Below are positions 1 to 58,154 of a stretch of 58,154 nt of DNA, piece by piece. The notes below the pieces were generated by a model. That model was given only the letters and a program-made list of their open reading frames with translations. It did not search any database and was not told the origin of the DNA. Origin of the DNA: Marinitoga sp. 1197 (GTDB lineage: Bacteria; Thermotogota; Thermotogae; Petrotogales; Petrotogaceae); the NCBI RefSeq assembly GCF_001021165.1, contig NZ_AZAY01000009.1, forward strand, positions 1 to 58,154, written 5' to 3'. The number at the start of each line of letters is the position of its first letter. The first letter of the stretch is position 1. The translations under genes and the position numbers were made by a program.

Positions 1-2
1 AA

Positions 3-1322
3 GGACAAAAAGAAGGAGTAAAGATAAAAGAAATATTGGCAACAGAAGAAGTAAAAAATAAAAAGATAGAAACAAAAGCAAAAAACACAGAGAAGATAAA
101 AGGAAAGATAAATAAAATAATAAAAGAATTAATAGAAAAAGAAAACAAATTGCCAGAAGAAATAAAAAAAGAAGATTATATATTTTATAAAGAAAAATTA
201 GGATTAATTATTTCGAATTTAGATGAAGCAAATCTATTAATAATCCAAAAAAACGTTATAAGTTCTAATATTCTAAAGAAAGATATAAATGAAATTATAA
301 AAGTAAAATTTAATACAGGATTGGTAGGATATATAGAGAATAACAAAAAAGAAAAAATGAAATTAATTTTATTAAATGAAAAAACAAAAAAAATTGATAA
401 TGCAAATAGTAATATTGATATATTAAAAAACGATTTAAAAAGCATAATAGAAAATAAGATAAAAATATTTAAAAGAAGCAATGAGAAAAATAAAATTTTA
501 TATTCTGATGAAAAGGTGGATTTACTAATAGCAAAACATTCTTTGAAAAAAAACACTTTGAAGAAAGTATTAAAGGAAAAAACCAGTATTACATCGAAAA
601 ATATAATGTCTAATGTAAAAATAATAAAAAAGGTTATATCAGATGATGCAGAAATAATACTAAAAAAGAAGAATTCTGATATAAATGTAAAAAATATAAT
701 TAAATACATGGATTCTATGACATATAAAATATATAAAAATGATTATAAAGAGGATGAAAAGAATATTTTAAATTTAAAAACATTAAATAAATATAGAGGA
801 AAAACGAACTTAAATTCAAATAATATTAATTATTTACATCCGTTAATAGAATTAAATAATTCAAGTAATAAAAACAATAACGTATACGTAAAAACTGTTT
901 CGCTAAATAAAATACTACCTGAAATACAGAATTTAATTGAAAAAGCACGAAATTTTCCAAAATATTTTGAAAGAACGGTATTTAAAATTAATCCTCCAGA
1001 TTTAGGAAATATTGAAATTACAATAATAAAATCACACAAAAATGTAAAGATACAATTTTCATTAGAAAATAATGAGAACAGAAAGGAACTAGAAAAAAGA
1101 ATAGAACCACTATTGATAAATTTAAAAGAAAAATATGAAAAAGTAGAATTTTTATTTGAATCAGAAGTTGAAGAACAAAATAAAGAAAATCATAATAATG
1201 ATCGTAATAATAATGAAGAGGAAAAATTTTCAGATGAAAACAAATCTTCTAAAAAAAATGAAAAGAAAAAAAGCGAAGACAAACAATTTTTTAATATTTT
1301 AAGAGGTGAATATTATGATTAA
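3..1322 (+). CDS. fliK: Flagellar hook-length control protein FliK, 5'-truncated by the window edge
   Basis: FliK measures hook length and switches the flagellar export gate from hook to filament substrates. The reading frame is open to the window edge, so the TTG at 36 is not necessarily the start; I treat the gene as partial. The long middle is Lys/Asn/Glu-rich and low in complexity, as is usual for FliK linkers. The only recognisable domain is at the C-terminus (about nt 900-1160): it contains the PPDLGNIEI motif typical of the Flg_hook domain (usual form P..LG.v.v), followed by a helical segment. A charged Asn/Glu/Lys tail closes the protein. It overlaps flgD by 8 bases, and flgD and flgE follow, which supports the assignment. 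The N-terminus cannot be judged. Confidence 0.8.
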   Translation, partial: GQKEGVKIKEILATEEVKNKKIETKAKNTEKIKGKINKIIKELIEKENKLPEEIKKEDYIFYKEKLGLIISNLDEANLLIIQKNVISSNILKKDINEIIKVKFNTGLVGYIENNKKEKMKLILLNEKTKKIDNANSNIDILKNDLKSIIENKIKIFKRSNEKNKILYSDEKVDLLIAKHSLKKNTLKKVLKEKTSITSKNIMSNVKIIKKVISDDAEIILKKKNSDINVKNIIKYMDSMTYKIYKNDYKEDEKNILNLKTLNKYRGKTNLNSNNINYLHPLIELNNSSNKNNNVYVKTVSLNKILPEIQNLIEKARNFPKYFERTVFKINPPDLGNIEITIIKSHKNVKIQFSLENNENRKELEKRIEPLLINLKEKYEKVEFLFESEVEEQNKENHNNDRNNNEEEKFSDENKSSKKNEKKKSEDKQFFNILRGEYYD

Positions 1323-1977
1323 TGGGATAAACAATTTAAATTATTTTTCACCATCCTCTCAATTAAATAGCAATGAACCTAAAAAAGAATTAGATAAAGA
1401 TGCTTTTTTAAAAATATTAATGACACAGTTAAAATATCAAGACCCAACAAATACAATGAATGATAAAGAATTTATTTCGCAAATGTCGCAATTGTCTTCT
1501 ACTGAACAGATTATGAATATGAGTAAATCTTTTCAGGAAATGGTTTCTTCACAAATGAATTTATTTAAAGTTCAGGCTTCCAATTTAATAGGAAAAACTG
1601 TTGTGGTAGAAAATAACAAAATAAATTTAACAGGTGGTTTTTCAGATGCAATAGTTTATAATCTTGAAGAACCAACAAAAGTATATGTTGACATATATGA
1701 TAAGAAAAACAATTTAGTATATACCAGAGAATTAGGAATTCAGGAAGAAGGAATGAAAACTTTCAATTGGGATGGAATAAGTACTAACGGAGTAAAAATG
1801 CCTGATGGAGAGTATAAATATGAAATATATACATTTAGAGATGGAAAAAAAGAAAAGATTGGTGGGTTGGATGGAGGAAAAGTTGATGCAGTTCAATTTG
1901 ATGATAATAAATTTTATGTATTAGTAAATGGCCAAAAATACAGTACAGAAAAAATTATTGAAATATCAGAAATATAA
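1315..1977 (+). CDS. flgD: Flagellar hook assembly scaffold FlgD
   Basis: FlgD caps the growing hook and helps FlgE subunits polymerise; it is removed when the hook is complete. The N-terminal region carries the family signature (FLKILMTQLKYQDPTNTM) followed by FISQMSQLSSTEQI. The C-terminal half has the expected beta-rich FlgD Ig-like/tudor fold, including WDGISTNGVKMPDGEYKYEI. I choose ATG 1315 rather than GTG 1306, because the GTG lies inside the ribosome site AGAGGTG and the six-base spacing matches neighbouring genes. That gives 220 residues, a usual length. It overlaps the end of fliK and is followed after 28 bases by flgE. Confidence 0.93.
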   Translation: MINGINNLNYFSPSSQLNSNEPKKELDKDAFLKILMTQLKYQDPTNTMNDKEFISQMSQLSSTEQIMNMSKSFQEMVSSQMNLFKVQASNLIGKTVVVENNKINLTGGFSDAIVYNLEEPTKVYVDIYDKKNNLVYTRELGIQEEGMKTFNWDGISTNGVKMPDGEYKYEIYTFRDGKKEKIGGLDGGKVDAVQFDDNKFYVLVNGQKYSTEKIIEISEI

Positions 1978-2005
1978 AATAATATAAATTTAGGAGGAGA
2001 TTATT

Positions 2006-4651
2006 ATGTTAAGAGCTATGTTTAGTGGACAAAGTGGATTGAAAAATTTTCAGACACAATTAGATGTAATAGGAAATAATATTTCAAATGTAAATACAGT
2101 TGGATATAAAACATCAAGGGTGACTTTTCAAAATACATTGTCTCAAACATTATCAGAAAGTAGAGGTGCAAGTGGGCAATTTGGTGGCACAAATGCCATT
2201 CAAGTTGGGCTTGGTTCTAAAATAGCTTCTATAGATAAAATAATGACACAAGGATCACTTCAAAATACAGGGAATAAAACAGATATGGCAATAAAAGGAG
2301 AAGGTTTTTTTGTTTTATCAGATGGACTTTCAAAATATTTTTCAAGAGCTGGTAATTTTACATTGGATTCAGAAGGCCATTTTGTAAATCCTTCAAGTGG
2401 AATGAAATTGCAAGGATGGAATGCGAAGGTTACAGATACTGGAAAAAGATATATAGATTCTAATGAACCAATACAAGATATTACAATTTCGCCTAATTTA
2501 GTAATGGAAGCAAGAGAAACAACATTCTTAAATTTATCAGATAATTTAAATTCTGATGTTGGTATAAAGGAAACAACAATGACAATAAAATCATCATCTG
2601 GAGATGTTGTTCCGGTTAAATTTACATTTGAAAGAATAATGTCTGAACAATATAAAGACAGAATTGTATATAGATGGCATGCTGAACCTGTAGATCCAGA
2701 TAAAAACTATGAATTGCTCGGTGGAAGTAATTACGGAGAAGTCGAGCTTGACGAAGTAGGAAATGTATTAAGATGGTCTAATTATCCAGGGCATGTTGTA
2801 AGAGCGAACGCAGCAAATGATTTTAATTCATCATTTCCTGCAGGTTCAAGAATAGATTTAGGTAAAAATGGTATAGATTGGCCATTAAGAGCTTATGGAG
2901 ATATTTCTGTTTCAGATAGTAATGGATCACCTGTTACACTACTATCTCAGGATGATGATGATGGAAGTGGAACTATAGATGCATCAGATAGACCAGATAT
3001 TTTAATTTATAGAGATGCTACTAATCCAAATCAAGTAACAATACAGGTTTCTGATAATGCTGGAACAACATATACAGGTACAATTACAACAGATGGTACA
3101 TTTTATGACTTAAACAGATTATTTGCGCAAGGGGTTACATTAGATGATGGTGCAGGAAATAAGATAACATTAAAAAATTTGATATTAGACTCAGGTATTT
3201 CAGAATCCGTAGCGTTATTGCCAGTTGGTCAGGCAAATGCATTGTCTGTAGAACTTTATCAATCAAGTTCTGATGATAAGACAGAATGGGGGCTTGATGG
3301 AATATATATGACAGATACAAAAGGAGAATTAATACCAAAATATCAAGATGAAGATAATAGATTGCAATTGACAGATGGAACTAATCAAAGAGATGTGAAA
3401 TTTTTAGGGGGTATATCTTTAAAAGATAGTCAAAATAATGAAATTTTTTATGATCCGAGAGATATAGCATTTAGTGTAGATGCAACTGGTAATGTAACAA
3501 TAACTTTAAAAGTAGAAGAGAGCGGAACATTAAAAACTGTAACGTTTACAGATGCAGACGGAAATAGTGCATCTGCTGATACAGTTGAAGAATTTAATTC
3601 TAAAATGGAAAGTGGTTGGAAATCTGCAGATGGAAAATATACAATTTCTGGATTGTCTGTTATTGAAGCAAATGCAACAGATACATTTGTGAATACTACT
3701 ACGAATACAAGTGGTGAAACTTCTGAAGCAGGTACTGTTCGATATGTTGCAGCAAAAAAGATTATTCAAACACCTGTCTCAGGAGAGTTGAGATTAATTG
3801 ATACAGAAAATTCACAAAATTATAAAATAGCAGAGTATGAAAACCCGAATGTTGTAATATCTACGAAGGTTTATGATTCACTTGGAAATGATTATGATAT
3901 TAATATAAAATATTCAAAAATTTCTGATAATACATGGTATTGGAAGGCAGAAACAGTTGATGGACAACCATTATATAAAATAACAGAAGATGGTACAACA
4001 ACATCAGATCCTGCAGAGGGTGTAATAGCATTTGATGGTAAAGGACAATATTTAACCTCAAGATGGAGATTGGACTCTGTTGGATATGTTGATTATAATA
4101 CTTCAGATAATGATAATGGTTCAATAGGTTTCTGGTTTGATCCAGCAAGTACAGGAGCATCACCTAATGAAAGAGTAGCTCCAGCATCTGTTGCTGCTGC
4201 AGGACCTGTAAAGGTGAATTTGAATATGTATGATTTAACACAATTTGCGGCTCCAAATTCAGTTAATATTGCAGATCAGGATGGAAATGCAAAAGGAGTA
4301 TTACAAAACTTTACAATAAATGATTTAGGCGAAGTTTTAGGGATATTTTCAAATGGGAAATCGGATTTAATAGCTCAAGTTGCAGTAGCAAAATTTACTA
4401 ATCCTGGTGGGTTAATTGATATGGGAAATTCATTATTTACTCAAAGTGAGAATAGCGGTATTGCTAAAATAGGATCATTTGGAGAAGAAGGAGCAGGAAC
4501 ATTAATATCAGGAGCATTAGAAATGTCAAATGTTGATTTATCAGAAGAATTCACAAAAATGATTACGGCTCAAAGAGGATTTCAAGCTGCAGCAAGAGTA
4601 ATAACCACATCAGATCAAATATTAACAGAACTTGTAAATCTCAAAAGATAA
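2006..4651 (+). CDS. flgE: Flagellar hook protein FlgE (large form)
   Basis: Structural subunit of the flagellar hook, exported through the flagellar type III apparatus. The N-terminus is the classic rod/hook helix (MLRAMFSGQSGLKNFQTQ, then NNISNVNTVGYK). The C-terminus is the matching coiled-coil partner (EEFTKMITAQRGFQAAARVI, ending TSDQILTELVNLKR). Between them lies a very long Asp/Ser/Thr-rich surface region of roughly residues 150-700. At 881 residues it is about twice the enterobacterial FlgE, with the extra length in the exposed, variable domains. A clear ribosome site (TAGGAGGAG) precedes ATG 2006. Thermotogota hooks tend to have large FlgE, so the length is unusual against model species but probably not within the lineage. 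Confidence 0.95.
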   Translation: MLRAMFSGQSGLKNFQTQLDVIGNNISNVNTVGYKTSRVTFQNTLSQTLSESRGASGQFGGTNAIQVGLGSKIASIDKIMTQGSLQNTGNKTDMAIKGEGFFVLSDGLSKYFSRAGNFTLDSEGHFVNPSSGMKLQGWNAKVTDTGKRYIDSNEPIQDITISPNLVMEARETTFLNLSDNLNSDVGIKETTMTIKSSSGDVVPVKFTFERIMSEQYKDRIVYRWHAEPVDPDKNYELLGGSNYGEVELDEVGNVLRWSNYPGHVVRANAANDFNSSFPAGSRIDLGKNGIDWPLRAYGDISVSDSNGSPVTLLSQDDDDGSGTIDASDRPDILIYRDATNPNQVTIQVSDNAGTTYTGTITTDGTFYDLNRLFAQGVTLDDGAGNKITLKNLILDSGISESVALLPVGQANALSVELYQSSSDDKTEWGLDGIYMTDTKGELIPKYQDEDNRLQLTDGTNQRDVKFLGGISLKDSQNNEIFYDPRDIAFSVDATGNVTITLKVEESGTLKTVTFTDADGNSASADTVEEFNSKMESGWKSADGKYTISGLSVIEANATDTFVNTTTNTSGETSEAGTVRYVAAKKIIQTPVSGELRLIDTENSQNYKIAEYENPNVVISTKVYDSLGNDYDINIKYSKISDNTWYWKAETVDGQPLYKITEDGTTTSDPAEGVIAFDGKGQYLTSRWRLDSVGYVDYNTSDNDNGSIGFWFDPASTGASPNERVAPASVAAAGPVKVNLNMYDLTQFAAPNSVNIADQDGNAKGVLQNFTINDLGEVLGIFSNGKSDLIAQVAVAKFTNPGGLIDMGNSLFTQSENSGIAKIGSFGEEGAGTLISGALEMSNVDLSEEFTKMITAQRGFQAAARVITTSDQILTELVNLKR

Positions 4652-4703
4652 TAATTTATAGATTTCAAATTAATTCACATTAGAGAAAATAATTATTTTG
4701 TAA

Positions 4704-4709
4704 TATAAT
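4704..4709 (+). promoter_or_regulatory. Possible internal -10 element before flbD-motAB
   Basis: TATAAT sits in the only sizeable gap of the flagellar operon (75 bases between flgE and flbD), 17 bases before the flbD start. No good -35 at 16-18 bp spacing is visible, so this may be chance in AT-rich DNA. If real, it would let flbD-motAB-fliLMY be transcribed separately from the hook genes. Confidence 0.25.
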
Positions 4710-4726
4710 CATCGGAGGTGTGTTAT

Positions 4727-4930
4727 TTGATTAAAGTAACGAATTTAGGAGGTAAAGAGTTTTATATAAATCCTGATATGATTGAAAAAATAGAGGCAAG
4801 ACCAGATACAACAATTCTTTTAAATAATGGGCATATTTATATAGTTAGAGAGAATATAGATGAAATAATTAAAGAAATAGTAAACTTTAAAAGTAAAATA
4901 TTTTCTGCTGGTTTTCAAAGAGGTGATTAG
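4727..4930 (+). CDS. flbD: FlbD-family flagellar protein
   Basis: A 67-residue protein of the small FlbD family (PF06289 type), found next to flgE and motA in many Gram-positive and Thermotogota flagellar operons. Its biochemical role is not well established; it is unrelated to the Caulobacter regulator of the same name. The sequence fits the family: an opening IKVTNLGGKEFYINPDMIE, then IEARPDTTILLNNGHIYIV with its conserved T-x-I-x-L-x-N-G core. I choose TTG 4727, six bases after GGAGGTG, rather than GTG 4718, which lies within that ribosome site. Its stop codon directly abuts the motA ATG, implying translational coupling. Confidence 0.85.
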   Translation: MIKVTNLGGKEFYINPDMIEKIEARPDTTILLNNGHIYIVRENIDEIIKEIVNFKSKIFSAGFQRGD

Positions 4931-5701
4931 ATGGATATTTCAAGTATTGTTGGACTTGTTTTGGCACTTGCTGCGATAGGAATTGGGGCAGCAGCTGATC
5001 CTACGGCTTTAATTGATGGGCCATCGTTTTTTATCACGGTTGTAGGATCAATAGCCGGAATGTTTATAGCAGCTCCTAAAGATGTATCATTTAAGTTTTT
5101 TAGTGCTGTGATGATGGGTATTAAAGAACCAAAAATAGATTCGGTAGATACCTTAAAAACATTATATTCCTTTGCAGAAAAAGCAAGAAGAGAGGGACTT
5201 ATTTCTTTAGAAGCAGATTTGGAAGGATTAGAAAATGAATTTATGAAAGATGGATTAAGAGCTGCTGTTGACGGAACGGACCCAGAAGAAATAAGAAAAA
5301 TTTTAGAAATAAAAATGGAATTATTTGAAGCAGAGCAGGGAAAATGGGCAAGTGTTTTAAATACATGGGGAACATTAGCACCAGCATATGGAATGATAGG
5401 AACATTAATCGGGTTGATAATGATGTTAAAAACCTTAAATGATCCAACAACAATAGGACCTAAAATGGCAATAGCACTTATTACAACATTATATGGTGCA
5501 TTTATCGCAAATATTTTTTCTTTACCTATAGCAGAAAAAATTGGTAGAAGAACAGGATTACAGGTAAATCAATTGAGAATGATAACAGAAGGAATATTAT
5601 CTATAGTTTCTGGTGAAAATCCAAGACTCATGGAAGAAAAATTAAAAGCATTTTTATCACCAGCAGATAAGCAAAAATATGAGTCTGAAAAAGAAGGGTG
5701 A
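4931..5701 (+). CDS. motA: Flagellar motor stator protein MotA
   Basis: MotA and MotB form the ion-conducting stator that drives flagellar rotation. At 256 residues it has the normal size, with four hydrophobic segments: two near the N-terminus (residues about 3-22 and 31-50) and two after residue 145. A charged cytoplasmic loop between them contains residues that would contact FliG. The conserved GTLAPAYGMIGTLIGLIMML segment and PTTIGPKMAIALITTLYG are diagnostic of the MotA/ExbB proton-channel family. ATG 4931 directly follows the flbD stop, using the ribosome site AGAGGTGAT inside flbD. motB follows after 5 bases. Confidence 0.95.
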   Translation: MDISSIVGLVLALAAIGIGAAADPTALIDGPSFFITVVGSIAGMFIAAPKDVSFKFFSAVMMGIKEPKIDSVDTLKTLYSFAEKARREGLISLEADLEGLENEFMKDGLRAAVDGTDPEEIRKILEIKMELFEAEQGKWASVLNTWGTLAPAYGMIGTLIGLIMMLKTLNDPTTIGPKMAIALITTLYGAFIANIFSLPIAEKIGRRTGLQVNQLRMITEGILSIVSGENPRLMEEKLKAFLSPADKQKYESEKEG

Positions 5702-5706
5702 TTTAA

Positions 5707-6585
5707 ATGGCAAAATGTAAAAAAGAAGAAGGGCCACCACCACCACCTGGTTGGATGGCAACATTTAGTGATTTGAATTCGTTATTAATGACTTTTTTTG
5801 TTATGTTGTTTTCTATGTCGTCAGTTTCACCTGGGAAATTTCAACAGGCAGCTGTTAGTTTTAGAAGTCCTTTTAGTGGGACTCCGCCAAGTGTTTTAAC
5901 GGGTGGGCGAAGTCTTTCAGAAGAGAGTTTGATTACTTCAAATCCTGGTATAAGAGTTGAACTTTTCAGACTTCAAGATAATCCAAAATACAAGGGAAGA
6001 ATAACAATAGAGGAAAATGATAGAGGAACAATTATTAAAATGCAGGATATGGCATTTTTTGAACCAGGGAGTGCCAGATTGACAGCAGATGCAAAAGAAT
6101 TGTTATATAAACTGGGTATAATATTAATAGAACATTCCAATAATGAAATAGAAATATATGGTTTTACCGATGATAGACCGCCTCAAAATACATCAATATA
6201 TCCATCTAATTGGCATTTAGCAGCAGCCAGAGCGGCAAGTGTTGCTAAATTTTATGCGGATGAAATGAAACAAAAAAGAACACTTGAGAGATTAGCAGAT
6301 GTAAAAGAAGGAAAATTTGATCCAGAATATTATTATAATGCAGATAGATTCTTTCCAATTGCAGTTGGAGATAAAGATATAATAAATGATATAGAAAATT
6401 TAAAATCAAATATAGAAGCACAAAAACTAAAATTAAAAGAAGATTTTGAAAAGGGGAAAATAAATATTTCCAATATGAAATTAGAAGAAAAAAAATTAGA
6501 AGAGCAATATAAAAAAAATTTGGAAATTTTGAGAAAAAAATATAGAAGAATAGATTTATTGATATTGAGGCAGCGCTTAAGATAG
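5707..6585 (+). CDS. motB: Flagellar motor stator protein MotB with a coiled-coil insertion
   Basis: MotB anchors the stator to peptidoglycan and carries the ion-binding aspartate. After a Pro-rich start comes the single transmembrane helix containing WMATFSDLNSLLMTFF; Asp22 is the expected ion-binding residue. The C-terminal OmpA-like domain is clear (FEPGSARLTADAKELL, then IEIYGFTDDRPP and SNWHLAAARAASV). The last strand, YRRIDLLIL, is separated from the preceding RFFPIAVGDKDI by about 55 residues of Lys/Glu-rich predicted coiled coil (about 222-278), where most MotB proteins have a short loop. The protein ends at residue 292, just after this strand. It lies 5 bases after motA. Confidence 0.93.
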   Translation: MAKCKKEEGPPPPPGWMATFSDLNSLLMTFFVMLFSMSSVSPGKFQQAAVSFRSPFSGTPPSVLTGGRSLSEESLITSNPGIRVELFRLQDNPKYKGRITIEENDRGTIIKMQDMAFFEPGSARLTADAKELLYKLGIILIEHSNNEIEIYGFTDDRPPQNTSIYPSNWHLAAARAASVAKFYADEMKQKRTLERLADVKEGKFDPEYYYNADRFFPIAVGDKDIINDIENLKSNIEAQKLKLKEDFEKGKINISNMKLEEKKLEEQYKKNLEILRKKYRRIDLLILRQRLR

Positions 6586-6599
6586 TGAGGTGAATTTTA

Positions 6600-7145
6600 A
6601 TGGCTGATGAAGAAATTCAAGAAGAAGGTCAGGAAGAAGGCAAAAAAGGTCCCAATATTATACTATTATTGATAATAGCCGTTGTTATATCTGTAGTATT
6701 ATCAGTTGGTGGAGCTTTTTTTCTCATAAATATCTTAGGTAAAAACATAGTTCAACAGGCTCAACAACAAGCTCAACAACAGGCTCAAGGAGTTCAACAA
6801 ACACCACAGGTAGGATTGGCAGAAGTAATACGTGAAGGTCACCAAAGACAGTTTATGTTAAAAGGCGGTAATGAAATAGCCATAGTAAACGCTTTGCAAT
6901 TAAAAGTAGGAAGTGATGAATGTAGAGCAGCAATAGCCGAATATAATGTGGAGATATTGGAAGCAATAGGATTAATATTCATTACGAAAACGCGTGAAGA
7001 TTTAACTACTGTTGAAGGTAGAGAAATATTAAAAAATCAAATAAAAAATGCAATAAATGAGATTACGGGATTTGTTGGTGAAAAGGAGAAATTTGGAGTA
7101 ATTCAGGTTATAATAGATATAGTAGTAATCACATCAGCTTACTAA
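6600..7145 (+). CDS. fliL: Flagellar basal-body-associated protein FliL
   Basis: FliL is a single-pass membrane protein that surrounds or stabilises the MotAB stator at high load. The sequence shows an acidic N-terminus (about 18 residues), a transmembrane helix at about 20-46 (IILLLIIAVVISVVLSVGG), a Gln-rich linker of QQAQ repeats, and a C-terminal domain with a stomatin-like fold expected for the family (NEIAIVNALQLKVG, ILKNQIKNAINEI). At 181 residues it is normal in length. ATG 6600 follows a GAGGTGAA ribosome site, and fliM starts 14 bases downstream. Confidence 0.88.
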   Translation: MADEEIQEEGQEEGKKGPNIILLLIIAVVISVVLSVGGAFFLINILGKNIVQQAQQQAQQQAQGVQQTPQVGLAEVIREGHQRQFMLKGGNEIAIVNALQLKVGSDECRAAIAEYNVEILEAIGLIFITKTREDLTTVEGREILKNQIKNAINEITGFVGEKEKFGVIQVIIDIVVITSAY

Positions 7146-7159
7146 AGGGTGGTGAAAAT

Positions 7160-8188
7160 ATGCCTCCAGATAATGAAACATTGTCACAAGAGGAAATAGA
7201 TGCGTTATTGCATGCTATGGAGGCAGGGTCGTTAGCTGTTTCCAATGTAAGTGAAGAAGAAGATATTATGGCTAATGTTCGGGAATATAATTTCCGAAGA
7301 CCAATGAAGTTCTCAAAAGAGCAATTGAGAACATTGCAACTTATTCATGAAAATTATGCAAGAGATGTATCAACATATCTTTCTTCACGTGCAAGATCAT
7401 ATGTAAATGTAACCTTTGCAAGTGTTGATCAAATCACATTTAGTGAATTTCAACAATCTTTGACAAGTCCGACATTTATATCTGTTTTTTCTACGGATAT
7501 ATTACCTGGAAGTGCAGTATTTCAAATGGGGTTGGATATAGGATATGTTTTAGTCGATAAATTATTAGGAGGACCAGGAATTCCCCTTGAAACATTAAGA
7601 ACACCTACTGAACTGGAACTTGCAATATTAAGAAAAGAAGGATTATCTTTAATTAAAGCATTGAGTAAAGCATGGGCAACAATAGTTCCGTTTGATACAA
7701 TACTCGAAAAAACAGAATTTAATCCGCAATTTGTTCAAATTGCAGCACCAAATGAAATGACAGTTTTAATTACATTATCTATTAACTTTAGAGATATACA
7801 GGGCTTTATTAATGTTTGTTGGCCATCTTCTCTTTTAGAGCCGATTAATGAAAAATTGACTACCAGATTGTGGTCACCCGATCGAAAAACCACGCAAAAA
7901 CAGATTGAAAAATTGAAAAATTCTGTGTTAATGACCAAAGCAGATGTAAAAGCTATATTAGGTGAAACAACAATACAATTAGGCGATTTTATTAATATTG
8001 ATGTAGGGGATGTAATAAGATTAAATGCATTTAATGATGAACCTATAAATATAACAATTCAAGACACACCTGTTTTTAAAGGTATTCCAGGTGTTCATAA
8101 AGGTCATTATGCTGTTAAAATTGAAAAAGAAGATCCAGAATTGCTTGAAAAAGTTTTAGTTGAAAGATATTTGAAAAGCTTGCAATAG
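7160..8188 (+). CDS. fliM: Flagellar switch protein FliM
   Basis: FliM is the middle ring of the flagellar switch (C-ring) and binds phospho-CheY through its N-terminal peptide. That peptide is present (LSQEEIDALL). It is followed by the CheC-like middle domain (about residues 40-230, with YNFRRPMKFSKEQLRTLQ and ARDVSTYLSSRARSYVNV) and a C-terminal SpoA/FliN-like domain (about 255-330, with IQLGDFINIDVGDVIRLN). The length of 342 residues is standard. ATG 7160 has the ribosome site GGGTGGTGAAA. It is followed by fliY, completing the switch pair used by Bacillus- and Thermotoga-type flagella. Confidence 0.95.
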   Translation: MPPDNETLSQEEIDALLHAMEAGSLAVSNVSEEEDIMANVREYNFRRPMKFSKEQLRTLQLIHENYARDVSTYLSSRARSYVNVTFASVDQITFSEFQQSLTSPTFISVFSTDILPGSAVFQMGLDIGYVLVDKLLGGPGIPLETLRTPTELELAILRKEGLSLIKALSKAWATIVPFDTILEKTEFNPQFVQIAAPNEMTVLITLSINFRDIQGFINVCWPSSLLEPINEKLTTRLWSPDRKTTQKQIEKLKNSVLMTKADVKAILGETTIQLGDFINIDVGDVIRLNAFNDEPINITIQDTPVFKGIPGVHKGHYAVKIEKEDPELLEKVLVERYLKSLQ

Positions 8189-8212
8189 GTAACAATAGCG
8201 GAGGTGTGTTAC

Positions 8213-9511
8213 ATGTCAGATGAATTTTTGTCTCAAGAAGAATTAGATGCATTATTGCAGGGATTAAATCAAGATGAAACAACGTCAAATCAAGAAAGTA
8301 CAAATACCAGCTCTTCCCAAATAAACAGTGGAGCAACTCAAGTTGATCCAATTATATTAGATTTAGTTGGAGAAGTGGGAAATATTGCTATGGGAGCTGG
8401 AGCAACAACTATGTCTACGCTATTAAAAAGAAAAGTTGATATATCCAGTCCTACTCCGTTAACTTTATTAAAATCAGAAATAAAAAATCAATTCTCAGGG
8501 AAATACGTGATAATTTCAATAAATTACAAAGATGGTTTAAAAGGTACAAATTTTTTCCTGTTTCCTGCGAAAATTTCATCTGTAATAGCTGATCTCATGA
8601 TGGGAGGAACAGGAGAAAATGTTCCAGAAACATTTGATGACATATCAATAAGCGCTTTAGCAGAAGCAATAAACCAGATGATGGGTGCTTCAGCAACATC
8701 TTTATCAGAATTTTTAAATACCAAGGTAGATATAACACCTCCGCAAGTAGAAGTTTTAGATTTTGACGATCCTAATGTGTCATTTCCGCCAGAATTAGAA
8801 GGAGCATCTGAAACCATAATAGGTATTAAATTTATTTTAAAAATTCAAGGACTGCAAGAAGGGGAAATGTGGCAATTTGTACCAATAGATATAGCAAATG
8901 ATATAAAAGATAAAGTATTAGCCGCTCAAAATGTAGATGTTGATAAAAGTCAGAAAACTGCCCAGCCGCAACCACAGATGCAACAACAAACTGTACCACA
9001 ACAAATGCCAATGCAACAACCGATGTACCCACAACAAATGCCAATACAACAACCGATGTACCCACAACAAATGCCAATGCAGCAACCGATGTACCCACAA
9101 CAAATGCCAATGCAGCAACCGATGTACCCACAACAAATGCCAATGCAACAGCCAATGGGATATATTCCTCCAGAACAACAAATTAATGTTCAGCCAAAGT
9201 CATTTAATCAAATTTCAGGAAGTCCTATAGAACCTACTGAAAATGTTGATCTTGAAAAATTACAACTTTTATTTGACGTTCCACTAAATGTATCAGTAGA
9301 GCTTGGTAGAAGAAAATATTCTTTAAGAGATATTTTAAATTTTCATCAGGGTTCTATGATACAATTGGATAAACTTGCAGGTGAACCTGTGGATATATAC
9401 GTAAATGGAAGGTTAATAGCCAGAGGGGAAGTTGTAGTTATAGACGAAAATTTTGGAGTTAGAATAACAGAAATAGTATCATTAGAAGAAAGGTTGAGAG
9501 CTTTAAAATGA
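8213..9511 (+). CDS. fliY: Flagellar switch protein / CheY-P phosphatase FliY
   Basis: FliY replaces FliN in Bacillus and Thermotoga: its C-terminus builds the C-ring and its CheC-like part removes phosphate from CheY. The N-terminus has the CheY-binding peptide ([12 protein letters not shown]). Both CheC phosphatase half-sites are visible as E-x-x-[20 protein letters not shown] near residue 55 and [19 protein letters not shown] near residue 155, so both sites look usable. After residue 260 comes a Pro/Gln/Met linker of five 11-residue repeats, then a SpoA domain ([20 protein letters not shown]). I use ATG 8213 rather than GTG 8204, which lies within the GGAGGTG ribosome site. Confidence 0.94.
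8996..9160 (+). repeat. Five tandem 33-bp repeats within fliY
   Basis: Five in-frame copies of a 33-bp unit encode the 11-residue repeat [11 protein letters not shown], with one Met-to-Ile change in the second copy and a Tyr-to-Gly change at the end of the fifth. The DNA copies are almost identical, which suggests recent expansion or contraction by slippage or recombination. They form the flexible linker between the CheC-like and SpoA domains of FliY. Confidence 0.95.
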
Positions 9512-10140
9512 AGAGAAAAAAAATAATTTTTTTAATGTTTTTCCTTATTTCAGTTAATATGATTTTTTCTTATAATGTTATAGATGTTTTTTCAAAATAT
9601 ACTAAACTTGGTGAATTTAAAATAGAATTAAATATAAAATTTGAGGTGGATTCAACACCCACCTCTGTTTCGATGTATATATACATTGATAATTTTAAAT
9701 ATTTTTATTTTAGAATAAAAGAGCCGTCAATTTTATCTGGTATTGACTACTATTATGATCTTCACAATGATGAGTTTTTAACGGATCTGGAAAAAGATGT
9801 TGATAAGTATAAAGGTATAAAAAAAAACCTGGAAATATTTAGAAATTTTATCAGAATTTTATCAGTAACATATTCTTCCGATAAATTTTTTATTAAAGAA
9901 TTAAAAGAACAAAATTATAAAATATTTTATTTTTATCCAAAATCCAAAAATGCTTTAAGATTTTTAGGTATTGATTACACGCAAATGAAAGTATATTTAA
10001 AAGATGAAATGGGAATAAGTTTTTTAGAAAAAATAGAATTTTTAAATTCAAATAACAAAAAAAGAGTTGAAATAAAACTTAGAATAATACCATATAACAC
10101 CCAATTTATCAAGAAAAAATTATTGGAAATTCAAAAGTAA
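9508..10140 (+). CDS. Secreted protein of unknown function, possibly LolA-like
   Basis: A 210-residue protein whose start overlaps the fliY stop by 4 bases (ATGA), so it is translated with the flagellar operon. It has a cleavable-looking signal peptide ([20 protein letters not shown]). The rest alternates hydrophobic and polar residues in a beta-rich pattern with a [20 protein letters not shown] strand pair. A LolA/outer-membrane-lipoprotein-sorting-like fold is possible from this pattern and the size, but no diagnostic motif settles it. The 3' end overlaps the convergent metallo-hydrolase gene by 21 bases. Whether it has any flagellar role is unknown. Confidence 0.7.
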
Positions 10141-10860
10141 TTCAGGATATTTATAATCTTTAAATTTCTTTAATAAGGCATCTTTTCCATGAGCTTTAAA
10201 TGTTTTCAAATAGTTTAGCTGATTATCAATTAATTTTTTATCTCCAGGTCTCCCATGACCTGGTATTATTATATTTATCTCCTGTTTTTTTAATTCTTCT
10301 AAGATTTTAATCCAATTGTCAATATTTGATTCGTTTAATTCAGAATGTATTTCAGAAACTATAATATCACCAGTAATAACAATATTCTCTGGATAAATTT
10401 TATAAATAGTTGAATCTTTTGTATGTCCACCTAAAGTAATCCCACTTATTACTGTTTTAGAAGAAGTATTTAAATTATCTTTTCTAAAAACATTAAACTT
10501 ACATTTGGATAATTTTTTTTGTAAATTAGAAAAATCAAATTCAGATTCTTCAGAGATTTTTTTTAATAAATCATCATCATATTCAAAAAGTTTCATAAGA
10601 GTTTTTTCAGATAAAATGATTTCAAGTTTTTCATAAAAAATAGCACCAAATGAATGATCTGGATGGTGGTGGGTTAAAAAAACCTTTTTTACAGTTTTTT
10701 TTGTTCTCAATTGAACCAAATCTATAATTTTTTTTAATTTTTCTGGATATAATGAGGAATCGATTAAAATAACTTCTTCATTCAACTCTATGGCTGTAAC
10801 ATTACTTGCAAAGTTTTCAAACCAGAAAATCAGTATTTTGTTTCCAATCACTTCTAACAT
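10120..10860 (-). CDS. MBL-fold metallo-hydrolase
   Basis: A metallo-beta-lactamase-fold hydrolase with a dinuclear metal site. The ligand motifs are present in order: THHHPDHSFGA (HxHxDH type), GGHTKDSTIY (metal His), GDIIVSEIH (bridging Asp) and IPGHGRPGD (last His). The 246-residue length and the absence of extra domains resemble the broad subclass-B/glyoxalase-II-like group, whose substrates cannot be predicted from sequence. ATG at 10860 (-) is preceded by AAGGAGG. It runs divergently from the ABC exporter operon and convergently against the secreted-protein gene. Function beyond hydrolase is not assigned. Confidence 0.85.
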   Translation of the reverse strand: MLEVIGNKILIFWFENFASNVTAIELNEEVILIDSSLYPEKLKKIIDLVQLRTKKTVKKVFLTHHHPDHSFGAIFYEKLEIILSEKTLMKLFEYDDDLLKKISEESEFDFSNLQKKLSKCKFNVFRKDNLNTSSKTVISGITLGGHTKDSTIYKIYPENIVITGDIIVSEIHSELNESNIDNWIKILEELKKQEINIIIPGHGRPGDKKLIDNQLNYLKTFKAHGKDALLKKFKDYKYPELLLNFQ

Positions 10861-10907
10861 AAGTGTTTTCCTCCTTAAATGTATTTCATTTAATAATTCT
10901 TTATATA

Positions 10908-10936
10908 TTGATTTTTTTCCTTAAAAATGATAAAAT
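10908..10936 (+). promoter_or_regulatory. Promoter of the heterodimeric ABC exporter operon
   Basis: TTGATT at 10908-10913 and TAAAAT at 10931-10936 are separated by exactly 17 bp, a good vegetative promoter. The start point would be near 10943, leaving a leader of about 20-30 bases before the exporter's ribosome site AGGGGGTG. Confidence 0.65.
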
Positions 10937-10964
10937 AGTTTGTAATACAAACAAAGTTCAGGGG

Positions 10965-12701
10965 GTGTTCAAAATAATTAAAGAGTTTTTTAAAAAAAAT
11001 TGGTGGAGGTATTTAATAGGCATAATATTTTTACTGTTTATTGATTATATGCAAATATTTATTCCAAGAAAAATTGGAGCAATAATGGATGATTTAAAAA
11101 CAATAGAAGATATGAGTGTAATAAAAACGTCCATCTATTCAATTTTAATATTGGCATTTTCAATAATGATAGGCAGATTTATATGGCGTTTTTTTATATT
11201 TGGAACCTCGAGATTATTTGAATTTAAAACAGCCAATAAAATATTTTCGCACATATTAGATCAATCATATGATTTTTATGACAAATGGAGAACGGGGGAC
11301 TTGATGACCAGATTTACAGAAGATTTAAATTCCGTAAGAATGGCAATGGGTCCGTCAATTGTAATGATAATCGATACGATTTTTATGTCAACAATAACGA
11401 TAATTGCAATGATGAAATTTGTAAATACTAAATTAACAATATTATCATTAATTCCTTTACCCATAATAGGATTAATAACATTATTTTTTGGTGGTTTAAT
11501 AAGGAAATTATTTAAAAACCTTCAAAAAACGATTTCAGATTTATCTGACCATACAGAAGAAAGCTATGCGGGAATACATGTAGTTAAAGTTTTTTCACTA
11601 GAAAATACAATGAAAAAACGATTTAATGAAAGGTCACAAAAATATTATGACGCTCAAATGAAATTAATAAAAACCTGGGGTTTGATGTTTCCGCTAATAC
11701 AATTTTTAGCATCGCTTTCAGGAATTCTTGCAATATATTTTGGTGGAAAAATGGTAATAAATAATGAGATAACCTTTGGACAGTTAGTAATGTTTTATTC
11801 GTATATAGGAATGCTTGTTTGGCCAATGATGGCGGTAGGATGGGTTGTAAATGTGTTACAAAGAGGGAAAGCCTCTTATCAAAGATTGATGGAAATAATG
11901 AAATCAAAATCAAGTGTCTCAGAACCAGATGAAATAAATAAAAATTTTGAATTTAAAGGACATATAAAAATTAATAATTTAAATTTCAAATATCCAAATA
12001 CGGAAAAATATGCTTTAAAAAATATTAACATGGAAATAAAACCAGGAGAAATGGTAGCATTTGTAGGTAAAATAGGTTCAGGTAAATCGACTCTTCCAAA
12101 ATTATTATTGAAATTTTATCCAGTTGAAAATAATACAATTTTTATAGATGGAATGGATATAAATAAAATACATTCTAAAATTATTAGGGATAATATAGCC
12201 TATGTTCCTCAAGAATCATTTTTATTTTCAATGCATATAGAAGATAATATAAGTTTTGCACACCCTGAAGAAGTAGAAAAATCTCCTGAATATGCTAAAT
12301 TAGCAAATGTTCATGAAGATATAATGGAATTACCAGGAAAATATAAAACATTAGTTGGTGAAAGAGGAGTTACTCTTTCTGGTGGGCAAAAGCAAAGGGT
12401 TTCTATAGCTAGAGCTTTAGCTAAAAACGCGCCATTTATCATATTAGATGATTGTTTATCTGCAGTAGATACCGAAACTGAAGAAGCAATAATAACAAAT
12501 CTTAGAAATAATGTAGTTAATAAAACAATGATTGTTATATCGCACAGATTAAAAGCAGTTAGAAATGCTGATAAAATTTATGTTTTTGATAATGGTGAAA
12601 TAATAGAACAAGGAAATCATAATGAATTATTATCATTAGAAAGTGCATATTATGGAATGTATATGAAACAACTAATTGAAGAAAAGTTGGAGGAGGAATA
12701 A
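10965..12701 (+). CDS. Heterodimeric ABC exporter subunit 1 (degenerate ATP site, TM287-like)
   Basis: A fused membrane-plus-ATPase half-transporter of the multidrug exporter type. Six transmembrane helices fill about residues 15-300. The ATPase domain has Walker A GKIGSGKST, signature LSGGQKQR and Walker B FIILDDCLSAVD. The Walker B catalytic Glu is replaced by Asp, as in the degenerate site of TM287/TM288-type heterodimers. The start is uncertain. GTG 10965 is in frame but lies inside the ribosome site GGGGGTG; with the six-base spacing used elsewhere, the initiating codon would be ATA 10974 or ATT 10977. The first Met-type codon further up (GTG 10863) lies upstream of the promoter. The partner gene begins 1 base after the stop. 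Confidence 0.88.
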   Translation: MFKIIKEFFKKNWWRYLIGIIFLLFIDYMQIFIPRKIGAIMDDLKTIEDMSVIKTSIYSILILAFSIMIGRFIWRFFIFGTSRLFEFKTANKIFSHILDQSYDFYDKWRTGDLMTRFTEDLNSVRMAMGPSIVMIIDTIFMSTITIIAMMKFVNTKLTILSLIPLPIIGLITLFFGGLIRKLFKNLQKTISDLSDHTEESYAGIHVVKVFSLENTMKKRFNERSQKYYDAQMKLIKTWGLMFPLIQFLASLSGILAIYFGGKMVINNEITFGQLVMFYSYIGMLVWPMMAVGWVVNVLQRGKASYQRLMEIMKSKSSVSEPDEINKNFEFKGHIKINNLNFKYPNTEKYALKNINMEIKPGEMVAFVGKIGSGKSTLPKLLLKFYPVENNTIFIDGMDINKIHSKIIRDNIAYVPQESFLFSMHIEDNISFAHPEEVEKSPEYAKLANVHEDIMELPGKYKTLVGERGVTLSGGQKQRVSIARALAKNAPFIILDDCLSAVDTETEEAIITNLRNNVVNKTMIVISHRLKAVRNADKIYVFDNGEIIEQGNHNELLSLESAYYGMYMKQLIEEKLEEE

Positions 12702-12702
12702 T

Positions 12703-14625
12703 ATGCGAACAGCTCATACAGATATATTAAAAGAAGAAAATCAACGAAGTGTATCTAATATGAAAATATTTTCTATGTTGTGGAAATATATGAAAAAATA
12801 TTATGTAATATTAATATTTTCTTTTTCATTTTTATTCCTATCCACTGTAGTAGATTTAACAATACCTACTGTGATGAGATATGTAATAGATAATGTGATA
12901 AATTCAACATATAAATTTAAAATAGAAAATAATGAATTCATTTCTTCACCGGAGGGGGATTATATATTAAAAAATATAGAAAATAAATACTATATGACAA
13001 AAGGTAATGAAAAAATACCAGTAAGCAATGAATTTGTTAATAAAATTAAAGAGAAATCATTAAACGATATTACAATATACTCGTTAATAATAGTTTCGCT
13101 TTTTTTTGGACAATTATTATTTAATTATGGGCAAGTGATATTTTCAAATTTATTAGGTCAAAAGGTTATTTATGATATAAGAGATGAATTATATACTCAT
13201 ATTCTTTCTGTTCCCTTGGATTTTTTTACAAAAAATCCTACTGGTAAAATTACAACAAGAACTGTAAATGATACCCAAAATCTTTCACAATTTTTCACAG
13301 ATGTATTAACAAGTTTAACAAAAGATGTTGCAATTATAGTAGGAGTTATAATTGTCATGTTTAAAATGAATATTAAACTCTCAACATATGTAATATTAAT
13401 GTTTCCTTTAATAATGATATCAACATGGATATTTGGCGTATTGGATAAAAAAATATACTCAAAAACACGAACGAGGATTTCAGCAACAAATTCTTTTCTT
13501 GCTGAAAACATATCTGGAGCCAATGTTACAAAAGCATTTAATCAGGAGGACAGAAAAAGAAAAGAATTTTATGATTTAAGCCATAAATTATATAAGTCAA
13601 GAATGCAGCAAATAATATTGAATGGTTTATTTCGACCATTTATGAACGTAATGTATTATATTACAATATCTCTTTTGTTCTGGTTCGGATCAAAATTATT
13701 TAAACAAAATATTGTATCTTTTGGAATACTGGTTGCTTTTACATCATATATAGATATGTTTTTTAGACCTTTATTTGATATTGCAGAAAAATATGATATA
13801 TTACAAAATGCGTTTGCTTCAGCAGAAAAAATTTTCAGACTAAAAGAATTAGAACAAGAAGATTTTGGTAGAGGAAAATACAAAGAGATAAAAATGGGGA
13901 GTATAAAATTTAAAAATGTGTCGTTTGCATATGAAAAGGAGAATTATATATTAAAAAATATATCCTTTAAAATTAAAGAAAAGGATAATATAGCAATAGT
14001 AGGTGAAACAGGTTCTGGAAAAACCACTATAATTAAGTTAATAAATGGATTATATAGACCTCAAATGGGTAATATATATATAGATGAAAAAGATTTAAAT
14101 GATTATGATTTACACGCATTAAGAAGGCAAATTGCTGTAGTTCCGCAAGATGTTTTTCTATTCACAGGGACAATATTAGATAATATCAGAATGTTCGATG
14201 ATAGTGTAAGTGAAAAAGAAGTAATTGAAGCTGCAAAACAGGTTCATGCTCATGAAATGATTGAAAAATTTCCAGATAAATATTATACAAAAATTTTAGA
14301 AAGGGGAAGTACATTATCAGCTGGCGAAAGGCAATTAATAGCATTAGCAAGAGCAGTAGTGTTTAAATCAAAAATAATAATTTTAGATGAAGCTACAGCA
14401 AATATAGATGTAGAAACAGAGTATTTAATTCAAAAAGCAATGGAAAATCTGATAGGCAAAGTAACTATATTGTCAATAGCTCATAGATTATCGACAATAA
14501 AAACATCAAGAAAAATATTAGTTGTTCATAAAGGAAAAGTAGTTGAAGAGGGTTCTCATAATGAATTAATGAATAAAAGAGGAATTTATTATGATTTATA
14601 TAGATTGCAATATAGCAATACATAA
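12703..14625 (+). CDS. Heterodimeric ABC exporter subunit 2 (catalytic ATP site, TM288-like)
   Basis: The second half of the heterodimeric exporter. After the first transmembrane helix (about residues 30-55) it has an extracytoplasmic insertion of about 50 charged residues (roughly 65-115), then the remaining helices to about 345. The ATPase domain has Walker A GETGSGKTT, a variant signature LSAGERQL and a canonical Walker B IIILDEATANID with the catalytic Glu. Pairing one degenerate and one complete Walker B is the hallmark of these heterodimers. I use ATG 12703 after GGAGGAGGAA rather than TTG 12676 within the previous gene. Probable role: drug or lipid-like substrate export; the substrate cannot be read from sequence. 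Confidence 0.9.
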   Translation: MRTAHTDILKEENQRSVSNMKIFSMLWKYMKKYYVILIFSFSFLFLSTVVDLTIPTVMRYVIDNVINSTYKFKIENNEFISSPEGDYILKNIENKYYMTKGNEKIPVSNEFVNKIKEKSLNDITIYSLIIVSLFFGQLLFNYGQVIFSNLLGQKVIYDIRDELYTHILSVPLDFFTKNPTGKITTRTVNDTQNLSQFFTDVLTSLTKDVAIIVGVIIVMFKMNIKLSTYVILMFPLIMISTWIFGVLDKKIYSKTRTRISATNSFLAENISGANVTKAFNQEDRKRKEFYDLSHKLYKSRMQQIILNGLFRPFMNVMYYITISLLFWFGSKLFKQNIVSFGILVAFTSYIDMFFRPLFDIAEKYDILQNAFASAEKIFRLKELEQEDFGRGKYKEIKMGSIKFKNVSFAYEKENYILKNISFKIKEKDNIAIVGETGSGKTTIIKLINGLYRPQMGNIYIDEKDLNDYDLHALRRQIAVVPQDVFLFTGTILDNIRMFDDSVSEKEVIEAAKQVHAHEMIEKFPDKYYTKILERGSTLSAGERQLIALARAVVFKSKIIILDEATANIDVETEYLIQKAMENLIGKVTILSIAHRLSTIKTSRKILVVHKGKVVEEGSHNELMNKRGIYYDLYRLQYSNT

Positions 14626-14696
14626 AAAGAAATTATAAATATTTATTTTACACAGCTTATATAATATCATTGTAAAATTCAATATTTAACCACAAA

Positions 14697-14729
14697 ACAA
14701 ATCCCGGTTTTTACCGGGATTTGTTTTTA
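14697..14729. terminator. Bidirectional terminator between convergent ABC operons
   Basis: An 11-bp stem (ACAAATCCCGG / CCGGGATTTGT) with a six-base loop (TTTTTA), followed by T5 on the + strand and flanked by A-rich sequence on the other. It serves the exporter operon (+) and the sugar importer operon (-), whose stop codon overlaps its right edge. Confidence 0.9.
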
Positions 14730-15557
14730 GTCCTTTAGACTACCTTGAGTTAAACCTGATATAATATATTTTTGTGCAATGGAAAAAACAATTATAGTTG
14801 GCAAAAGAGCTATGACTATTCCTGCAGATAACACATTCCATTGAATTCCTGCTTTTGATACAATTGAATATAAACCAACAGGGACAGTATATTTATCTGC
14901 AGTGTTTAAAAACATAACAGCTGTAAATAGTTCATTCCAGTTATTAACAAACGAAAAACTTAAAATTGCAGATAATCCAGGAAGCATTAATGGAACAGTA
15001 ATTTTAAATAATGATTGTATTTCATTACATCCGTCAATTAAAGCAGCTTCTTCTATGCTCTTTGGAATTCTATCAAAAAAACCTTTAGCCATAATTGTGC
15101 TAAATGCTGCACCAAAACCACTATATACTATTATTATACTAATTAATTTATTAATCAAATGGAATTTTGAGAACATAATGTATTGTGGAACCATAATTAG
15201 ATAGGACGGTATCATTTGGGAGAAAAATAGATATAAAATAACAATATATCTCCATTTGAACTCTTTTCGAGATAATATATACCCACTTAACATTGCAAAA
15301 ATTGTTGAGATAAAAGCTGCAATTAAAGAAACAAAAATACTATTAGAAAAATATTGTTTGAAATTAACAAATTCAAATAATTTTCTGTATCCGTATAAAC
15401 TTGGATTATTTGTCCAATATTTTATTGGAAATGTATATAATTCATATACAGGTTTAAATGAAGTTAATATAATCCAGTAAAGAGGAAATATAGCAAATAA
15501 TAAAAATAATGCTAATAATATAAATCGTACAATTTGCCATATTGTTTTTTTCTTCAT
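14727..15557 (-). CDS. Carbohydrate ABC transporter permease (MalG type)
   Basis: Inner-membrane permease of a CUT1-type sugar importer. Six hydrophobic segments are spread through 276 residues, beginning with IVRFILLALFLLFAIFPLYW. The cytoplasmic EAA loop that docks the ATPase is present (EEAALIDGCNEIQSLFKIT, then PLMLPGLSAI). It overlaps the MalF-type gene by 4 bases and is the last gene of the operon, ending at the terminator. No ATPase gene is in this operon, so the importer must use one encoded elsewhere, as is common for CUT1 systems. Start ATG at 15557 (-) has AAAGGAG upstream. Confidence 0.92.
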   Translation of the reverse strand: MKKKTIWQIVRFILLALFLLFAIFPLYWIILTSFKPVYELYTFPIKYWTNNPSLYGYRKLFEFVNFKQYFSNSIFVSLIAAFISTIFAMLSGYILSRKEFKWRYIVILYLFFSQMIPSYLIMVPQYIMFSKFHLINKLISIIIVYSGFGAAFSTIMAKGFFDRIPKSIEEAALIDGCNEIQSLFKITVPLMLPGLSAILSFSFVNNWNELFTAVMFLNTADKYTVPVGLYSIVSKAGIQWNVLSAGIVIALLPTIIVFSIAQKYIISGLTQGSLKD

Positions 15558-16429
15558 AATGAAAACTCCTTTTTAGAAGTCAATTTTAAATACATAATAG
15601 TATATAATACAAGAACAGTAACTATAATTACACCATGAGCAGCAGCTTTACTATAATTTGATTCATAAAATACAGTATTAATCATTTTTACTGATAATAT
15701 TTCTGTGCTTCCAGCAGGTCCGCCTCGAGTCATTCCATATATAACATCAGGGAAATTCATAACCCATATTATTCTTAATAAAATAGTATTTATTAATGTA
15801 GGTTTAATATATGGAATAGTTATTTTAAAAAGTTTTGTAAAATAACCTGCACCATCAATTTCAGCTGCTTCATACAATGAATCTGGTATTGATTGCAATG
15901 CGGCTAAAATCATAATAGCGAAAAATGGTATTCCATACCAAACATTAACTAATATAACAGAAAACATTGCCAATGACGGATCAGATAAAAAGTTAAAACC
16001 TTCTTTAATAAAGCCTATTCGTAATAATATATCGTTTATTACTCCAAATTGACCATTAAGTAACCATGACCATATTAGTCCTATAGCAAAACCAGATATT
16101 GCCCATGGATAAAAAACAAACCCTGCATATAATCCTCTTCCTTTAAACGGTTCTTTCATTAATAATGCCAGAATAAACCCAAAGATTAATTGAAAAAATA
16201 CAGAAAAGAAAATCCATTTTATTGTATTCCAGACAATATCAATGTAAAAAACATCAGAAAAGATTTCTTTATAATTTTCAAAACCTACCCATTTGACTTT
16301 TCCAAAATTAAAAATAGAATAATTTTTGAAAGAAAGCAAAACCCCACTTATCGTGGGGTATAAAATAATAAATGAAATTAAAAGAATTGTTGGCAATAGC
16401 ATAAGTATAATAAATTTTCTTTGTTTCAT
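15554..16429 (-). CDS. Carbohydrate ABC transporter permease (MalF type)
   Basis: Partner permease of the CUT1-type sugar importer, 291 residues with six predicted transmembrane helices, opening KFIILMLLPTILLISFIIL. The EAA loop (YEAAEIDGAGYFTKLFKIT, then IPYIKPTLIN) is intact and pairs with the ATPase. It lacks the large periplasmic loop of enterobacterial MalF, as do most non-enteric homologues. It lies 8 bases after the binding-protein gene with an AGGTGATT ribosome site, and overlaps the MalG-type gene by 4 bases, so all three genes are a single transcription unit. Confidence 0.92.
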   Translation of the reverse strand: MKQRKFIILMLLPTILLISFIILYPTISGVLLSFKNYSIFNFGKVKWVGFENYKEIFSDVFYIDIVWNTIKWIFFSVFFQLIFGFILALLMKEPFKGRGLYAGFVFYPWAISGFAIGLIWSWLLNGQFGVINDILLRIGFIKEGFNFLSDPSLAMFSVILVNVWYGIPFFAIMILAALQSIPDSLYEAAEIDGAGYFTKLFKITIPYIKPTLINTILLRIIWVMNFPDVIYGMTRGGPAGSTEILSVKMINTVFYESNYSKAAAHGVIIVTVLVLYTIMYLKLTSKKEFSL

Positions 16430-16437
16430 TTAATCAC

Positions 16438-17700
16438 CTATTTAATACCAGCATCTTTCCAGAAGTCTGACCATTGTTTTAAACATCTAACAACAGAAAG
16501 TTTTCCTAATAATACCTGTTGCATAGTTTTTTCTTGAAATTCATTCCATTTTCCCCAATTTTCATTATCTAATGGATATTGTGTGAATTGATAATGTTTA
16601 GGATCTTTAAACATTTCTGTCCATCCTTCGAAAATATTAGAACTAAAATATGAGTCGTATTTATAGACGGACTTTAATATAGGTAAAGCACCATAACTCT
16701 TACTCCAATATCCGTTGATTTCTGAAGAACTAACAAATTTTATAAATTTCCATGCTAAATCTTTGTGTTTGGAATATGTTGGTATTCCCCAACCAACAAA
16801 GCCAAATGTTGGATAAGCTTTTCCGCTTACACCAACAGGCAATGGGGCAGTTTTATATTGCCCAGGTTTTAACATTTCATTTAGCATACCTGTGGTATCA
16901 GGATCCTGGAATAATAGCGGAGTTATACCAGAAACAAAAGCGTTAACCTGTTCATCCCATCCCCAATTAACAGAATCTTTTGGAGCAGTATCTTTAAATA
17001 AGCTAACATAAAAGTTTAATCCTTCAATAGCTCTAGGGTCATCAAAAATTAATTTCCCATCCTTTGTTAAATACATATTATTTGGATCAATATCATCAAA
17101 GAAAGAAGTTACTACAATATCTATAAATGCAGTAGGGTATCCTTTTCCTCTGAAGTCAAAACCATATTGATTTTTCCCAGATTCTGTAAGTTTTTTTGCC
17201 ATATCGTACATTTCTTGCATTGTTTTAGGGTAATTTTTAAATCCGTATTTAGATAAAATATCAGGTCTATAAAATAACGTTTTTACAAATATTCCATGAG
17301 GCAATAAATAAGGTGTATTTTTATATATACTTGCAGCTTCTAAAACCCCATCTATTAAATCATTTTTTTCTGGCCAATTATTAATATAAGGAGTTAAATC
17401 TTCTAATTTTCCCATTGCAGCTAAAGTGCTTAAATTCCAATCTCCAATTTCTACAATGTCAAGTGGTTGTTCTGTGCTAACCATTAAATTTATTTTTTGA
17501 TATGCTGTCTCATAAGGTGGTGAGATGACATTTATTTTTATTCCGGGATTTAATGTTTCAAACATTTCAATTATTTTGTTTAATGTAGGTGTTCTCCACG
17601 GACTTGAAAATGCTTCAATTAGATTTAACGTGATAACTTCTTCTGAAAATACAAATAGAGAAACTAAAAGAATAGAAATAATCAAAAACAACCTTTTCAT
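16438..17700 (-). CDS. Extracellular sugar-binding protein of the CUT1 ABC importer
   Basis: A 420-residue family-1 solute-binding protein that captures a sugar outside the membrane for the two permeases downstream. It has a signal peptide (MKRLFLIISILLVSLFVFS) without an obvious lipobox cysteine. The N-lobe has the MalE-like FETLNPGIKINVI and EQPLDIVEIGDW segments; the C-lobe has the typical FGFVGWGIPTYSKHKDLAWK. Many surface Trp and Tyr residues agree with sugar stacking, but the substrate is not predictable. I use ATG 17700 (-), six bases after GGGGGTG, instead of the in-site GTG at 17709. The upstream promoter region contains a copy of the 195-bp palindromic repeat. Confidence 0.92.
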   Translation of the reverse strand: MKRLFLIISILLVSLFVFSEEVITLNLIEAFSSPWRTPTLNKIIEMFETLNPGIKINVISPPYETAYQKINLMVSTEQPLDIVEIGDWNLSTLAAMGKLEDLTPYINNWPEKNDLIDGVLEAASIYKNTPYLLPHGIFVKTLFYRPDILSKYGFKNYPKTMQEMYDMAKKLTESGKNQYGFDFRGKGYPTAFIDIVVTSFFDDIDPNNMYLTKDGKLIFDDPRAIEGLNFYVSLFKDTAPKDSVNWGWDEQVNAFVSGITPLLFQDPDTTGMLNEMLKPGQYKTAPLPVGVSGKAYPTFGFVGWGIPTYSKHKDLAWKFIKFVSSSEINGYWSKSYGALPILKSVYKYDSYFSSNIFEGWTEMFKDPKHYQFTQYPLDNENWGKWNEFQEKTMQQVLLGKLSVVRCLKQWSDFWKDAGIK

Positions 17701-17738
17701 ACATAACACCCCCTGACTTATGATTGTGTTTACAATTT

Positions 17739-17933
17739 AGATCGTCCAAACAGTAAAGCCGCTCAAACCTTGATTGTTAATCTTCAAAAATAGCTCATTC
17801 TCGCCGATCGTATCAGACTCACATCCATGTTCGGCTTCACTCAATTTTGCATCCGTGCAAAATTGACCGGCTTCATTCGCCATTTTTTCAGACAATCTGC
17901 GAGTTTTCGCTTGCTTTACTTTTTAGACATTCT
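17739..17933. repeat. 195-bp palindromic intergenic element, copy 1
   Basis: This fills most of the 353-base gap between the sugar-binding protein (-) and the radical SAM gene (+). Its ends are imperfect inverted repeats of 20 bp (right end, read inward: AGAATGTCTAAAAAGTAAAG; left end matches 16 of 20). Nested arms continue inward (GATTGT, AAAAAT and GCCG against their complements), giving a long imperfect hairpin. The core holds a perfect 11-bp hairpin (TCAATTTTGCA / TGCAAAATTGA) and a second weaker one. It aligns end to end and in the same orientation with 56295-56492. No ORF is evident. It looks like a MITE-type element or a structured intergenic repeat. Confidence 0.85.
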
Positions 17934-18014
17934 ATTCACAATTTATTATATCATATTTAACATAGATTAATCAAAAAGTTTTTTTCTAAATTTTACATAT
18001 ATTAAAAACAATTA

Positions 18015-18023
18015 TGATATACT
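18015..18023 (+). promoter_or_regulatory. Extended -10 promoter of the radical SAM-treS operon
   Basis: TGATATACT (TG-n-TATACT) lies 30 bases before ATG 18054. The nearest -35-like hexamer, TTTACA at 17992, is 20 bp away, too far to matter, so recognition would rest on the extended -10. Confidence 0.45.
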
Positions 18024-18053
18024 TAATCATAAAATGGTTTTAGGAGGAAATAT

Positions 18054-19856
18054 ATGAATATAGGAAAGTGGTTATTTGCATCTGGAGTTTTACATCGAGT
18101 TAGGAAACCTGCAAGATATATAGGTGGAGAATATAATTTAAAAATAAAAAAAGTGGAAAATAAAATAAGAATCGGATTGATGTTTCCTGATTTATATGAA
18201 GTTGGAATGTCTCATACAGGATTTCAAATATTAATACATTCATTTAATCAAAAGGAAAATGTATTTGCGGAAAGAATTTTTTTACCTTGGAAAGATATGA
18301 TAGAAGAAATGAAAAATGCAAATATTCCGTTATATACTCTGGAAACATATACACCAATAAAAAAAATGGATTTAATTGGAATAACGCTTCAATATGAGCT
18401 TTCATATACAAATATTATTCATGCTTTAAAACTTGGAAATATACCAATATATTCTAAAGATAGAACAGAAAATGATCCTATAATTATAGCAGGCGGCCCT
18501 AGTGCATCTAATCCGGAACCCATTGCTGATTTTATCGATGCTTTTTATAATGGCGATGGCGAAGCAGTAATAGATGATTTAATAGAAATATTATCCGGTG
18601 ATTTAACCAGAGAAGAAAAAATAAAAAGAATTTATGAAACAGAAGGTTTTTATGTGCCGAAATATTATAAATTAAAGGAGACTGAATCAGGGTTTGTAGT
18701 TCCGGATTATGAGAAAAGGATAAAAATACGAAAAATTAGGAATCTCAATAATATGGCATTTCCAACTGAGCAAATTGTTCCTAAAATTAGAACTATACAT
18801 AATAGAGCGATAGTGGAGATAATGAGGGGATGTAATAGAGGATGTAGATTTTGTCATGCGGGGTTTTATTATAGACCAGTAAGAGAAAGAACAGCGGAAA
18901 AAATAATAAAATTATCTTTGGAAACGCTTGAAAAGACAGGTTATAATGAACTATCCCTATTATCTTTAAGCACGTTAGATTATACTGATTTGGAAAATGT
19001 TTTAAATGAATTAGAACCATTTCTTAAAGAAAATAGAATTTCCATATCTCTTCCTTCAAGTAGAGTTGATAAATTTGGAATAGAAATTGGAAGCAAAATA
19101 TCAGGTGCAAGAAAAACAGGATTAACCTTTGCACCAGAAGCTGGTTCTCAAAGGTTAAGGGATGTGATTAATAAAAATATATCTGAAGAAGAAATTTTGA
19201 ATGTTGTAGAATATGCTAAAAAAAGTGGCTGGAGAAGGATAAAATTATATTTCATGATAGGTCTTCCAACAGAAACAGAAGAAGATGTGAGAGCCATAGT
19301 TGAATTAACAAAAAAAATAAAAAAAGAAATAAAAATAAAGGATATAACAGTGAATGTGTCAATATTTATTCCAAAGCCGCATACACCTTTTGAAAAAGAG
19401 AGATTTTATCAACCAAAAGAGATAAAAGAAAAAATAAAGATATTAAATGAAGTGAAACGTTTTGCTAAATTAAAAGTACATGATCCGTACATTAGTTTAA
19501 TTGAAGCGTTATTGTCAAGAGGAGATAGAAGATTATCAGAACTAATATATAAAGTAGCATTAGAAGAAAATGCAATATTTGATGAGTGGGATGAAGAATT
19601 TGATTTCAGAAAATGGGCAAGAAAAATAAATGAATTAGGCATTGATACTAAAAAATATCTTGAAAAAATAGAAACTAATGAATTACCATGGAAAATAATA
19701 GATATTTTATTAAAGGATGATTTTATAAATAACGAGATGAAAAAAGCGACAGATGGAAAAACAACAGATGATTGTCGATGGGATATATGTACATTATGTG
19801 GTGTATGCATAAAAACAGGATTAAAAAATATTTTAGTTAAGCGGGTGGAAAAATGA
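18054..19856 (+). CDS. B12-binding-type radical SAM protein (TIGR03960-like)
   Basis: A 600-residue radical SAM protein. The N-terminal third resembles a cobalamin-binding-like domain (IGLMFPDLYEVGMSHTGF, later IIAGGPSASNPEP). The radical SAM core follows, with its [4Fe-4S] motif in RGCNRGCRFCHAGFYYRP and the downstream LTFAPEAGSQRLRDVINK, matching the TIGR03960 group I know from memory. The C-terminus has an extra cysteine cluster (CRWDICTLCGVC) that could bind a second cluster. The reaction is unassigned; in many genomes a DUF2344 partner follows, but none is seen here. ATG 18054 follows TAGGAGGAA. The downstream phosphatase overlaps it by 4 bases. Confidence 0.88.
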   Translation: MNIGKWLFASGVLHRVRKPARYIGGEYNLKIKKVENKIRIGLMFPDLYEVGMSHTGFQILIHSFNQKENVFAERIFLPWKDMIEEMKNANIPLYTLETYTPIKKMDLIGITLQYELSYTNIIHALKLGNIPIYSKDRTENDPIIIAGGPSASNPEPIADFIDAFYNGDGEAVIDDLIEILSGDLTREEKIKRIYETEGFYVPKYYKLKETESGFVVPDYEKRIKIRKIRNLNNMAFPTEQIVPKIRTIHNRAIVEIMRGCNRGCRFCHAGFYYRPVRERTAEKIIKLSLETLEKTGYNELSLLSLSTLDYTDLENVLNELEPFLKENRISISLPSSRVDKFGIEIGSKISGARKTGLTFAPEAGSQRLRDVINKNISEEEILNVVEYAKKSGWRRIKLYFMIGLPTETEEDVRAIVELTKKIKKEIKIKDITVNVSIFIPKPHTPFEKERFYQPKEIKEKIKILNEVKRFAKLKVHDPYISLIEALLSRGDRRLSELIYKVALEENAIFDEWDEEFDFRKWARKINELGIDTKKYLEKIETNELPWKIIDILLKDDFINNEMKKATDGKTTDDCRWDICTLCGVCIKTGLKNILVKRVEK

Positions 19857-20617
19857 AAGAATTTGATTTTTTGAAAGAAAAAGTAATTGAAGTTGGAAAA
19901 AAACTTCTTGAATGGAGAGAAAAAGAATTTACAATATCGAGCAAATCATCAAAACATGATTTAGTAACTTCTTTGGATTTGAGAGTTCAAGAATTTTTAT
20001 ATAATACATTAACACAAAAATTTCCAGATATAGGTTTTTTAGGTGAAGAAAATGGAAAAGATAAAAAACCTAAAACAAATGGGTATTGGGTAATAGATCC
20101 AATAGATGGAACTGTTAATTTTTCTAAAATGCTACCAATGTTTTGTATATCCGCTGCTTATGTTGAAAATGATGAACCAAAATATGGTATAATATATGCT
20201 CCAGTAATAAATCAAATTATAACAGCCGAAGAAAATAAAGGCATAAAGTATAATGATGAAAAAATTATACCAAATTGGGCTAAAAGTTTGGATGATGCAA
20301 TGATTTCAATGGGAAACATAAGAGGAAAAACGTTTAAATTTTTTGAATCCTTTGAGACAAAGGTTATGAGAATAAGATTACTTGGGACCGCAGCATTACA
20401 AATTGCATATGTTGGTACAGGTTATTTTGATGCATTTATTTCGGTAAAAGGCAATCCCTGGGATGTTGCAGCTGGTTATATAATAGTAAAAGAAGCCGGG
20501 GGAATAATTACTGATTATTATGGTAACAAGACAAATATATTTAATAAAAAAAATATTTATTCAAATCCATATATCTATAAAGATATAATTAAAAATTTAC
20601 AGGGGGTGTTGTTGTGA
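19853..20617 (+). CDS. Inositol-monophosphatase-family phosphatase
   Basis: A 254-residue Mg2+-dependent phosphatase of the IMPase/FBPase/CysQ superfamily. All metal-site motifs are present: GEENG (metal Glu), WVIDPIDGTVNF (two Asp plus the catalytic Thr) and NPWDVAAGYIIVKEAGG (last metal Asp). These enzymes hydrolyse inositol phosphate, fructose bisphosphate or related sugar phosphates; sequence alone does not decide. Overlap of 4 bases with the radical SAM gene and 4 bases with the nucleotidyltransferase makes a tightly coupled unit ending in trehalose synthase, which suggests a sugar-phosphate or compatible-solute substrate. Confidence 0.9.
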   Translation: MKEFDFLKEKVIEVGKKLLEWREKEFTISSKSSKHDLVTSLDLRVQEFLYNTLTQKFPDIGFLGEENGKDKKPKTNGYWVIDPIDGTVNFSKMLPMFCISAAYVENDEPKYGIIYAPVINQIITAEENKGIKYNDEKIIPNWAKSLDDAMISMGNIRGKTFKFFESFETKVMRIRLLGTAALQIAYVGTGYFDAFISVKGNPWDVAAGYIIVKEAGGIITDYYGNKTNIFNKKNIYSNPYIYKDIIKNLQGVLL

Positions 20618-21687
20618 AAGCATTAATATTATGTGCAGGTAAAGGAACAAGATTAAGACCATTGACTTTTACAAATGCAAAACCATTAATACCAATTGCA
20701 AACAAACCAACTATTGTATATAGTTTGGAAATGATAAAGGAAGCTGGAATTAATGATGTTGGAATTGTTGTTAATCCTGATAACAAATCTGATTTTGAAA
20801 CAACTTTAGGTGATGGATCAAGCTTAGGATTAAATATAACATATATAGTTCAGGAGGAACCAAAGGGTTTAGCTCATGCTGTAGCTATTTCAGAAGAATT
20901 TTTGAAAGATGAAGAATTCTTGATGTATTTAGGAGATAACCTGGTTACAGTAGATCTTGGAAAATTCATAAAAGAGTTTGATAATAATGATATGGATTCA
21001 TTTATTCTTTTAACTCCAGTGGAAGATCCATCAAGATTTGGTATTGCTGTATTAAAAGATAATAAAGTTATAAGGGTTGTTGAAAAACCGAAAGATCCAC
21101 CATCTAATTTAGCTATTATAGGTGTATATATCTTTAAACCAATTGTTTTTGAGGCTATAAAAAATATAAAACCTTCGTGGAGAGGGGAATTGGAAATAAC
21201 GGATGCTATACAATGGTTATTAGAAAATAACAAAAATGTTGGAGCACACATTGTATATGGATGGTGGAAGGATACAGGAAAACCGGAAGATTTAATAGAA
21301 GCAAATAGAAAAATATTAGAGCAATTAAAAGAAAGTAAAAATGAAGGTATCGTATATGAAAATTCTTCAATACATGGAAACGTAATAATAGGAAAAAATT
21401 CTAGAATATTAAATAGTGTTATTAGGGGTCCTGTAATTATAGGAGATAATGTATTAATTTCTGACTCCTATGTTGGGCCATATACAAGTATTGGAGGAAA
21501 TGTAACTATAGAAAATGCTGAATTAGAAAATTCAATTATATTAGATAAAGCAACAATAGCACATTTAGAAACAAGATTAGACTCAAGTATAATTGGAGCA
21601 AATGCCACTGTTATAAGCTCAGATTCGAAACCAAAATCAATAAAATTGGTAATAGGTGATTATTCAAAAATAGAAATTCCAAGATAG
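20614..21687 (+). CDS. Sugar-1-phosphate nucleotidyltransferase (long RmlA type)
   Basis: This enzyme activates a sugar 1-phosphate with a nucleoside triphosphate, most likely dTTP or UTP, releasing pyrophosphate. The N-terminal Rossmann-like domain opens with CAGKGTRLRPLTFTNAKPL, whose GxGTRLRPLT loop binds the nucleotide, and continues with MYLGDNLV (metal Asp), VVEKPKDPP and WWKDTGKPEDLIEANR. The C-terminal quarter is a left-handed beta-helix of hexapeptide-like repeats (GNVIIGKNSRILNSVIRGPV). At 357 residues it matches the long RmlA form annotated as glucose-1-phosphate thymidylyltransferase. GTG 20614 follows AGGGGGTG. treS starts 10 bases downstream. Confidence 0.88.
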   Translation: MKALILCAGKGTRLRPLTFTNAKPLIPIANKPTIVYSLEMIKEAGINDVGIVVNPDNKSDFETTLGDGSSLGLNITYIVQEEPKGLAHAVAISEEFLKDEEFLMYLGDNLVTVDLGKFIKEFDNNDMDSFILLTPVEDPSRFGIAVLKDNKVIRVVEKPKDPPSNLAIIGVYIFKPIVFEAIKNIKPSWRGELEITDAIQWLLENNKNVGAHIVYGWWKDTGKPEDLIEANRKILEQLKESKNEGIVYENSSIHGNVIIGKNSRILNSVIRGPVIIGDNVLISDSYVGPYTSIGGNVTIENAELENSIILDKATIAHLETRLDSSIIGANATVISSDSKPKSIKLVIGDYSKIEIPR

Positions 21688-21697
21688 AGGTGTTTAC

Positions 21698-23347
21698 ATG
21701 TTAAAACATATAGAAAAATTATGGTATGATGTTTATCCCAAAAGTACAGAAAATAAATTAAAAGAATTAATTGAATACTTAAAATCTGAAAAACAGCTAT
21801 TTTCCGAAAAGGAATTAGACTCTGAATGGTATAAAAAGGCAGTAATATACTCACTTTATGTGGATTTATATGCAGGAGATTTCAAAGGATTAACTGATAA
21901 AATCGATTATTTGTCAGATTTAGGGATAAACACAATCTGGTTATTACCAGTTTTGGATTCACCTCTAATGGATCAAGGATTTGACATCAAAGATTACTAT
22001 AAAATAAGAAAAGATCTTGGAAGCAATGAAGATTTCAAATTATTTCTTGATAAAGCCCATGAAAAAGAAATAAGGGTAATATTTGATATAGCTATTAATC
22101 ACACATCAAATGAACATCCGTGGTTTAAATCATCTAGGAGTTCAAAAAATTCTCCATATAGAGATTATTATATCTGGAATGAAAATACTGATAAATATAA
22201 AGAAGCAAGATTATTATTTAAGGGAATGGTTAATAGCAATTGGGAATATAATGAAGAAACAAAAGATTATTATTTTCATAGATTTTATCCTTTTCAACCA
22301 GATTTAAACTATAAAAATCCACAAGTACTAATTGAAATGATAAAAATATTAGTATTCTGGAAAAAAATGGGAATAGATGGTTTTAGAATGGATGCAGCCC
22401 CATTTTTATGGAAAGAAGAAGGATCAAATTGTGAAAATTTACCTCAAACACATACAATATTAAAAATTTTTAGAAATTCATTAGATTATTTAGAAAAAGG
22501 TACAATATTAGTTGCAGAAGCTAATTTGAAACCAAGGGATGTAGTAAAATATTTTGGTAATGGGGATGAATGTCATGCGGGATATCATTTTCCATTAATG
22601 CCAAAGATTTTTCTTACATTAGCTGAAAAAAATTATATGCATGTTTTTGAAGCTTTAAAGGTAGAAAACACGCCAAATATTCCTGAAAGTTGCAGATGGT
22701 TTACGTTCTTAAGGTGTCACGATGAGTTAACTCTTGAATTTGTAACAAAAGAAGAAAGAGAAAAGATGAATAAATATTATTTAAAAAATAGACTCTGGAT
22801 ATTTAGAGAGGGTGAAGGAATTTCAGGAAGATTATATGAATTGTTAGATAGAGACATAAGAAAAGTATTATTATCATTTTCGATATTGTTTACAACAGAG
22901 GGTTCTCCTATTATTTATTATGGAGATGAGATAGCTTTAGAAAATGACCATGATTTTTACAATAAAATGGTTGAAAAAACAGGTTTTAAAGACTCAAGAT
23001 TTTTAAATAGAGGTCCTATTAATTGGGATGAAATTGAAAAAAAATTAAAAAACAAAAGTTCAAAAGAATATATAGTATTTAATACAGTAAAGAATATGTT
23101 GAAAATTAGGAAAGAAAACATAGAGTTTTTTGAACAAAAAGGTGAAGTTGTGCCTGTAAAAGATAGAAATATTTTTGTAGTAAAAAAGAGATTAAAAAAT
23201 AGAATGTTGTTGGCCTTTCATAATTTATCTGAGGAAAATAAGAGTATTGAATTGAAAAATGAAGGTTTTGAATTATTTAGTAAAGAAAAAATCTTAAAAA
23301 TCAAATTGAAACCTTATGAATATTCATGGATAATTTTTAAAGACTAA
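21698..23347 (+). CDS. treS: Trehalose synthase (maltose alpha-D-glucosyltransferase), GH13
   Basis: TreS interconverts maltose and trehalose by intramolecular transglucosylation. The whole chain follows the TreS pattern: WYKKAVIYSLYVDLY, DIAINHTSNEHPWF, HRFYPFQPDLNY, the nucleophile in IDGFRMDAAP, NCENLPQTH, the acid/base Glu in LVAEANLKP, and FLRCHDELTLEFVTKEER with the third catalytic Asp. These blocks, especially NCENLP.TH and DELTLE.VT.EER, distinguish TreS from ordinary amylases. It has 549 residues, close to the single-domain family length, with a short N-terminal extension of about 45 residues. ATG 21698 has AGAGGTG upstream. It ends the operon at a strong terminator. Confidence 0.9.
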   Translation: MLKHIEKLWYDVYPKSTENKLKELIEYLKSEKQLFSEKELDSEWYKKAVIYSLYVDLYAGDFKGLTDKIDYLSDLGINTIWLLPVLDSPLMDQGFDIKDYYKIRKDLGSNEDFKLFLDKAHEKEIRVIFDIAINHTSNEHPWFKSSRSSKNSPYRDYYIWNENTDKYKEARLLFKGMVNSNWEYNEETKDYYFHRFYPFQPDLNYKNPQVLIEMIKILVFWKKMGIDGFRMDAAPFLWKEEGSNCENLPQTHTILKIFRNSLDYLEKGTILVAEANLKPRDVVKYFGNGDECHAGYHFPLMPKIFLTLAEKNYMHVFEALKVENTPNIPESCRWFTFLRCHDELTLEFVTKEEREKMNKYYLKNRLWIFREGEGISGRLYELLDRDIRKVLLSFSILFTTEGSPIIYYGDEIALENDHDFYNKMVEKTGFKDSRFLNRGPINWDEIEKKLKNKSSKEYIVFNTVKNMLKIRKENIEFFEQKGEVVPVKDRNIFVVKKRLKNRMLLAFHNLSEENKSIELKNEGFELFSKEKILKIKLKPYEYSWIIFKD

Positions 23348-23378
23348 AAAACTTGTGCAAATCGCACAAGTTTTTTTA
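23346..23378 (+). terminator. Terminator after treS
   Basis: Hairpin ACTTGTGC / GCACAAGT with loop AAATC, extended by A6 before and T7 after. It begins at the treS stop codon. Confidence 0.92.
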
Positions 23379-23410
23379 ATCAAAAATTACTATAAATTTT
23401 TAAAAATCGA

Positions 23411-23419
23411 TGCTATAAT
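23411..23419 (+). promoter_or_regulatory. Extended -10 promoter of the aroF-aroA operon
   Basis: TGCTATAAT, an ideal TG-n-TATAAT element, lies about 63 bases before the aroF start. The sequence 17 bp upstream (TATAAA) is a poor -35, consistent with extended -10 recognition. Confidence 0.55.
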
Positions 23420-23481
23420 AATTTGTAAGATGTTTTTAGGCAAATAGTTTTTAAAAAAATAGTTTTTTGTTGGAGGATAAA

Positions 23482-24300
23482 ATGGATTTAAAATTAGTGA
23501 ATAGAAAATCAATAAATGAAAATACAATTATTGATTTAGAAGATGTAAAAATAGGACAAGATTATTTTCCGATAATAGCAGGACCTTGTTCAGTTGAAAA
23601 TAAAGAAATAATAGAGGAAACAGCACATTTTCTTTCCGAATTAAATGTAAAAATAATGCGTGGGGGAGTTTTTAAACCGCGAACTTCTCCATATTCTTTC
23701 CAAGGTTTAGGTAAAAAAGGACTTGAATATTTGAAATTAGCAGCAGAAAAATATAATTTGAAAGTAATTACTGAGGCTTTAGATGAAGATAGCTTGAAAA
23801 TGGTGAATGAATGTGCAGATATAATTCAAATTGGTTCTAGAAATGCTCAAAATTTTGGATTATTGAAAAAAGTAGGGAAATTAAATAAACCAGTATTATT
23901 AAAAAGAGGGTTTATGATGACAATAGAAGAATTTTTATATTCTGCAGAATATATAGCGTTTGAAGGAAATAAAAATATTATATTATGTGAAAGAGGAATA
24001 AGGACTTTTGAAACTAAAACAAGAAACACATTGGATATTTCTGCAATACCCGTTTTAAAAAAAGAAACACATTTACCAATAATTATAGATCCAAGCCATG
24101 CGGCGGGAAGAAGTGATATTATTCCTGATTTAATAAAAGCATCTTTAGCAGTTGGAGCACATGGAATAATGGTTGAAATACATCCAAATCCACAAATAGC
24201 ATTATCTGATGGAAAACAAAGTTTAATGTTCAAAAGTTTTGAAACAATCGTAAAAGAATTGAAAAAAATATCAAGAGCTTTTGGAGTAGAAATATTATGA
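23482..24300 (+). CDS. aroF: 3-deoxy-7-phosphoheptulonate (DAHP) synthase, type I beta
   Basis: It condenses phosphoenolpyruvate and erythrose 4-phosphate, the first step of the shikimate pathway. Typical blocks are IIAGPCSVEN, MRGGVFKPRTSPYSFQGLG (phosphate and metal site), QIGSRNAQNFGLL, LKRGFMMTIEEFLYSAEYI and IIDPSHAAGRSDIIP. I use ATG 23482 after TTGGAGGAT; upstream TTG codons overlap that ribosome site. This gives 272 residues, only the catalytic barrel, lacking the N-terminal ferredoxin-like domain (about 65 residues) that makes the Thermotoga maritima enzyme feedback-sensitive. It should therefore not share that form of Phe/Tyr inhibition. It overlaps aroA by 4 bases. Confidence 0.93.
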   Translation: MDLKLVNRKSINENTIIDLEDVKIGQDYFPIIAGPCSVENKEIIEETAHFLSELNVKIMRGGVFKPRTSPYSFQGLGKKGLEYLKLAAEKYNLKVITEALDEDSLKMVNECADIIQIGSRNAQNFGLLKKVGKLNKPVLLKRGFMMTIEEFLYSAEYIAFEGNKNIILCERGIRTFETKTRNTLDISAIPVLKKETHLPIIIDPSHAAGRSDIIPDLIKASLAVGAHGIMVEIHPNPQIALSDGKQSLMFKSFETIVKELKKISRAFGVEIL

Positions 24301-25574
24301 AGATAAAACCGATAAGAAAAATAAGAGCAAAAATAATAGTTCCAGCTGATAAGTCAATAACCCATAGAACATTGATACTATCTTCTATGGCGAAGAATGA
24401 AAGTATAATACATAATCTTTTAAATGCTAAGGATACAAAAAGAACATATAATATATTAAAAAAGTTAGGTGTAAAATTCAAAGGAGATTCTAACAAGCTG
24501 ATAGTAGTACCAAAAAACATAAAAGAAATAGAAAGCCCATTATATTGTGGAAATTCAGGAACAACAGCCCGTTTAATGAGTGGCTTTTTAGCATCTAAAA
24601 ATGGATTATTTATATTATATGGAGATAAATCGTTATCAAAAAGACCTATGAAAAGAATAATTGAACCATTGAATTTAATGGGAGCAGAAATAAAATCAAG
24701 AAATGAGAGAATGCCATTAATAATTAAAGGTGGTGAATTAAAGGCTATTGAGTATGAAATGCCTATTCCAAGTGCTCAATTAAAATCTTCTATAATTCTT
24801 GCTGGATTAAAAGCTAATGGAGAGACAATAATAAAAGGGGATAAAGGAACGCGAGATCATACTGAAAGATTATTAAAATTTATGAATGCAAATATTGAAA
24901 TAAAAAAAGATTCAATTAGAATAAGAAAATCTGATCTTGAGCCATTAAATTTCAAAATCCCGGGTGATTTTTCTTCAGCTTCTTTCTTTATAACCCTTGC
25001 AATATTACATCCAAACGCAAAAATAGAAATAAATAATGTAAATCTTAATCATACAAGAATAGGAATTTTAAAAATATTAGAAAAAATGAATGCAAATGTT
25101 TATTATGAAATTCATGAAAACGAGCCAGAACCAATTGGAAAAATAATAGCTGAAACTTCTAATGATTTAAAAGGGATTGTGATTCCTGAAAAATTAATCC
25201 CAAATGCCATAGATGAACTACCTTTACTATCTTTAATTGGAGCTAAAGCACAGGGGAAAACAGTACTAAAAAAAGCTAAAGAATTGAGAGTAAAAGAAAG
25301 TGATCGTATAAAATCAGTTGTTGAAAATATGAAAAATATAGGAATTAACATTAAAGAATTAGAAGATGGATTTGAAATAGAGGGAAAACAGAAAATAATT
25401 GGTGGGAAAATAAAAACGTATAATGATCATAGAATAGCAATGATGTTTTCAATAGCTGGATTAATAAGTGAAGAGGGAATAGAAATAGACAATACAGTGT
25501 CTGTAAATGTTTCTTTTCCAGGGTTTTATAAAGTTTTACTTAATATTACTGAAGAAAGTAAAAAATTTGAATAA
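24297..25574 (+). CDS. aroA: 3-phosphoshikimate 1-carboxyvinyltransferase (EPSP synthase)
   Basis: It transfers the enolpyruvyl group from PEP to shikimate 3-phosphate. Hallmarks in order: VPADKSITHRTLILSSMA, CGNSGTTARLMSGFLAS, KSLSKRPMKRIIEPL, PGDFSSASFFITLAI, RVKESDRIKSVVENM and YNDHRIAMMFSIAGL. At 425 residues it has the usual length with two inside-out alpha/beta domains. Only this and aroF are clustered here; the other shikimate genes must lie elsewhere. It overlaps aroF by 4 bases. After the stop there are 271 bases before the next gene, AT-rich and without a convincing hairpin. Confidence 0.95.
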   Translation: MKIKPIRKIRAKIIVPADKSITHRTLILSSMAKNESIIHNLLNAKDTKRTYNILKKLGVKFKGDSNKLIVVPKNIKEIESPLYCGNSGTTARLMSGFLASKNGLFILYGDKSLSKRPMKRIIEPLNLMGAEIKSRNERMPLIIKGGELKAIEYEMPIPSAQLKSSIILAGLKANGETIIKGDKGTRDHTERLLKFMNANIEIKKDSIRIRKSDLEPLNFKIPGDFSSASFFITLAILHPNAKIEINNVNLNHTRIGILKILEKMNANVYYEIHENEPEPIGKIIAETSNDLKGIVIPEKLIPNAIDELPLLSLIGAKAQGKTVLKKAKELRVKESDRIKSVVENMKNIGINIKELEDGFEIEGKQKIIGGKIKTYNDHRIAMMFSIAGLISEEGIEIDNTVSVNVSFPGFYKVLLNITEESKKFE

Positions 25575-25780
25575 CAATCAAGTCTTTGCTTTTTGAAGAA
25601 TTCAAATAATAAAATATATTCAGTTTACATAGAATTTACAAGTAAAAACTCAAAATAAAGAGATTATGAAAGAAAATTCATAATAATAAGAAAATTGTAA
25701 ATGTTAAAATTTATTATAATGAAATATGAAAGATAATAATGTCGAAGATGCTTAATATCTAAGAAACTTTGATAAAGTAT

Positions 25781-25809
25781 TTGTAATTTTAAATTTTTTG
25801 TGGTAAAAT
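25781..25809 (+). promoter_or_regulatory. Promoter of the Dpp/Opp-type transporter operon
   Basis: TTGTAA (25781-25786) and TAAAAT (25804-25809) with a 17-bp spacer, about 37 bases before ATG 25846. The rest of the 271-base gap after aroA is AT-rich; I see no operator or riboswitch in it. Confidence 0.55.
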
Positions 25810-25845
25810 ATATCCGGAATAAATTTTATATAAGGAGGGGACTGT

Positions 25846-27681
25846 ATGAAGAAACTTTTAGTAGCATTATTGTTAGTATTTTCTATCTTTACATTTGCAG
25901 CAGTTATGAACCCCAATACAATCGTTGACGTAACAATTGGGGAACCAGACACATTAGATCCACATCAAGCATATGATACAGCAAGTGGAGAAGTTATTTA
26001 TAACGTATATGATAACTTAATTCAGTACAAAGGTTCAAGCTTAAGTGAATTTGAACCAAGAATAGCAGAATCATGGGAAATAGACGGAAATACAGTAAAA
26101 TTCAAAATCAGAAAAGGGGTTAAATTCCACAGCGGAAACGAATTAACACCATATGACGTAGAATACACATTTGAAAGAGCATTAATTGGAAATCCTGGTG
26201 GAGGACCAATCTGGATGTTATACGAAGTATTCTTTGGAGATTACTTCAGCTTAAAATCAGCAGTAAAAGGATTAACTGGAAAATCATGGTCAGAATTAGT
26301 AAATCCTGAAACAAAAGAACCAGTAAATGATGAAGCAAAACAGATATTATTAGATTTCTATGAAAAATATATAAATTCAAAAGTTGAAGTAGATGGAGAT
26401 TACGTAGTATTCCATTTAGCAGCACCAAAAGTATACTTTTTAAACATCATAGCTCAGGGTTCATCATGGGGAGCAATATTAGACAGTAAAGCAGCAATGG
26501 GATTAGGATTATGGGACGGAAAAGCAGACGGATGGTGGAAATTCCATGATTGGAAGAAAGAAGATTCACCATTATATGCAAAAGAAATAGGTTCAGGACC
26601 ATACGAATTAGTAGAATGGAACAGAGCAGAACAGAAAGTAACATTAAAAGCATTCCCAGAATACTGGAGAGGTCCAGCAAAAGTTGAAAACGTAGTTATC
26701 TGGGGAGTAGATGAATGGTCAACAAGAAAAGCATTATTAGAAAAAGGTGAAGCTGATATTGTAGCAGTTCCAGCACAATACTTAAGCCAGATAAAAGGAA
26801 ATCCTGATATAGAAATTATCGAAGGATTACCAAGTGTATCTGTAACAACATTAAACTTCAATTGGCAGGTAAAACCAGATTCTCCATATATTGGAAGCGG
26901 AAAATTAGATGGAAATGGAATACCTGTAGATTTCTTTGCAGATAAAAATGTAAGATTAGGATTCATATATTCATTTGACTACAAAAAGATGATCGATGAA
27001 GTATTAGATGGATATGGCGAATTAGTACCAACAGCAATGCCAAAAGGTTTCTTAGGATATGACGATAATTTACCAAAACCAAAATTCGATTTAAAAGAAG
27101 CAACAAAATACTTCAAGAGAGCATTTAGAGGACAATTATGGAGAAAAGGTTTCAAAATGACAATACTTTACAACACAGGAAACGCAGCAAGACAAAAATC
27201 AGCAGAATTATTAGCAGATTCTTTAAAGAAAATAAATGCAAAATTCCAGGCAGAAGTTAGAGGTGTTCAGTGGCCAACATTCTTAGATGCAAGAAAAAAT
27301 GGTAAAATGCCATTATACATCTTAGGTTGGTTAGCAGATTATCCAGATCCAAACAACTTTATTTATACATTCTACCACAGTAATGGTGACTATGGTTATT
27401 ACTTTGGTGAAAAATATGCACAATTTGCAAACAAACCACAGGCATTCTTTGGTGGAAAAACATTAAATGAAATGATAGAAGAAGCAGCATCATTAACAGA
27501 TCCTAAAGCTAGAGAAGAAATCTATATTAAAGTACAGGAATTTGTAATCAGAGAAGGATTAGGTGTTCCATTATATCAACCAGTAGGTGTAAGAGTACAT
27601 AGAAAATGGTTAAAAGGTTGGTATCCAAATTCAATTAGACCAGGTGACGATTATTACGCATACTGGAAATCAGATGAATAA
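25846..27681 (+). CDS. Peptide/oligosaccharide ABC transporter substrate-binding protein (SBP_bac_5)
   Basis: Extracellular binding protein of the DppA/OppA family. It has a signal peptide (MKKLLVALLLVFSIFTFAA), then the family blocks VTIGEPDTLDPHQAYDTASG, FKIRKGVKFHSGNELTPYDV and, further on, YILGWLADYPDPNNFIY. At 611 residues it is longer than DppA (about 535), with a helical stretch near residues 125-180. Codon choice differs from neighbours (many CCA, TTC and AAC codons), a sign of high expression. In Thermotogota this family often binds oligosaccharides instead of peptides, so the substrate stays open. A terminator follows at once, allowing excess over the membrane components. Confidence 0.92.
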   Translation: MKKLLVALLLVFSIFTFAAVMNPNTIVDVTIGEPDTLDPHQAYDTASGEVIYNVYDNLIQYKGSSLSEFEPRIAESWEIDGNTVKFKIRKGVKFHSGNELTPYDVEYTFERALIGNPGGGPIWMLYEVFFGDYFSLKSAVKGLTGKSWSELVNPETKEPVNDEAKQILLDFYEKYINSKVEVDGDYVVFHLAAPKVYFLNIIAQGSSWGAILDSKAAMGLGLWDGKADGWWKFHDWKKEDSPLYAKEIGSGPYELVEWNRAEQKVTLKAFPEYWRGPAKVENVVIWGVDEWSTRKALLEKGEADIVAVPAQYLSQIKGNPDIEIIEGLPSVSVTTLNFNWQVKPDSPYIGSGKLDGNGIPVDFFADKNVRLGFIYSFDYKKMIDEVLDGYGELVPTAMPKGFLGYDDNLPKPKFDLKEATKYFKRAFRGQLWRKGFKMTILYNTGNAARQKSAELLADSLKKINAKFQAEVRGVQWPTFLDARKNGKMPLYILGWLADYPDPNNFIYTFYHSNGDYGYYFGEKYAQFANKPQAFFGGKTLNEMIEEAASLTDPKAREEIYIKVQEFVIREGLGVPLYQPVGVRVHRKWLKGWYPNSIRPGDDYYAYWKSDE

Positions 27682-27725
27682 TTTAGGAAAATTCAGTTAT
27701 AACTTTTAATTTTAATTTTAAGGGG

Positions 27726-27753
27726 AGGGGAAGGTCCTTCCCCTATTTTTTTT
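27726..27753 (+). terminator. Terminator between the binding protein and permease genes
   Basis: Stem AGGGGAAG / CTTCCCCT with loop GTC, followed by AT9. It probably attenuates transcription so the binding protein is made in excess, the permease genes having their own promoter just downstream. Confidence 0.85.
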
Positions 27754-27791
27754 GTTTTTTAATATTTTTTTTCTTTAATGTTTTATTTCTA

Positions 27792-27800
27792 TGGTATAAT
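27792..27800 (+). promoter_or_regulatory. Extended -10 promoter of the permease-ATPase genes
   Basis: TGGTATAAT is a full TG-n-TATAAT element 37 bases before ATG 27837. The -35 position is T-rich and weak (TCTTTA). Confidence 0.55.
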
Positions 27801-27836
27801 AAATTTGTTTTATAAAATCTTTATGGAGGTGCTTGT

Positions 27837-28874
27837 ATGACGGCGTATATTATCAGGAGGTTATTATTACTACCTCTTATAATTTTCGGAGTAACCTTAA
27901 TAGTTTTCTCCATGATGCAATTGCTTGGAGAAGACCAGTTGTTAGCTGCATATGTGGACCCTAATTCTCTTGATAAAATGTCAGTAGAAGAATTAGAAAT
28001 GGTAAAAGAAAAATATGGATTAAACGATGATCCATTTACGCGATACGTAAAATGGATCGAATCTGTTGCACGTGGTGATCTTGGTTGGTCTATAGTTGGT
28101 AAAGAACCAGTAACTGATGCAATATTAAACAGATTACCATCGACAGTGGAACTTGCATTATTTTCAATTTTTCCTATTATTGGTATTGGAGTGTGGCTTG
28201 GAGTTCAGGCAGCATTGCACAGAAATAAGTGGCAGGATCACTTAATAAGAATATTTTCTATAGTTGGATGGTCCTTTCCAGATTTTGTATTTGGTCTGGT
28301 AATATTAATGGTATTTTATAGCTGGCTCGGATGGTTCCCCCCTGGAAGAATTAGTCTGGATATTGAAAACATAATAAAATCTCCAGACTTTCATCAATAT
28401 ACAAAATTAATCACTATTGATGGATTATTAAATGGAAGAATAGACGTATTTTGGGACGGATTGAGACATTTAATAGGTCCAATATTAACATTATCCTACT
28501 TATGGTGGGCATACTTAATAAGAATTACAAGATCATCAATGCTGGAAGTTTTAAGTAAAGATTATGTAAGAACTGCAAGAGCAAAAGGATTATCAGAAAA
28601 AGTAGTTATACATAAACATGCAAAAAGAAATGCATTAATACCAGTAGCAACAGTTGCTGGCTCCATGATTATTGGGTTAATAATGGGTGTTATTATTGTA
28701 GAAACAATATTTGTAAGACCTGGTATTGGAAGTTTTGCAGCAAAAGCTGCAGGACAACTCGATTATGCTTCTATAATGGGAATGTTATTATTCTCATCAT
28801 TGCTTTTGATAGTTGGAAACTTGATAATCGATATATCATACGCATTAATTGATCCAAGAATTAGATACGAGTGA
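27837..28874 (+). CDS. Dpp/Opp-type ABC transporter permease 1 (DppB-like)
   Basis: Membrane subunit of the importer, 345 residues. The N-terminus (AYIIRRLLLLPLIIFGVTLI) is typical of DppB/OppB, followed by the periplasmic loop YGLNDDPFTRYVKWIESVARGDLG, here split by me only for reading (YGLNDDPFTRYVKW and GDLGWSIV). The EAA loop is present: LSKDYVRTARAKGLSEKVVI, then HAKRNALIPV. The C-terminus ends in the usual helix plus LIDPRIRYE. Six transmembrane helices are expected. ATG 27837 has GGAGGTG upstream. The second permease begins 11 bases after the stop. Confidence 0.92.
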   Translation: MTAYIIRRLLLLPLIIFGVTLIVFSMMQLLGEDQLLAAYVDPNSLDKMSVEELEMVKEKYGLNDDPFTRYVKWIESVARGDLGWSIVGKEPVTDAILNRLPSTVELALFSIFPIIGIGVWLGVQAALHRNKWQDHLIRIFSIVGWSFPDFVFGLVILMVFYSWLGWFPPGRISLDIENIIKSPDFHQYTKLITIDGLLNGRIDVFWDGLRHLIGPILTLSYLWWAYLIRITRSSMLEVLSKDYVRTARAKGLSEKVVIHKHAKRNALIPVATVAGSMIIGLIMGVIIVETIFVRPGIGSFAAKAAGQLDYASIMGMLLFSSLLLIVGNLIIDISYALIDPRIRYE

Positions 28875-28885
28875 GGTGAGTAGAA

Positions 28886-30256
28886 ATGAATGAAGAATTT
28901 AAAAGAGCACTTAGAAAATTCTATAAAAACCCTTCAGCAATGTTAGGAATAATATTATTAATCTTTTTTATATTGGTAGCAGCATTTGCACCGCTTTTAG
29001 CTCCACCTCAAATACCAATAGATCCTGAAATAGAAGATATGGAAGCAATGATAAATAATCTTGAAAATACAAAAAATCCTTCAATAATAGAAGATTTAAC
29101 ATCATCTTTTACAGATTATTATGATTTCACATATGGTTTCTACCTTGATTATGCAAATGATATAAGAAAATTAGAAGAAACATTAAAACAATATCAATCA
29201 AACAGAAATGATGAAAATTATAAAAAATTAATAGAAACATTATCTCCTCTAACAGAAGAATATATTTTAGATGCATCATATTTTGACAATCTTGAAAATA
29301 ACAAAGATGATTCTAAAAAATTCAATGAAGCATTGAAAGATCTTGAAAATGGAATAAAAGGTTTCCTTGCAAAAGCAAAAAATGCGGAAAAAATGAAAGA
29401 AGAATTAGATGAAATTACTTCAAAAACAACATCAGTAGATGAGTTTTTGCCGGCAGCAAAAAAATATTTCAAAGATTTAAAGGAAAATTATATAAAAGAC
29501 TTAAATTATGACCCTTATTTAATGCCTATAGTAACATATGAAAACACTCCACAACCACCATCAAAAGAACATCCGTTTGGAATAAGTAATGGAAGGGACA
29601 TATATTATGGTGTAGTATGGGGTACAAGAACAGGATTTAAAATAGGGTTGATTGTTGTTATAACTGCAACAATCATAGGATTATTTATTGGTTCAATCTC
29701 AGCTTATTTTGGTGGCTGGGTTGATGAAATATTAATGAGAATTACAGATATATTCATGTCAATACCATTTATGTTATCAGCAATGGTGTTGACTACGGTT
29801 TTAGGAACTGGGCTAGATAAAGTTATGATAGCTATGATAGTATTTGGATGGATGGGCTCAGCAAGACTTATAAGAGGTAATATTCTTCAGGCTAAAAATG
29901 ATCAATATGTATTAGCTGCAAAAGCTTTAGGAGTAAAAGATTCAAAAATAATTATTAAACATATATTGCCTAATACAATATTCCCTGTATTAATACAGGC
30001 ATCAATGAGAATAGGTTCAATGGTTATAACTGCAGCAGTATTGAGTTTCCTTGGTGTAGGTGCTCCTCAGGGGTATGCAGATTGGGGATCGATACTGAAT
30101 TATGCAAGAAACTGGATATTAGGTGGAACAGGTGGAGCATTTGAATACTGGTATACAATAGTATATCCTGGTACAGCAATGGTATTATTTGTATTAGCCT
30201 GGAACTTAGTTGGAGATGCATTAAGGGATATCTTTGATCCGAAACTACGCGGTTAG
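28886..30256 (+). CDS. Dpp/Opp-type ABC transporter permease 2 (DppC-like) with a large extracytoplasmic insertion
   Basis: The second membrane subunit. The N-terminal helix (SAMLGIILLIFFILVAAFAP) and the core from SKEHPFGISNGRDIYYGVV onward follow DppC/OppC, including the EAA loop KNDQYVLAAKALGVKDSKII and SFLGVGAPQGYADWGS. Between the first helix and the HPFG motif, where DppC usually has 30-40 residues, this protein has about 170 (roughly residues 45-215), rich in Glu, Lys, Asn and Tyr and predicted helical. Topology places this insertion outside the cytoplasmic membrane, facing the binding protein. Total length is 456, against about 300 normally. The reading frame is uninterrupted and base composition is like the neighbours. 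Confidence 0.9.
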   Translation: MNEEFKRALRKFYKNPSAMLGIILLIFFILVAAFAPLLAPPQIPIDPEIEDMEAMINNLENTKNPSIIEDLTSSFTDYYDFTYGFYLDYANDIRKLEETLKQYQSNRNDENYKKLIETLSPLTEEYILDASYFDNLENNKDDSKKFNEALKDLENGIKGFLAKAKNAEKMKEELDEITSKTTSVDEFLPAAKKYFKDLKENYIKDLNYDPYLMPIVTYENTPQPPSKEHPFGISNGRDIYYGVVWGTRTGFKIGLIVVITATIIGLFIGSISAYFGGWVDEILMRITDIFMSIPFMLSAMVLTTVLGTGLDKVMIAMIVFGWMGSARLIRGNILQAKNDQYVLAAKALGVKDSKIIIKHILPNTIFPVLIQASMRIGSMVITAAVLSFLGVGAPQGYADWGSILNYARNWILGGTGGAFEYWYTIVYPGTAMVLFVLAWNLVGDALRDIFDPKLRG

Positions 30257-30273
30257 TTGAAAGGAGGAAAATA

Positions 30274-31281
30274 ATGAAAGACCCAATATTAAAGGTCAAT
30301 AATTTACATACATATTTTGATACAGAAGATGGTGAAGTAAGAGCTGTAAGAGGTGTGTCATTCGAAGTGCATGAAGGAGAAACATTGGCAATTGTTGGAG
30401 AATCAGGTTCTGGTAAATCTGTAACCTCATTAAGTATAATGAGATTGTTAGATGAAAATGGAAGAATAGCAGATGGAGAAATAATATATAAAGGAACAGA
30501 TATAAGTAAAATTCCTGAAGATGATATGAGACATATCAGGGGAAAAGAAATAGCAATGATATTCCAGGAACCAATGACAGCATTAAATCCTGTATTTACA
30601 GTTGGAGATCAAATAATAGAAATGATAATGTTGCATATGGGCATGGATGCAAAATCTGCAAGAGAAAGAGCAATAGATTTATTAAGAAAGGTTGGAATAC
30701 CAGAACCTGAAAAGCGTGTCGATCAATATCCGCACGAATTATCAGGTGGAATGAGACAAAGAGCAATGATAGCAATGGCATTATCCTGTAACCCGAAAGT
30801 ATTAATAGCAGATGAACCAACAACAGCGCTCGATGTTACAATACAGGCTCAAATATTGGAATTAATGAAAGAATTGCAAAAAGAATATGGAATGGCAATA
30901 ATATTTATTACACATGATCTTGGTGTAGTAGCAGAAATGTCAGATAAAGCAGCTGTAATGTATGCTGGAAAAGTAGTAGAATATGGAGATATAGTATCGG
31001 TATTTAAAAGACCAAAAAATCCATATACATGGGGATTGATGCAATCAATACCAAAATTGAATGATGAAGTTGACAGATTAATGTCAATTCCAGGAACAGT
31101 TCCAAATCCAAGAAAATTTCCAAAAGGATGTGGATTTTCTAATAGATGTTTCCTTGCAAAGGAAAAATGTAAAGATGAAATGCCAGAATTGATTGAAGTA
31201 GAAGCTGGACATTATTCAAGATGCTTCTATATTGAAGAACTTGAAAAAGAAGTTGAAAAAACAAGGGCAGGTGGAAAATAA
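30274..31281 (+). CDS. Dpp/Opp-type ABC transporter ATPase 1 (DppD-like)
   Basis: Cytoplasmic ATPase that powers the importer. It has Walker [10 protein letters not shown]-loop [13 protein letters not shown], signature LSGGMRQR, Walker [15 protein letters not shown] and switch His in [15 protein letters not shown]. The C-terminal oligopeptide/dipeptide extension ([15 protein letters not shown]) contains four cysteines, which in this family can bind an iron-sulfur cluster. At 335 residues it is the normal length. ATG 30274 follows AAAGGAGGAAA; the last base of its stop codon is the first base of the next gene's ATG. Confidence 0.94.
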
Positions 31282-32456
31282 TGTCTAAAAAAGTGTTATT
31301 GCAGGTAGACAATCTAAAAAAATATTTTCCGGTTAGAGCTGGAGTATTTAAAAGAGTAGTAGCCCACGTTCAGGCAGTAGATGATATATCATTTAAAGTA
31401 TTTGAAGGTGAAACAATAGGACTTGTTGGTGAATCTGGTTGTGGTAAAAGTACCACAGGAATGACAATATTAAGATTATTAAATCCAACAGCTGGAAGAA
31501 TAGTTGTAGATGGATTGGATACCACGCCGCTATTCTTGCCAAAAACAAGAGCAAACAAGTATATACATGAAATGTATATTGACAAATTTAATAAACTTAA
31601 GCAAGAATACAAAACTGAAGAAGAAGTAATAAATAATTTAAAAGATGAAATTGATAAAAAATATGCTAAAATTTATTTCGAAAAAGGTGCTCATGGATTA
31701 TATCATGAAATGTTATCAAATTTAAATGAAAAAAGAAAATGGTTCAGACGAAACATGCAAATAATATTCCAGGATCCATACTCATCATTAAACCCAAGAT
31801 TAAGAATTAGAAGCATAATTGCAGAAGGATTATTCACACACGGATTGGTGCAAAACGGAGCAGAAGCAACAGAAAAAGTTAAAGATTTACTTGATAAAGT
31901 AGGATTATCATCAGAATACATATACAGATTCCCTCATGAATTCTCTGGAGGTCAAAGGCAGAGAATTGGTATAGCAAGGGCATTGGCACTAAATCCAAAA
32001 CTAATTGTTGCAGATGAAGCAGTATCAGCGCTTGATGTATCAATTCAATCACAAGTAATAAACCTATTAGAAGATTTACAAAAAGAATTCAAATTAACAT
32101 ATGTATTTATAGCCCACGATTTAGCAGTAGTAAAGCATATATCAGACAGAGTAGCTGTAATGTATCTTGGAAAAATAGTAGAGCTTGCAGACAAAAAAGA
32201 ATTATTTGACAATCCTTTGCATCCATATACAGTATCATTAATGTCAGCTATTCCGATTCCTGATCCTGAATACAAGAAAAAAAGAATAATATTGCAGGGT
32301 GATGTTCCAAGTCCTATAAATCCACCAAGTGGGTGTAGATTCCATCCAAGGTGTCCTATAGCAAAAGATATATGTTCAAAAAAGGAACCACCATTGGTTG
32401 AATTAGAAAATGGACATCAGGTAGCATGTCATTTTGCAGGTCAATTCAAAGGCTAA
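31281..32456 (+). CDS. Dpp/Opp-type ABC transporter ATPase 2 (DppF-like) with an insertion
   Basis: The second ATPase of the importer. Walker A is GESGCGKST, signature FSGGQRQR, Walker [15 protein letters not shown], switch His in [14 protein letters not shown], and the C-terminal extension [15 protein letters not shown] carries Cys residues. Between the strand after Walker A ([10 protein letters not shown]) and the Q-loop ([14 protein letters not shown]), where DppF has about 15 residues, there are about 85 (roughly 75-160), mostly Lys/Glu-rich helix. That position borders the coupling interface with the permease. It is 391 residues long, against about 325 normally. A terminator begins at its stop. 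Confidence 0.93.
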
Positions 32457-32483
32457 AAAATCCCGGGAATTCCGGGATTTTTA
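32456..32483 (+). terminator. Terminator of the Dpp/Opp-type operon
   Basis: TCCCGG / CCGGGA with loop GAATT, extended by A5 upstream and T5 downstream. The 150 bases after it, up to the insertion sequence, contain no ORF that I can support. Confidence 0.9.
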
Positions 32484-32632
32484 TTATATACACTGAAATA
32501 TTCTAAATCAATATCTACTGTATTTTTACTCAATGAGAAAATATAAAAATTGATAGAAACGTTCAATTTTTGCATTGTGTATTAAAAAAATAATTATGAA
32601 GAAAAATTAAAAATAAAAGAGCCAGAAATATT

Positions 32633-33944
32633 GGTTCTCCCACGAAAAGAGTGGGTAATTAAGAAAAAGACAATTTACCTAAAGCCAAAAAAATAGTAAT
32701 GGATAAATATTTAAAAGACTTAAAACCATAAGCCCTTTTAGTAAAAGTTCTAAGCTTTGAATTCATGCCCTCAATTTTAGCATTGGTTAATCCTGTTTTT
32801 AAATGCATAAGAATACCTTTTATATGTTTATATAAACTCTTAGCTGCTTTTTTCATTTCTGGTATATTTGATTTTAACGTTTTGTCATACCATTTTTTAA
32901 AGAATTTTGATGCATATGCTGGTTTTTTATAATCAAATATTTTTTTTAATTCTAGAATTAATGAATAGGCTTTTACTGTATCAAGATATTTGTATTCCAT
33001 TAATTGCTCAAGTTTTTCATTTTGTTTATTTGTTAGATTTTTTGGATTTTTTAAGAATATATATTTTGTTTTATTTAATAAGTCTTTGTAGTCTTTACTT
33101 TCTCTTTTTCTTATTTTATTTAGTTGTTCGTTTAATAATTTTATTATATGAAATTTATCAAATACTAATTTTGCTTTTGGAAAATGTTCTTTCGCTCCTG
33201 ATTTAAAAGCTACTGACATATCCATACATATTGTTTTTATATCTGACACTTTCCCTTTTTTTTCTATATATTTAGTTTTAAATTTTTTAAATGTTTTTGC
33301 ATCTTTTCCTTTCGCTATGAATACTACTTTTCCTCGTTCTACATCAACAAAATTTGTTACATATACATGATTCTTTTTTCTTGCTATTTCATCTACTGAT
33401 AATATTTTTATTGGTTCTTTTGAAAAGTCTTGTTTTTTTAGTTCTTTCATTACATGATGTTCTAATATCCTCCATATTCTATTTTCTGTCACTTTATATT
33501 TCTTTGATATTTCTGCTACTGTCATATGTTGATACATTTCTAATACAAATGCTTCGAATAATAATGTAAATCCACTATTCGGCCTTGACCAAGGAACTTC
33601 TATTATTTTTATCCCATCTTCTGTTTTTATTCTTGGTACTCTTGCATGTATATACGTTTCATATTGAAATAAATTTAAATGTCTCCATGTCTTTTTGACT
33701 GTATCGTAGGCTCCATATCTCTTCCCGTTTATTTCAAATTTCGCTCCTCTTTTGAAATTTACATATATGTTTACTTTATTTCCATCTTGTTCTATTTTTT
33801 CTATTCTCCATGGTTCATTTATATTTAGTATTTTTTCAAAAAATCTTGGTAATTCATTCATCATTTTGGTCCTCCTCCTTTTTTCTTTCATTCCTATAAT
33901 ATCATATTTTTTCTTTTTTTACCCACTTGTTTTGGAAGAGAACC
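32633..33944 (-). mobile_element. ISL3-family insertion sequence with intact inverted repeats
   Basis: A 1312-bp element carrying one transposase gene. Its ends are inverted repeats beginning GGTTCTC; after a variable stretch of about ten bases both ends share AGTGGGTAA and then AAGAAAA, so similarity runs over about 36 bp. The GG.TCT start is typical of ISL3-family ends. The flanking octamers (GAAATATT on the left, ATTTTTAT on the right) are not the 8-bp direct repeat this family normally makes. Together with the headless ABC gene to the right, this suggests a deletion next to the element after insertion. Confidence 0.9.
32659..33864 (-). CDS. ISL3-family transposase (DDE)
   Basis: A 401-residue transposase of the ISL3 group. 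The DDE residues are visible: SVDEIARKKNHVY (first Asp), CMDMSVAFKSG (second Asp) and TNAKIEGMNSKLRTFTKRAYG (Glu; the KIEG.N.K block is diagnostic). A helix-turn-helix (VAEISKKYKVTENRIWRIL) precedes the catalytic core. The WRHLNLFQYETYIHARVPRI block corresponds to the family's N-terminal segment, but the cysteines of the usual zinc finger are absent. I start at 33864 (-), after AGGAGGAGGACC. The frame is intact, so the element may still be active. Confidence 0.92.
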   Translation of the reverse strand: MMNELPRFFEKILNINEPWRIEKIEQDGNKVNIYVNFKRGAKFEINGKRYGAYDTVKKTWRHLNLFQYETYIHARVPRIKTEDGIKIIEVPWSRPNSGFTLLFEAFVLEMYQHMTVAEISKKYKVTENRIWRILEHHVMKELKKQDFSKEPIKILSVDEIARKKNHVYVTNFVDVERGKVVFIAKGKDAKTFKKFKTKYIEKKGKVSDIKTICMDMSVAFKSGAKEHFPKAKLVFDKFHIIKLLNEQLNKIRKRESKDYKDLLNKTKYIFLKNPKNLTNKQNEKLEQLMEYKYLDTVKAYSLILELKKIFDYKKPAYASKFFKKWYDKTLKSNIPEMKKAAKSLYKHIKGILMHLKTGLTNAKIEGMNSKLRTFTKRAYGFKSFKYLSITIFLALGKLSFS

Positions 33945-34651
33945 ATTTTTATAATTATAATGAAGAAAAAAAATTAGTCTTAGAAAATGGTAATAAAGAT
34001 AATATTATAGAAATAAAGGATTGTACAATATATACGGAAAATAAAGAAAAATTATTAGAAATAGAAGATTTTATAATAAATAAAAGTAATGGATTATATA
34101 TTATAAAAGGAAAAAATGGAAGTGGAAAAACAACTATTTTAAATTTATTAACGCAAATAGCTTCACCTGAAATAATCAAGAAAAATAAAAAGAATTCTGC
34201 ATTTTATTTTTCTAAAGAGTTTATTGAAAGTTGTTCATATTTATATAATCCTGTATATCTTTTTGAAGGTGATGTTAAAACAAATATTATATTTAACAAT
34301 ACAGAAGATCCCCAATATCTAAAAGAGATAATTTCTATGCTAAATATAAATAATTTAGATAAAAAAATAAATTTTCAAAATTTGAATATTTCATTGGGTG
34401 AAAAACAGAAAATACATCTGGCAAGAGTTTTGTATTTTTCAAAAGATAAAAATATTTTATTATTAGATGAGCCACTTTCAAATCTTGATTATAAAACCAA
34501 GGAAAATATTAAAGACTATTTGGGTAAATTAAAAGAGGAAAAAATAATACTGGTTGTATCCCATGAAAACCTATTTGATGATATTGCTAATAAAATTTAT
34601 AACATAATTGATAATAAAATTCTTGAGGAAAGGAAGGAGGTGATAGAATGA
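33945..34651 (+). pseudogene. Truncated ABC exporter: ATPase half only, front removed at the IS
   Basis: From the IS edge onward the frame encodes the end of an exporter linker and a complete ATPase domain: Walker A KGKNGSGKTT, a degenerate signature ISLGEKQKIHLAR, Walker B ILLLDEPLSNLD and switch His in VVSHENLF. Fused exporters have about 300 residues of membrane domain before this point; none is present here or to the left of the IS, so the 5' part was deleted. An ATG at 33752 opens the same frame inside the IS, but that part is transposase antisense. The stop overlaps the ATG of the Cys peptide by 4 bases, suggesting that the exporter once carried or served that peptide. Confidence 0.8.
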
Positions 34652-34758
34652 AAGAAATTTTAAAACCATTAAAAGTTAAAAAAATAGGATATACCGCTGA
34701 ATGCGGCGTAGGTGGAGTTTCAAATTGTTGTAATGGAACATCTTCTAAATTAAACTAA
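34648..34758 (+). CDS. Small cysteine-containing peptide, candidate RiPP or signalling-peptide precursor
   Basis: A 36-residue ORF with a near-perfect ribosome site (AAGGAGGTGAT) and a 4-base overlap with the upstream ABC gene, so it is almost certainly translated. The first half is basic and leader-like (MKEILKPLKVKKIG); the second half, YTAECGVGGVSNCC followed by NGTSSKLN, has three Cys (19, 27, 28) with Gly, Ser and Thr. That layout resembles ribosomally made, modified peptides exported by ABC proteins. No modification enzyme is in the window. I recall that Thermotoga has small peptides of unclear role beside ABC genes, but I did not identify a family. A terminator follows at once. Confidence 0.72.
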   Translation: MKEILKPLKVKKIGYTAECGVGGVSNCCNGTSSKLN

Positions 34759-34763
34759 AACTT

Positions 34764-34790
34764 GTAGAAGGGTTCACCCTTCTACTTTTT
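34764..34790 (+). terminator. Terminator after the Cys peptide gene
   Basis: GTAGAAGGG / CCCTTCTAC with loop TTCA followed by T5. Only 5 bases separate it from the peptide stop, so the ABC-peptide unit ends here. Confidence 0.92.
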
Positions 34791-34865
34791 ATGATGTATC
34801 AAAGAATTTGTAAATTTATATAAATCTCATTGAATTTTAAAAAAATTACAAATAATATATAAATT

Positions 34866-35126
34866 TTATACTCTCAAAAATTTCTCAATAATAGAATCAA
34901 GAAGTTTTTCTTCAGCATCTTCAAAAGAAAAATAACCTAAAGCAACTCGTTTTTGAGTAATATTATACTTCAAAGCAAAAGATTTCAAATTACCTCTAAT
35001 TTTTGGAATAATAGGTCATTTAATATCATGTCTAACGGCATTTCTTAAAAATACATCAAAGATTTTCATTTCTTCATCATTAAGTTCAAAAAAGTATCTA
35101 TATGATTTAATAAACAGTAGAAAGTT
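34866..35126 (-). pseudogene. Decayed ORF of unknown family
   Basis: On the minus strand an 87-codon stretch of protein-like composition is interrupted by an in-frame TGA at 35016-35018 and bounded upstream by TAG at 35127-35129. The pieces read YRYFFELNDEEMKIFDVFL ... RHDIK, stop, then PIIPKIRGNLKSFALKYNI ... and end in IIEKFLRV. The two parts keep one frame across the stop, as expected of a gene fossil; I do not recognise the family. It lies in the 560-base gap between the Cys peptide and znuA; the rest of that gap holds two hairpins and the znuA operator. Confidence 0.5.
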
Positions 35127-35204
35127 CTATTTTCTTTCAAGACTAAGGAGATTTAGAAAGAGTTATATTATTATATAATATAAAAAATATTTTGTTGACA
35201 ATCT

Positions 35205-35232
35205 GAGGTGGCACAAAGTGCCTCTTTTTTTA
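35205..35232 (+). terminator. Hairpin with T-tract upstream of znuA
   Basis: GGCAC / GTGCC with loop AAA, a weaker outer part with one bulge, then TCT7. It separates the decayed region from the zinc operon. It is preceded by TTGACA at 35195, for which no matching -10 exists on this strand. Confidence 0.55.
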
Positions 35233-35265
35233 TATTATGGTAATATTGATTTAATAACAAAATTT

Positions 35266-35295
35266 TATAATTGCAAATGATTTGCAAATGCAAAT
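35266..35295 (+). promoter_or_regulatory. znuA promoter with overlapping Zur/Fur-type operator
   Basis: A -10 box TATAAT (35266-35271) runs directly into two overlapping inverted repeats: TTGCAAA-TGA-TTTGCAA (35271-35287, with the outer bases of TTGCAAA and TTTGCAA pairing) and the perfect 7-2-7 palindrome ATTTGCAAATGCAAAT (35280-35295). The position just after the -10, ahead of an operon that encodes its own Fur-family protein, makes a repressor site responding to zinc likely. The motif itself is inferred, not a known consensus. Confidence 0.65.
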
Positions 35296-35318
35296 AAATT
35301 TTAATTGGAGGTGAAAAT

Positions 35319-36188
35319 ATGCATAAGAAATATTTATTGATATTATTTTTATTTATTGGGATTTTAGGATATTCTATAAACATTTCTGTTTCTATAAATC
35401 CTTATTATTTAATTTTAAAAGATATTATTGATAAAAATGATACTATAAATGTGATAGTTCCTTCAGGCAAAAGTCCTCATACATATTCATTATCCTCAAA
35501 GGATATTATAAATATTTATAAAAGTGATCTCATAATTTTTAACGGATTAAATTCAGAAATATTTATAAATAAAATCATTACCAATATTAAAAAGAAGAAA
35601 ATTCCGTACTTATTTATTTCTGAAATAATTCCGCGGAATGAATTGATTTTAAGTGATGAACACAATAATAAAAACAGCCATAATGAATTTTTTAATCCAC
35701 ATGTATGGTTAAATCCTTGTTTAGTATATAATTATATAATACCAGATATTGTTGAAAAGCTAGTTGAAATTAATCCTTCAAAAAAGGATGTTTATATTAA
35801 TAATGCAGAAATCTTAAAAGAAAAATTAAAACTTTTGGATGCATATTTATTAATAAAATCACGAGAAATAGAGGGCGGTATTATTACTTTTCATAATTCA
35901 TTTCCATATTTTGCCAAACGATATAATATAAATATTGCAGGAGTGATTGAGAACTCACCAGGTGTTGAACCGACAATATCTGAAATGAAAAAATTAACGG
36001 ATTTAGCTAGAAAAAACAAAGTAAAAGCAATTTTTTCTGAGCCTCAATTAAATAAGAAATTAGCAGAAAAATTAGCAAAAACTTTAAATTTAAATCTTGG
36101 AATTTTAGATCCACTTGGTACAAATGTTAATTCTATAGATGAGTTATATTTATCGACATTTTTAAATATATTAAATGCGATAAGGTGA
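35319..36188 (+). CDS. znuA: Zinc (or manganese) ABC transporter binding protein ZnuA
   Basis: Extracellular metal-binding protein of the cluster-9 (TroA/ZnuA) family. It has a signal peptide (KKYLLILFLFIGILGYS). Likely metal ligands sit in family motifs: SGKSPHTYSL, NPHVWLNPCLV, TFHNSFPYFAKRYNI and ILDPLGTN. Between the first two there is a short His/Asn/Asp loop (SDEHNNKNSHNE), the usual mark of zinc-type members. It is 289 residues, normal length. ATG 35319 has GGAGGTG upstream. It is followed 4 bases later by a Fur-family gene and then the ATPase and permease, so the operon is self-contained. Confidence 0.92.
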   Translation: MHKKYLLILFLFIGILGYSINISVSINPYYLILKDIIDKNDTINVIVPSGKSPHTYSLSSKDIINIYKSDLIIFNGLNSEIFINKIITNIKKKKIPYLFISEIIPRNELILSDEHNNKNSHNEFFNPHVWLNPCLVYNYIIPDIVEKLVEINPSKKDVYINNAEILKEKLKLLDAYLLIKSREIEGGIITFHNSFPYFAKRYNINIAGVIENSPGVEPTISEMKKLTDLARKNKVKAIFSEPQLNKKLAEKLAKTLNLNLGILDPLGTNVNSIDELYLSTFLNILNAIR

Positions 36189-36192
36189 TATT

Positions 36193-36576
36193 ATGAAATT
36201 AACAAAACCAAGGCGAGATATTTTGAAGATATATGAAAGGATTGAATATCCTTTAAATGCAGAGGAAATTTATAACCTTTTAAATAATGAATATGATCTT
36301 TCAACTATATATAGAAATCTAAATTTTTTTGAAAAAGAGAATATTTTAAAATCCATAGTTTTTTCTGATAAAATTACATATTATTACAAACCACAAGGGC
36401 ATTTCCATTTTATCTATTGTATAAGATGTAAAAGATTTGAACGTCTGGATTTATGTTTTGAAAAGCAATTCAAAGACTATATTGAAAAAAATATTCAGTT
36501 TAAAATTACAGATCATATTTTGTATTTTGAAGGAATTTGTTCTGAATGTCAAAAAGAGGGTGAATTTAATGTATGA
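36193..36576 (+). CDS. Fur-family metalloregulator, probably Zur
   Basis: A 127-residue metal-dependent repressor. The winged helix-turn-helix is at residues about 10-70 (LTKPRRDILKIYERI, LSTIYRNLNFFEKENIL). The regulatory half has HFHFIYCIRCKRFERLD, with metal-site His residues and a structural CxxC, and a second CxxC in EGICSECQKE. Placement inside znuA-znuCB and the absence of an iron-uptake gene argue for zinc sensing, and the inverted repeats ahead of znuA are its likely target. It overlaps znuC by 8 bases. Distinction from Fur or PerR is by context only. Confidence 0.9.
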   Translation: MKLTKPRRDILKIYERIEYPLNAEEIYNLLNNEYDLSTIYRNLNFFEKENILKSIVFSDKITYYYKPQGHFHFIYCIRCKRFERLDLCFEKQFKDYIEKNIQFKITDHILYFEGICSECQKEGEFNV

Positions 36577-37309
36577 AAAAATGATTGAAGTTAAGAATTT
36601 AAATTATTCAGTAGATAATAGTGATATTTTAAAATTTATAAATTTTGATATATATAAAAATGATTTTGTTGGAATTATAGGTCCTAATGGTGCTGGAAAA
36701 TCTACTTTGATAAAAATTTTAATTGGAGAAATAGAGAATTACACTGGAGAAATTAAAATTAATGGAAAAATAGGGTATGTTCCTCAAAAGGATGAAATTG
36801 ATAGAGAGTTTCCAATAAGGGCATTTGAAGTTGTTTTAATGGGGCTATATAACGAAGTTGGGTTATTTAAAAGATTTAAAAAAGAACATTATAAAAAGGC
36901 GAAAGAGATTATGAAGATGCTTGATATAGAATATATATACAATAGGCCAGTTGGAAAACTTTCAGGGGGTGAATATCAGCGCTTGATTTTAGCCAGAGCT
37001 TTGATTGGGAATCCGGAAATTTTAATATTGGATGAACCAGAAGCTGGTGTTGATAGTAAATCTCAGTCAAAGATATATAATATATTAGAAGATTTAAATA
37101 AAAAAGGAATGACAATTATACTAATAAGTCATGATATTTCTATGGTTGTAAAGAAAGCCAATACTATAATGTGTTTGAATAAAACTTTACATTGTCATAA
37201 AAACTCTGTTGAGATGACAGCAGAAGATTTAAAAAAGATTTATTCAGAAGATTTAGAATTATTAATACATATAAATAAACCGTTAAAAGTGGTGAGTAGA
37301 AATGATTGA
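36569..37309 (+). CDS. znuC: Zinc ABC transporter ATPase ZnuC
   Basis: ATPase of the metal importer, with Walker A GPNGAGKST, Q-loop GYVPQKDEIDREFPIRA, signature LSGGEYQR, Walker B ILILDEPEAGVD and switch His in ILISHDISMVVKKA. I choose ATG 36569 (start MYEKMIEVKNLNY), which overlaps the fur stop by 8 bases and has GAGGGTGAA upstream; the open frame extends further up only through the fur gene. This gives 246 residues, normal for ZnuC/MntB ATPases. The permease overlaps its 3' end by 8 bases. Confidence 0.92.
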   Translation: MYEKMIEVKNLNYSVDNSDILKFINFDIYKNDFVGIIGPNGAGKSTLIKILIGEIENYTGEIKINGKIGYVPQKDEIDREFPIRAFEVVLMGLYNEVGLFKRFKKEHYKKAKEIMKMLDIEYIYNRPVGKLSGGEYQRLILARALIGNPEILILDEPEAGVDSKSQSKIYNILEDLNKKGMTIILISHDISMVVKKANTIMCLNKTLHCHKNSVEMTAEDLKKIYSEDLELLIHINKPLKVVSRND

Positions 37310-38126
37310 TTTATTTTCTTATGATTTTATAATTTATGCGGTAATTGCTTCTATTCTGGCAAGTTTCAGTGCATCAATACTTTCAAATTATATAGTTTTA
37401 AAGAAAATGGAATTTATAGGAGAAGGAGCTGCTCATACAGCATTTGGAGGTATAGCATTAGCTATATTATTAAATCTTAATGTTGATTTAATTAGCATAA
37501 TTACTGCTATGTTATTTGGAACAACTATTTATTTTATTGGAAAAAGAGAAAAAATTAATGAAAATAGTGTAATTGGAATGATTTTATCATTTTCAATGGC
37601 TTTAGGGGTTATTTTTTTATATTTAAAACCTGGATATACACCAGAAATTACAAGTTATTTATTTGGTGATATTTTAATGGTAACCTCTAATGATGTGATG
37701 ATTTTAAGTTTTATATCATTTGTTATTTTTCTTTTTGTAATACTCTTTAATAAAGAATTGAAATATTATGCTTTTAATCCTAAAATGGCAAAAAATTATG
37801 GAATATCTGTGAATATGATTAATTATTTGTTTTTAATAATAGTATCTGTTGTTGTGGTGACTTCTGTGAAAATAATCGGAGTTATTTTAGTTACTTCTTT
37901 ATTGATTACTCCAGGTGCCATTTCTAAATTATTTGCTAAATCATTAAATCAGATGCTCATAATATCAGGCTTTATAGGTATTTTTTCCGGTTTTTTAGGT
38001 ATATTAATTGCTTATTTTATAAATATTCCTCCTGGACCGTCTATAGTTGTTACGTTATTTTCTATATTTATATTTTCATATATAATTAATTACTTAAAAA
38101 ATAAAACATTTTCTAAAAGAGCCTAA
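37302..38126 (+). CDS. znuB: Zinc ABC transporter permease ZnuB
   Basis: Membrane subunit of the cluster-9 metal importer, 274 residues with eight or nine hydrophobic segments. The N-terminal region has the family block NYIVLKKMEFIGEGAAHTAF; later come ITSYLFGDILMVTSNDV and LLITPGAISKLFAKSLNQM, the loop that contacts the ATPase. It ends in a basic tail. It is the last gene of the zinc operon; no strong terminator is visible in the next 70 bases before the corA promoter. Confidence 0.92.
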   Translation: MIDLFSYDFIIYAVIASILASFSASILSNYIVLKKMEFIGEGAAHTAFGGIALAILLNLNVDLISIITAMLFGTTIYFIGKREKINENSVIGMILSFSMALGVIFLYLKPGYTPEITSYLFGDILMVTSNDVMILSFISFVIFLFVILFNKELKYYAFNPKMAKNYGISVNMINYLFLIIVSVVVVTSVKIIGVILVTSLLITPGAISKLFAKSLNQMLIISGFIGIFSGFLGILIAYFINIPPGPSIVVTLFSIFIFSYIINYLKNKTFSKRA

Positions 38127-38199
38127 TTAACATCTTTAAATTTTTTTGTTAAAAAAGAGATTTAATTTCATTATGATTCTGAAAATATGATATTTTATA

Positions 38200-38208
38200 T
38201 GATATAAT
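38200..38208 (+). promoter_or_regulatory. Extended -10 promoter of corA
   Basis: TGATATAAT at 38200-38208, with a second TATAAT at 38217 in a near-exact 14-base direct repeat. The start would be near 38215, giving a leader of roughly 105 bases before corA that contains the 15-codon leader ORF. Confidence 0.5.
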
Positions 38209-38249
38209 TAAATGGATATAATTAAATTCAAAAAAGAGAGGTGAAAATT

Positions 38250-38297
38250 ATGGATTATTTTAGTTGTAGCGAAGATCCGTTGTCTAGACCGCCATAG
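38250..38297 (+). CDS. Leader peptide upstream of corA
   Basis: A 15-codon ORF encoding MDYFSCSEDPLSRPP, too short for normal gene calling. It has a strong ribosome site (GAGGTG, six bases before ATG, as in confirmed genes here) and ends 24 bases before the corA start, ahead of corA's own ribosome site. Acidic residues next to proline (SEDP) and a terminal Pro-Pro-stop are the composition known to destabilise or stall ribosomes when Mg2+ is low, as in the enterobacterial mgtL leader of mgtA. A Mg2+-responsive regulatory peptide is my inference; no attenuator hairpin is evident. Confidence 0.6.
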   Translation: MDYFSCSEDPLSRPP

Positions 38298-38321
38298 CAA
38301 TATATAAAAGGAGGAGATAAT

Positions 38322-39248
38322 ATGGTAAAATTTTATAGTAGAATTGAACATAAATTAGTGGAGGCAAAAAGCTTCTCTCAAGATGCATTAATAAAAGTTA
38401 TAAATCCATCTCAGGATGAAATACATATGCTATCAAGTTTGTTAAATTTTGATCCTGATTTTATTAATGATTCACTTGATGATGATGAAAGATCTCGTAT
38501 AGAAATTGATGAAGATACAATTTTATTAATATTAAAAGTTCCTATGAGAAATGAAGAAGATGAAAAAATACCATATAAAACAGTATCTCTTGGTATTATT
38601 ATAGGAAAAAATTATATATTACTTTCAATGAAAAATGAAATAGATTTCATTGAGAAAATGATAGAAGCAAGTTTATTGAATCCTCATAAAAAAAGTAAAA
38701 TGATTTTTCAAATTTTCTTTAAAAATGCAAAATTGTTTTTGGATTATCTAAAAGAAATAAATAAAACTATCGACTTAGTTGAAGAAGAATTACATAAATC
38801 TATGAAAAATTATGAGTTAGAAACATTAATGTATCTTGAGAAAAGTTTAGTGTACTTCACTACATCATTAAGATCAAATGAGATAATGATGGAAAAATTG
38901 TTAAAAGGTAAGATTTTAGAATTATATGAAGATGATCAGGATTTATTGGAAGATACCTTAATCGAAAATAGACAGGCAATAGAAGTAACTAATATTTATA
39001 GTAATATCTTATCTGGTATGATGGATGCTTATGCGTCTGTTATTTCAAATAATTTAAATATTGTTATGAAAATTTTGACAGTTGTAACCATATTGCTTCA
39101 AGTACCAACAATATTGACGAGTTTTTATGGAATGAATGTAAAATTACCGTTTCAAGAAAATCCTCTGGTATATATAAATATAATTATTTCATCATTAATA
39201 ATCATGTTTATGACATTTTTGTGGTTTAAAGGGAAAAAATGGTTATGA
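38322..39248 (+). CDS. corA: CorA-family magnesium/cobalt transporter
   Basis: Pentameric Mg2+ channel of the CorA/MIT family. The N-terminal cytoplasmic domain (residues 1-240) is acidic and ends in long helices. Two transmembrane helices close the protein, the first ending in the selectivity motif YGMNVKLPF (GMN), the second followed by the basic tail FKGKKW. At 308 residues it is slightly shorter than the Thermotoga maritima protein. ATG 38322 has AAAGGAGGAGAT upstream. It is preceded by a 15-codon leader peptide, suggesting translational control, and followed by a terminator. Confidence 0.93.
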   Translation: MVKFYSRIEHKLVEAKSFSQDALIKVINPSQDEIHMLSSLLNFDPDFINDSLDDDERSRIEIDEDTILLILKVPMRNEEDEKIPYKTVSLGIIIGKNYILLSMKNEIDFIEKMIEASLLNPHKKSKMIFQIFFKNAKLFLDYLKEINKTIDLVEEELHKSMKNYELETLMYLEKSLVYFTTSLRSNEIMMEKLLKGKILELYEDDQDLLEDTLIENRQAIEVTNIYSNILSGMMDAYASVISNNLNIVMKILTVVTILLQVPTILTSFYGMNVKLPFQENPLVYINIIISSLIIMFMTFLWFKGKKWL

Positions 39249-39263
39249 AAAATGGTTATAACA

Positions 39264-39294
39264 AAAGAAACTTCCTATGGAAGTTTCTTTTTAT
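39264..39294 (+). terminator. Terminator after corA
   Basis: Stem AAAGAAACTTCC / GGAAGTTTCTTT with loop TAT, leading into a T-rich tail. Confidence 0.88.
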
Positions 39295-39337
39295 ATTCTA
39301 AAGTAATTATATTTAAAAAATTTTTGGAGGGAGTATA

Positions 39338-40519
39338 TTGAAATATAAGGAAAAAAATTTAGGTCAGATTTTTACACCATCACATATAGTTGAAAAAATG
39401 GTTAGATTAATAAGATATGGAAATAATATTTTAGAACCGGCTGTAGGGAATGGAGAATTTTTAAAACAATTAAAAAATTATAAAAATATTATATCTATAG
39501 AAATTGATAGAAGTTTTTCATTTGATATAATATCAGAAAACCTTCCGTCAATTATTTTTAGTGATTTTTTTGATTACTCAATAAAAAATAAATTTGACAC
39601 AATTATTGGAAATCCTCCATATGTAAAATATTCAAATATAATTCCAGAAACCAGAAAAAAGTTAAAAAAATTTAATATTTTATTTGATGGGAGAACAAAC
39701 CTTTTTCTTTACTTTATTTATAAATCGTATCTTCATTTAAAAGAAAAAGGAGAAATCATATTTATTGTACCAAGAGAATTATTTGATTTAACTTCTGCTT
39801 TAAGAGTCAATCAATTACTTCATGAGAATGGAACTTTTACACATATATATACTTTTGGAGATAAAAAAATATTTGGTAAGGGGTTTTCACCAAATGTAAT
39901 GATTTTTCGATATGAAAAAGGTAATATGTCTCATGAAACTATATATAATGATGAAAAAAGATATCAATATTGTTCAAAAGGTTTTATTTATTTTATAAAA
40001 GAAAAAAATTATTCTATGCATTTAAGCGATATTGCATATGTTAAAGTAGGAGGAGTAAGTGGGGCTGATGAAGTATTTGCTCATGAATCTGGAAATATAG
40101 AAGTTGTTTGTTCTTACACACAAAAAACAGGAAAAACTAAGAGGATGATTTATAATACTATTAATGATCACCTTCTAAAACATAAAGAAAAATTATTAAA
40201 AAGAAAAATTAAAAAATTTGATGAAAACAATTGGTGGAAATGGGGAAGAGATTTTTATATTTCTGATAGACCAAGAATATATGTAAATGCCAAAACAAGA
40301 AACAAAAAACCTTTTTTTATTCACGAATCAAAATATTATGATGGAAGTATTCTGGGTATTTTTCCAAAAAATAAAAATATTGATTTAGTAGAATTAAGAA
40401 ACATGTTAAATGATTTAAATTGGGAAGAATTGGGTTTTATTTGCGATGGAAGATATATATTTACGCAAAAAAAATTAGAAAATGTAATATTACCAGAAGA
40501 TTTTCAAAAATTTATTTAA
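39338..40519 (+). CDS. Orphan adenine-specific DNA methyltransferase
   Basis: N6-adenine DNA methyltransferase of the gamma-like class used by type I and IIG systems. The first block GQIFTPSHIVEKMVRL, motif I ILEPAVGNGEFLKQL (SAM binding) and motif IV TIIGNPPYVKYSN (catalytic NPPY) are in the usual order; a C-terminal region from about residue 225 would be the target-recognition domain. At 393 residues it has no nuclease domain, and no restriction gene is adjacent, so it may act as a solitary or regulatory methylase. TTG 39338 follows TTGGAGGGAG. It faces a tRNA-Cys gene across a shared terminator. Confidence 0.88.
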   Translation: MKYKEKNLGQIFTPSHIVEKMVRLIRYGNNILEPAVGNGEFLKQLKNYKNIISIEIDRSFSFDIISENLPSIIFSDFFDYSIKNKFDTIIGNPPYVKYSNIIPETRKKLKKFNILFDGRTNLFLYFIYKSYLHLKEKGEIIFIVPRELFDLTSALRVNQLLHENGTFTHIYTFGDKKIFGKGFSPNVMIFRYEKGNMSHETIYNDEKRYQYCSKGFIYFIKEKNYSMHLSDIAYVKVGGVSGADEVFAHESGNIEVVCSYTQKTGKTKRMIYNTINDHLLKHKEKLLKRKIKKFDENNWWKWGRDFYISDRPRIYVNAKTRNKKPFFIHESKYYDGSILGIFPKNKNIDLVELRNMLNDLNWEELGFICDGRYIFTQKKLENVILPEDFQKFI

Positions 40520-40556
40520 TAATAAAATTTTTTAAAAGAAGATTAATTATAAAAAC

Positions 40557-40580
40557 AAAATCCCCCATCTGGGGGATTTT
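40557..40580. terminator. Bidirectional terminator between the methyltransferase and tRNA-Cys
   Basis: AAAATCCCCC / GGGGGATTTT with loop ATCT. It serves the + strand methyltransferase and the - strand tRNA, 14 bases beyond the tRNA 3' end. Confidence 0.9.
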
Positions 40581-40594
40581 TATATTAATATTGA

Positions 40595-40671
40595 TGGAGG
40601 CAACGGTGGGATTTGAACCCACGAATAGCGATTTTGCAGACCGCCGCCTTAGACCCCTTGGCTACGTTGCC
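40595..40671 (-). tRNA. tRNA-Cys (GCA)
   Basis: The acceptor stem GGCAACG / CGTTGCC pairs fully; the anticodon loop CTGCAAA gives anticodon GCA; the T-arm is GTGGGTTCAAATCCCAC. The discriminator is U73, an identity element of cysteine tRNAs, and the 3' CCA is encoded. Confidence 0.96.
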
Positions 40672-40683
40672 TTAACCGAATTT

Positions 40684-40692
40684 ATTATACCA
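40684..40692 (-). promoter_or_regulatory. Extended -10 promoter of tRNA-Cys
   Basis: On the minus strand this reads TGGTATAAT, ending 12 bases before the mature tRNA 5' end at 40671. The upstream hexamer at 17 bp is weak. Confidence 0.5.
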
Positions 40693-40729
40693 TATTTATT
40701 ATTAAGGTATATGGAAGAAAATATAAATT

Positions 40730-41185
40730 TTACTTAAAATCTTTCTTTTTTCTATAATACATTTGAATTCCAATTTCATCTAAATTTCTATTTTCCTCTC
40801 TCTGGTATTCTATTTTGTATTCCTCGAATTTTCTTTCCTTTAATTTTTCTAAAATGATTCTATTTTTACGAGCTTCTAGATATTCTTTTCTCTTTTCTTC
40901 TTCTATAGCAACTTTTTCTCTATATATATCGCCTAATTTTATTTTTTCTTTTTCTAAAGATTCTAGATAAGATCTCCATTGCTGGATTTCCTGTATAGTC
41001 ATCAGGTTTTGTGAAATTTGTTTAATAAATCTTTCATTTTCCAATTTTATTTTGTTATTTATGGCAACAAGCTTTTCCTCTGCTTTTATTCTTTCAGCAG
41101 TGGCTTCTAAAAAAATTCTTTTTGCTTCTTCTTCAAGGCGTTCTCTTAAATTTTTTAATCTTTCAAGATTAAATTTAAATCTCAT
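40730..41185 (-). CDS. fliJ: Flagellar export chaperone FliJ
   Basis: FliJ is the coiled-coil stalk of the flagellar export ATPase (FliI). The sequence is almost entirely charged heptad-like helix, with the family opening FKFNLERLKNLRERLEEEAK and a conserved central QEIQQWRSYLESLEKEK. Length is 151 residues, as expected. I use ATG 41185 (-), with GGTGATTTG upstream, not TTG 41188. It is the last gene of a unit with fabG, a radical SAM gene and a PAS/AAA+ regulator, far from the other flagellar genes in the window. Coiled-coil resemblance alone could mislead, but the N-terminal block favours FliJ. Confidence 0.78.
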   Translation of the reverse strand: MRFKFNLERLKNLRERLEEEAKRIFLEATAERIKAEEKLVAINNKIKLENERFIKQISQNLMTIQEIQQWRSYLESLEKEKIKLGDIYREKVAIEEEKRKEYLEARKNRIILEKLKERKFEEYKIEYQREENRNLDEIGIQMYYRKKKDFK

Positions 41186-41195
41186 CAAATCACCG

Positions 41196-42848
41196 TTATT
41201 TCAAGCCTAATTTTTCAAGTTTATAATATAAATTTCTTACAGTCAAACCCAATTTTCTGGCAGCAGCTGTTTTGTTTCCCTGACAATCTTTCAATGTTTC
41301 TATAATAATAAATTTTTCATATTCGTCTAATAATTCTTTTAATGTGCCATTTATTTTGTTCTTATCTAATTCTATGGTTTTTAATTCTGGAAGATGTATT
41401 GAAGTAACTATTGTGTCAGATTGAGACATGTTCATTAATGCTCTATCCAATACATTTTCAAGTTCTCTTATATTTCCTGGCCATTCATAACTCTCTAATA
41501 TTTTTATAGCATCCTCTGAAAAATCATAAACGACCTTTTCATGTTTTTGATTTAATATATGTAATATCTGTTTTGCCATTTTTGGTATGTCATCTTTTCT
41601 TTCGCGTAATGCGGGAACCTCAATTGTAACTACTGATATTTTATAATAAAGTTTTCTGGAAAATTTTCCTATTGACATTAATTCCTTTAAATTTTCAGGA
41701 GTAGCAAAAATGATTTTGGCGTTTAGGCTTATTTTCTTATTTTTATAGAATACTTCACCATCATTCAAAAGTTTTATCATTAAATTTTGAACTTCTGGTC
41801 CCATTAAATGTGCATTATCTATAAAAATAGTACCTTTTTCAGCTCTCTCTATTAGATTGTCTTCATTTTCAAAAAAATTTTCCAGCTGTTTTTTTTCATC
41901 TTGAAGTAATAAATTTGTGGATAAAAAAGGAAACTCTCTTCTTTTACTGTAATTATGAATGGCCTGAGCTAATATTTCTTTACCAACACCTGCTTCTCCA
42001 TACAATAAGATATTTACATTTGTATTAGCGGCTTTTTTTGATTGAAATACAACATTTTTCATTATCTCCGATTCGGCAACAATATCTTCAAATGTATATT
42101 TTGCTTCTTCTTTTTTTAAAAGTCTTTTTGTTGCTTCAAGTTCTCTGATTAATCTTTCTATCTCAGAAATATCATGAATAACACCTACACTTCCTTTGAA
42201 TTCGCCTTTTACGAAAATAGGATTTACATTGATTAGAACTTCTTTTTTATTGGTAGATAATTTAGTTTTTACATTTAATATGGGTTGCTTTTCTCTTGCA
42301 CATTTTATATGCATGCTTTCATGACCTTCTGCAATATCATATGTAGCTAATTTGCCTATTACCTCTTTTGGAGTTAAACCAGTAACCTTTGTGTATGCCT
42401 TATTTACCATAACTATTCTACCTTCTTCGTCGGCAACTGAAATAGCATCATACGTGGAATCTATTATAGCTCTTAATAGAGAGTCTAATTCTCTTAAATT
42501 GGTTACTTCTTCTGCTAATTTTTGAATACTTGTTATATCTCTGAATATTGCCGCTGCTCCTATAATAATGTCCTCTTCGTCTCGTATAGGAAACCTGGAT
42601 GTAACTATAACCTTCTTCCCAAGATTTTGAATTCTATCCAATTCTGGGATACCAGTTTTTAATACTATATGAAGTCTTGTGTCTGTTATAGTGTCGGTAA
42701 CTTTTGTGTTTAAAGCCTTTTTTTTAGGAATTCCTAGTATTTTTGACGCTGAATTATTTAAAAAAATAATTTTCTCTTCATGATTAATAAGAATCACGGC
42801 TTCTTGAATGTCATCGAGAATCCTCATTATCATTTCGTCATTTTTCAT
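41196..42848 (-). CDS. PAS / AAA+ / Fis-type HTH regulator lacking the sigma-54 contact loop
   Basis: A 550-residue regulator. Two PAS domains (about residues 1-110 and 120-235) lead into an AAA+ domain with Walker A LLYGEAGVGKEILAQAIHNY, a Walker-B-like GTIFIDNAHLMGPEVQ and the ALRERKDDIP arginine-finger region. A Fis-type helix-turn-helix ends it (GNKTAAARKLGLTVRNLYYK). The GAFTGA loop that touches sigma-54 is absent from the expected place between Walker A and B, and Walker B has Asn where Glu is usual. It therefore probably acts like TyrR, on ordinary sigma factor promoters. The PAS ligand is unknown. It lies 11 bases after the radical SAM gene. Confidence 0.88.
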   Translation of the reverse strand: MKNDEMIMRILDDIQEAVILINHEEKIIFLNNSASKILGIPKKKALNTKVTDTITDTRLHIVLKTGIPELDRIQNLGKKVIVTSRFPIRDEEDIIIGAAAIFRDITSIQKLAEEVTNLRELDSLLRAIIDSTYDAISVADEEGRIVMVNKAYTKVTGLTPKEVIGKLATYDIAEGHESMHIKCAREKQPILNVKTKLSTNKKEVLINVNPIFVKGEFKGSVGVIHDISEIERLIRELEATKRLLKKEEAKYTFEDIVAESEIMKNVVFQSKKAANTNVNILLYGEAGVGKEILAQAIHNYSKRREFPFLSTNLLLQDEKKQLENFFENEDNLIERAEKGTIFIDNAHLMGPEVQNLMIKLLNDGEVFYKNKKISLNAKIIFATPENLKELMSIGKFSRKLYYKISVVTIEVPALRERKDDIPKMAKQILHILNQKHEKVVYDFSEDAIKILESYEWPGNIRELENVLDRALMNMSQSDTIVTSIHLPELKTIELDKNKINGTLKELLDEYEKFIIIETLKDCQGNKTAAARKLGLTVRNLYYKLEKLGLK

Positions 42849-42859
42849 CTTTATTCCCC

Positions 42860-43780
42860 CTATAACAATTTATGTTCTTGAATCCAGCCGTTAAGGTCTA
42901 AATCTATCATTGTATTTATAACCTTTTCATATTCGGTTTGTTTTAAAAGTCTATTTATTTCAGGATATTCTTTTGCTTTATATACAGGCACATATTGATC
43001 CATTAAACTGACAAGAATATTTTTGTTTATTTTAGAAATAAATTTCAAAGCCTCTTTTGCTTCATCTATATTATTCGGTAAAACCAGAATTCTTATTATA
43101 AGTCCTTTTTTCATTATATTATTTTCAAAAACATATTCTCCTTTTATTTGAGTATACATTTCAACTATGGCATCCTTTGCAAATTGCCAATAATCAGGAG
43201 TTTTAGAGTATCTATTTGCAGCATATTGAGATGTATATCTTATATCTGCAAGATATATATCAACAATACCATCTAAAAATTTTAACGTCTCAACAGTTTC
43301 ATATGAGGAAGTATTCCACAACAAAGGTATTTTTAATCCTTTTTCAATTGCTAAAATTAATGCATCATATATAAATGGTAAATATGGCGTAGCAGTTACC
43401 AAATCAATGTTTTGAACATTCTTTTCATTTTGAAGCCATATAAATTTATTTGCCAGTTCTTTTGCTGAAAACTCTTTACCAAAACCTTTTTGCGAGAAAT
43501 TAAAATTCTGGCAATATACGCACCTCATTGAACAATTACTAAAAAAAACGCCACCAGCACCTGTATTTCCTACCAAAGGGGGTTCTTCGCCTTTATATAA
43601 TACAAATTCTGAAACTTTTATTTTATCTCCTACTTTACAAAAACCAATATTTTTATGTCTGTTTATTTTACAATTTTTAGGACATAAATCACATGAAACT
43701 AATTTTTCATATAATAAATCCCTTCTCTTATGTAAGTCTCGAGTTTCGTATAATTTAATATAGCCTGGGGTGTAATTCAT
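42860..43780 (-). CDS. Radical SAM protein, pyruvate-formate-lyase-activase-like (COG1313 type)
   Basis: A 306-residue radical SAM enzyme. The cluster motif is CSMRCVYCQNFNFSQ (CxxxCxxC). Before it are accessory cysteines in CDLCPKNCKINR and GFCKVGD, and the family block PPLVGNTGAGGVFFSNC. Homologues are annotated as possible activators of glycyl-radical enzymes, but no such enzyme is nearby and the role is unproven. Its start codon shares one base with the fabG stop (TAATG on the minus strand), indicating coupled translation. The regulator gene follows after 11 bases. Confidence 0.88.
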   Translation of the reverse strand: MNYTPGYIKLYETRDLHKRRDLLYEKLVSCDLCPKNCKINRHKNIGFCKVGDKIKVSEFVLYKGEEPPLVGNTGAGGVFFSNCSMRCVYCQNFNFSQKGFGKEFSAKELANKFIWLQNEKNVQNIDLVTATPYLPFIYDALILAIEKGLKIPLLWNTSSYETVETLKFLDGIVDIYLADIRYTSQYAANRYSKTPDYWQFAKDAIVEMYTQIKGEYVFENNIMKKGLIIRILVLPNNIDEAKEALKFISKINKNILVSLMDQYVPVYKAKEYPEINRLLKQTEYEKVINTMIDLDLNGWIQEHKLL

Positions 43781-44529
43781 TACAATGATAAACCTCCATC
43801 TATTCTGATAATCTGGCCTGTTATATATGATGAATCATCAGAAGCTAAAAATAACACCACTTTAGCAACATCTTCAGGAGAACCAAATCTTTTTAACAGT
43901 ATCCTTTTTAATGCTTCCTCTTTAAATTCTTCATTCAATTCCTTTGTCATATCTGTTTCTATAAATCCAGGTGCAACAGCGTTAACTCTTATCTGCTCAC
44001 CTTTCATGGTTAACTCTTTAGCCCATGTCTTTGTCATTCCAATAACTCCCGCTTTGCTTGCGGAGTAATTGGTTTGGCCGATATTTCCATCTAATCCAAC
44101 AACGCTTGATATATTTATAATTGATCCACTTTTCTGTTTCCTCATGAATTTTGCAACGGCTTTGGTAACTAAAAAAACCCCTTTTAAATTAACATTAATA
44201 ACAAAGTCAAATTCTTCTTCTTTCATTAATAATAATAACGTATCTTTTGTAACGCCGGCATTATTTACAAGTACATCTATTCTTTTATATTCTTTAAATA
44301 TTTCTTTAACTGCTTTATTTACTTCATCAGTATTTGATACATCAACTTTATAACCTTTAAATATTCCTTTTTTCATAGAATTTAATTCATTTTCCACATT
44401 TTTTAATGCTTCGATATTTCTGGCAAAGCCTAAAACGGTAGCACCTTCTTCCACAAATTTTTTGCTTATTTCTTTTCCTATACCTCTATTTGCACCGGTT
44501 ACTATACATATTTTATCCTTTAATTTCAT
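43780..44529 (-). CDS. fabG: 3-oxoacyl-[ACP] reductase FabG
   Basis: NADPH-dependent short-chain dehydrogenase that reduces 3-oxoacyl-ACP in fatty acid elongation. Cofactor motif VTGANRGIGKEI, structural NNAG in DVLVNNAGVTKDTLL, catalytic Ser in INISSVVGLDG, YSASKAGVIGMTKTWAKEL with the Tyr-x3-Lys pair, and the C-terminal YITGQIIRIDGGLSL are all typical of FabG. It is 249 residues, standard. I use ATG 44529 (-), after TTAGGAGGGAA, instead of TTG 44547. No other fatty-acid gene is adjacent, so another SDR substrate is possible. Confidence 0.9.
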   Translation of the reverse strand: MKLKDKICIVTGANRGIGKEISKKFVEEGATVLGFARNIEALKNVENELNSMKKGIFKGYKVDVSNTDEVNKAVKEIFKEYKRIDVLVNNAGVTKDTLLLLMKEEEFDFVINVNLKGVFLVTKAVAKFMRKQKSGSIINISSVVGLDGNIGQTNYSASKAGVIGMTKTWAKELTMKGEQIRVNAVAPGFIETDMTKELNEEFKEEALKRILLKRFGSPEDVAKVVLFLASDDSSYITGQIIRIDGGLSL

Positions 44530-44562
44530 TTTTTCCCTCCTAAACAAACTAATTTTTTAAAG

Positions 44563-44587
44563 ATTCACAAACAATTTTTGTGTGAAT
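44563..44587. promoter_or_regulatory. Inverted repeat in the fabG leader
   Basis: ATTCACA and TGTGAAT form perfect 7-bp arms separated by 11 bases. It lies in the fabG 5' leader, between the fabG promoter at 44618-44626 and the ribosome site, and also upstream of rel on the other strand. It may be an operator or a leader hairpin; no known binding motif is claimed. Confidence 0.4.
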
Positions 44588-44617
44588 TTGGATTTTTGAA
44601 CTTCCTGTATACAACAT

Positions 44618-44626
44618 ATTATATCA
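44618..44626 (-). promoter_or_regulatory. Extended -10 promoter of the fabG operon
   Basis: Minus strand TGATATAAT, the same extended -10 as at corA, rel and the diguanylate cyclase gene. It is divergent to the rel promoter. Confidence 0.5.
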
Positions 44627-44651
44627 TAAATTTTATTAGACTTATCTTTTG

Positions 44652-44660
44652 TGATATAAT
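44652..44660 (+). promoter_or_regulatory. Extended -10 promoter of rel
   Basis: TGATATAAT 25 bases before ATG 44685; the hexamer 17 bp upstream (TTTATT) is weak. Confidence 0.5.
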
Positions 44661-44684
44661 TTAATAGTGAAAGGATGTGAGTAA

Positions 44685-46841
44685 ATGGATCAGGATTTTA
44701 AAGTTTATAAGGAAGAAATAGAGAAAATTTTAAATAAAGATTTAAACAATTCTGAAGTAGAACTTTTAGAAAAAGCATATTTTTTAGCTAAAAATGCCCA
44801 TGAAGGGCAAATGCGTGATTCAGGAGAGCCTTTTTTTGAACACCCTAAAGCTGTTTCTAAAATATTGGCCGAATTAAAAATGGATATTGAAAGTATTGTG
44901 GCAGCCTTATTGCATGATGTTGTAGAAGATTGCGATGTTCCAATTGAAAAAATTAATAAAGAGTTTGGAACGGATATTGGAAGAATCGTAGATGGTGTAA
45001 CTAAGATTAGCAATCTGAAATTAAATGAAAAACTAAATAAAGTTGACATGAAATCATTAGAAAAAATTGAAACGATCAGGAAAATGCTTCTTGCTATGTC
45101 CCATGATATAAGAGTTATTATAGTAAAGCTTTCAGATAGATTACATAATATGAGAACGTTGCAATATGTACCACATAAAAAACAAATAATAAAATCTCAG
45201 GAAACACTTAAGATATATGCTCCAATAGCTCATCGATTAGGTATTCATAAAATAAAAGCAGAATTAGAAGATTTATCCTTTAAATATTTATATCCAGAAG
45301 CTTACGAAGATTTAAAGGGGAAGTTAGAAGAAAAAGTTAGAAATGTCCATAATAGAATGGAAGATTATAAAAAAATTATATTTGAAAATTTAGAAAAGCA
45401 CAATATAAAAGCGACTTTACAGGGGAGAACAAAACATCTATATAGTATATGGGAAAAAATGTTGAGAAAAAACAAAAGTTTTGATGAAATTTATGATTTT
45501 ATAGCATTAAGGATAATAACCGAGTCCCCAACTGCATGTTATGCGTCTTTAGGTGTTGTGCATTCAGTTTGGAGACCTGTTCCAGGAAGAATAAAAGATT
45601 ATATAGCTGTTCCTAAATCAAATGGTTATAGGTCTATTCATACTACTGTTATTACAAATAAAGGTGAAACTTTAGAAATTCAAATCAGAGATTGGGAAAT
45701 GCATGAAGAAAGTGAATACGGATTGGCTGCTCACTGGGCATATAAAGAAGGTGTGGATACCAAAAAATTATATTTTGTAAAAAGACTGATGGATTTACAT
45801 AAAGAAATTGCCCAATCCGCTTTTAATTTGAACGATATAGAAGAAGAATTAAAAGCTCATGAGGTTTTTGTATTTACTCCGAAAGGTGAAATCTTGCATT
45901 TACCATATGGTGCAACGCCTATAGATTTTGCATATGCGATACATACAAATGTTGGCAACCATTTTGCTGGGGCTAAGGTAAATGGAAAAATCGTTCCAAT
46001 AAGCTATGAACTTCAAAATGGAGATATTGTGGAAATAATAGTAAATAGGAATTCTTCAGGTCCAAGTATAGACTGGTTAAAATATGCAAAATCTTCAAGA
46101 ACCAAACATAAAATAAAAAGACATTATAGATTAAAAAATGAAAAAAATCTTGAAGAAAAAGGTAGGGAAAAACTTAGAGAAATTGCAAAAGAATTAAATA
46201 TGTCTATAGACAAATTAATCCACGAATTAAAAGATAATCAAGTTTTTTGTGAAAAAAACAAAATAAAAAACGAAGAAGATTTATATATAAGATTAGGTTT
46301 TGGTGATGTAAATCCAAGGGAAATTTATAAGCTTTTTGAACCTAAAGATATTGAAATAAAAAAGGCAGAGGAAAATTTTCAAACCTCAAAAATATCTTAT
46401 AAAAGAAAAGGAATTGGAGTTATAGTTGATGGTCAGGAAGGTATAGATGTGTATTTTGCAAAATGTTGTAATCCGGTATTAGGTGATGATATTATTGGGA
46501 TAGTTAGTAGAAGAGGTATAGGAATTCACAGAAAAAATTGTATGAATATTAAAGAGGTTCCAATTTCAAGAGTAGTAAAAGTATCCTGGATTGCAGAAGA
46601 TTTAGAAAATTCCAAATTTATTACACACTTACTTATAGAAATGGAAAACAAATCTGTATTAAATGATATTAGAAAAAAGATAAAAATTGAAAAAGCGAAT
46701 ATAGAAATGTATGAAACTTCCAGAAAGGTTGACAGAATAGATTTAAAAATGAGGCTTTCGGTAAAAGATGTACAGCATTTAATGAGGGTTTTAACATCAA
46801 TAAAAAATATAAAAGGTGTATATAGCGTAAGGAGGAGTTAG
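44685..46841 (+). CDS. rel: Bifunctional (p)ppGpp synthetase/hydrolase Rel
   Basis: Makes and degrades the stringent-response alarmone. The HD hydrolase domain (about 40-190) has [17 protein letters not shown] and [11 protein letters not shown], so the hydrolase site looks intact. The synthetase domain (about 230-350) has [14 protein letters not shown] and [17 protein letters not shown] domain ([20 protein letters not shown]), a zinc-finger/helical part with [20 protein letters not shown], and a C-terminal ACT domain follow. At 718 residues it is the standard long form, and probably the only one in the genome as in most of the phylum. dtd begins 2 bases downstream. Confidence 0.95.
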
Positions 46842-46843
46842 TA

Positions 46844-47296
46844 TTGAGAGCAGTAGTTCAAAGGGTTAAAAAAGCTCATGTTGATGTTGAAGGGGAAACT
46901 GTTGGAAAGATAGATAAAGGTATTTTGGTGTTGCTTGGTGTTGGACAAAATGATGATGAAAAAGATATTGAATGGTTGGCAGATAAAATTCTTAATTTGA
47001 GAATTTTTGAAGATAACGAAGGAAAAATGAATCTATCTTTACTTGATATAAAAGGAGAAATCTTAATTGTTTCTCAATTCACTTTATATGGTGATTGTAG
47101 AAAGGGTCGAAGACCGTCATATTCTTCAGCGGCAAAACCTGATAAAGGGAAAGAATATTATGAAAAATTTATAGAATTTATAGAAAAAAAATATAAAATT
47201 AATGTCGAAAAAGGTATTTTTCAGGCAGAAATGGAAGTTAACCTAATTAATGATGGGCCTGTTACATTGTTACTAGATTCTGAAAAAACTTTTTAG
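46844..47296 (+). CDS. dtd: D-aminoacyl-tRNA deacylase
   Basis: Hydrolyses D-amino acids wrongly attached to tRNA. It has the two catalytic-pocket motifs: [20 protein letters not shown] (SQFTL) and [13 protein letters not shown] (NxGPxT), plus the N-terminal [18 protein letters not shown]. Length is 150 residues, typical of Dtd1. It starts with TTG 46844, preceded by AAGGAGGAG at the end of rel, 2 bases after the rel stop. The rel-dtd pairing is widespread in Firmicutes and Thermotogota. Confidence 0.95.
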
Positions 47297-47362
47297 ATAG
47301 CGTATTTAGTGATTTTTTGACAAAATATTAAAATTTATCAATAAAACATTGGAGGTGTTATT

Positions 47363-47560
47363 ATGAAAGAAGTAGAAGTAACTGTATTTGTGTATTCAGA
47401 ACAACCATTTGATGTACATATTAGCGCAGAAGGAGCAGAATATGGAATTACTCCTCAAAATATATATAAAATATATAAAGGTGAAGAAAAACCCGCTAAA
47501 GGGATTGTTGTTAAATTCAAGATGCCTGATGGCACAAAAAAATATGTACGAGCTGAATAG
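47363..47560 (+). CDS. Small conserved-looking protein of unknown function
   Basis: A 65-residue soluble protein with strong ribosome site GGAGGTG and ATG 47363. A -35-like TTGACA lies at 47317, but the -10 is not convincing. Hydrophobic residues alternate in a way that suggests beta strands (EVEVTVFVYSEQPFDVHI, then GIVVKFKMPDGTKKYVRAE). There is no signal peptide, membrane segment or cysteine. polA follows after 11 bases, so the two are probably co-transcribed. I do not recognise the family and assign no function. Confidence 0.75.
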   Translation: MKEVEVTVFVYSEQPFDVHISAEGAEYGITPQNIYKIYKGEEKPAKGIVVKFKMPDGTKKYVRAE

Positions 47561-47571
47561 AGGAGGCATAT

Positions 47572-50253
47572 ATGGGAAATTTGTATTTAATAGATGGAAG
47601 TGGTGTTGCTTATAGAGCTTTTTTTGCACTAGATCCTAATCTTAAAACTACATCAGGCATACCCACAAATGCTATTTATGGGGTTACAAAGATGATTTTA
47701 AAAATTTTAGAAAAATATGTAATAAAAAATGAAGATGCCATTATTTTTGTAATGGATAAAAAAACAACTACATACAGGCATAAATTACTTGAAAGTTATA
47801 AAGCAAATAGACCGGAAACACCTAAAATTTTCAAAGATCAAATACCTTATATTCTGGAAATTGTAAATGCTTTAGGTATTAAAACAATTGCTGAAGAAGG
47901 TTATGAGGCTGATGATGTAATTGCAACACTGGCTTTAAATGGGCAGAAAATATTTAATCAAATATATGTACTATCATCTGATAAGGATTTAATGCAATTG
48001 GTAAATGATAAAATAAAAATGCTCAGAATAGGTAGAGGAATTACCGATATTAGAGAATATGATGTAAATAAAGTTTATGAAAAATATGGATTTGGTCCGG
48101 AAAAAATTCAGGATTTTTTAGCTTTAACTGGAGATGCTGTTGATAATATTCCTGGAGTTAAGGGAATTGGAGAGAAAACTGCAACTAAATTAATAAAAGA
48201 ATTTGGTTCATTAGAAGAGATATATAAAAATGTTAGAAGTACAACGAAATCTATACAAAAGAAACTTATTGAAGGAAAAGAAATGGCGTTTTTAAGTAAA
48301 AGGCTTGTTCAGCTGGTTACTGATGTTCCGTTGGAAATAAATTGGGAAAGTTATGTATACAGAGGATTTAATGAAACTTTAGAAGATTTACTTAATGAAT
48401 TTGAATTTAAATCTATAATTAGAGAGTTAGGTTTTAAAGAACAGAAAAAAGTTATAAAAATTAGCAATCTTCCAGGAATTGAAGATCTATCTTCTAAAGG
48501 AGAATATGAATTATTAACAAAAAAAGATTTAAATAAGATTTTAGATTTAATTAAAAAACAGGATATTATTTCTTTTGATTTAGAAACTACATCTATTGAT
48601 CCTTATCAGGCGGAAATACTTGGCATTGCAATATCTTTTGAACCTAAAAAAGGATACTATATAGATATATCAAACGAAGGTAATGAAACTAAAAAAAGTA
48701 TTTTAAAAAAATTATGGGATATATTAAAAGAAAAAAATTTAGTTGGACAAAATTTAAAATATGATTTATCAATTATGAAAACAGCGGGATTTGAGATGAA
48801 AACTCCTTATTTTGATACGATGATTGCTGCATATTTAATTTCTCCAGATTCAAGAAGATTTAATATGGATGATCTGGCAAAAAAGTATTTAAATTATGAA
48901 ACTATAAAATACAATGAAATTGTAAATGAAACATTATTTGCAAACACTCTAAAAGATGTAGATTCAAAAAAAGTGGCAGAATATTCAGGTGAAGACGCAG
49001 ATATCACTTTAAGACTATTTCACATTTTAAGACCGAAAATTTATGAATTTGAATTAGAAAAGGTTATGTTTGAGATAGAAAATCCTCTAATTCCTGTTTT
49101 GGCTAAAATGGAATTAAATGGTGTTTATTTTGATATTCCATATCTAAAAAAATTAGAGAAAGAATATACAGATATATCAAACAATATATTACGTGAAATA
49201 AAAGAAATAGCTGGTTATGAGATAAACCCGAATTCACCCAAGCAAATAAGAGAATTGTTATTTGAAAAGCTGGGATTGGTTCCAAAAAAGAAGACAAAAG
49301 GTGGTCAATTTTCTACAAATGCACAGGTTTTGGAGGAAATGAAAGATGATCATCCAATTATTCGGAAAATATTGGATTTTAGAAAATATCAGAAATTATT
49401 ATCAACGTATATTCAGTCAATTCCAAAATTGGTTAACAAAAAGACGAAAAGGGTACATACATCATTTAATCAAACAGGTACAGCTACAGGAAGATTAAGC
49501 AGTAGCGATCCAAATCTTCAAAATTTACCTATTAGAGATGTAGAAGGAGAAAAAATAAGAAAAGCTGTAAAAGCGGAAAAAGATGGTTATATTCTTTTAA
49601 GTGCTGATTATTCCCAAATTGAACTACGTGTATTGGCTCATATGAGTAAAGATCCTGTTTTAATTGAGTCATTCAAAAATAATTTAGATATTCATACAAT
49701 AACGGCTGCAAAACTTTTTGATGTTTCAGAAGAACAGGTTGATTATAAAATGAGACAAATTGGAAAAATGATTAATTTTTCAATTATTTATGGAGTTTCT
49801 TCTTATGGTTTATCAGAACGAACTGGAGTTTCTATTAATGATGCAGGAATATTTATAAAAAAATATTTTGAGTTATATAAGAGTGTAGAAGAATATCAAC
49901 ATAAAATTTTATCAGATCTTTCAAAGAATGGATATGTTGAAACATTATTTGGTAGGAAAAGATTTTTAAATAATCTAAGATTGAATAAAAATGATTTAAA
50001 GAGAATGGCTGTAAATACTCCAATTCAAGGGACCGCGTCTGATATTATGAAATTAGCTATGATAAAATTAGATAAAGAATTGCCAGAATATGCTAAGATG
50101 ATACTTCAGGTTCATGATGAAATAGTTATAGAATTACCTGAAGATAAAAAGGAAGAAGTTGCTAATATTGTTAAGGAAATTATGGAGAACGCCATTGCTT
50201 TGGAGGTTCCGCTGAAGGTTGATATAAATATATCAGAAAGGTGGACTAAGTGA
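47572..50253 (+). CDS. polA: DNA polymerase I
   Basis: Repair and Okazaki-fragment polymerase, 893 residues with three domains. The 5' nuclease (1 to about 290) has YLIDGSGVAYRAFFAL, EEGYEADDVIATLA and GVKGIGEKTATKLI. The 3'-5' exonuclease (about 310-500) keeps its metal residues: SFDLETTSIDP, GQNLKYDLSIM and YSGEDADITLRLF, so proofreading should be active. The polymerase has motif A LSADYSQIELRVLAHMS, motif B RQIGKMINFSIIYG (Phe at the dideoxy-discriminating position) and motif C LQVHDEIVIELPE. ATG 47572 has GAGGAGG upstream. Confidence 0.97.
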   Translation: MGNLYLIDGSGVAYRAFFALDPNLKTTSGIPTNAIYGVTKMILKILEKYVIKNEDAIIFVMDKKTTTYRHKLLESYKANRPETPKIFKDQIPYILEIVNALGIKTIAEEGYEADDVIATLALNGQKIFNQIYVLSSDKDLMQLVNDKIKMLRIGRGITDIREYDVNKVYEKYGFGPEKIQDFLALTGDAVDNIPGVKGIGEKTATKLIKEFGSLEEIYKNVRSTTKSIQKKLIEGKEMAFLSKRLVQLVTDVPLEINWESYVYRGFNETLEDLLNEFEFKSIIRELGFKEQKKVIKISNLPGIEDLSSKGEYELLTKKDLNKILDLIKKQDIISFDLETTSIDPYQAEILGIAISFEPKKGYYIDISNEGNETKKSILKKLWDILKEKNLVGQNLKYDLSIMKTAGFEMKTPYFDTMIAAYLISPDSRRFNMDDLAKKYLNYETIKYNEIVNETLFANTLKDVDSKKVAEYSGEDADITLRLFHILRPKIYEFELEKVMFEIENPLIPVLAKMELNGVYFDIPYLKKLEKEYTDISNNILREIKEIAGYEINPNSPKQIRELLFEKLGLVPKKKTKGGQFSTNAQVLEEMKDDHPIIRKILDFRKYQKLLSTYIQSIPKLVNKKTKRVHTSFNQTGTATGRLSSSDPNLQNLPIRDVEGEKIRKAVKAEKDGYILLSADYSQIELRVLAHMSKDPVLIESFKNNLDIHTITAAKLFDVSEEQVDYKMRQIGKMINFSIIYGVSSYGLSERTGVSINDAGIFIKKYFELYKSVEEYQHKILSDLSKNGYVETLFGRKRFLNNLRLNKNDLKRMAVNTPIQGTASDIMKLAMIKLDKELPEYAKMILQVHDEIVIELPEDKKEEVANIVKEIMENAIALEVPLKVDINISERWTK

Positions 50254-50263
50254 GGCGATTTTA

Positions 50264-50947
50264 ATGAAAAAAATGTTATTTTTTTTGATCATTATTTTTA
50301 GTATAATATCTTTTGGATATATCTCTATGGATTTTAATTTTATTTTCTCATTTGGTAGTACCGGAACTTCATATAGCCAGTATGTGAAATTGCACTATAT
50401 AGATGATTCAATGATTTCAACCGTCACATTTCATTTAAAGCAATATCCTCAGGAAATTATAATAAATGATGAAAAGTATAATGTCTTTTCATGTTCTCAA
50501 AAATTTATTACTGGTTCTGGAATTTTAAAAGTAAAGTATAAAGATAAAACTTATGAATTTTTGTTAAATAATGAAGAATTAAATATTAGTTTAGATAAAG
50601 AAATATATCCAGTTATAAAAATAGAATCTTATACCAAAGAAGTTTCACCAAATGACGATTGGTATAATGACAGATTGAAAATTCTATTATACTCAAATAC
50701 ATATGCAACTATAAAATTAGATAAATATAAGAAAAGTATATACCCGGGAAAGAATGAAATTTATTTCCCTATAAATTATGAAGATGGAAATTATAAGATT
50801 AAAATCCTAATTTTTAATGAAAGAGGAAGTTACGAACAGGATATAACTATCAAAGTAAACAGACAAAAAAGAACACTAACAAAATATATAGTTTTAGGGA
50901 TATTTGGATTGTTTTTAGGAATGATTACATATATTTCAATAAAATAA
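50264..50947 (+). CDS. Membrane-anchored extracytoplasmic protein of unknown function
   Basis: A 227-residue protein with a signal-like N-terminal helix (KKMLFFLIIIFSIISFGYI) and a C-terminal transmembrane helix (YIVLGIFGLFLGMITYISI). Between them lies a beta-rich domain with two apparent Ig-like halves, the second around YEDGNYKIKILIFNERGSY. It is 10 bases after polA and ends in a terminator that overlaps its stop codon. The pattern suggests a surface-anchored domain under the outer sheath. I do not recognise a family. Confidence 0.75.
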   Translation: MKKMLFFLIIIFSIISFGYISMDFNFIFSFGSTGTSYSQYVKLHYIDDSMISTVTFHLKQYPQEIIINDEKYNVFSCSQKFITGSGILKVKYKDKTYEFLLNNEELNISLDKEIYPVIKIESYTKEVSPNDDWYNDRLKILLYSNTYATIKLDKYKKSIYPGKNEIYFPINYEDGNYKIKILIFNERGSYEQDITIKVNRQKRTLTKYIVLGIFGLFLGMITYISIK

Positions 50948-50968
50948 AGAGGCTTAAGCCTCTTTATT
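50943..50968. terminator. Bidirectional terminator between polA operon and rbsK
   Basis: AATAAAGAGGC / GCCTCTTTATT with loop TTAA; it includes the stop codon of the upstream gene and a T-rich tail, and faces rbsK from the other side. Confidence 0.9.
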
Positions 50969-51883
50969 TTATTTTGAACTTAAAAAATTATCCACTTCAT
51001 TTCTTGTTGGAATTGAAGATTGAGCGCCTTTTCTAGTTACGGAAATTCCAGCAGCAGCGGCAGCAAATTTAATAGCTTCTTTTATATTTTTTCCTTCTTC
51101 TAATGCAACGGCAAGCGCACCATTAAACACATCTCCTGCAGCAGTTGTGTCTACAACTTTATGCATTTTAAATACAGGAATTTTTAATATAGAATTCCTA
51201 TTATACAAGATAATCTCCTTTTCACCGCGTTTTAAAATTATGTTTTTGACTCCCAATCCAAAAAAATTCCTTAAAGTTTCTTTTAATTGTTTTTCCGGGT
51301 TTAAATTAAAAAATGTTTCTGATAGATATTTGAATTCTTCCTCGTTTGGGGTGAAATAATCAACATATTCAAAAATTTCCTTTTTAATATTTTGAGCTGG
51401 AGCAGGGTCAAATATAATTATTTTCTTTTTTGACTTAAGAGTTTTAGCTATGTGAAAAGACGTTTCAAACGGTATTTCATTTTGAAGTAAAAAATACTTA
51501 TATTCCTTTAATATATCTAATTTGTTTTCAACAATTTCTGGTGTAATAAAACTGTTGGCTCCCTCGAAAATTATTATTCTATTACATCCGCTTTTTGTAA
51601 CTTCAATATATGCTCTTCCTGTTGGTAAGTCGGTATACACATAACCTTTTATTCCGAATTTATCAAAATTCACTGCCAGAGATTTACCAAAATCATCATT
51701 TCCTAATGACGTAAAAAAATAAACATCATTATTTGAAAGCTTTGCAGCAGTTACGGCCTGATTAGCGCCCTTTCCACCTGGGAAATATTCTAAAGAAATA
51801 GCTTTTTGGGTTTCGCCAGGATTTGTAAATTTTTCAACTGTTAAAACTATATCCATATTTGAACTTCCAATTACACCTATCAT
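50969..51883 (-). CDS. rbsK: Ribokinase (PfkB family)
   Basis: ATP-dependent sugar kinase of the PfkB/ribokinase family. N-terminal signature GSSNMDIVLTVEKFTNPGET and FPGGKGANQAVTAAKLS give the sugar site; the C-terminal ATP/anion-hole block is VVDTTAAGDVFNGALAVAL, with Ala in place of the usual Gly before Gly-Asp, a mild variant. The length of 304 residues is normal for ribokinase. ATG 51883 (-) has GAGGGGGAGAG upstream. It lies 21 bases after the lipoprotein gene. No ribose transporter is adjacent, so ribose is the most likely but unproven substrate. Confidence 0.88.
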   Translation of the reverse strand: MIGVIGSSNMDIVLTVEKFTNPGETQKAISLEYFPGGKGANQAVTAAKLSNNDVYFFTSLGNDDFGKSLAVNFDKFGIKGYVYTDLPTGRAYIEVTKSGCNRIIIFEGANSFITPEIVENKLDILKEYKYFLLQNEIPFETSFHIAKTLKSKKKIIIFDPAPAQNIKKEIFEYVDYFTPNEEEFKYLSETFFNLNPEKQLKETLRNFFGLGVKNIILKRGEKEIILYNRNSILKIPVFKMHKVVDTTAAGDVFNGALAVALEEGKNIKEAIKFAAAAAGISVTRKGAQSSIPTRNEVDNFLSSK

Positions 51884-51904
51884 TTTCTCTCCCCCTCACG
51901 CACA

Positions 51905-52966
51905 CTATTTAATATACTTAATTAATTTTTGATATAACATATCTAAATAAATTGCAGAATATAATATAGATCCTCTTATTGTAATTAAATCCCAATCTGA
52001 AAAATATGTTTCTTCATTTCTATTATTCCCTAAATAAAAATAAGAAATCAAATCAAAACTTCTTTCTCCCTTGTCGCCATCACCTATAGTTTCATCAGTA
52101 TTCGAAATATAAAGAAAGTCTGCATCTATTAAAACATGTGTTAAACCAAAAGATAATGCGTATATATTTCCATTTGAAATCTCTGCTCTAAATGATCCTG
52201 GAAAAAATTTTGACTCCTGATACATTATTGCGAGTATCAACTCAACAGGTATATGGTTTAATTTAATAACTTCCGGATATAACTCTGAACCTGTATACTG
52301 CAATCTTTTTAGTTCTATATCTGAATTTGTATATGCATAAACAATATCAACAAGAAATTTTGAGTAAAATAATATATTGTCGTCATTGAATGTAATGTCT
52401 TTAAAAAATTTATCATACCAATACTTGAAAAGATAATTATTTGAATAATCTCTTTTAATGAGATTATAAACTTTATTAACTAAAAAATCTCTTTTTTCAT
52501 AACTTTTTATTGTATTTGGATTTAAAAATTCAAAATCACGATCATTTTTTATAGGATTTGTTGGAATTTTTGAATCGAAAGCATCAATAAAAAAATTTTT
52601 ATTAGAATTGTCTGAGAATCTATTCATAATATTATTTACATATTCTTTTATTCTATCATCATCAGAAACTAATGATTTAACACTAATTACTTTTGTTGGT
52701 GGAGTGTTTATTTTCCCAATAAAATACTTATAATTATATAAAACATTATCATCATAGTCATCCCCGTTTTCATTTGCTAATTTTTTTAAGTTTTCAAATG
52801 AATACCCACCTCCACGGTTATATCCAGTCGCAATTAATCTGATTAATAACTCTTTTTGTGAGTTAGTTAAATCATTAAAGTTAGTATCTTCTACTTTAAT
52901 TGGTTGTTTTATACATGAAGATAAGATGAATACTAATATTAGTATAAATATTATTTTTAATTTCAT
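51905..52966 (-). CDS. Lipoprotein with an SLT-like lytic transglycosylase domain
   Basis: A 353-residue protein. The N-terminus is a lipoprotein signal (KLKIIFILILVFILSSC) with the lipid-accepting Cys at 18. The C-terminal third resembles the soluble lytic transglycosylase fold: VELILAIMYQESKFFPGSFR carries the expected catalytic Glu (usual form AxxxQESxF), and NGNIYALSFGLTHVLIDADF corresponds to the GxxGLMQ segment, although diverged. The middle is Asn/Asp-rich and unassigned. It may cut peptidoglycan at the cell surface. Confidence in the domain call is moderate because the second motif is weak. Confidence 0.65.
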   Translation of the reverse strand: MKLKIIFILILVFILSSCIKQPIKVEDTNFNDLTNSQKELLIRLIATGYNRGGGYSFENLKKLANENGDDYDDNVLYNYKYFIGKINTPPTKVISVKSLVSDDDRIKEYVNNIMNRFSDNSNKNFFIDAFDSKIPTNPIKNDRDFEFLNPNTIKSYEKRDFLVNKVYNLIKRDYSNNYLFKYWYDKFFKDITFNDDNILFYSKFLVDIVYAYTNSDIELKRLQYTGSELYPEVIKLNHIPVELILAIMYQESKFFPGSFRAEISNGNIYALSFGLTHVLIDADFLYISNTDETIGDGDKGERSFDLISYFYLGNNRNEETYFSDWDLITIRGSILYSAIYLDMLYQKLIKYIK

Positions 52967-52985
52967 AATATCACTCCTTTGAATT

Positions 52986-53040
52986 ATTATACCATAAAAT
53001 TTATATACGTAAGCATACTCTCTTATACTTACGCATACTC
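52986..53040 (-). promoter_or_regulatory. Lipoprotein-gene promoter with overlapping inverted and direct repeats
   Basis: Minus strand TGGTATAAT (52986-52994) is an extended -10 for the SLT-like lipoprotein. Just upstream lie CGTAAG and CTTACG (53008-53013 and 53028-53033), an inverted repeat with 14-base spacer, and two copies of GCATACTC (53013 and 53033) spaced exactly 20 bases, two helical turns. This looks like a regulator-binding site covering the -35 region. Confidence 0.5.
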
Positions 53041-53104
53041 ATAATAAAAAGGAATAATCATGAAAGTTTCTTCATACTCGCCAATTTTTCTAAGATTTTT
53101 CATT

Positions 53105-53132
53105 TTGAGAAATTGAAAACAAAATGTATAAT
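53105..53132 (+). promoter_or_regulatory. Promoter of argF-arcC
   Basis: TTGAGA (53105-53110) and TATAAT (53127-53132), spacer 16 bp; about 41 bases before the argF start. I see no clear ArgR box. Confidence 0.6.
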
Positions 53133-53172
53133 AGACATTGTCAAGTTTATTTTATTTAAAGGAGGAGATAAT

Positions 53173-54153
53173 ATGCCAATTAATTTAAAAGGAAGAAGTT
53201 TATTATCATTGAAAGATTATAAACCAGAAGAAATAAAATATTTATTAGATTTAGCTTTTGATTTAAAATCTAAGAAAAGAGCAGGCATTAGAACTGAAAC
53301 ATTAAAAGGTAAAAATATAGTATTGATTTTCGATAAAACATCTACAAGGACCAGAACTGCATTTGAGGTTGCTGCTTTAGATGAAGGAGCTCATGTAACA
53401 TTCTTAACAAATAGTCAAATGGGTAAAAAAGAATCTATTGAAGATACGGCTAAGGTTTTAGGAAGAATGTACGATGGTATTGAATACAGAGGATTTAAAC
53501 AGAAAGTTGTAGAAGATTTGGCAAAGTACTCAGGTGTTCCTGTTTGGAATGGGCTAACAGATGAAGCTCATCCTACTCAAGGATTAGCAGATGTAATGAC
53601 AATGATGGAATTTATACATAAACCATTAAATCAAATGAAAGTAGTTTTTATTGGTGATACGAGAAATAACGTTGCAAATACATTAATGAGAATTTCTGCA
53701 AAATTAGGAATGCATTATGTAGCTGTAGGACCAGAATCATTAAAACCTTCTGATGAAATGATGAACGAAGCTTTAGAAACTGCTAAAGAAACTGGTGCTG
53801 TAATTGAATATACCTCCGAATTAGATGGAGTTAAAGGGGCTGATGTAATATATACTGATGTATGGGTATCAATGGGAGAAGAAGATAAAATGCCAGAAAG
53901 AGTTGAACTATTAACCCCATATAGAGTTGACATGGATTTAATTAAAAAAACAGAAAATCAAAATGTGATTTTCTTACATTGTCTTCCATCATTCCATGAT
54001 TTTGAAACAATTGTTGCTAGAGAAGCTAAAGAAAGAGGTCTTGATATTAGGGAAGTTACAGATGAAGTATTTAGAAGCAGACATTCAAAAGTTTTTGATC
54101 AAGCTGAAAACAGAATGCATACAATAAAAGCTATTATGATAGCTACACTATAA
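53173..54153 (+). CDS. argF: Ornithine carbamoyltransferase
   Basis: Interconverts ornithine plus carbamoyl phosphate and citrulline. Carbamoyl-phosphate site [20 protein letters not shown] (STRTR), then [15 protein letters not shown], the ornithine-loop [16 protein letters not shown] (SMG) and [10 protein letters not shown] (catalytic HCLP) are all present. I use ATG 53173 after AAAGGAGGAGATA, giving 326 residues. The carbamate kinase gene follows after 23 bases, which points to the catabolic, ATP-yielding direction (arginine deiminase route). No arginine deiminase or arginine transporter is in the window, so an anabolic role is not excluded. Confidence 0.95.
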
Positions 54154-54176
54154 AATTTAGCAGGGGAGGAATTTAT

Positions 54177-55118
54177 ATGAAAAGATTAGCTGTTGTTGCC
54201 ATTGGGGGAAATGCAGTTAACAGACCTGGTGAAAAACCAACTGCAGAAAATATGTTTAAAAACATAAGAACAACTGCATCCTATCTGGCTGACATGATTG
54301 ATATGGGATATGACCTGGTAATAACACATGGAAACGGTCCACAAGTGGGAAACTTATTATTGCAGCAAGATATCGCTAAGGGAACTATTCCACCATTTCC
54401 TATGGATGTATTAGGTTCAATGACACAGGGATATTTAGGTTATATGATCGTTCAGGAATTAAAAAATATTCTAAATGAAAGAAAAATAAATAGAGATGTT
54501 GCTGCGGTTGTTACACAAATTGTAGTAGATAAAAATGATCCTGGATTCCAAAATCCTTCAAAACCCGTAGGTCCATTTTATACAGAAGAAGAGGCTAAAA
54601 AAATAATGGAAGAAAAGGGTTGGATGTTTAAAGAAGATTCAGGAAGAGGTTGGAGAAGAGTAGTTCCATCGCCAATTCCATTAGATGCAATTGAAAAAAA
54701 TACTATAAAAGATTTAGTAGAGAATGATGTGATTGTAGTTGCAGGTGGAGGAGGAGGAATACCTGTAATTATTGAAGAAAGTGGTGAAATAAAAGGAGTA
54801 GAAGCTGTTATTGATAAAGACAGAGCTTCTGCATTATTAGCAAAGATTTTAAATGCTGATGAATTTATTATTCTTACAGCAGTTGAAAAAGTTTATCTAA
54901 ATTTCAATAAGCCTGATCAAAAAGCATTAGATACAATAACTATTGAAGAAGCAGAAAAATATATAGCAGAAGGTCACTTTGCAAAAGGTAGTATGTTACC
55001 TAAAATAGAATCATGTGTATCCTTTGTAAAAGACGCTAAAAAGCCAGCATTAATCACAGATATGGAAAAATTAAAAGAAGCTTTAGAAGGAAAAACAGGA
55101 ACAAAAATAATACCATAA
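54177..55118 (+). CDS. arcC: Carbamate kinase
   Basis: Makes ATP from carbamoyl phosphate and ADP, or the reverse. Family motifs are VVAIGGNAVNRPGEKPTAEN, DLVITHGNGPQVGNLLLQQD, GWRRVVPSPIPLDAIE, VVAGGGGGIPVIIEE, AVIDKDRASALLAKIL and FAKGSMLPKIESCVSFV. At 313 residues it is standard. It is paired with argF, which supports ATP formation from citrulline-derived carbamoyl phosphate. ATG 54177 has GGGGAGGAAT upstream, and a long-stem terminator follows. Confidence 0.96.
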   Translation: MKRLAVVAIGGNAVNRPGEKPTAENMFKNIRTTASYLADMIDMGYDLVITHGNGPQVGNLLLQQDIAKGTIPPFPMDVLGSMTQGYLGYMIVQELKNILNERKINRDVAAVVTQIVVDKNDPGFQNPSKPVGPFYTEEEAKKIMEEKGWMFKEDSGRGWRRVVPSPIPLDAIEKNTIKDLVENDVIVVAGGGGGIPVIIEESGEIKGVEAVIDKDRASALLAKILNADEFIILTAVEKVYLNFNKPDQKALDTITIEEAEKYIAEGHFAKGSMLPKIESCVSFVKDAKKPALITDMEKLKEALEGKTGTKIIP

Positions 55119-55142
55119 TAAAATTTTAGAACTAAAACCATT

Positions 55143-55189
55143 GTCTGGATTGTGAATCTCTCCCTCTCCCCACAATCCAGACCTTTTTA
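55143..55189 (+). terminator. Terminator after arcC
   Basis: A perfect 12-bp stem (GTCTGGATTGTG / CACAATCCAGAC) with a 16-base pyrimidine-rich loop, followed by CT5. Confidence 0.9.
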
Positions 55190-55222
55190 TTTAAAAAGCT
55201 GTTTTTTAAAAGGAGGATTAAA

Positions 55223-55843
55223 ATGTATATTTTTTTAGATTATGATGGGACATTGATAAAAAATGAAGAAAATGAATTCCAAAAGATATACTTTAAGAGT
55301 TTTTTAAAATATACAGGGTTTAAAGAAAAAAAAATAATGGATATAATTTATGAATGTACGGTTGAACTTATTAAAAGAGTTGAAGGAAAAGAAAATAACT
55401 TAGATTATTATTTAAACTCTCTTTCCAAAAAAACAGGAAAAAGTCAAAAATATTGGTATAATATTTTTCTAAATTATTATGAAAATGATTTTCCAAAATT
55501 AAAAGAAATAGTTGTTCCAAATTTTGATTTAATAAATAAAATAAAAACATCAAAACATAAGTTTATTTTTGCATCTAATCCTGTATTTCCAGAAATTGCC
55601 GTTCATCATAGAATAAATTTTATAGGTTTATCACCAAATAATTTTATTTATGTATCAACGATGGAAAATTCCCATTTTTGTAAACCAAATCCAAAATATT
55701 TTATGGAAGTTCTTGAAAAATTGAATATAAATGCAAAAGATTGTATTATGATTGGAGATACAGATTTTGATAGATCTTCCTTGAAAGCGGGAATTGAATT
55801 TATACATATTAATGAAGAAAATAAATGGAAGGAAATTTTATAA
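55223..55843 (+). CDS. HAD-family hydrolase
   Basis: A 206-residue haloacid-dehalogenase-type phosphatase. Motif I FLDYDGTLIKNEENEF contains the nucleophile and acid Asp (residues 6 and 8). The cap is helical (about 15-90). Motif II is FIFASNPVFPE, a Lys follows in SHFCKPNPKYF, and motif IV is IMIGDTDFDRSSLKAGI. Substrate is not predictable; size and layout resemble phosphoglycolate-phosphatase-like enzymes. ATG 55223 follows AAAGGAGG. A terminator separates it from the convergent tRNA cluster. Confidence 0.85.
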   Translation: MYIFLDYDGTLIKNEENEFQKIYFKSFLKYTGFKEKKIMDIIYECTVELIKRVEGKENNLDYYLNSLSKKTGKSQKYWYNIFLNYYENDFPKLKEIVVPNFDLINKIKTSKHKFIFASNPVFPEIAVHHRINFIGLSPNNFIYVSTMENSHFCKPNPKYFMEVLEKLNINAKDCIMIGDTDFDRSSLKAGIEFIHINEENKWKEIL

Positions 55844-55853
55844 TATATAAATG

Positions 55854-55882
55854 AAAAAAAGCAGCCAAAGGCTGCTTTTTTA
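55854..55882. terminator. Bidirectional terminator between the HAD gene and the tRNA cluster
   Basis: AAAAAGCAGCC / GGCTGCTTTTT with loop AAA; perfect stem with A-tract and T-tract on either side. An identical copy is at 58106-58134. Confidence 0.93.
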
Positions 55883-55883
55883 T

Positions 55884-55960
55884 TGGTGGCGGCGAAGAGA
55901 CTCGAACTCTTGACACTGCGGGTATGAACCGCATGCTCTAGCCAACTGAGCTACGCCGCC
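55884..55960 (-). tRNA. tRNA-Met (CAT), elongator
   Basis: Acceptor GGCGGCG / CGCCGCC fully paired including G1-C72, so not an initiator. The anticodon arm TGCGG-TTCATAC-CCGCA gives CAT; D-arm and T-arm are normal and 3' CCA is encoded. Its composition is that of elongator Met rather than lysidine-modified tRNA-Ile2. Confidence 0.93.
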
Positions 55961-55970
55961 ATAAAAAAAA

Positions 55971-56047
<77 letters not shown>

Positions 56048-56068
56048 CCGAGTAGGAGAAAATAAAAA

Positions 56069-56157
56069 TGGTGCCGAGGGTGGGACTTGAACCCACACGA
56101 GTGTCTCCACCCAACGGATTTTAAGTCCGCAGCGTCTGCCAATTCCGCCACCTCGGC
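56069..56157 (-). tRNA. tRNA-Leu (TAA)
   Basis: Acceptor GCCGAGG / CCTCGGC, anticodon TAA in loop CTTAAAA, a long variable arm (class II, 89 bases), discriminator A and encoded CCA. It is first in the three-tRNA transcript. Confidence 0.95.
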
Positions 56158-56184
56158 AACCTTTCAGGCATTTCAACCGTATTT

Positions 56185-56213
56185 ATTCTATCATTTTTTC
56201 GCTCTTTTGTCAA
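56185..56213 (-). promoter_or_regulatory. Promoter of the tRNA-Leu-fMet-Met operon
   Basis: On the minus strand TTGACA, exactly 17 bp, then TAGAAT, ending 28 bases before tRNA-Leu. It is the best -35/-10 pair in the window, as expected for a stable-RNA operon. The rest of the 429-base gap (56158-56586) holds the palindromic repeat and the divergent cyclase promoter. Confidence 0.8.
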
Positions 56214-56294
56214 TACTTGTTCGTTACAAGTTTCTTATGAATTTATTGGTGTTTTTTAAATAATATTTATGTAAAAAATTCTAAATGTAAATTA

Positions 56295-56492
56295 AGACTG
56301 TCTAAAAAGTCAAATTCACTCAGACAGCTTGATTGCTTATCCTTAAAATTATTCATTCTCAGCCGTCGCTCAAACAATACATCGTGTATTGTTTCGCTCA
56401 AAATTACATCCATGTAATTTTGACGGCTTTCATTCATAATTTTAAGGGCAATCTTCGAGTCTTCGTTTCATTTGAGACTTTTTAGACAATCT
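56295..56492. repeat. 198-bp palindromic intergenic element, copy 2
   Basis: Terminal inverted repeats of 17 bp (AGACTGTCTAAAAAGTC and its complement with one mismatch). Inside, GATTGC pairs with GCAATC, CTTAAAATTAT with ATAATTTTAAG, and AGCCGTC with GACGGCT. The core has two perfect hairpins: AAACAATACA / TGTATTGTTT with loop TCG, and CAAAATTACAT / ATGTAATTTTG with loop CC. The whole folds into a long stem with a two-armed head, like a cloverleaf. It aligns with copy 1 at 17739-17933 in the same orientation. No ORF. Both copies lie between divergent genes. Confidence 0.88.
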
Positions 56493-56515
56493 ATGTGAAT
56501 TTTAATATCATTATA

Positions 56516-56544
56516 TTGTTTTTTGTAGAAAAAATTGATATAAT
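56516..56544 (+). promoter_or_regulatory. Promoter of the diguanylate cyclase gene
   Basis: TTGTTT (56516-56521), 17 bp, then TATAAT (56539-56544) with the extended TG (TGATATAAT from 56536). It lies 24 bases downstream of the palindromic element. Confidence 0.65.
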
Positions 56545-56586
56545 AAATCATGTATGTTTGTTAGAATGGTTAAATGGGGGGTATGT

Positions 56587-58107
56587 ATGAAAAAAAAACT
56601 ACTTTCTCTTTTAGGTATTGTAATTTTTTTCATATTATTAATTTCAAGTTATAAATTAAATAATTTATCCGGTTATAAAGTAAGTGAATGGTATGATGAA
56701 TATGGAAATAAATTATACACACCTATTATTAAAGAAACAAAAGGTGAAGAATATATCTTAATTTCTTATTTTCCAAAAACAGAAAATCAATATATTGTTT
56801 TTCCTGAAATTTCTGCTAATTATGCTGAATTATACTTAAATGATGTTTTGATTAAAAAATTCGGATTCAATAAAAATAATTTATTCAATATTTACTTAAA
56901 ACCCCATTTGATACTTTTAAATAATTTAAAAGATCAAAATAAATTAAAGCTTGTTATTTACGATCTATATAAAGGTGGTATCCGTATTACACCAGTATTG
57001 ATACCAGAATCAAAACTTCATGAATATCTTTTATTATATTTTATTAATTATGGTTTAATATCTTCTATAGGGGGAATAATATTATTTCTTATAATATTGA
57101 TTATCAGTTATATTTTCTTTTTAGATAGGAAATCTGTTAATCATTTATACAATTATCTTTTTTCCATGTTTTTTTTATTTATAGCAACAATTGATTTTCA
57201 TTATTATTCTTTTGGAAATATGTATACCTTTTTATTATTAAAAAAAATTTTTTATATTTCCATGCTTTTAGCATTTTTATTTTTCTTAAATACAGTAACT
57301 TTAAAACAAAATAAATATAAGATTATTAATATTATTATAAAAATTTCGATTATTATACCTATTTTCTTTTATTTGATAGCAAAAGATTATTACCAACTTA
57401 TGAATTATTATAATTTATTTTCATGGATTCCAACAGCATTATTGTTATATATAATTATTTTATATAACAATAATGTGAAATATACTTTTTTATTAACTTT
57501 TTTAGCTGCAACTATTATTCATGATTTGATTTTAGTCAATTTCTCTATAAATAATAGTAAATTTTTATTTTCTTATGGTATTTTTTCCTATACAATATTA
57601 GTTGGTATTTCTTTAGTGGAAGAAATTAGAAAAGCTCATATAAAAATAAGAAAAATATCTTTGAAAGCTTTGAAGGATCCGTTAACAAATGCCTATAATA
57701 GGCTATTTTTAAAACAAATACATTTTAATGAGAATGATTCGTTGGTTTTTTTCGACTTGAATGATTTAAAAAAAATAAACGATAAACATGGTCATAAAAA
57801 AGGGGATGAAGTTTTAATTTATACAGTAGAAACAATAAGGAAACATTTAAGAAAAGAGGATTATATAATCAGACTTGGTGGTGATGAATTTCTAGTTGTT
57901 TTAAAAAATTGTGATATTAAAATAGCAAAAGAAAAATTTTCAAAAATTCAGGAAGATTTAAAGAATTACAATATACCTGTTTTTATTTCTTATGGAATTG
58001 TACAATATAAAGATTCTTTAGATAAAACTATAAAAAGAGCAGATAAATATATGTATAAAATGAAATCAGAAATAAAAAAGTCAAAAAAATATAAATTCAA
58101 AAAATAA
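56587..58107 (+). CDS. Membrane diguanylate cyclase (GGDEF domain)
   Basis: Makes cyclic di-GMP. A first transmembrane helix (about 5-25) is followed by a beta-rich extracytoplasmic sensor (about 30-150) and then roughly seven further helices (about 155-345), the layout of 7TMR-type receptors. The GGDEF domain starts at DPLTNAYNRLFLKQ; the active site is RLGGDEF (GGDEF at 431-435). The inhibitory I-site RKED lies exactly five residues before it (422-425), so product inhibition is expected. I use ATG 56587, with GGGGGG upstream, rather than TTG/ATG codons at 56554. The ligand of the sensor is unknown. Confidence 0.92.
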   Translation: MKKKLLSLLGIVIFFILLISSYKLNNLSGYKVSEWYDEYGNKLYTPIIKETKGEEYILISYFPKTENQYIVFPEISANYAELYLNDVLIKKFGFNKNNLFNIYLKPHLILLNNLKDQNKLKLVIYDLYKGGIRITPVLIPESKLHEYLLLYFINYGLISSIGGIILFLIILIISYIFFLDRKSVNHLYNYLFSMFFLFIATIDFHYYSFGNMYTFLLLKKIFYISMLLAFLFFLNTVTLKQNKYKIINIIIKISIIIPIFFYLIAKDYYQLMNYYNLFSWIPTALLLYIIILYNNNVKYTFLLTFLAATIIHDLILVNFSINNSKFLFSYGIFSYTILVGISLVEEIRKAHIKIRKISLKALKDPLTNAYNRLFLKQIHFNENDSLVFFDLNDLKKINDKHGHKKGDEVLIYTVETIRKHLRKEDYIIRLGGDEFLVVLKNCDIKIAKEKFSKIQEDLKNYNIPVFISYGIVQYKDSLDKTIKRADKYMYKMKSEIKKSKKYKFKK

Positions 58108-58134
58108 AAAAGCAGCCAAAGGCTGCTTTTTTAT
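58106..58134. terminator. Terminator after the diguanylate cyclase gene
   Basis: Same stem-loop as 55854-55882 (AAAAAGCAGCC, loop AAA, GGCTGCTTTTT), overlapping the end of the cyclase gene and facing a partial tRNA. Confidence 0.9.
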
Positions 58135-58154
58135 TGGTGGCGGCGAAGAGACTC
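58135..58154 (-). tRNA. 3' end of a second tRNA-Met-like gene, cut by the window end
   Basis: The last 20 bases are identical to the 3' end of the tRNA-Met at 55884 (encoded CCA, acceptor strand and start of the T-arm). Whether a complete gene follows cannot be seen. Confidence 0.6.

What the first reader, a model, noticed from the sequence alone, without database searches (positions are those of the whole stretch)
38250..38297. A translated Asp/Glu/Pro leader peptide ahead of the magnesium channel gene corA
A 15-codon ORF (MDYFSCSEDPLSRPP) has a ribosome site as good as those of confirmed genes and stops 24 bases before corA. Enterobacterial mgtL leaders sense low Mg2+ because acidic and proline codons destabilise Mg2+-poor ribosomes; this peptide has SEDP and ends Pro-Pro-stop. 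CorA is a different transporter and this phylum is distant, so a Mg2+-responsive leader here would be an independent or undescribed case.
Basis: partly seen in the sequence, partly recalled or inferred. Interest (0 to 1): 0.66.

Follow-up and report, generated by a model that had tools for sequence, protein, structure and literature searches.

The report
Pro-Pro-stop leader peptide before magnesium channels
A 15-codon mini-gene just ahead of the magnesium channel gene corA is conserved, and mini-genes of the same pattern, ending in two prolines and a stop, precede either of two unrelated magnesium channel genes across this bacterial phylum, so the cell probably uses a paused ribosome to control magnesium uptake.

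Summary
The ORF at 38250-38297 (MDYFSCSEDPLSRPP*) is real and under selection. It is present in all seven genomes of the genus: 93% identical without gaps, between flanks of 34-56% identity. A pattern for its C-terminus finds 16 matches in 103 Thermotogota genomes, all directly before corA. Relatives that have the unrelated Mg2+ channel MgtE instead of CorA carry the same kind of leader before mgtE. Overall, 25 of 41 corA and 40 of 57 mgtE genes have a Ser/acidic-containing mini-ORF ending Pro-Pro-stop, with ten different Pro-Pro codon pairs, so the peptide is what is conserved. A blind pattern gave 38 in-frame mini-ORFs; 37 precede corA or mgtE.

Best reading: a regulatory leader tied to Mg2+ uptake. 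A ribosome slowed at Pro-Pro-stop sits beside the channel's Shine-Dalgarno (0-19 nt away) and blocks it; low Mg2+ would release it. Conservation and geometry are shown; Mg2+ dependence, pausing and direction are inferred. Kosmotogaceae-like relatives, with long structured spacers, do not fit the simple model.

"Unprecedented for CorA" is wrong: enterobacterial corA has the corL leader. The phylum-wide Pro-Pro-stop form shared by two unrelated channels was not found in the literature searched. New variant of a known kind.

The parts
38196..38210 (+). Likely -10 region (TATGATATAAT) of the corA leader promoter
   Evidence: Sequence; pairwise identity 0.876 with no gaps in 7 genomes between poorly conserved flanks. 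Promoter function inferred.
38234..38249 (+). Shine-Dalgarno region of the leader ORF (AGAGAGGTGAAAATT)
   Evidence: Sequence; identity 0.827, no gaps
38250..38297 (+). Leader ORF MDYFSCSEDPLSRPP*, ending Pro-Pro-TAG
   Evidence: Conserved in 7/7 genomes of the genus, mostly third-position changes; diverged relatives before corA and mgtE across the phylum
38298..38321 (+). 24-nt spacer with the corA Shine-Dalgarno GGAGG, which starts 12 nt after the leader stop
   Evidence: stop-to-GGAGG distance is 0-19 nt and stop-to-start 11-31 nt in 27 tabulated close-type leaders
38322..39248 (+). corA, 308 aa, Bacillota-type CorA Mg2+ channel; the only CorA found in this genome
   Evidence: Pfam PF01544, E 4e-53; one match in the own genome; no MgtE and no MgtA over the cut-off

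Best explanation
The ORF is a short, translated cis-regulatory leader of the Mg2+ channel gene. The mRNA starts a few tens of bases upstream; ribosomes translate 15 codons and arrive at Arg-Pro-Pro-stop, where peptide release is slow. A ribosome waiting there covers, or crowds, the channel's Shine-Dalgarno 12 nt downstream, so corA is translated poorly while Mg2+ is sufficient. When Mg2+ is scarce the ribosome carrying this short acidic/Pro peptide falls apart or is recycled sooner, the Shine-Dalgarno becomes free and more CorA is made. Shown: the ORF, its selection as peptide, its attachment to two unrelated Mg2+ channel genes, the Pro-Pro-stop ending and the spacing. Inferred: translation, pausing, Mg2+ dependence and the direction of control. 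My own estimates: translated and selected 0.95; controls channel expression 0.85-0.9; Mg2+ (or something tightly tied to it) is the signal 0.7; occlusion by a ribosome parked at Pro-Pro-stop 0.5.
For: Conservation of the ORF against diverged flanks and third-position bias. Between this genus and a distant family (corA about 70% identical) the ends ...EDPLSRPP* and ...DEPLSRPP* differ in DNA only at third positions (compare L001 and L012). Same grammar before corA (25/41) and mgtE (40/57); all 53 PP* leaders tabulated contain Ser and an acidic residue, and ten different Pro-Pro codon pairs are used across, so the peptide rather than an RNA sequence is kept. Blind pattern search: 37 of 38 in-frame hits in 103 genomes precede corA (15) or mgtE (22). 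In the window's family the genera with this corA lack full MgtE and vice versa. No M-box in 103 genomes. The window RNA is no more structured than shuffles, so a structure-free mechanism is needed. Pro-Pro-stop is among the strongest termination-stalling contexts and is depleted in genomes (odds ratio 0.44), and C-terminal Pro depletion is stronger in clades without RF3 (PMC7246954); RF3 is not found over its cut-off in any of 103 Thermotogota. Precedents for acidic/Pro leaders and Mg2+: mgtL, corL, mgtQ.
Against: No expression, ribosome profiling or Mg2+ data here. Kosmotogaceae-type leaders sit 72 nt or more before corA, whose Shine-Dalgarno is buried in a strong hairpin that a ribosome at the leader stop would not open, and 7 of 10 genomes of that genus end EPPL*. 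8 corA and 15 mgtE genes have no recognisable leader, so it is not obligatory. Some leaders have only one acidic residue (MESTSLPP*), which weakens the intrinsic-destabilisation part. In Salmonella low Mg2+ slows Pro codons; if that dominated here, the sign of the occlusion model would be wrong.
Confidence: 0.5

Rival explanations
1. Translational coupling: the leader is an antenna; ribosomes ending on it re-initiate at the nearby corA start and raise its translation, without sensing Mg2+.
For: Short stop-to-start distances, 11-31 nt; a general re-initiation role of short leaders has been proposed (PMC4833913).
Against: Does not explain why the peptide, and Pro-Pro-stop above all, is kept across families, nor why such leaders sit almost only before Mg2+ channels. 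The distance peak reported for such coupling in most phyla is 10-11 bp, not about 24, and that paper's reviewer exchange notes a minimum there for Thermotogae.
Confidence: 0.15
2. The leader senses something else that affects Pro-Pro translation or termination (proline or EF-P supply, release factor activity, polyamines) and adjusts Mg2+ uptake accordingly.
For: Pro-Pro-stop is the most constant element; C-terminal Pro-Pro stalls termination (PMC7246954); RF3 not found in the phylum.
Against: The only shared property of the two downstream gene families is Mg2+ transport.
Confidence: 0.15
3. Low-Mg2+-induced stalling on the leader turns the channel gene ON (mRNA protection or opening of structure), as in mgtL/mgtQ-type attenuation, with the sign opposite to the occlusion step.
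For: mgtL and mgtQ precedents; in Kosmotogaceae-type leaders a ribosome at the stop weakens the hairpin over the corA start; two mgtE genes (L132, L165) have long acidic/Pro leaders whose own start region pairs inside the leader.
Against: No regulatory structure in the window's leader and only 24 nt between stop and corA, with the Shine-Dalgarno within or next to the footprint.
Confidence: 0.15
4. Chance ORF with no function.
For: Short AT-rich intergenic regions often hold small ORFs.
Confidence: 0.02

Closest known systems
corL, leader ORF of corA in Salmonella and E. coli (within the gamma-proteobacterial corA motif)
   Same: Short translated uORF before corA, linked to Mg2+; efficient corL translation lowers corA (PMC11552253).
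   Different: corL lies in a long structured leader with Rho-dependent termination; here the leader RNA is unstructured, stop-to-start is 24 nt, and the peptide ends Pro-Pro-stop. Not found outside gamma-proteobacteria as a motif (PMC6429828).
mgtL, leader of mgtA in enterobacteria
   Same: Short peptide with acidic residues at the N-terminus and Pro codons before a Mg2+ transporter gene.
   Different: mgtL acts through competing RNA structures and transcription termination; here no such structure and a C-terminal Pro-Pro-stop next to the downstream Shine-Dalgarno.
mgtQ, intergenic uORF before mgtB in Salmonella
   Same: Acts on translation of a Mg2+ transporter; acidic codons (Asp2, Glu5) matter (PMC8092293). 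Acidic residue at codon 2 is also usual here (46 of 53 PP* leaders).
   Different: mgtQ releases a Shine-Dalgarno from a stem-loop; the window has no such stem-loop.
TnaC and RAPP-type arrest peptides
   Same: Nascent peptide with C-terminal Pro; [quoted passage not shown]
   Different: Different signal (Trp, protein export) and different downstream genes; no RAPP motif here (SRPP, LPP, KPP).

Membership tests
Mg2+-linked leader peptides (mgtL/corL/mgtQ kind, by function) | Short ORF with its own ribosome site directly before a Mg2+ transporter gene | tested here: met
Mg2+-linked leader peptides (mgtL/corL/mgtQ kind, by function) | Peptide sequence conserved at codon level | tested here: met
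   ten Pro-Pro codon pairs
Mg2+-linked leader peptides (mgtL/corL/mgtQ kind, by function) | Acidic and/or proline codons in the leader | tested here: met
   All 53 PP* leaders tabulated have at least one acidic residue, and all end Pro-Pro
Mg2+-linked leader peptides (mgtL/corL/mgtQ kind, by function) | Expression of the downstream gene changes with Mg2+ through translation of the leader | not testable with these tools
   Needs reporter or profiling experiments
enterobacterial mgtL/corL (homologous family) | Structured leader with competing conformations and Rho-dependent or structural attenuation | tested here: not met
   Window leader folds no better than shuffles, z +0.86; 24-nt spacer; no Rfam family at the site
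M-box riboswitch (RF00380) | Covariance-model match upstream of the transporter | tested here: not met
   None in the window or in 103 Thermotogota; present before corA in two Bacillota relatives
RAPP-type arrest peptides | RAPP-like C-terminal motif before protein-localisation genes | tested here: not met
   C-terminus is SRPP-stop and the downstream gene is a Mg2+ channel

The most novel reading that the evidence does not exclude
A ribosome parked at Pro-Pro-stop is itself the Mg2+ sensor: its residence time on the channel's Shine-Dalgarno rises with Mg2+, needing no RNA switch. The device is phylum-wide in Thermotogota, serves two unrelated channel families, and, with the acidic/Pro leaders found here before Bacillota corA genes, makes translation-based Mg2+ sensing a broad bacterial strategy rather than an enterobacterial speciality.
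Probability: 0.35. Interest if true: 0.85.

Novelty: new variant of a known kind. Interest (0 to 1): 0.7.

Why it matters
How bacteria without a known Mg2+ riboswitch control Mg2+ uptake is largely open. Here a leader as short as eight codons (MESTSLPP*) would do the job with no RNA structure, using the ribosome, itself Mg2+-dependent, as the detector. The same peptide ending before two non-homologous channels is strong comparative evidence for a shared signal, and it can be tested with simple reporters and in vitro toeprinting. It also widens Mg2+-linked leader peptides, known from enterobacteria, to Thermotogota and probably Bacillota.

Tried and rejected
M-box or another Rfam element at the site: none. 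An attenuator or Shine-Dalgarno-sequestering hairpin in the window's leader: not supported, z +0.86 and +1.09. Pro-Pro codons conserved as an anti-Shine-Dalgarno (CCUCC): rejected as the general reason because ten different codon pairs occur, mostly CCACCA, CCGCCA and CCACCG, although in Thermotoga-type genomes CCUCC can pair with the mgtE Shine-Dalgarno. Stop-codon read-through into corA: open in L113-type sequences but closed by stops in L111 and L027 (read), so not conserved. Leader retained at one locus while the channel gene was swapped: the upstream sequence differs (znuABC-fur-like genes in the window, a membrane transporter-like C-terminus in several g6 genomes), so shared grammar may be transfer or convergence; not resolved. 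A first automatic census of corA miscounted (13 of 41) because it picked the neighbouring longer ORF; it was redone. The prfC search rang in every genome, but all matches are below the curated cut-off and have EF-G length.

Full report
Observation. corA is a clear CorA (PF01544, E 4e-53) and the only CorA match in its genome. MgtE was not found in that genome and no MgtA-type ATPase passes the cut-off, so CorA is the only recognised Mg2+ importer there. Upstream lie a ZnuA-like protein, a Fur-family regulator and an ABC transporter; downstream is a methylase.

Selection on the ORF. In the seven genomes of the genus the leader is present every time. Mean pairwise identity is 0.931 with no gaps, against 0.336 for the 5' UTR and 0.556 for the spacer behind it; the -10 box (0.876) and both Shine-Dalgarno regions (0.83, 0.88) are the other conserved islands. 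Nine sites vary: six are third codon positions, one is ATG/GTG at the start codon. A degenerate pattern for [DE][DE]PL[SP]RPP* hits 16 of 103 Thermotogota genomes, once each, always at corA, with no reversed-control hits.

The same leader kind before another channel. In the window's family the genera with this corA have no full MgtE, and most other genera have MgtE and no corA of this type. Reading upstream of those mgtE genes showed leaders such as MDSTGSFFEFSDLPP*, MGSKSKNYSDLPP*, MDNCDSSKQKPP* and MEDPLSSYSNKPP*. Across the phylum the mgtE leaders run from MEYPSYSSNKPP* and MEGTSSSLSLPP* to MESTSLPP*, MGEDYPSSRPP* and MEDYPGSRPP*. The census gives 40 of 57 mgtE and 25 of 41 corA genes with Pro-Pro-stop leaders, eight further corA genes having Kosmotogaceae-type variants (EPPL*, AMPN*). 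These come from more than 20 genera. All 53 PP* leaders tabulated contain Ser and an acidic residue; 46 have Asp or Glu as second residue. (under-counted corA; one search is the corrected corA count.) Ten different Pro-Pro codon pairs are used, so an RNA sequence is not what is kept.

Specificity. A blind pattern (GAGGTG, start codon plus GA, then CCNCCN and a stop-like codon) over 103 genomes gave 45 matches, of which 38 are in-frame mini-ORFs with a true stop. By position 37 of these precede corA (15) or mgtE (22); one (G014) does not (positions compared). By eye, no such leader was seen before the other, more distant CorA type (L122-L130). CorA and MgtE are unrelated proteins (established knowledge); what they share is Mg2+ conduction. 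This is the main reason to link the leader to Mg2+.

Anatomy. In 27 tabulated close-type leaders the downstream GGAGG begins 0-19 nt after the leader stop and the channel start 11-31 nt after it, median 24. A ribosome covers about 12 nt beyond the codon being read (PMC4833913), so one waiting at the stop would cover or crowd the channel's ribosome site. The window RNA folds no better than shuffled sequence (z +0.86), so control by RNA structure is unlikely here. Pro-Pro before a stop is one of the strongest termination-stalling contexts reported in E. coli and is depleted in bacterial proteomes; C-terminal Pro depletion is stronger in clades without RF3 (PMC7246954). No Thermotogota genome has a prfC match over the cut-off (the matches have EF-G length). 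No M-box was found in 103 genomes (with stricter filters that can lose weak matches).

Mechanism. I commit to: ribosome parked at Pro-Pro-stop occludes the channel's ribosome site when Mg2+ is ample; low Mg2+ shortens its stay. The parts, spacing and conservation are shown; translation, pausing, Mg2+ dependence and sign are inferred. The enterobacterial uORFs point the same way: efficient corL or mgtL translation goes with low transporter expression, and acidic/Pro codons with unstable translation at low Mg2+ (PMC11552253; mgtQ, PMC8092293).

What does not fit. Kosmotogaceae-type genomes have MELYSSE-type leaders ending EPPL*, EPPP* or LPP*, then a long spacer in which the corA Shine-Dalgarno is paired in a strong hairpin; placing a ribosome at the leader stop removes outer pairs but does not open it. 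Two mgtE genes (L132, L165) have longer acidic/Pro leaders whose start region pairs inside the leader. Either the output step differs by clade, or the occlusion step is wrong and only the sensing step is shared. Eight corA and fifteen mgtE genes have no leader that I could recognise.

Wider reach. Of 73 more distant corA loci, mostly Bacillota, 29 have a Shine-Dalgarno-led upstream ORF starting M-x(1-4)-[Asp/Glu/Gly]-Pro, against a shuffled mean of 2.5 (maximum 8) and 9 of 251 regions upstream of other genes in the same loci. Two such loci also carry an M-box before corA, which ties this corA type to Mg2+ control. These differ in form (N-terminal rather than C-terminal Pro) and were not studied further.

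Literature. corL in Salmonella and E. coli (PMC11552253) removes the claim that a corA leader peptide is unprecedented. The gamma-proteobacterial corA motif (PMC6429828) and a Thioalkalivibrio mgtE motif (PMC11109978) are structured and elsewhere. Ten text searches of the open library found no report of these leaders in Thermotogota or Bacillota; most subscription papers are not held, so novelty is provisional.

Noticed in passing
L038-L110 (29 of 73 loci): Bacillota-type corA genes often have an upstream ORF starting M-x(1-4)-[D/E/G]-P (MDADPYSR, MDSGPEHSC, MGTDPGGS), far above shuffled or other-gene controls; apparently undescribed.
   Followed up: partly
L042 2525-2687, L084 2591-2759: M-box riboswitch before corA, with an acidic/Pro-start ORF (MDSSPLPNSKRRK.., MDGDPSGSYHK..) between it and corA: possibly two Mg2+ controls in series.
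   Followed up: no
L027-L030, L111-L120: Kosmotogaceae-type corA: MELYSSE leaders followed by a strong hairpin that hides the corA Shine-Dalgarno; the sequestering arm differs between genera but the pairing is kept.
   Followed up: partly
L132, L165: Two mgtE genes with longer acidic/Pro leaders (MSNEDSVPDSS.., MEEDLPDSY..) whose Shine-Dalgarno/start region is complementary to the middle of the leader.
   Followed up: partly
Thermotogota genomes: This corA type and mgtE are largely complementary between genera; in G035, G101 and G102, which have two mgtE genes, only one copy has the leader.
   Followed up: no
window 35319-38126: ZnuA-like, Fur-family, ABC ATPase and ABC-3 permease genes directly upstream: a likely zinc or manganese uptake operon with its regulator.
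   Followed up: no
window 40420-40737: The 105-aa ORF on the + strand overlaps a tRNA-Cys gene on the - strand (40595-40671) and is probably spurious.
   Followed up: no
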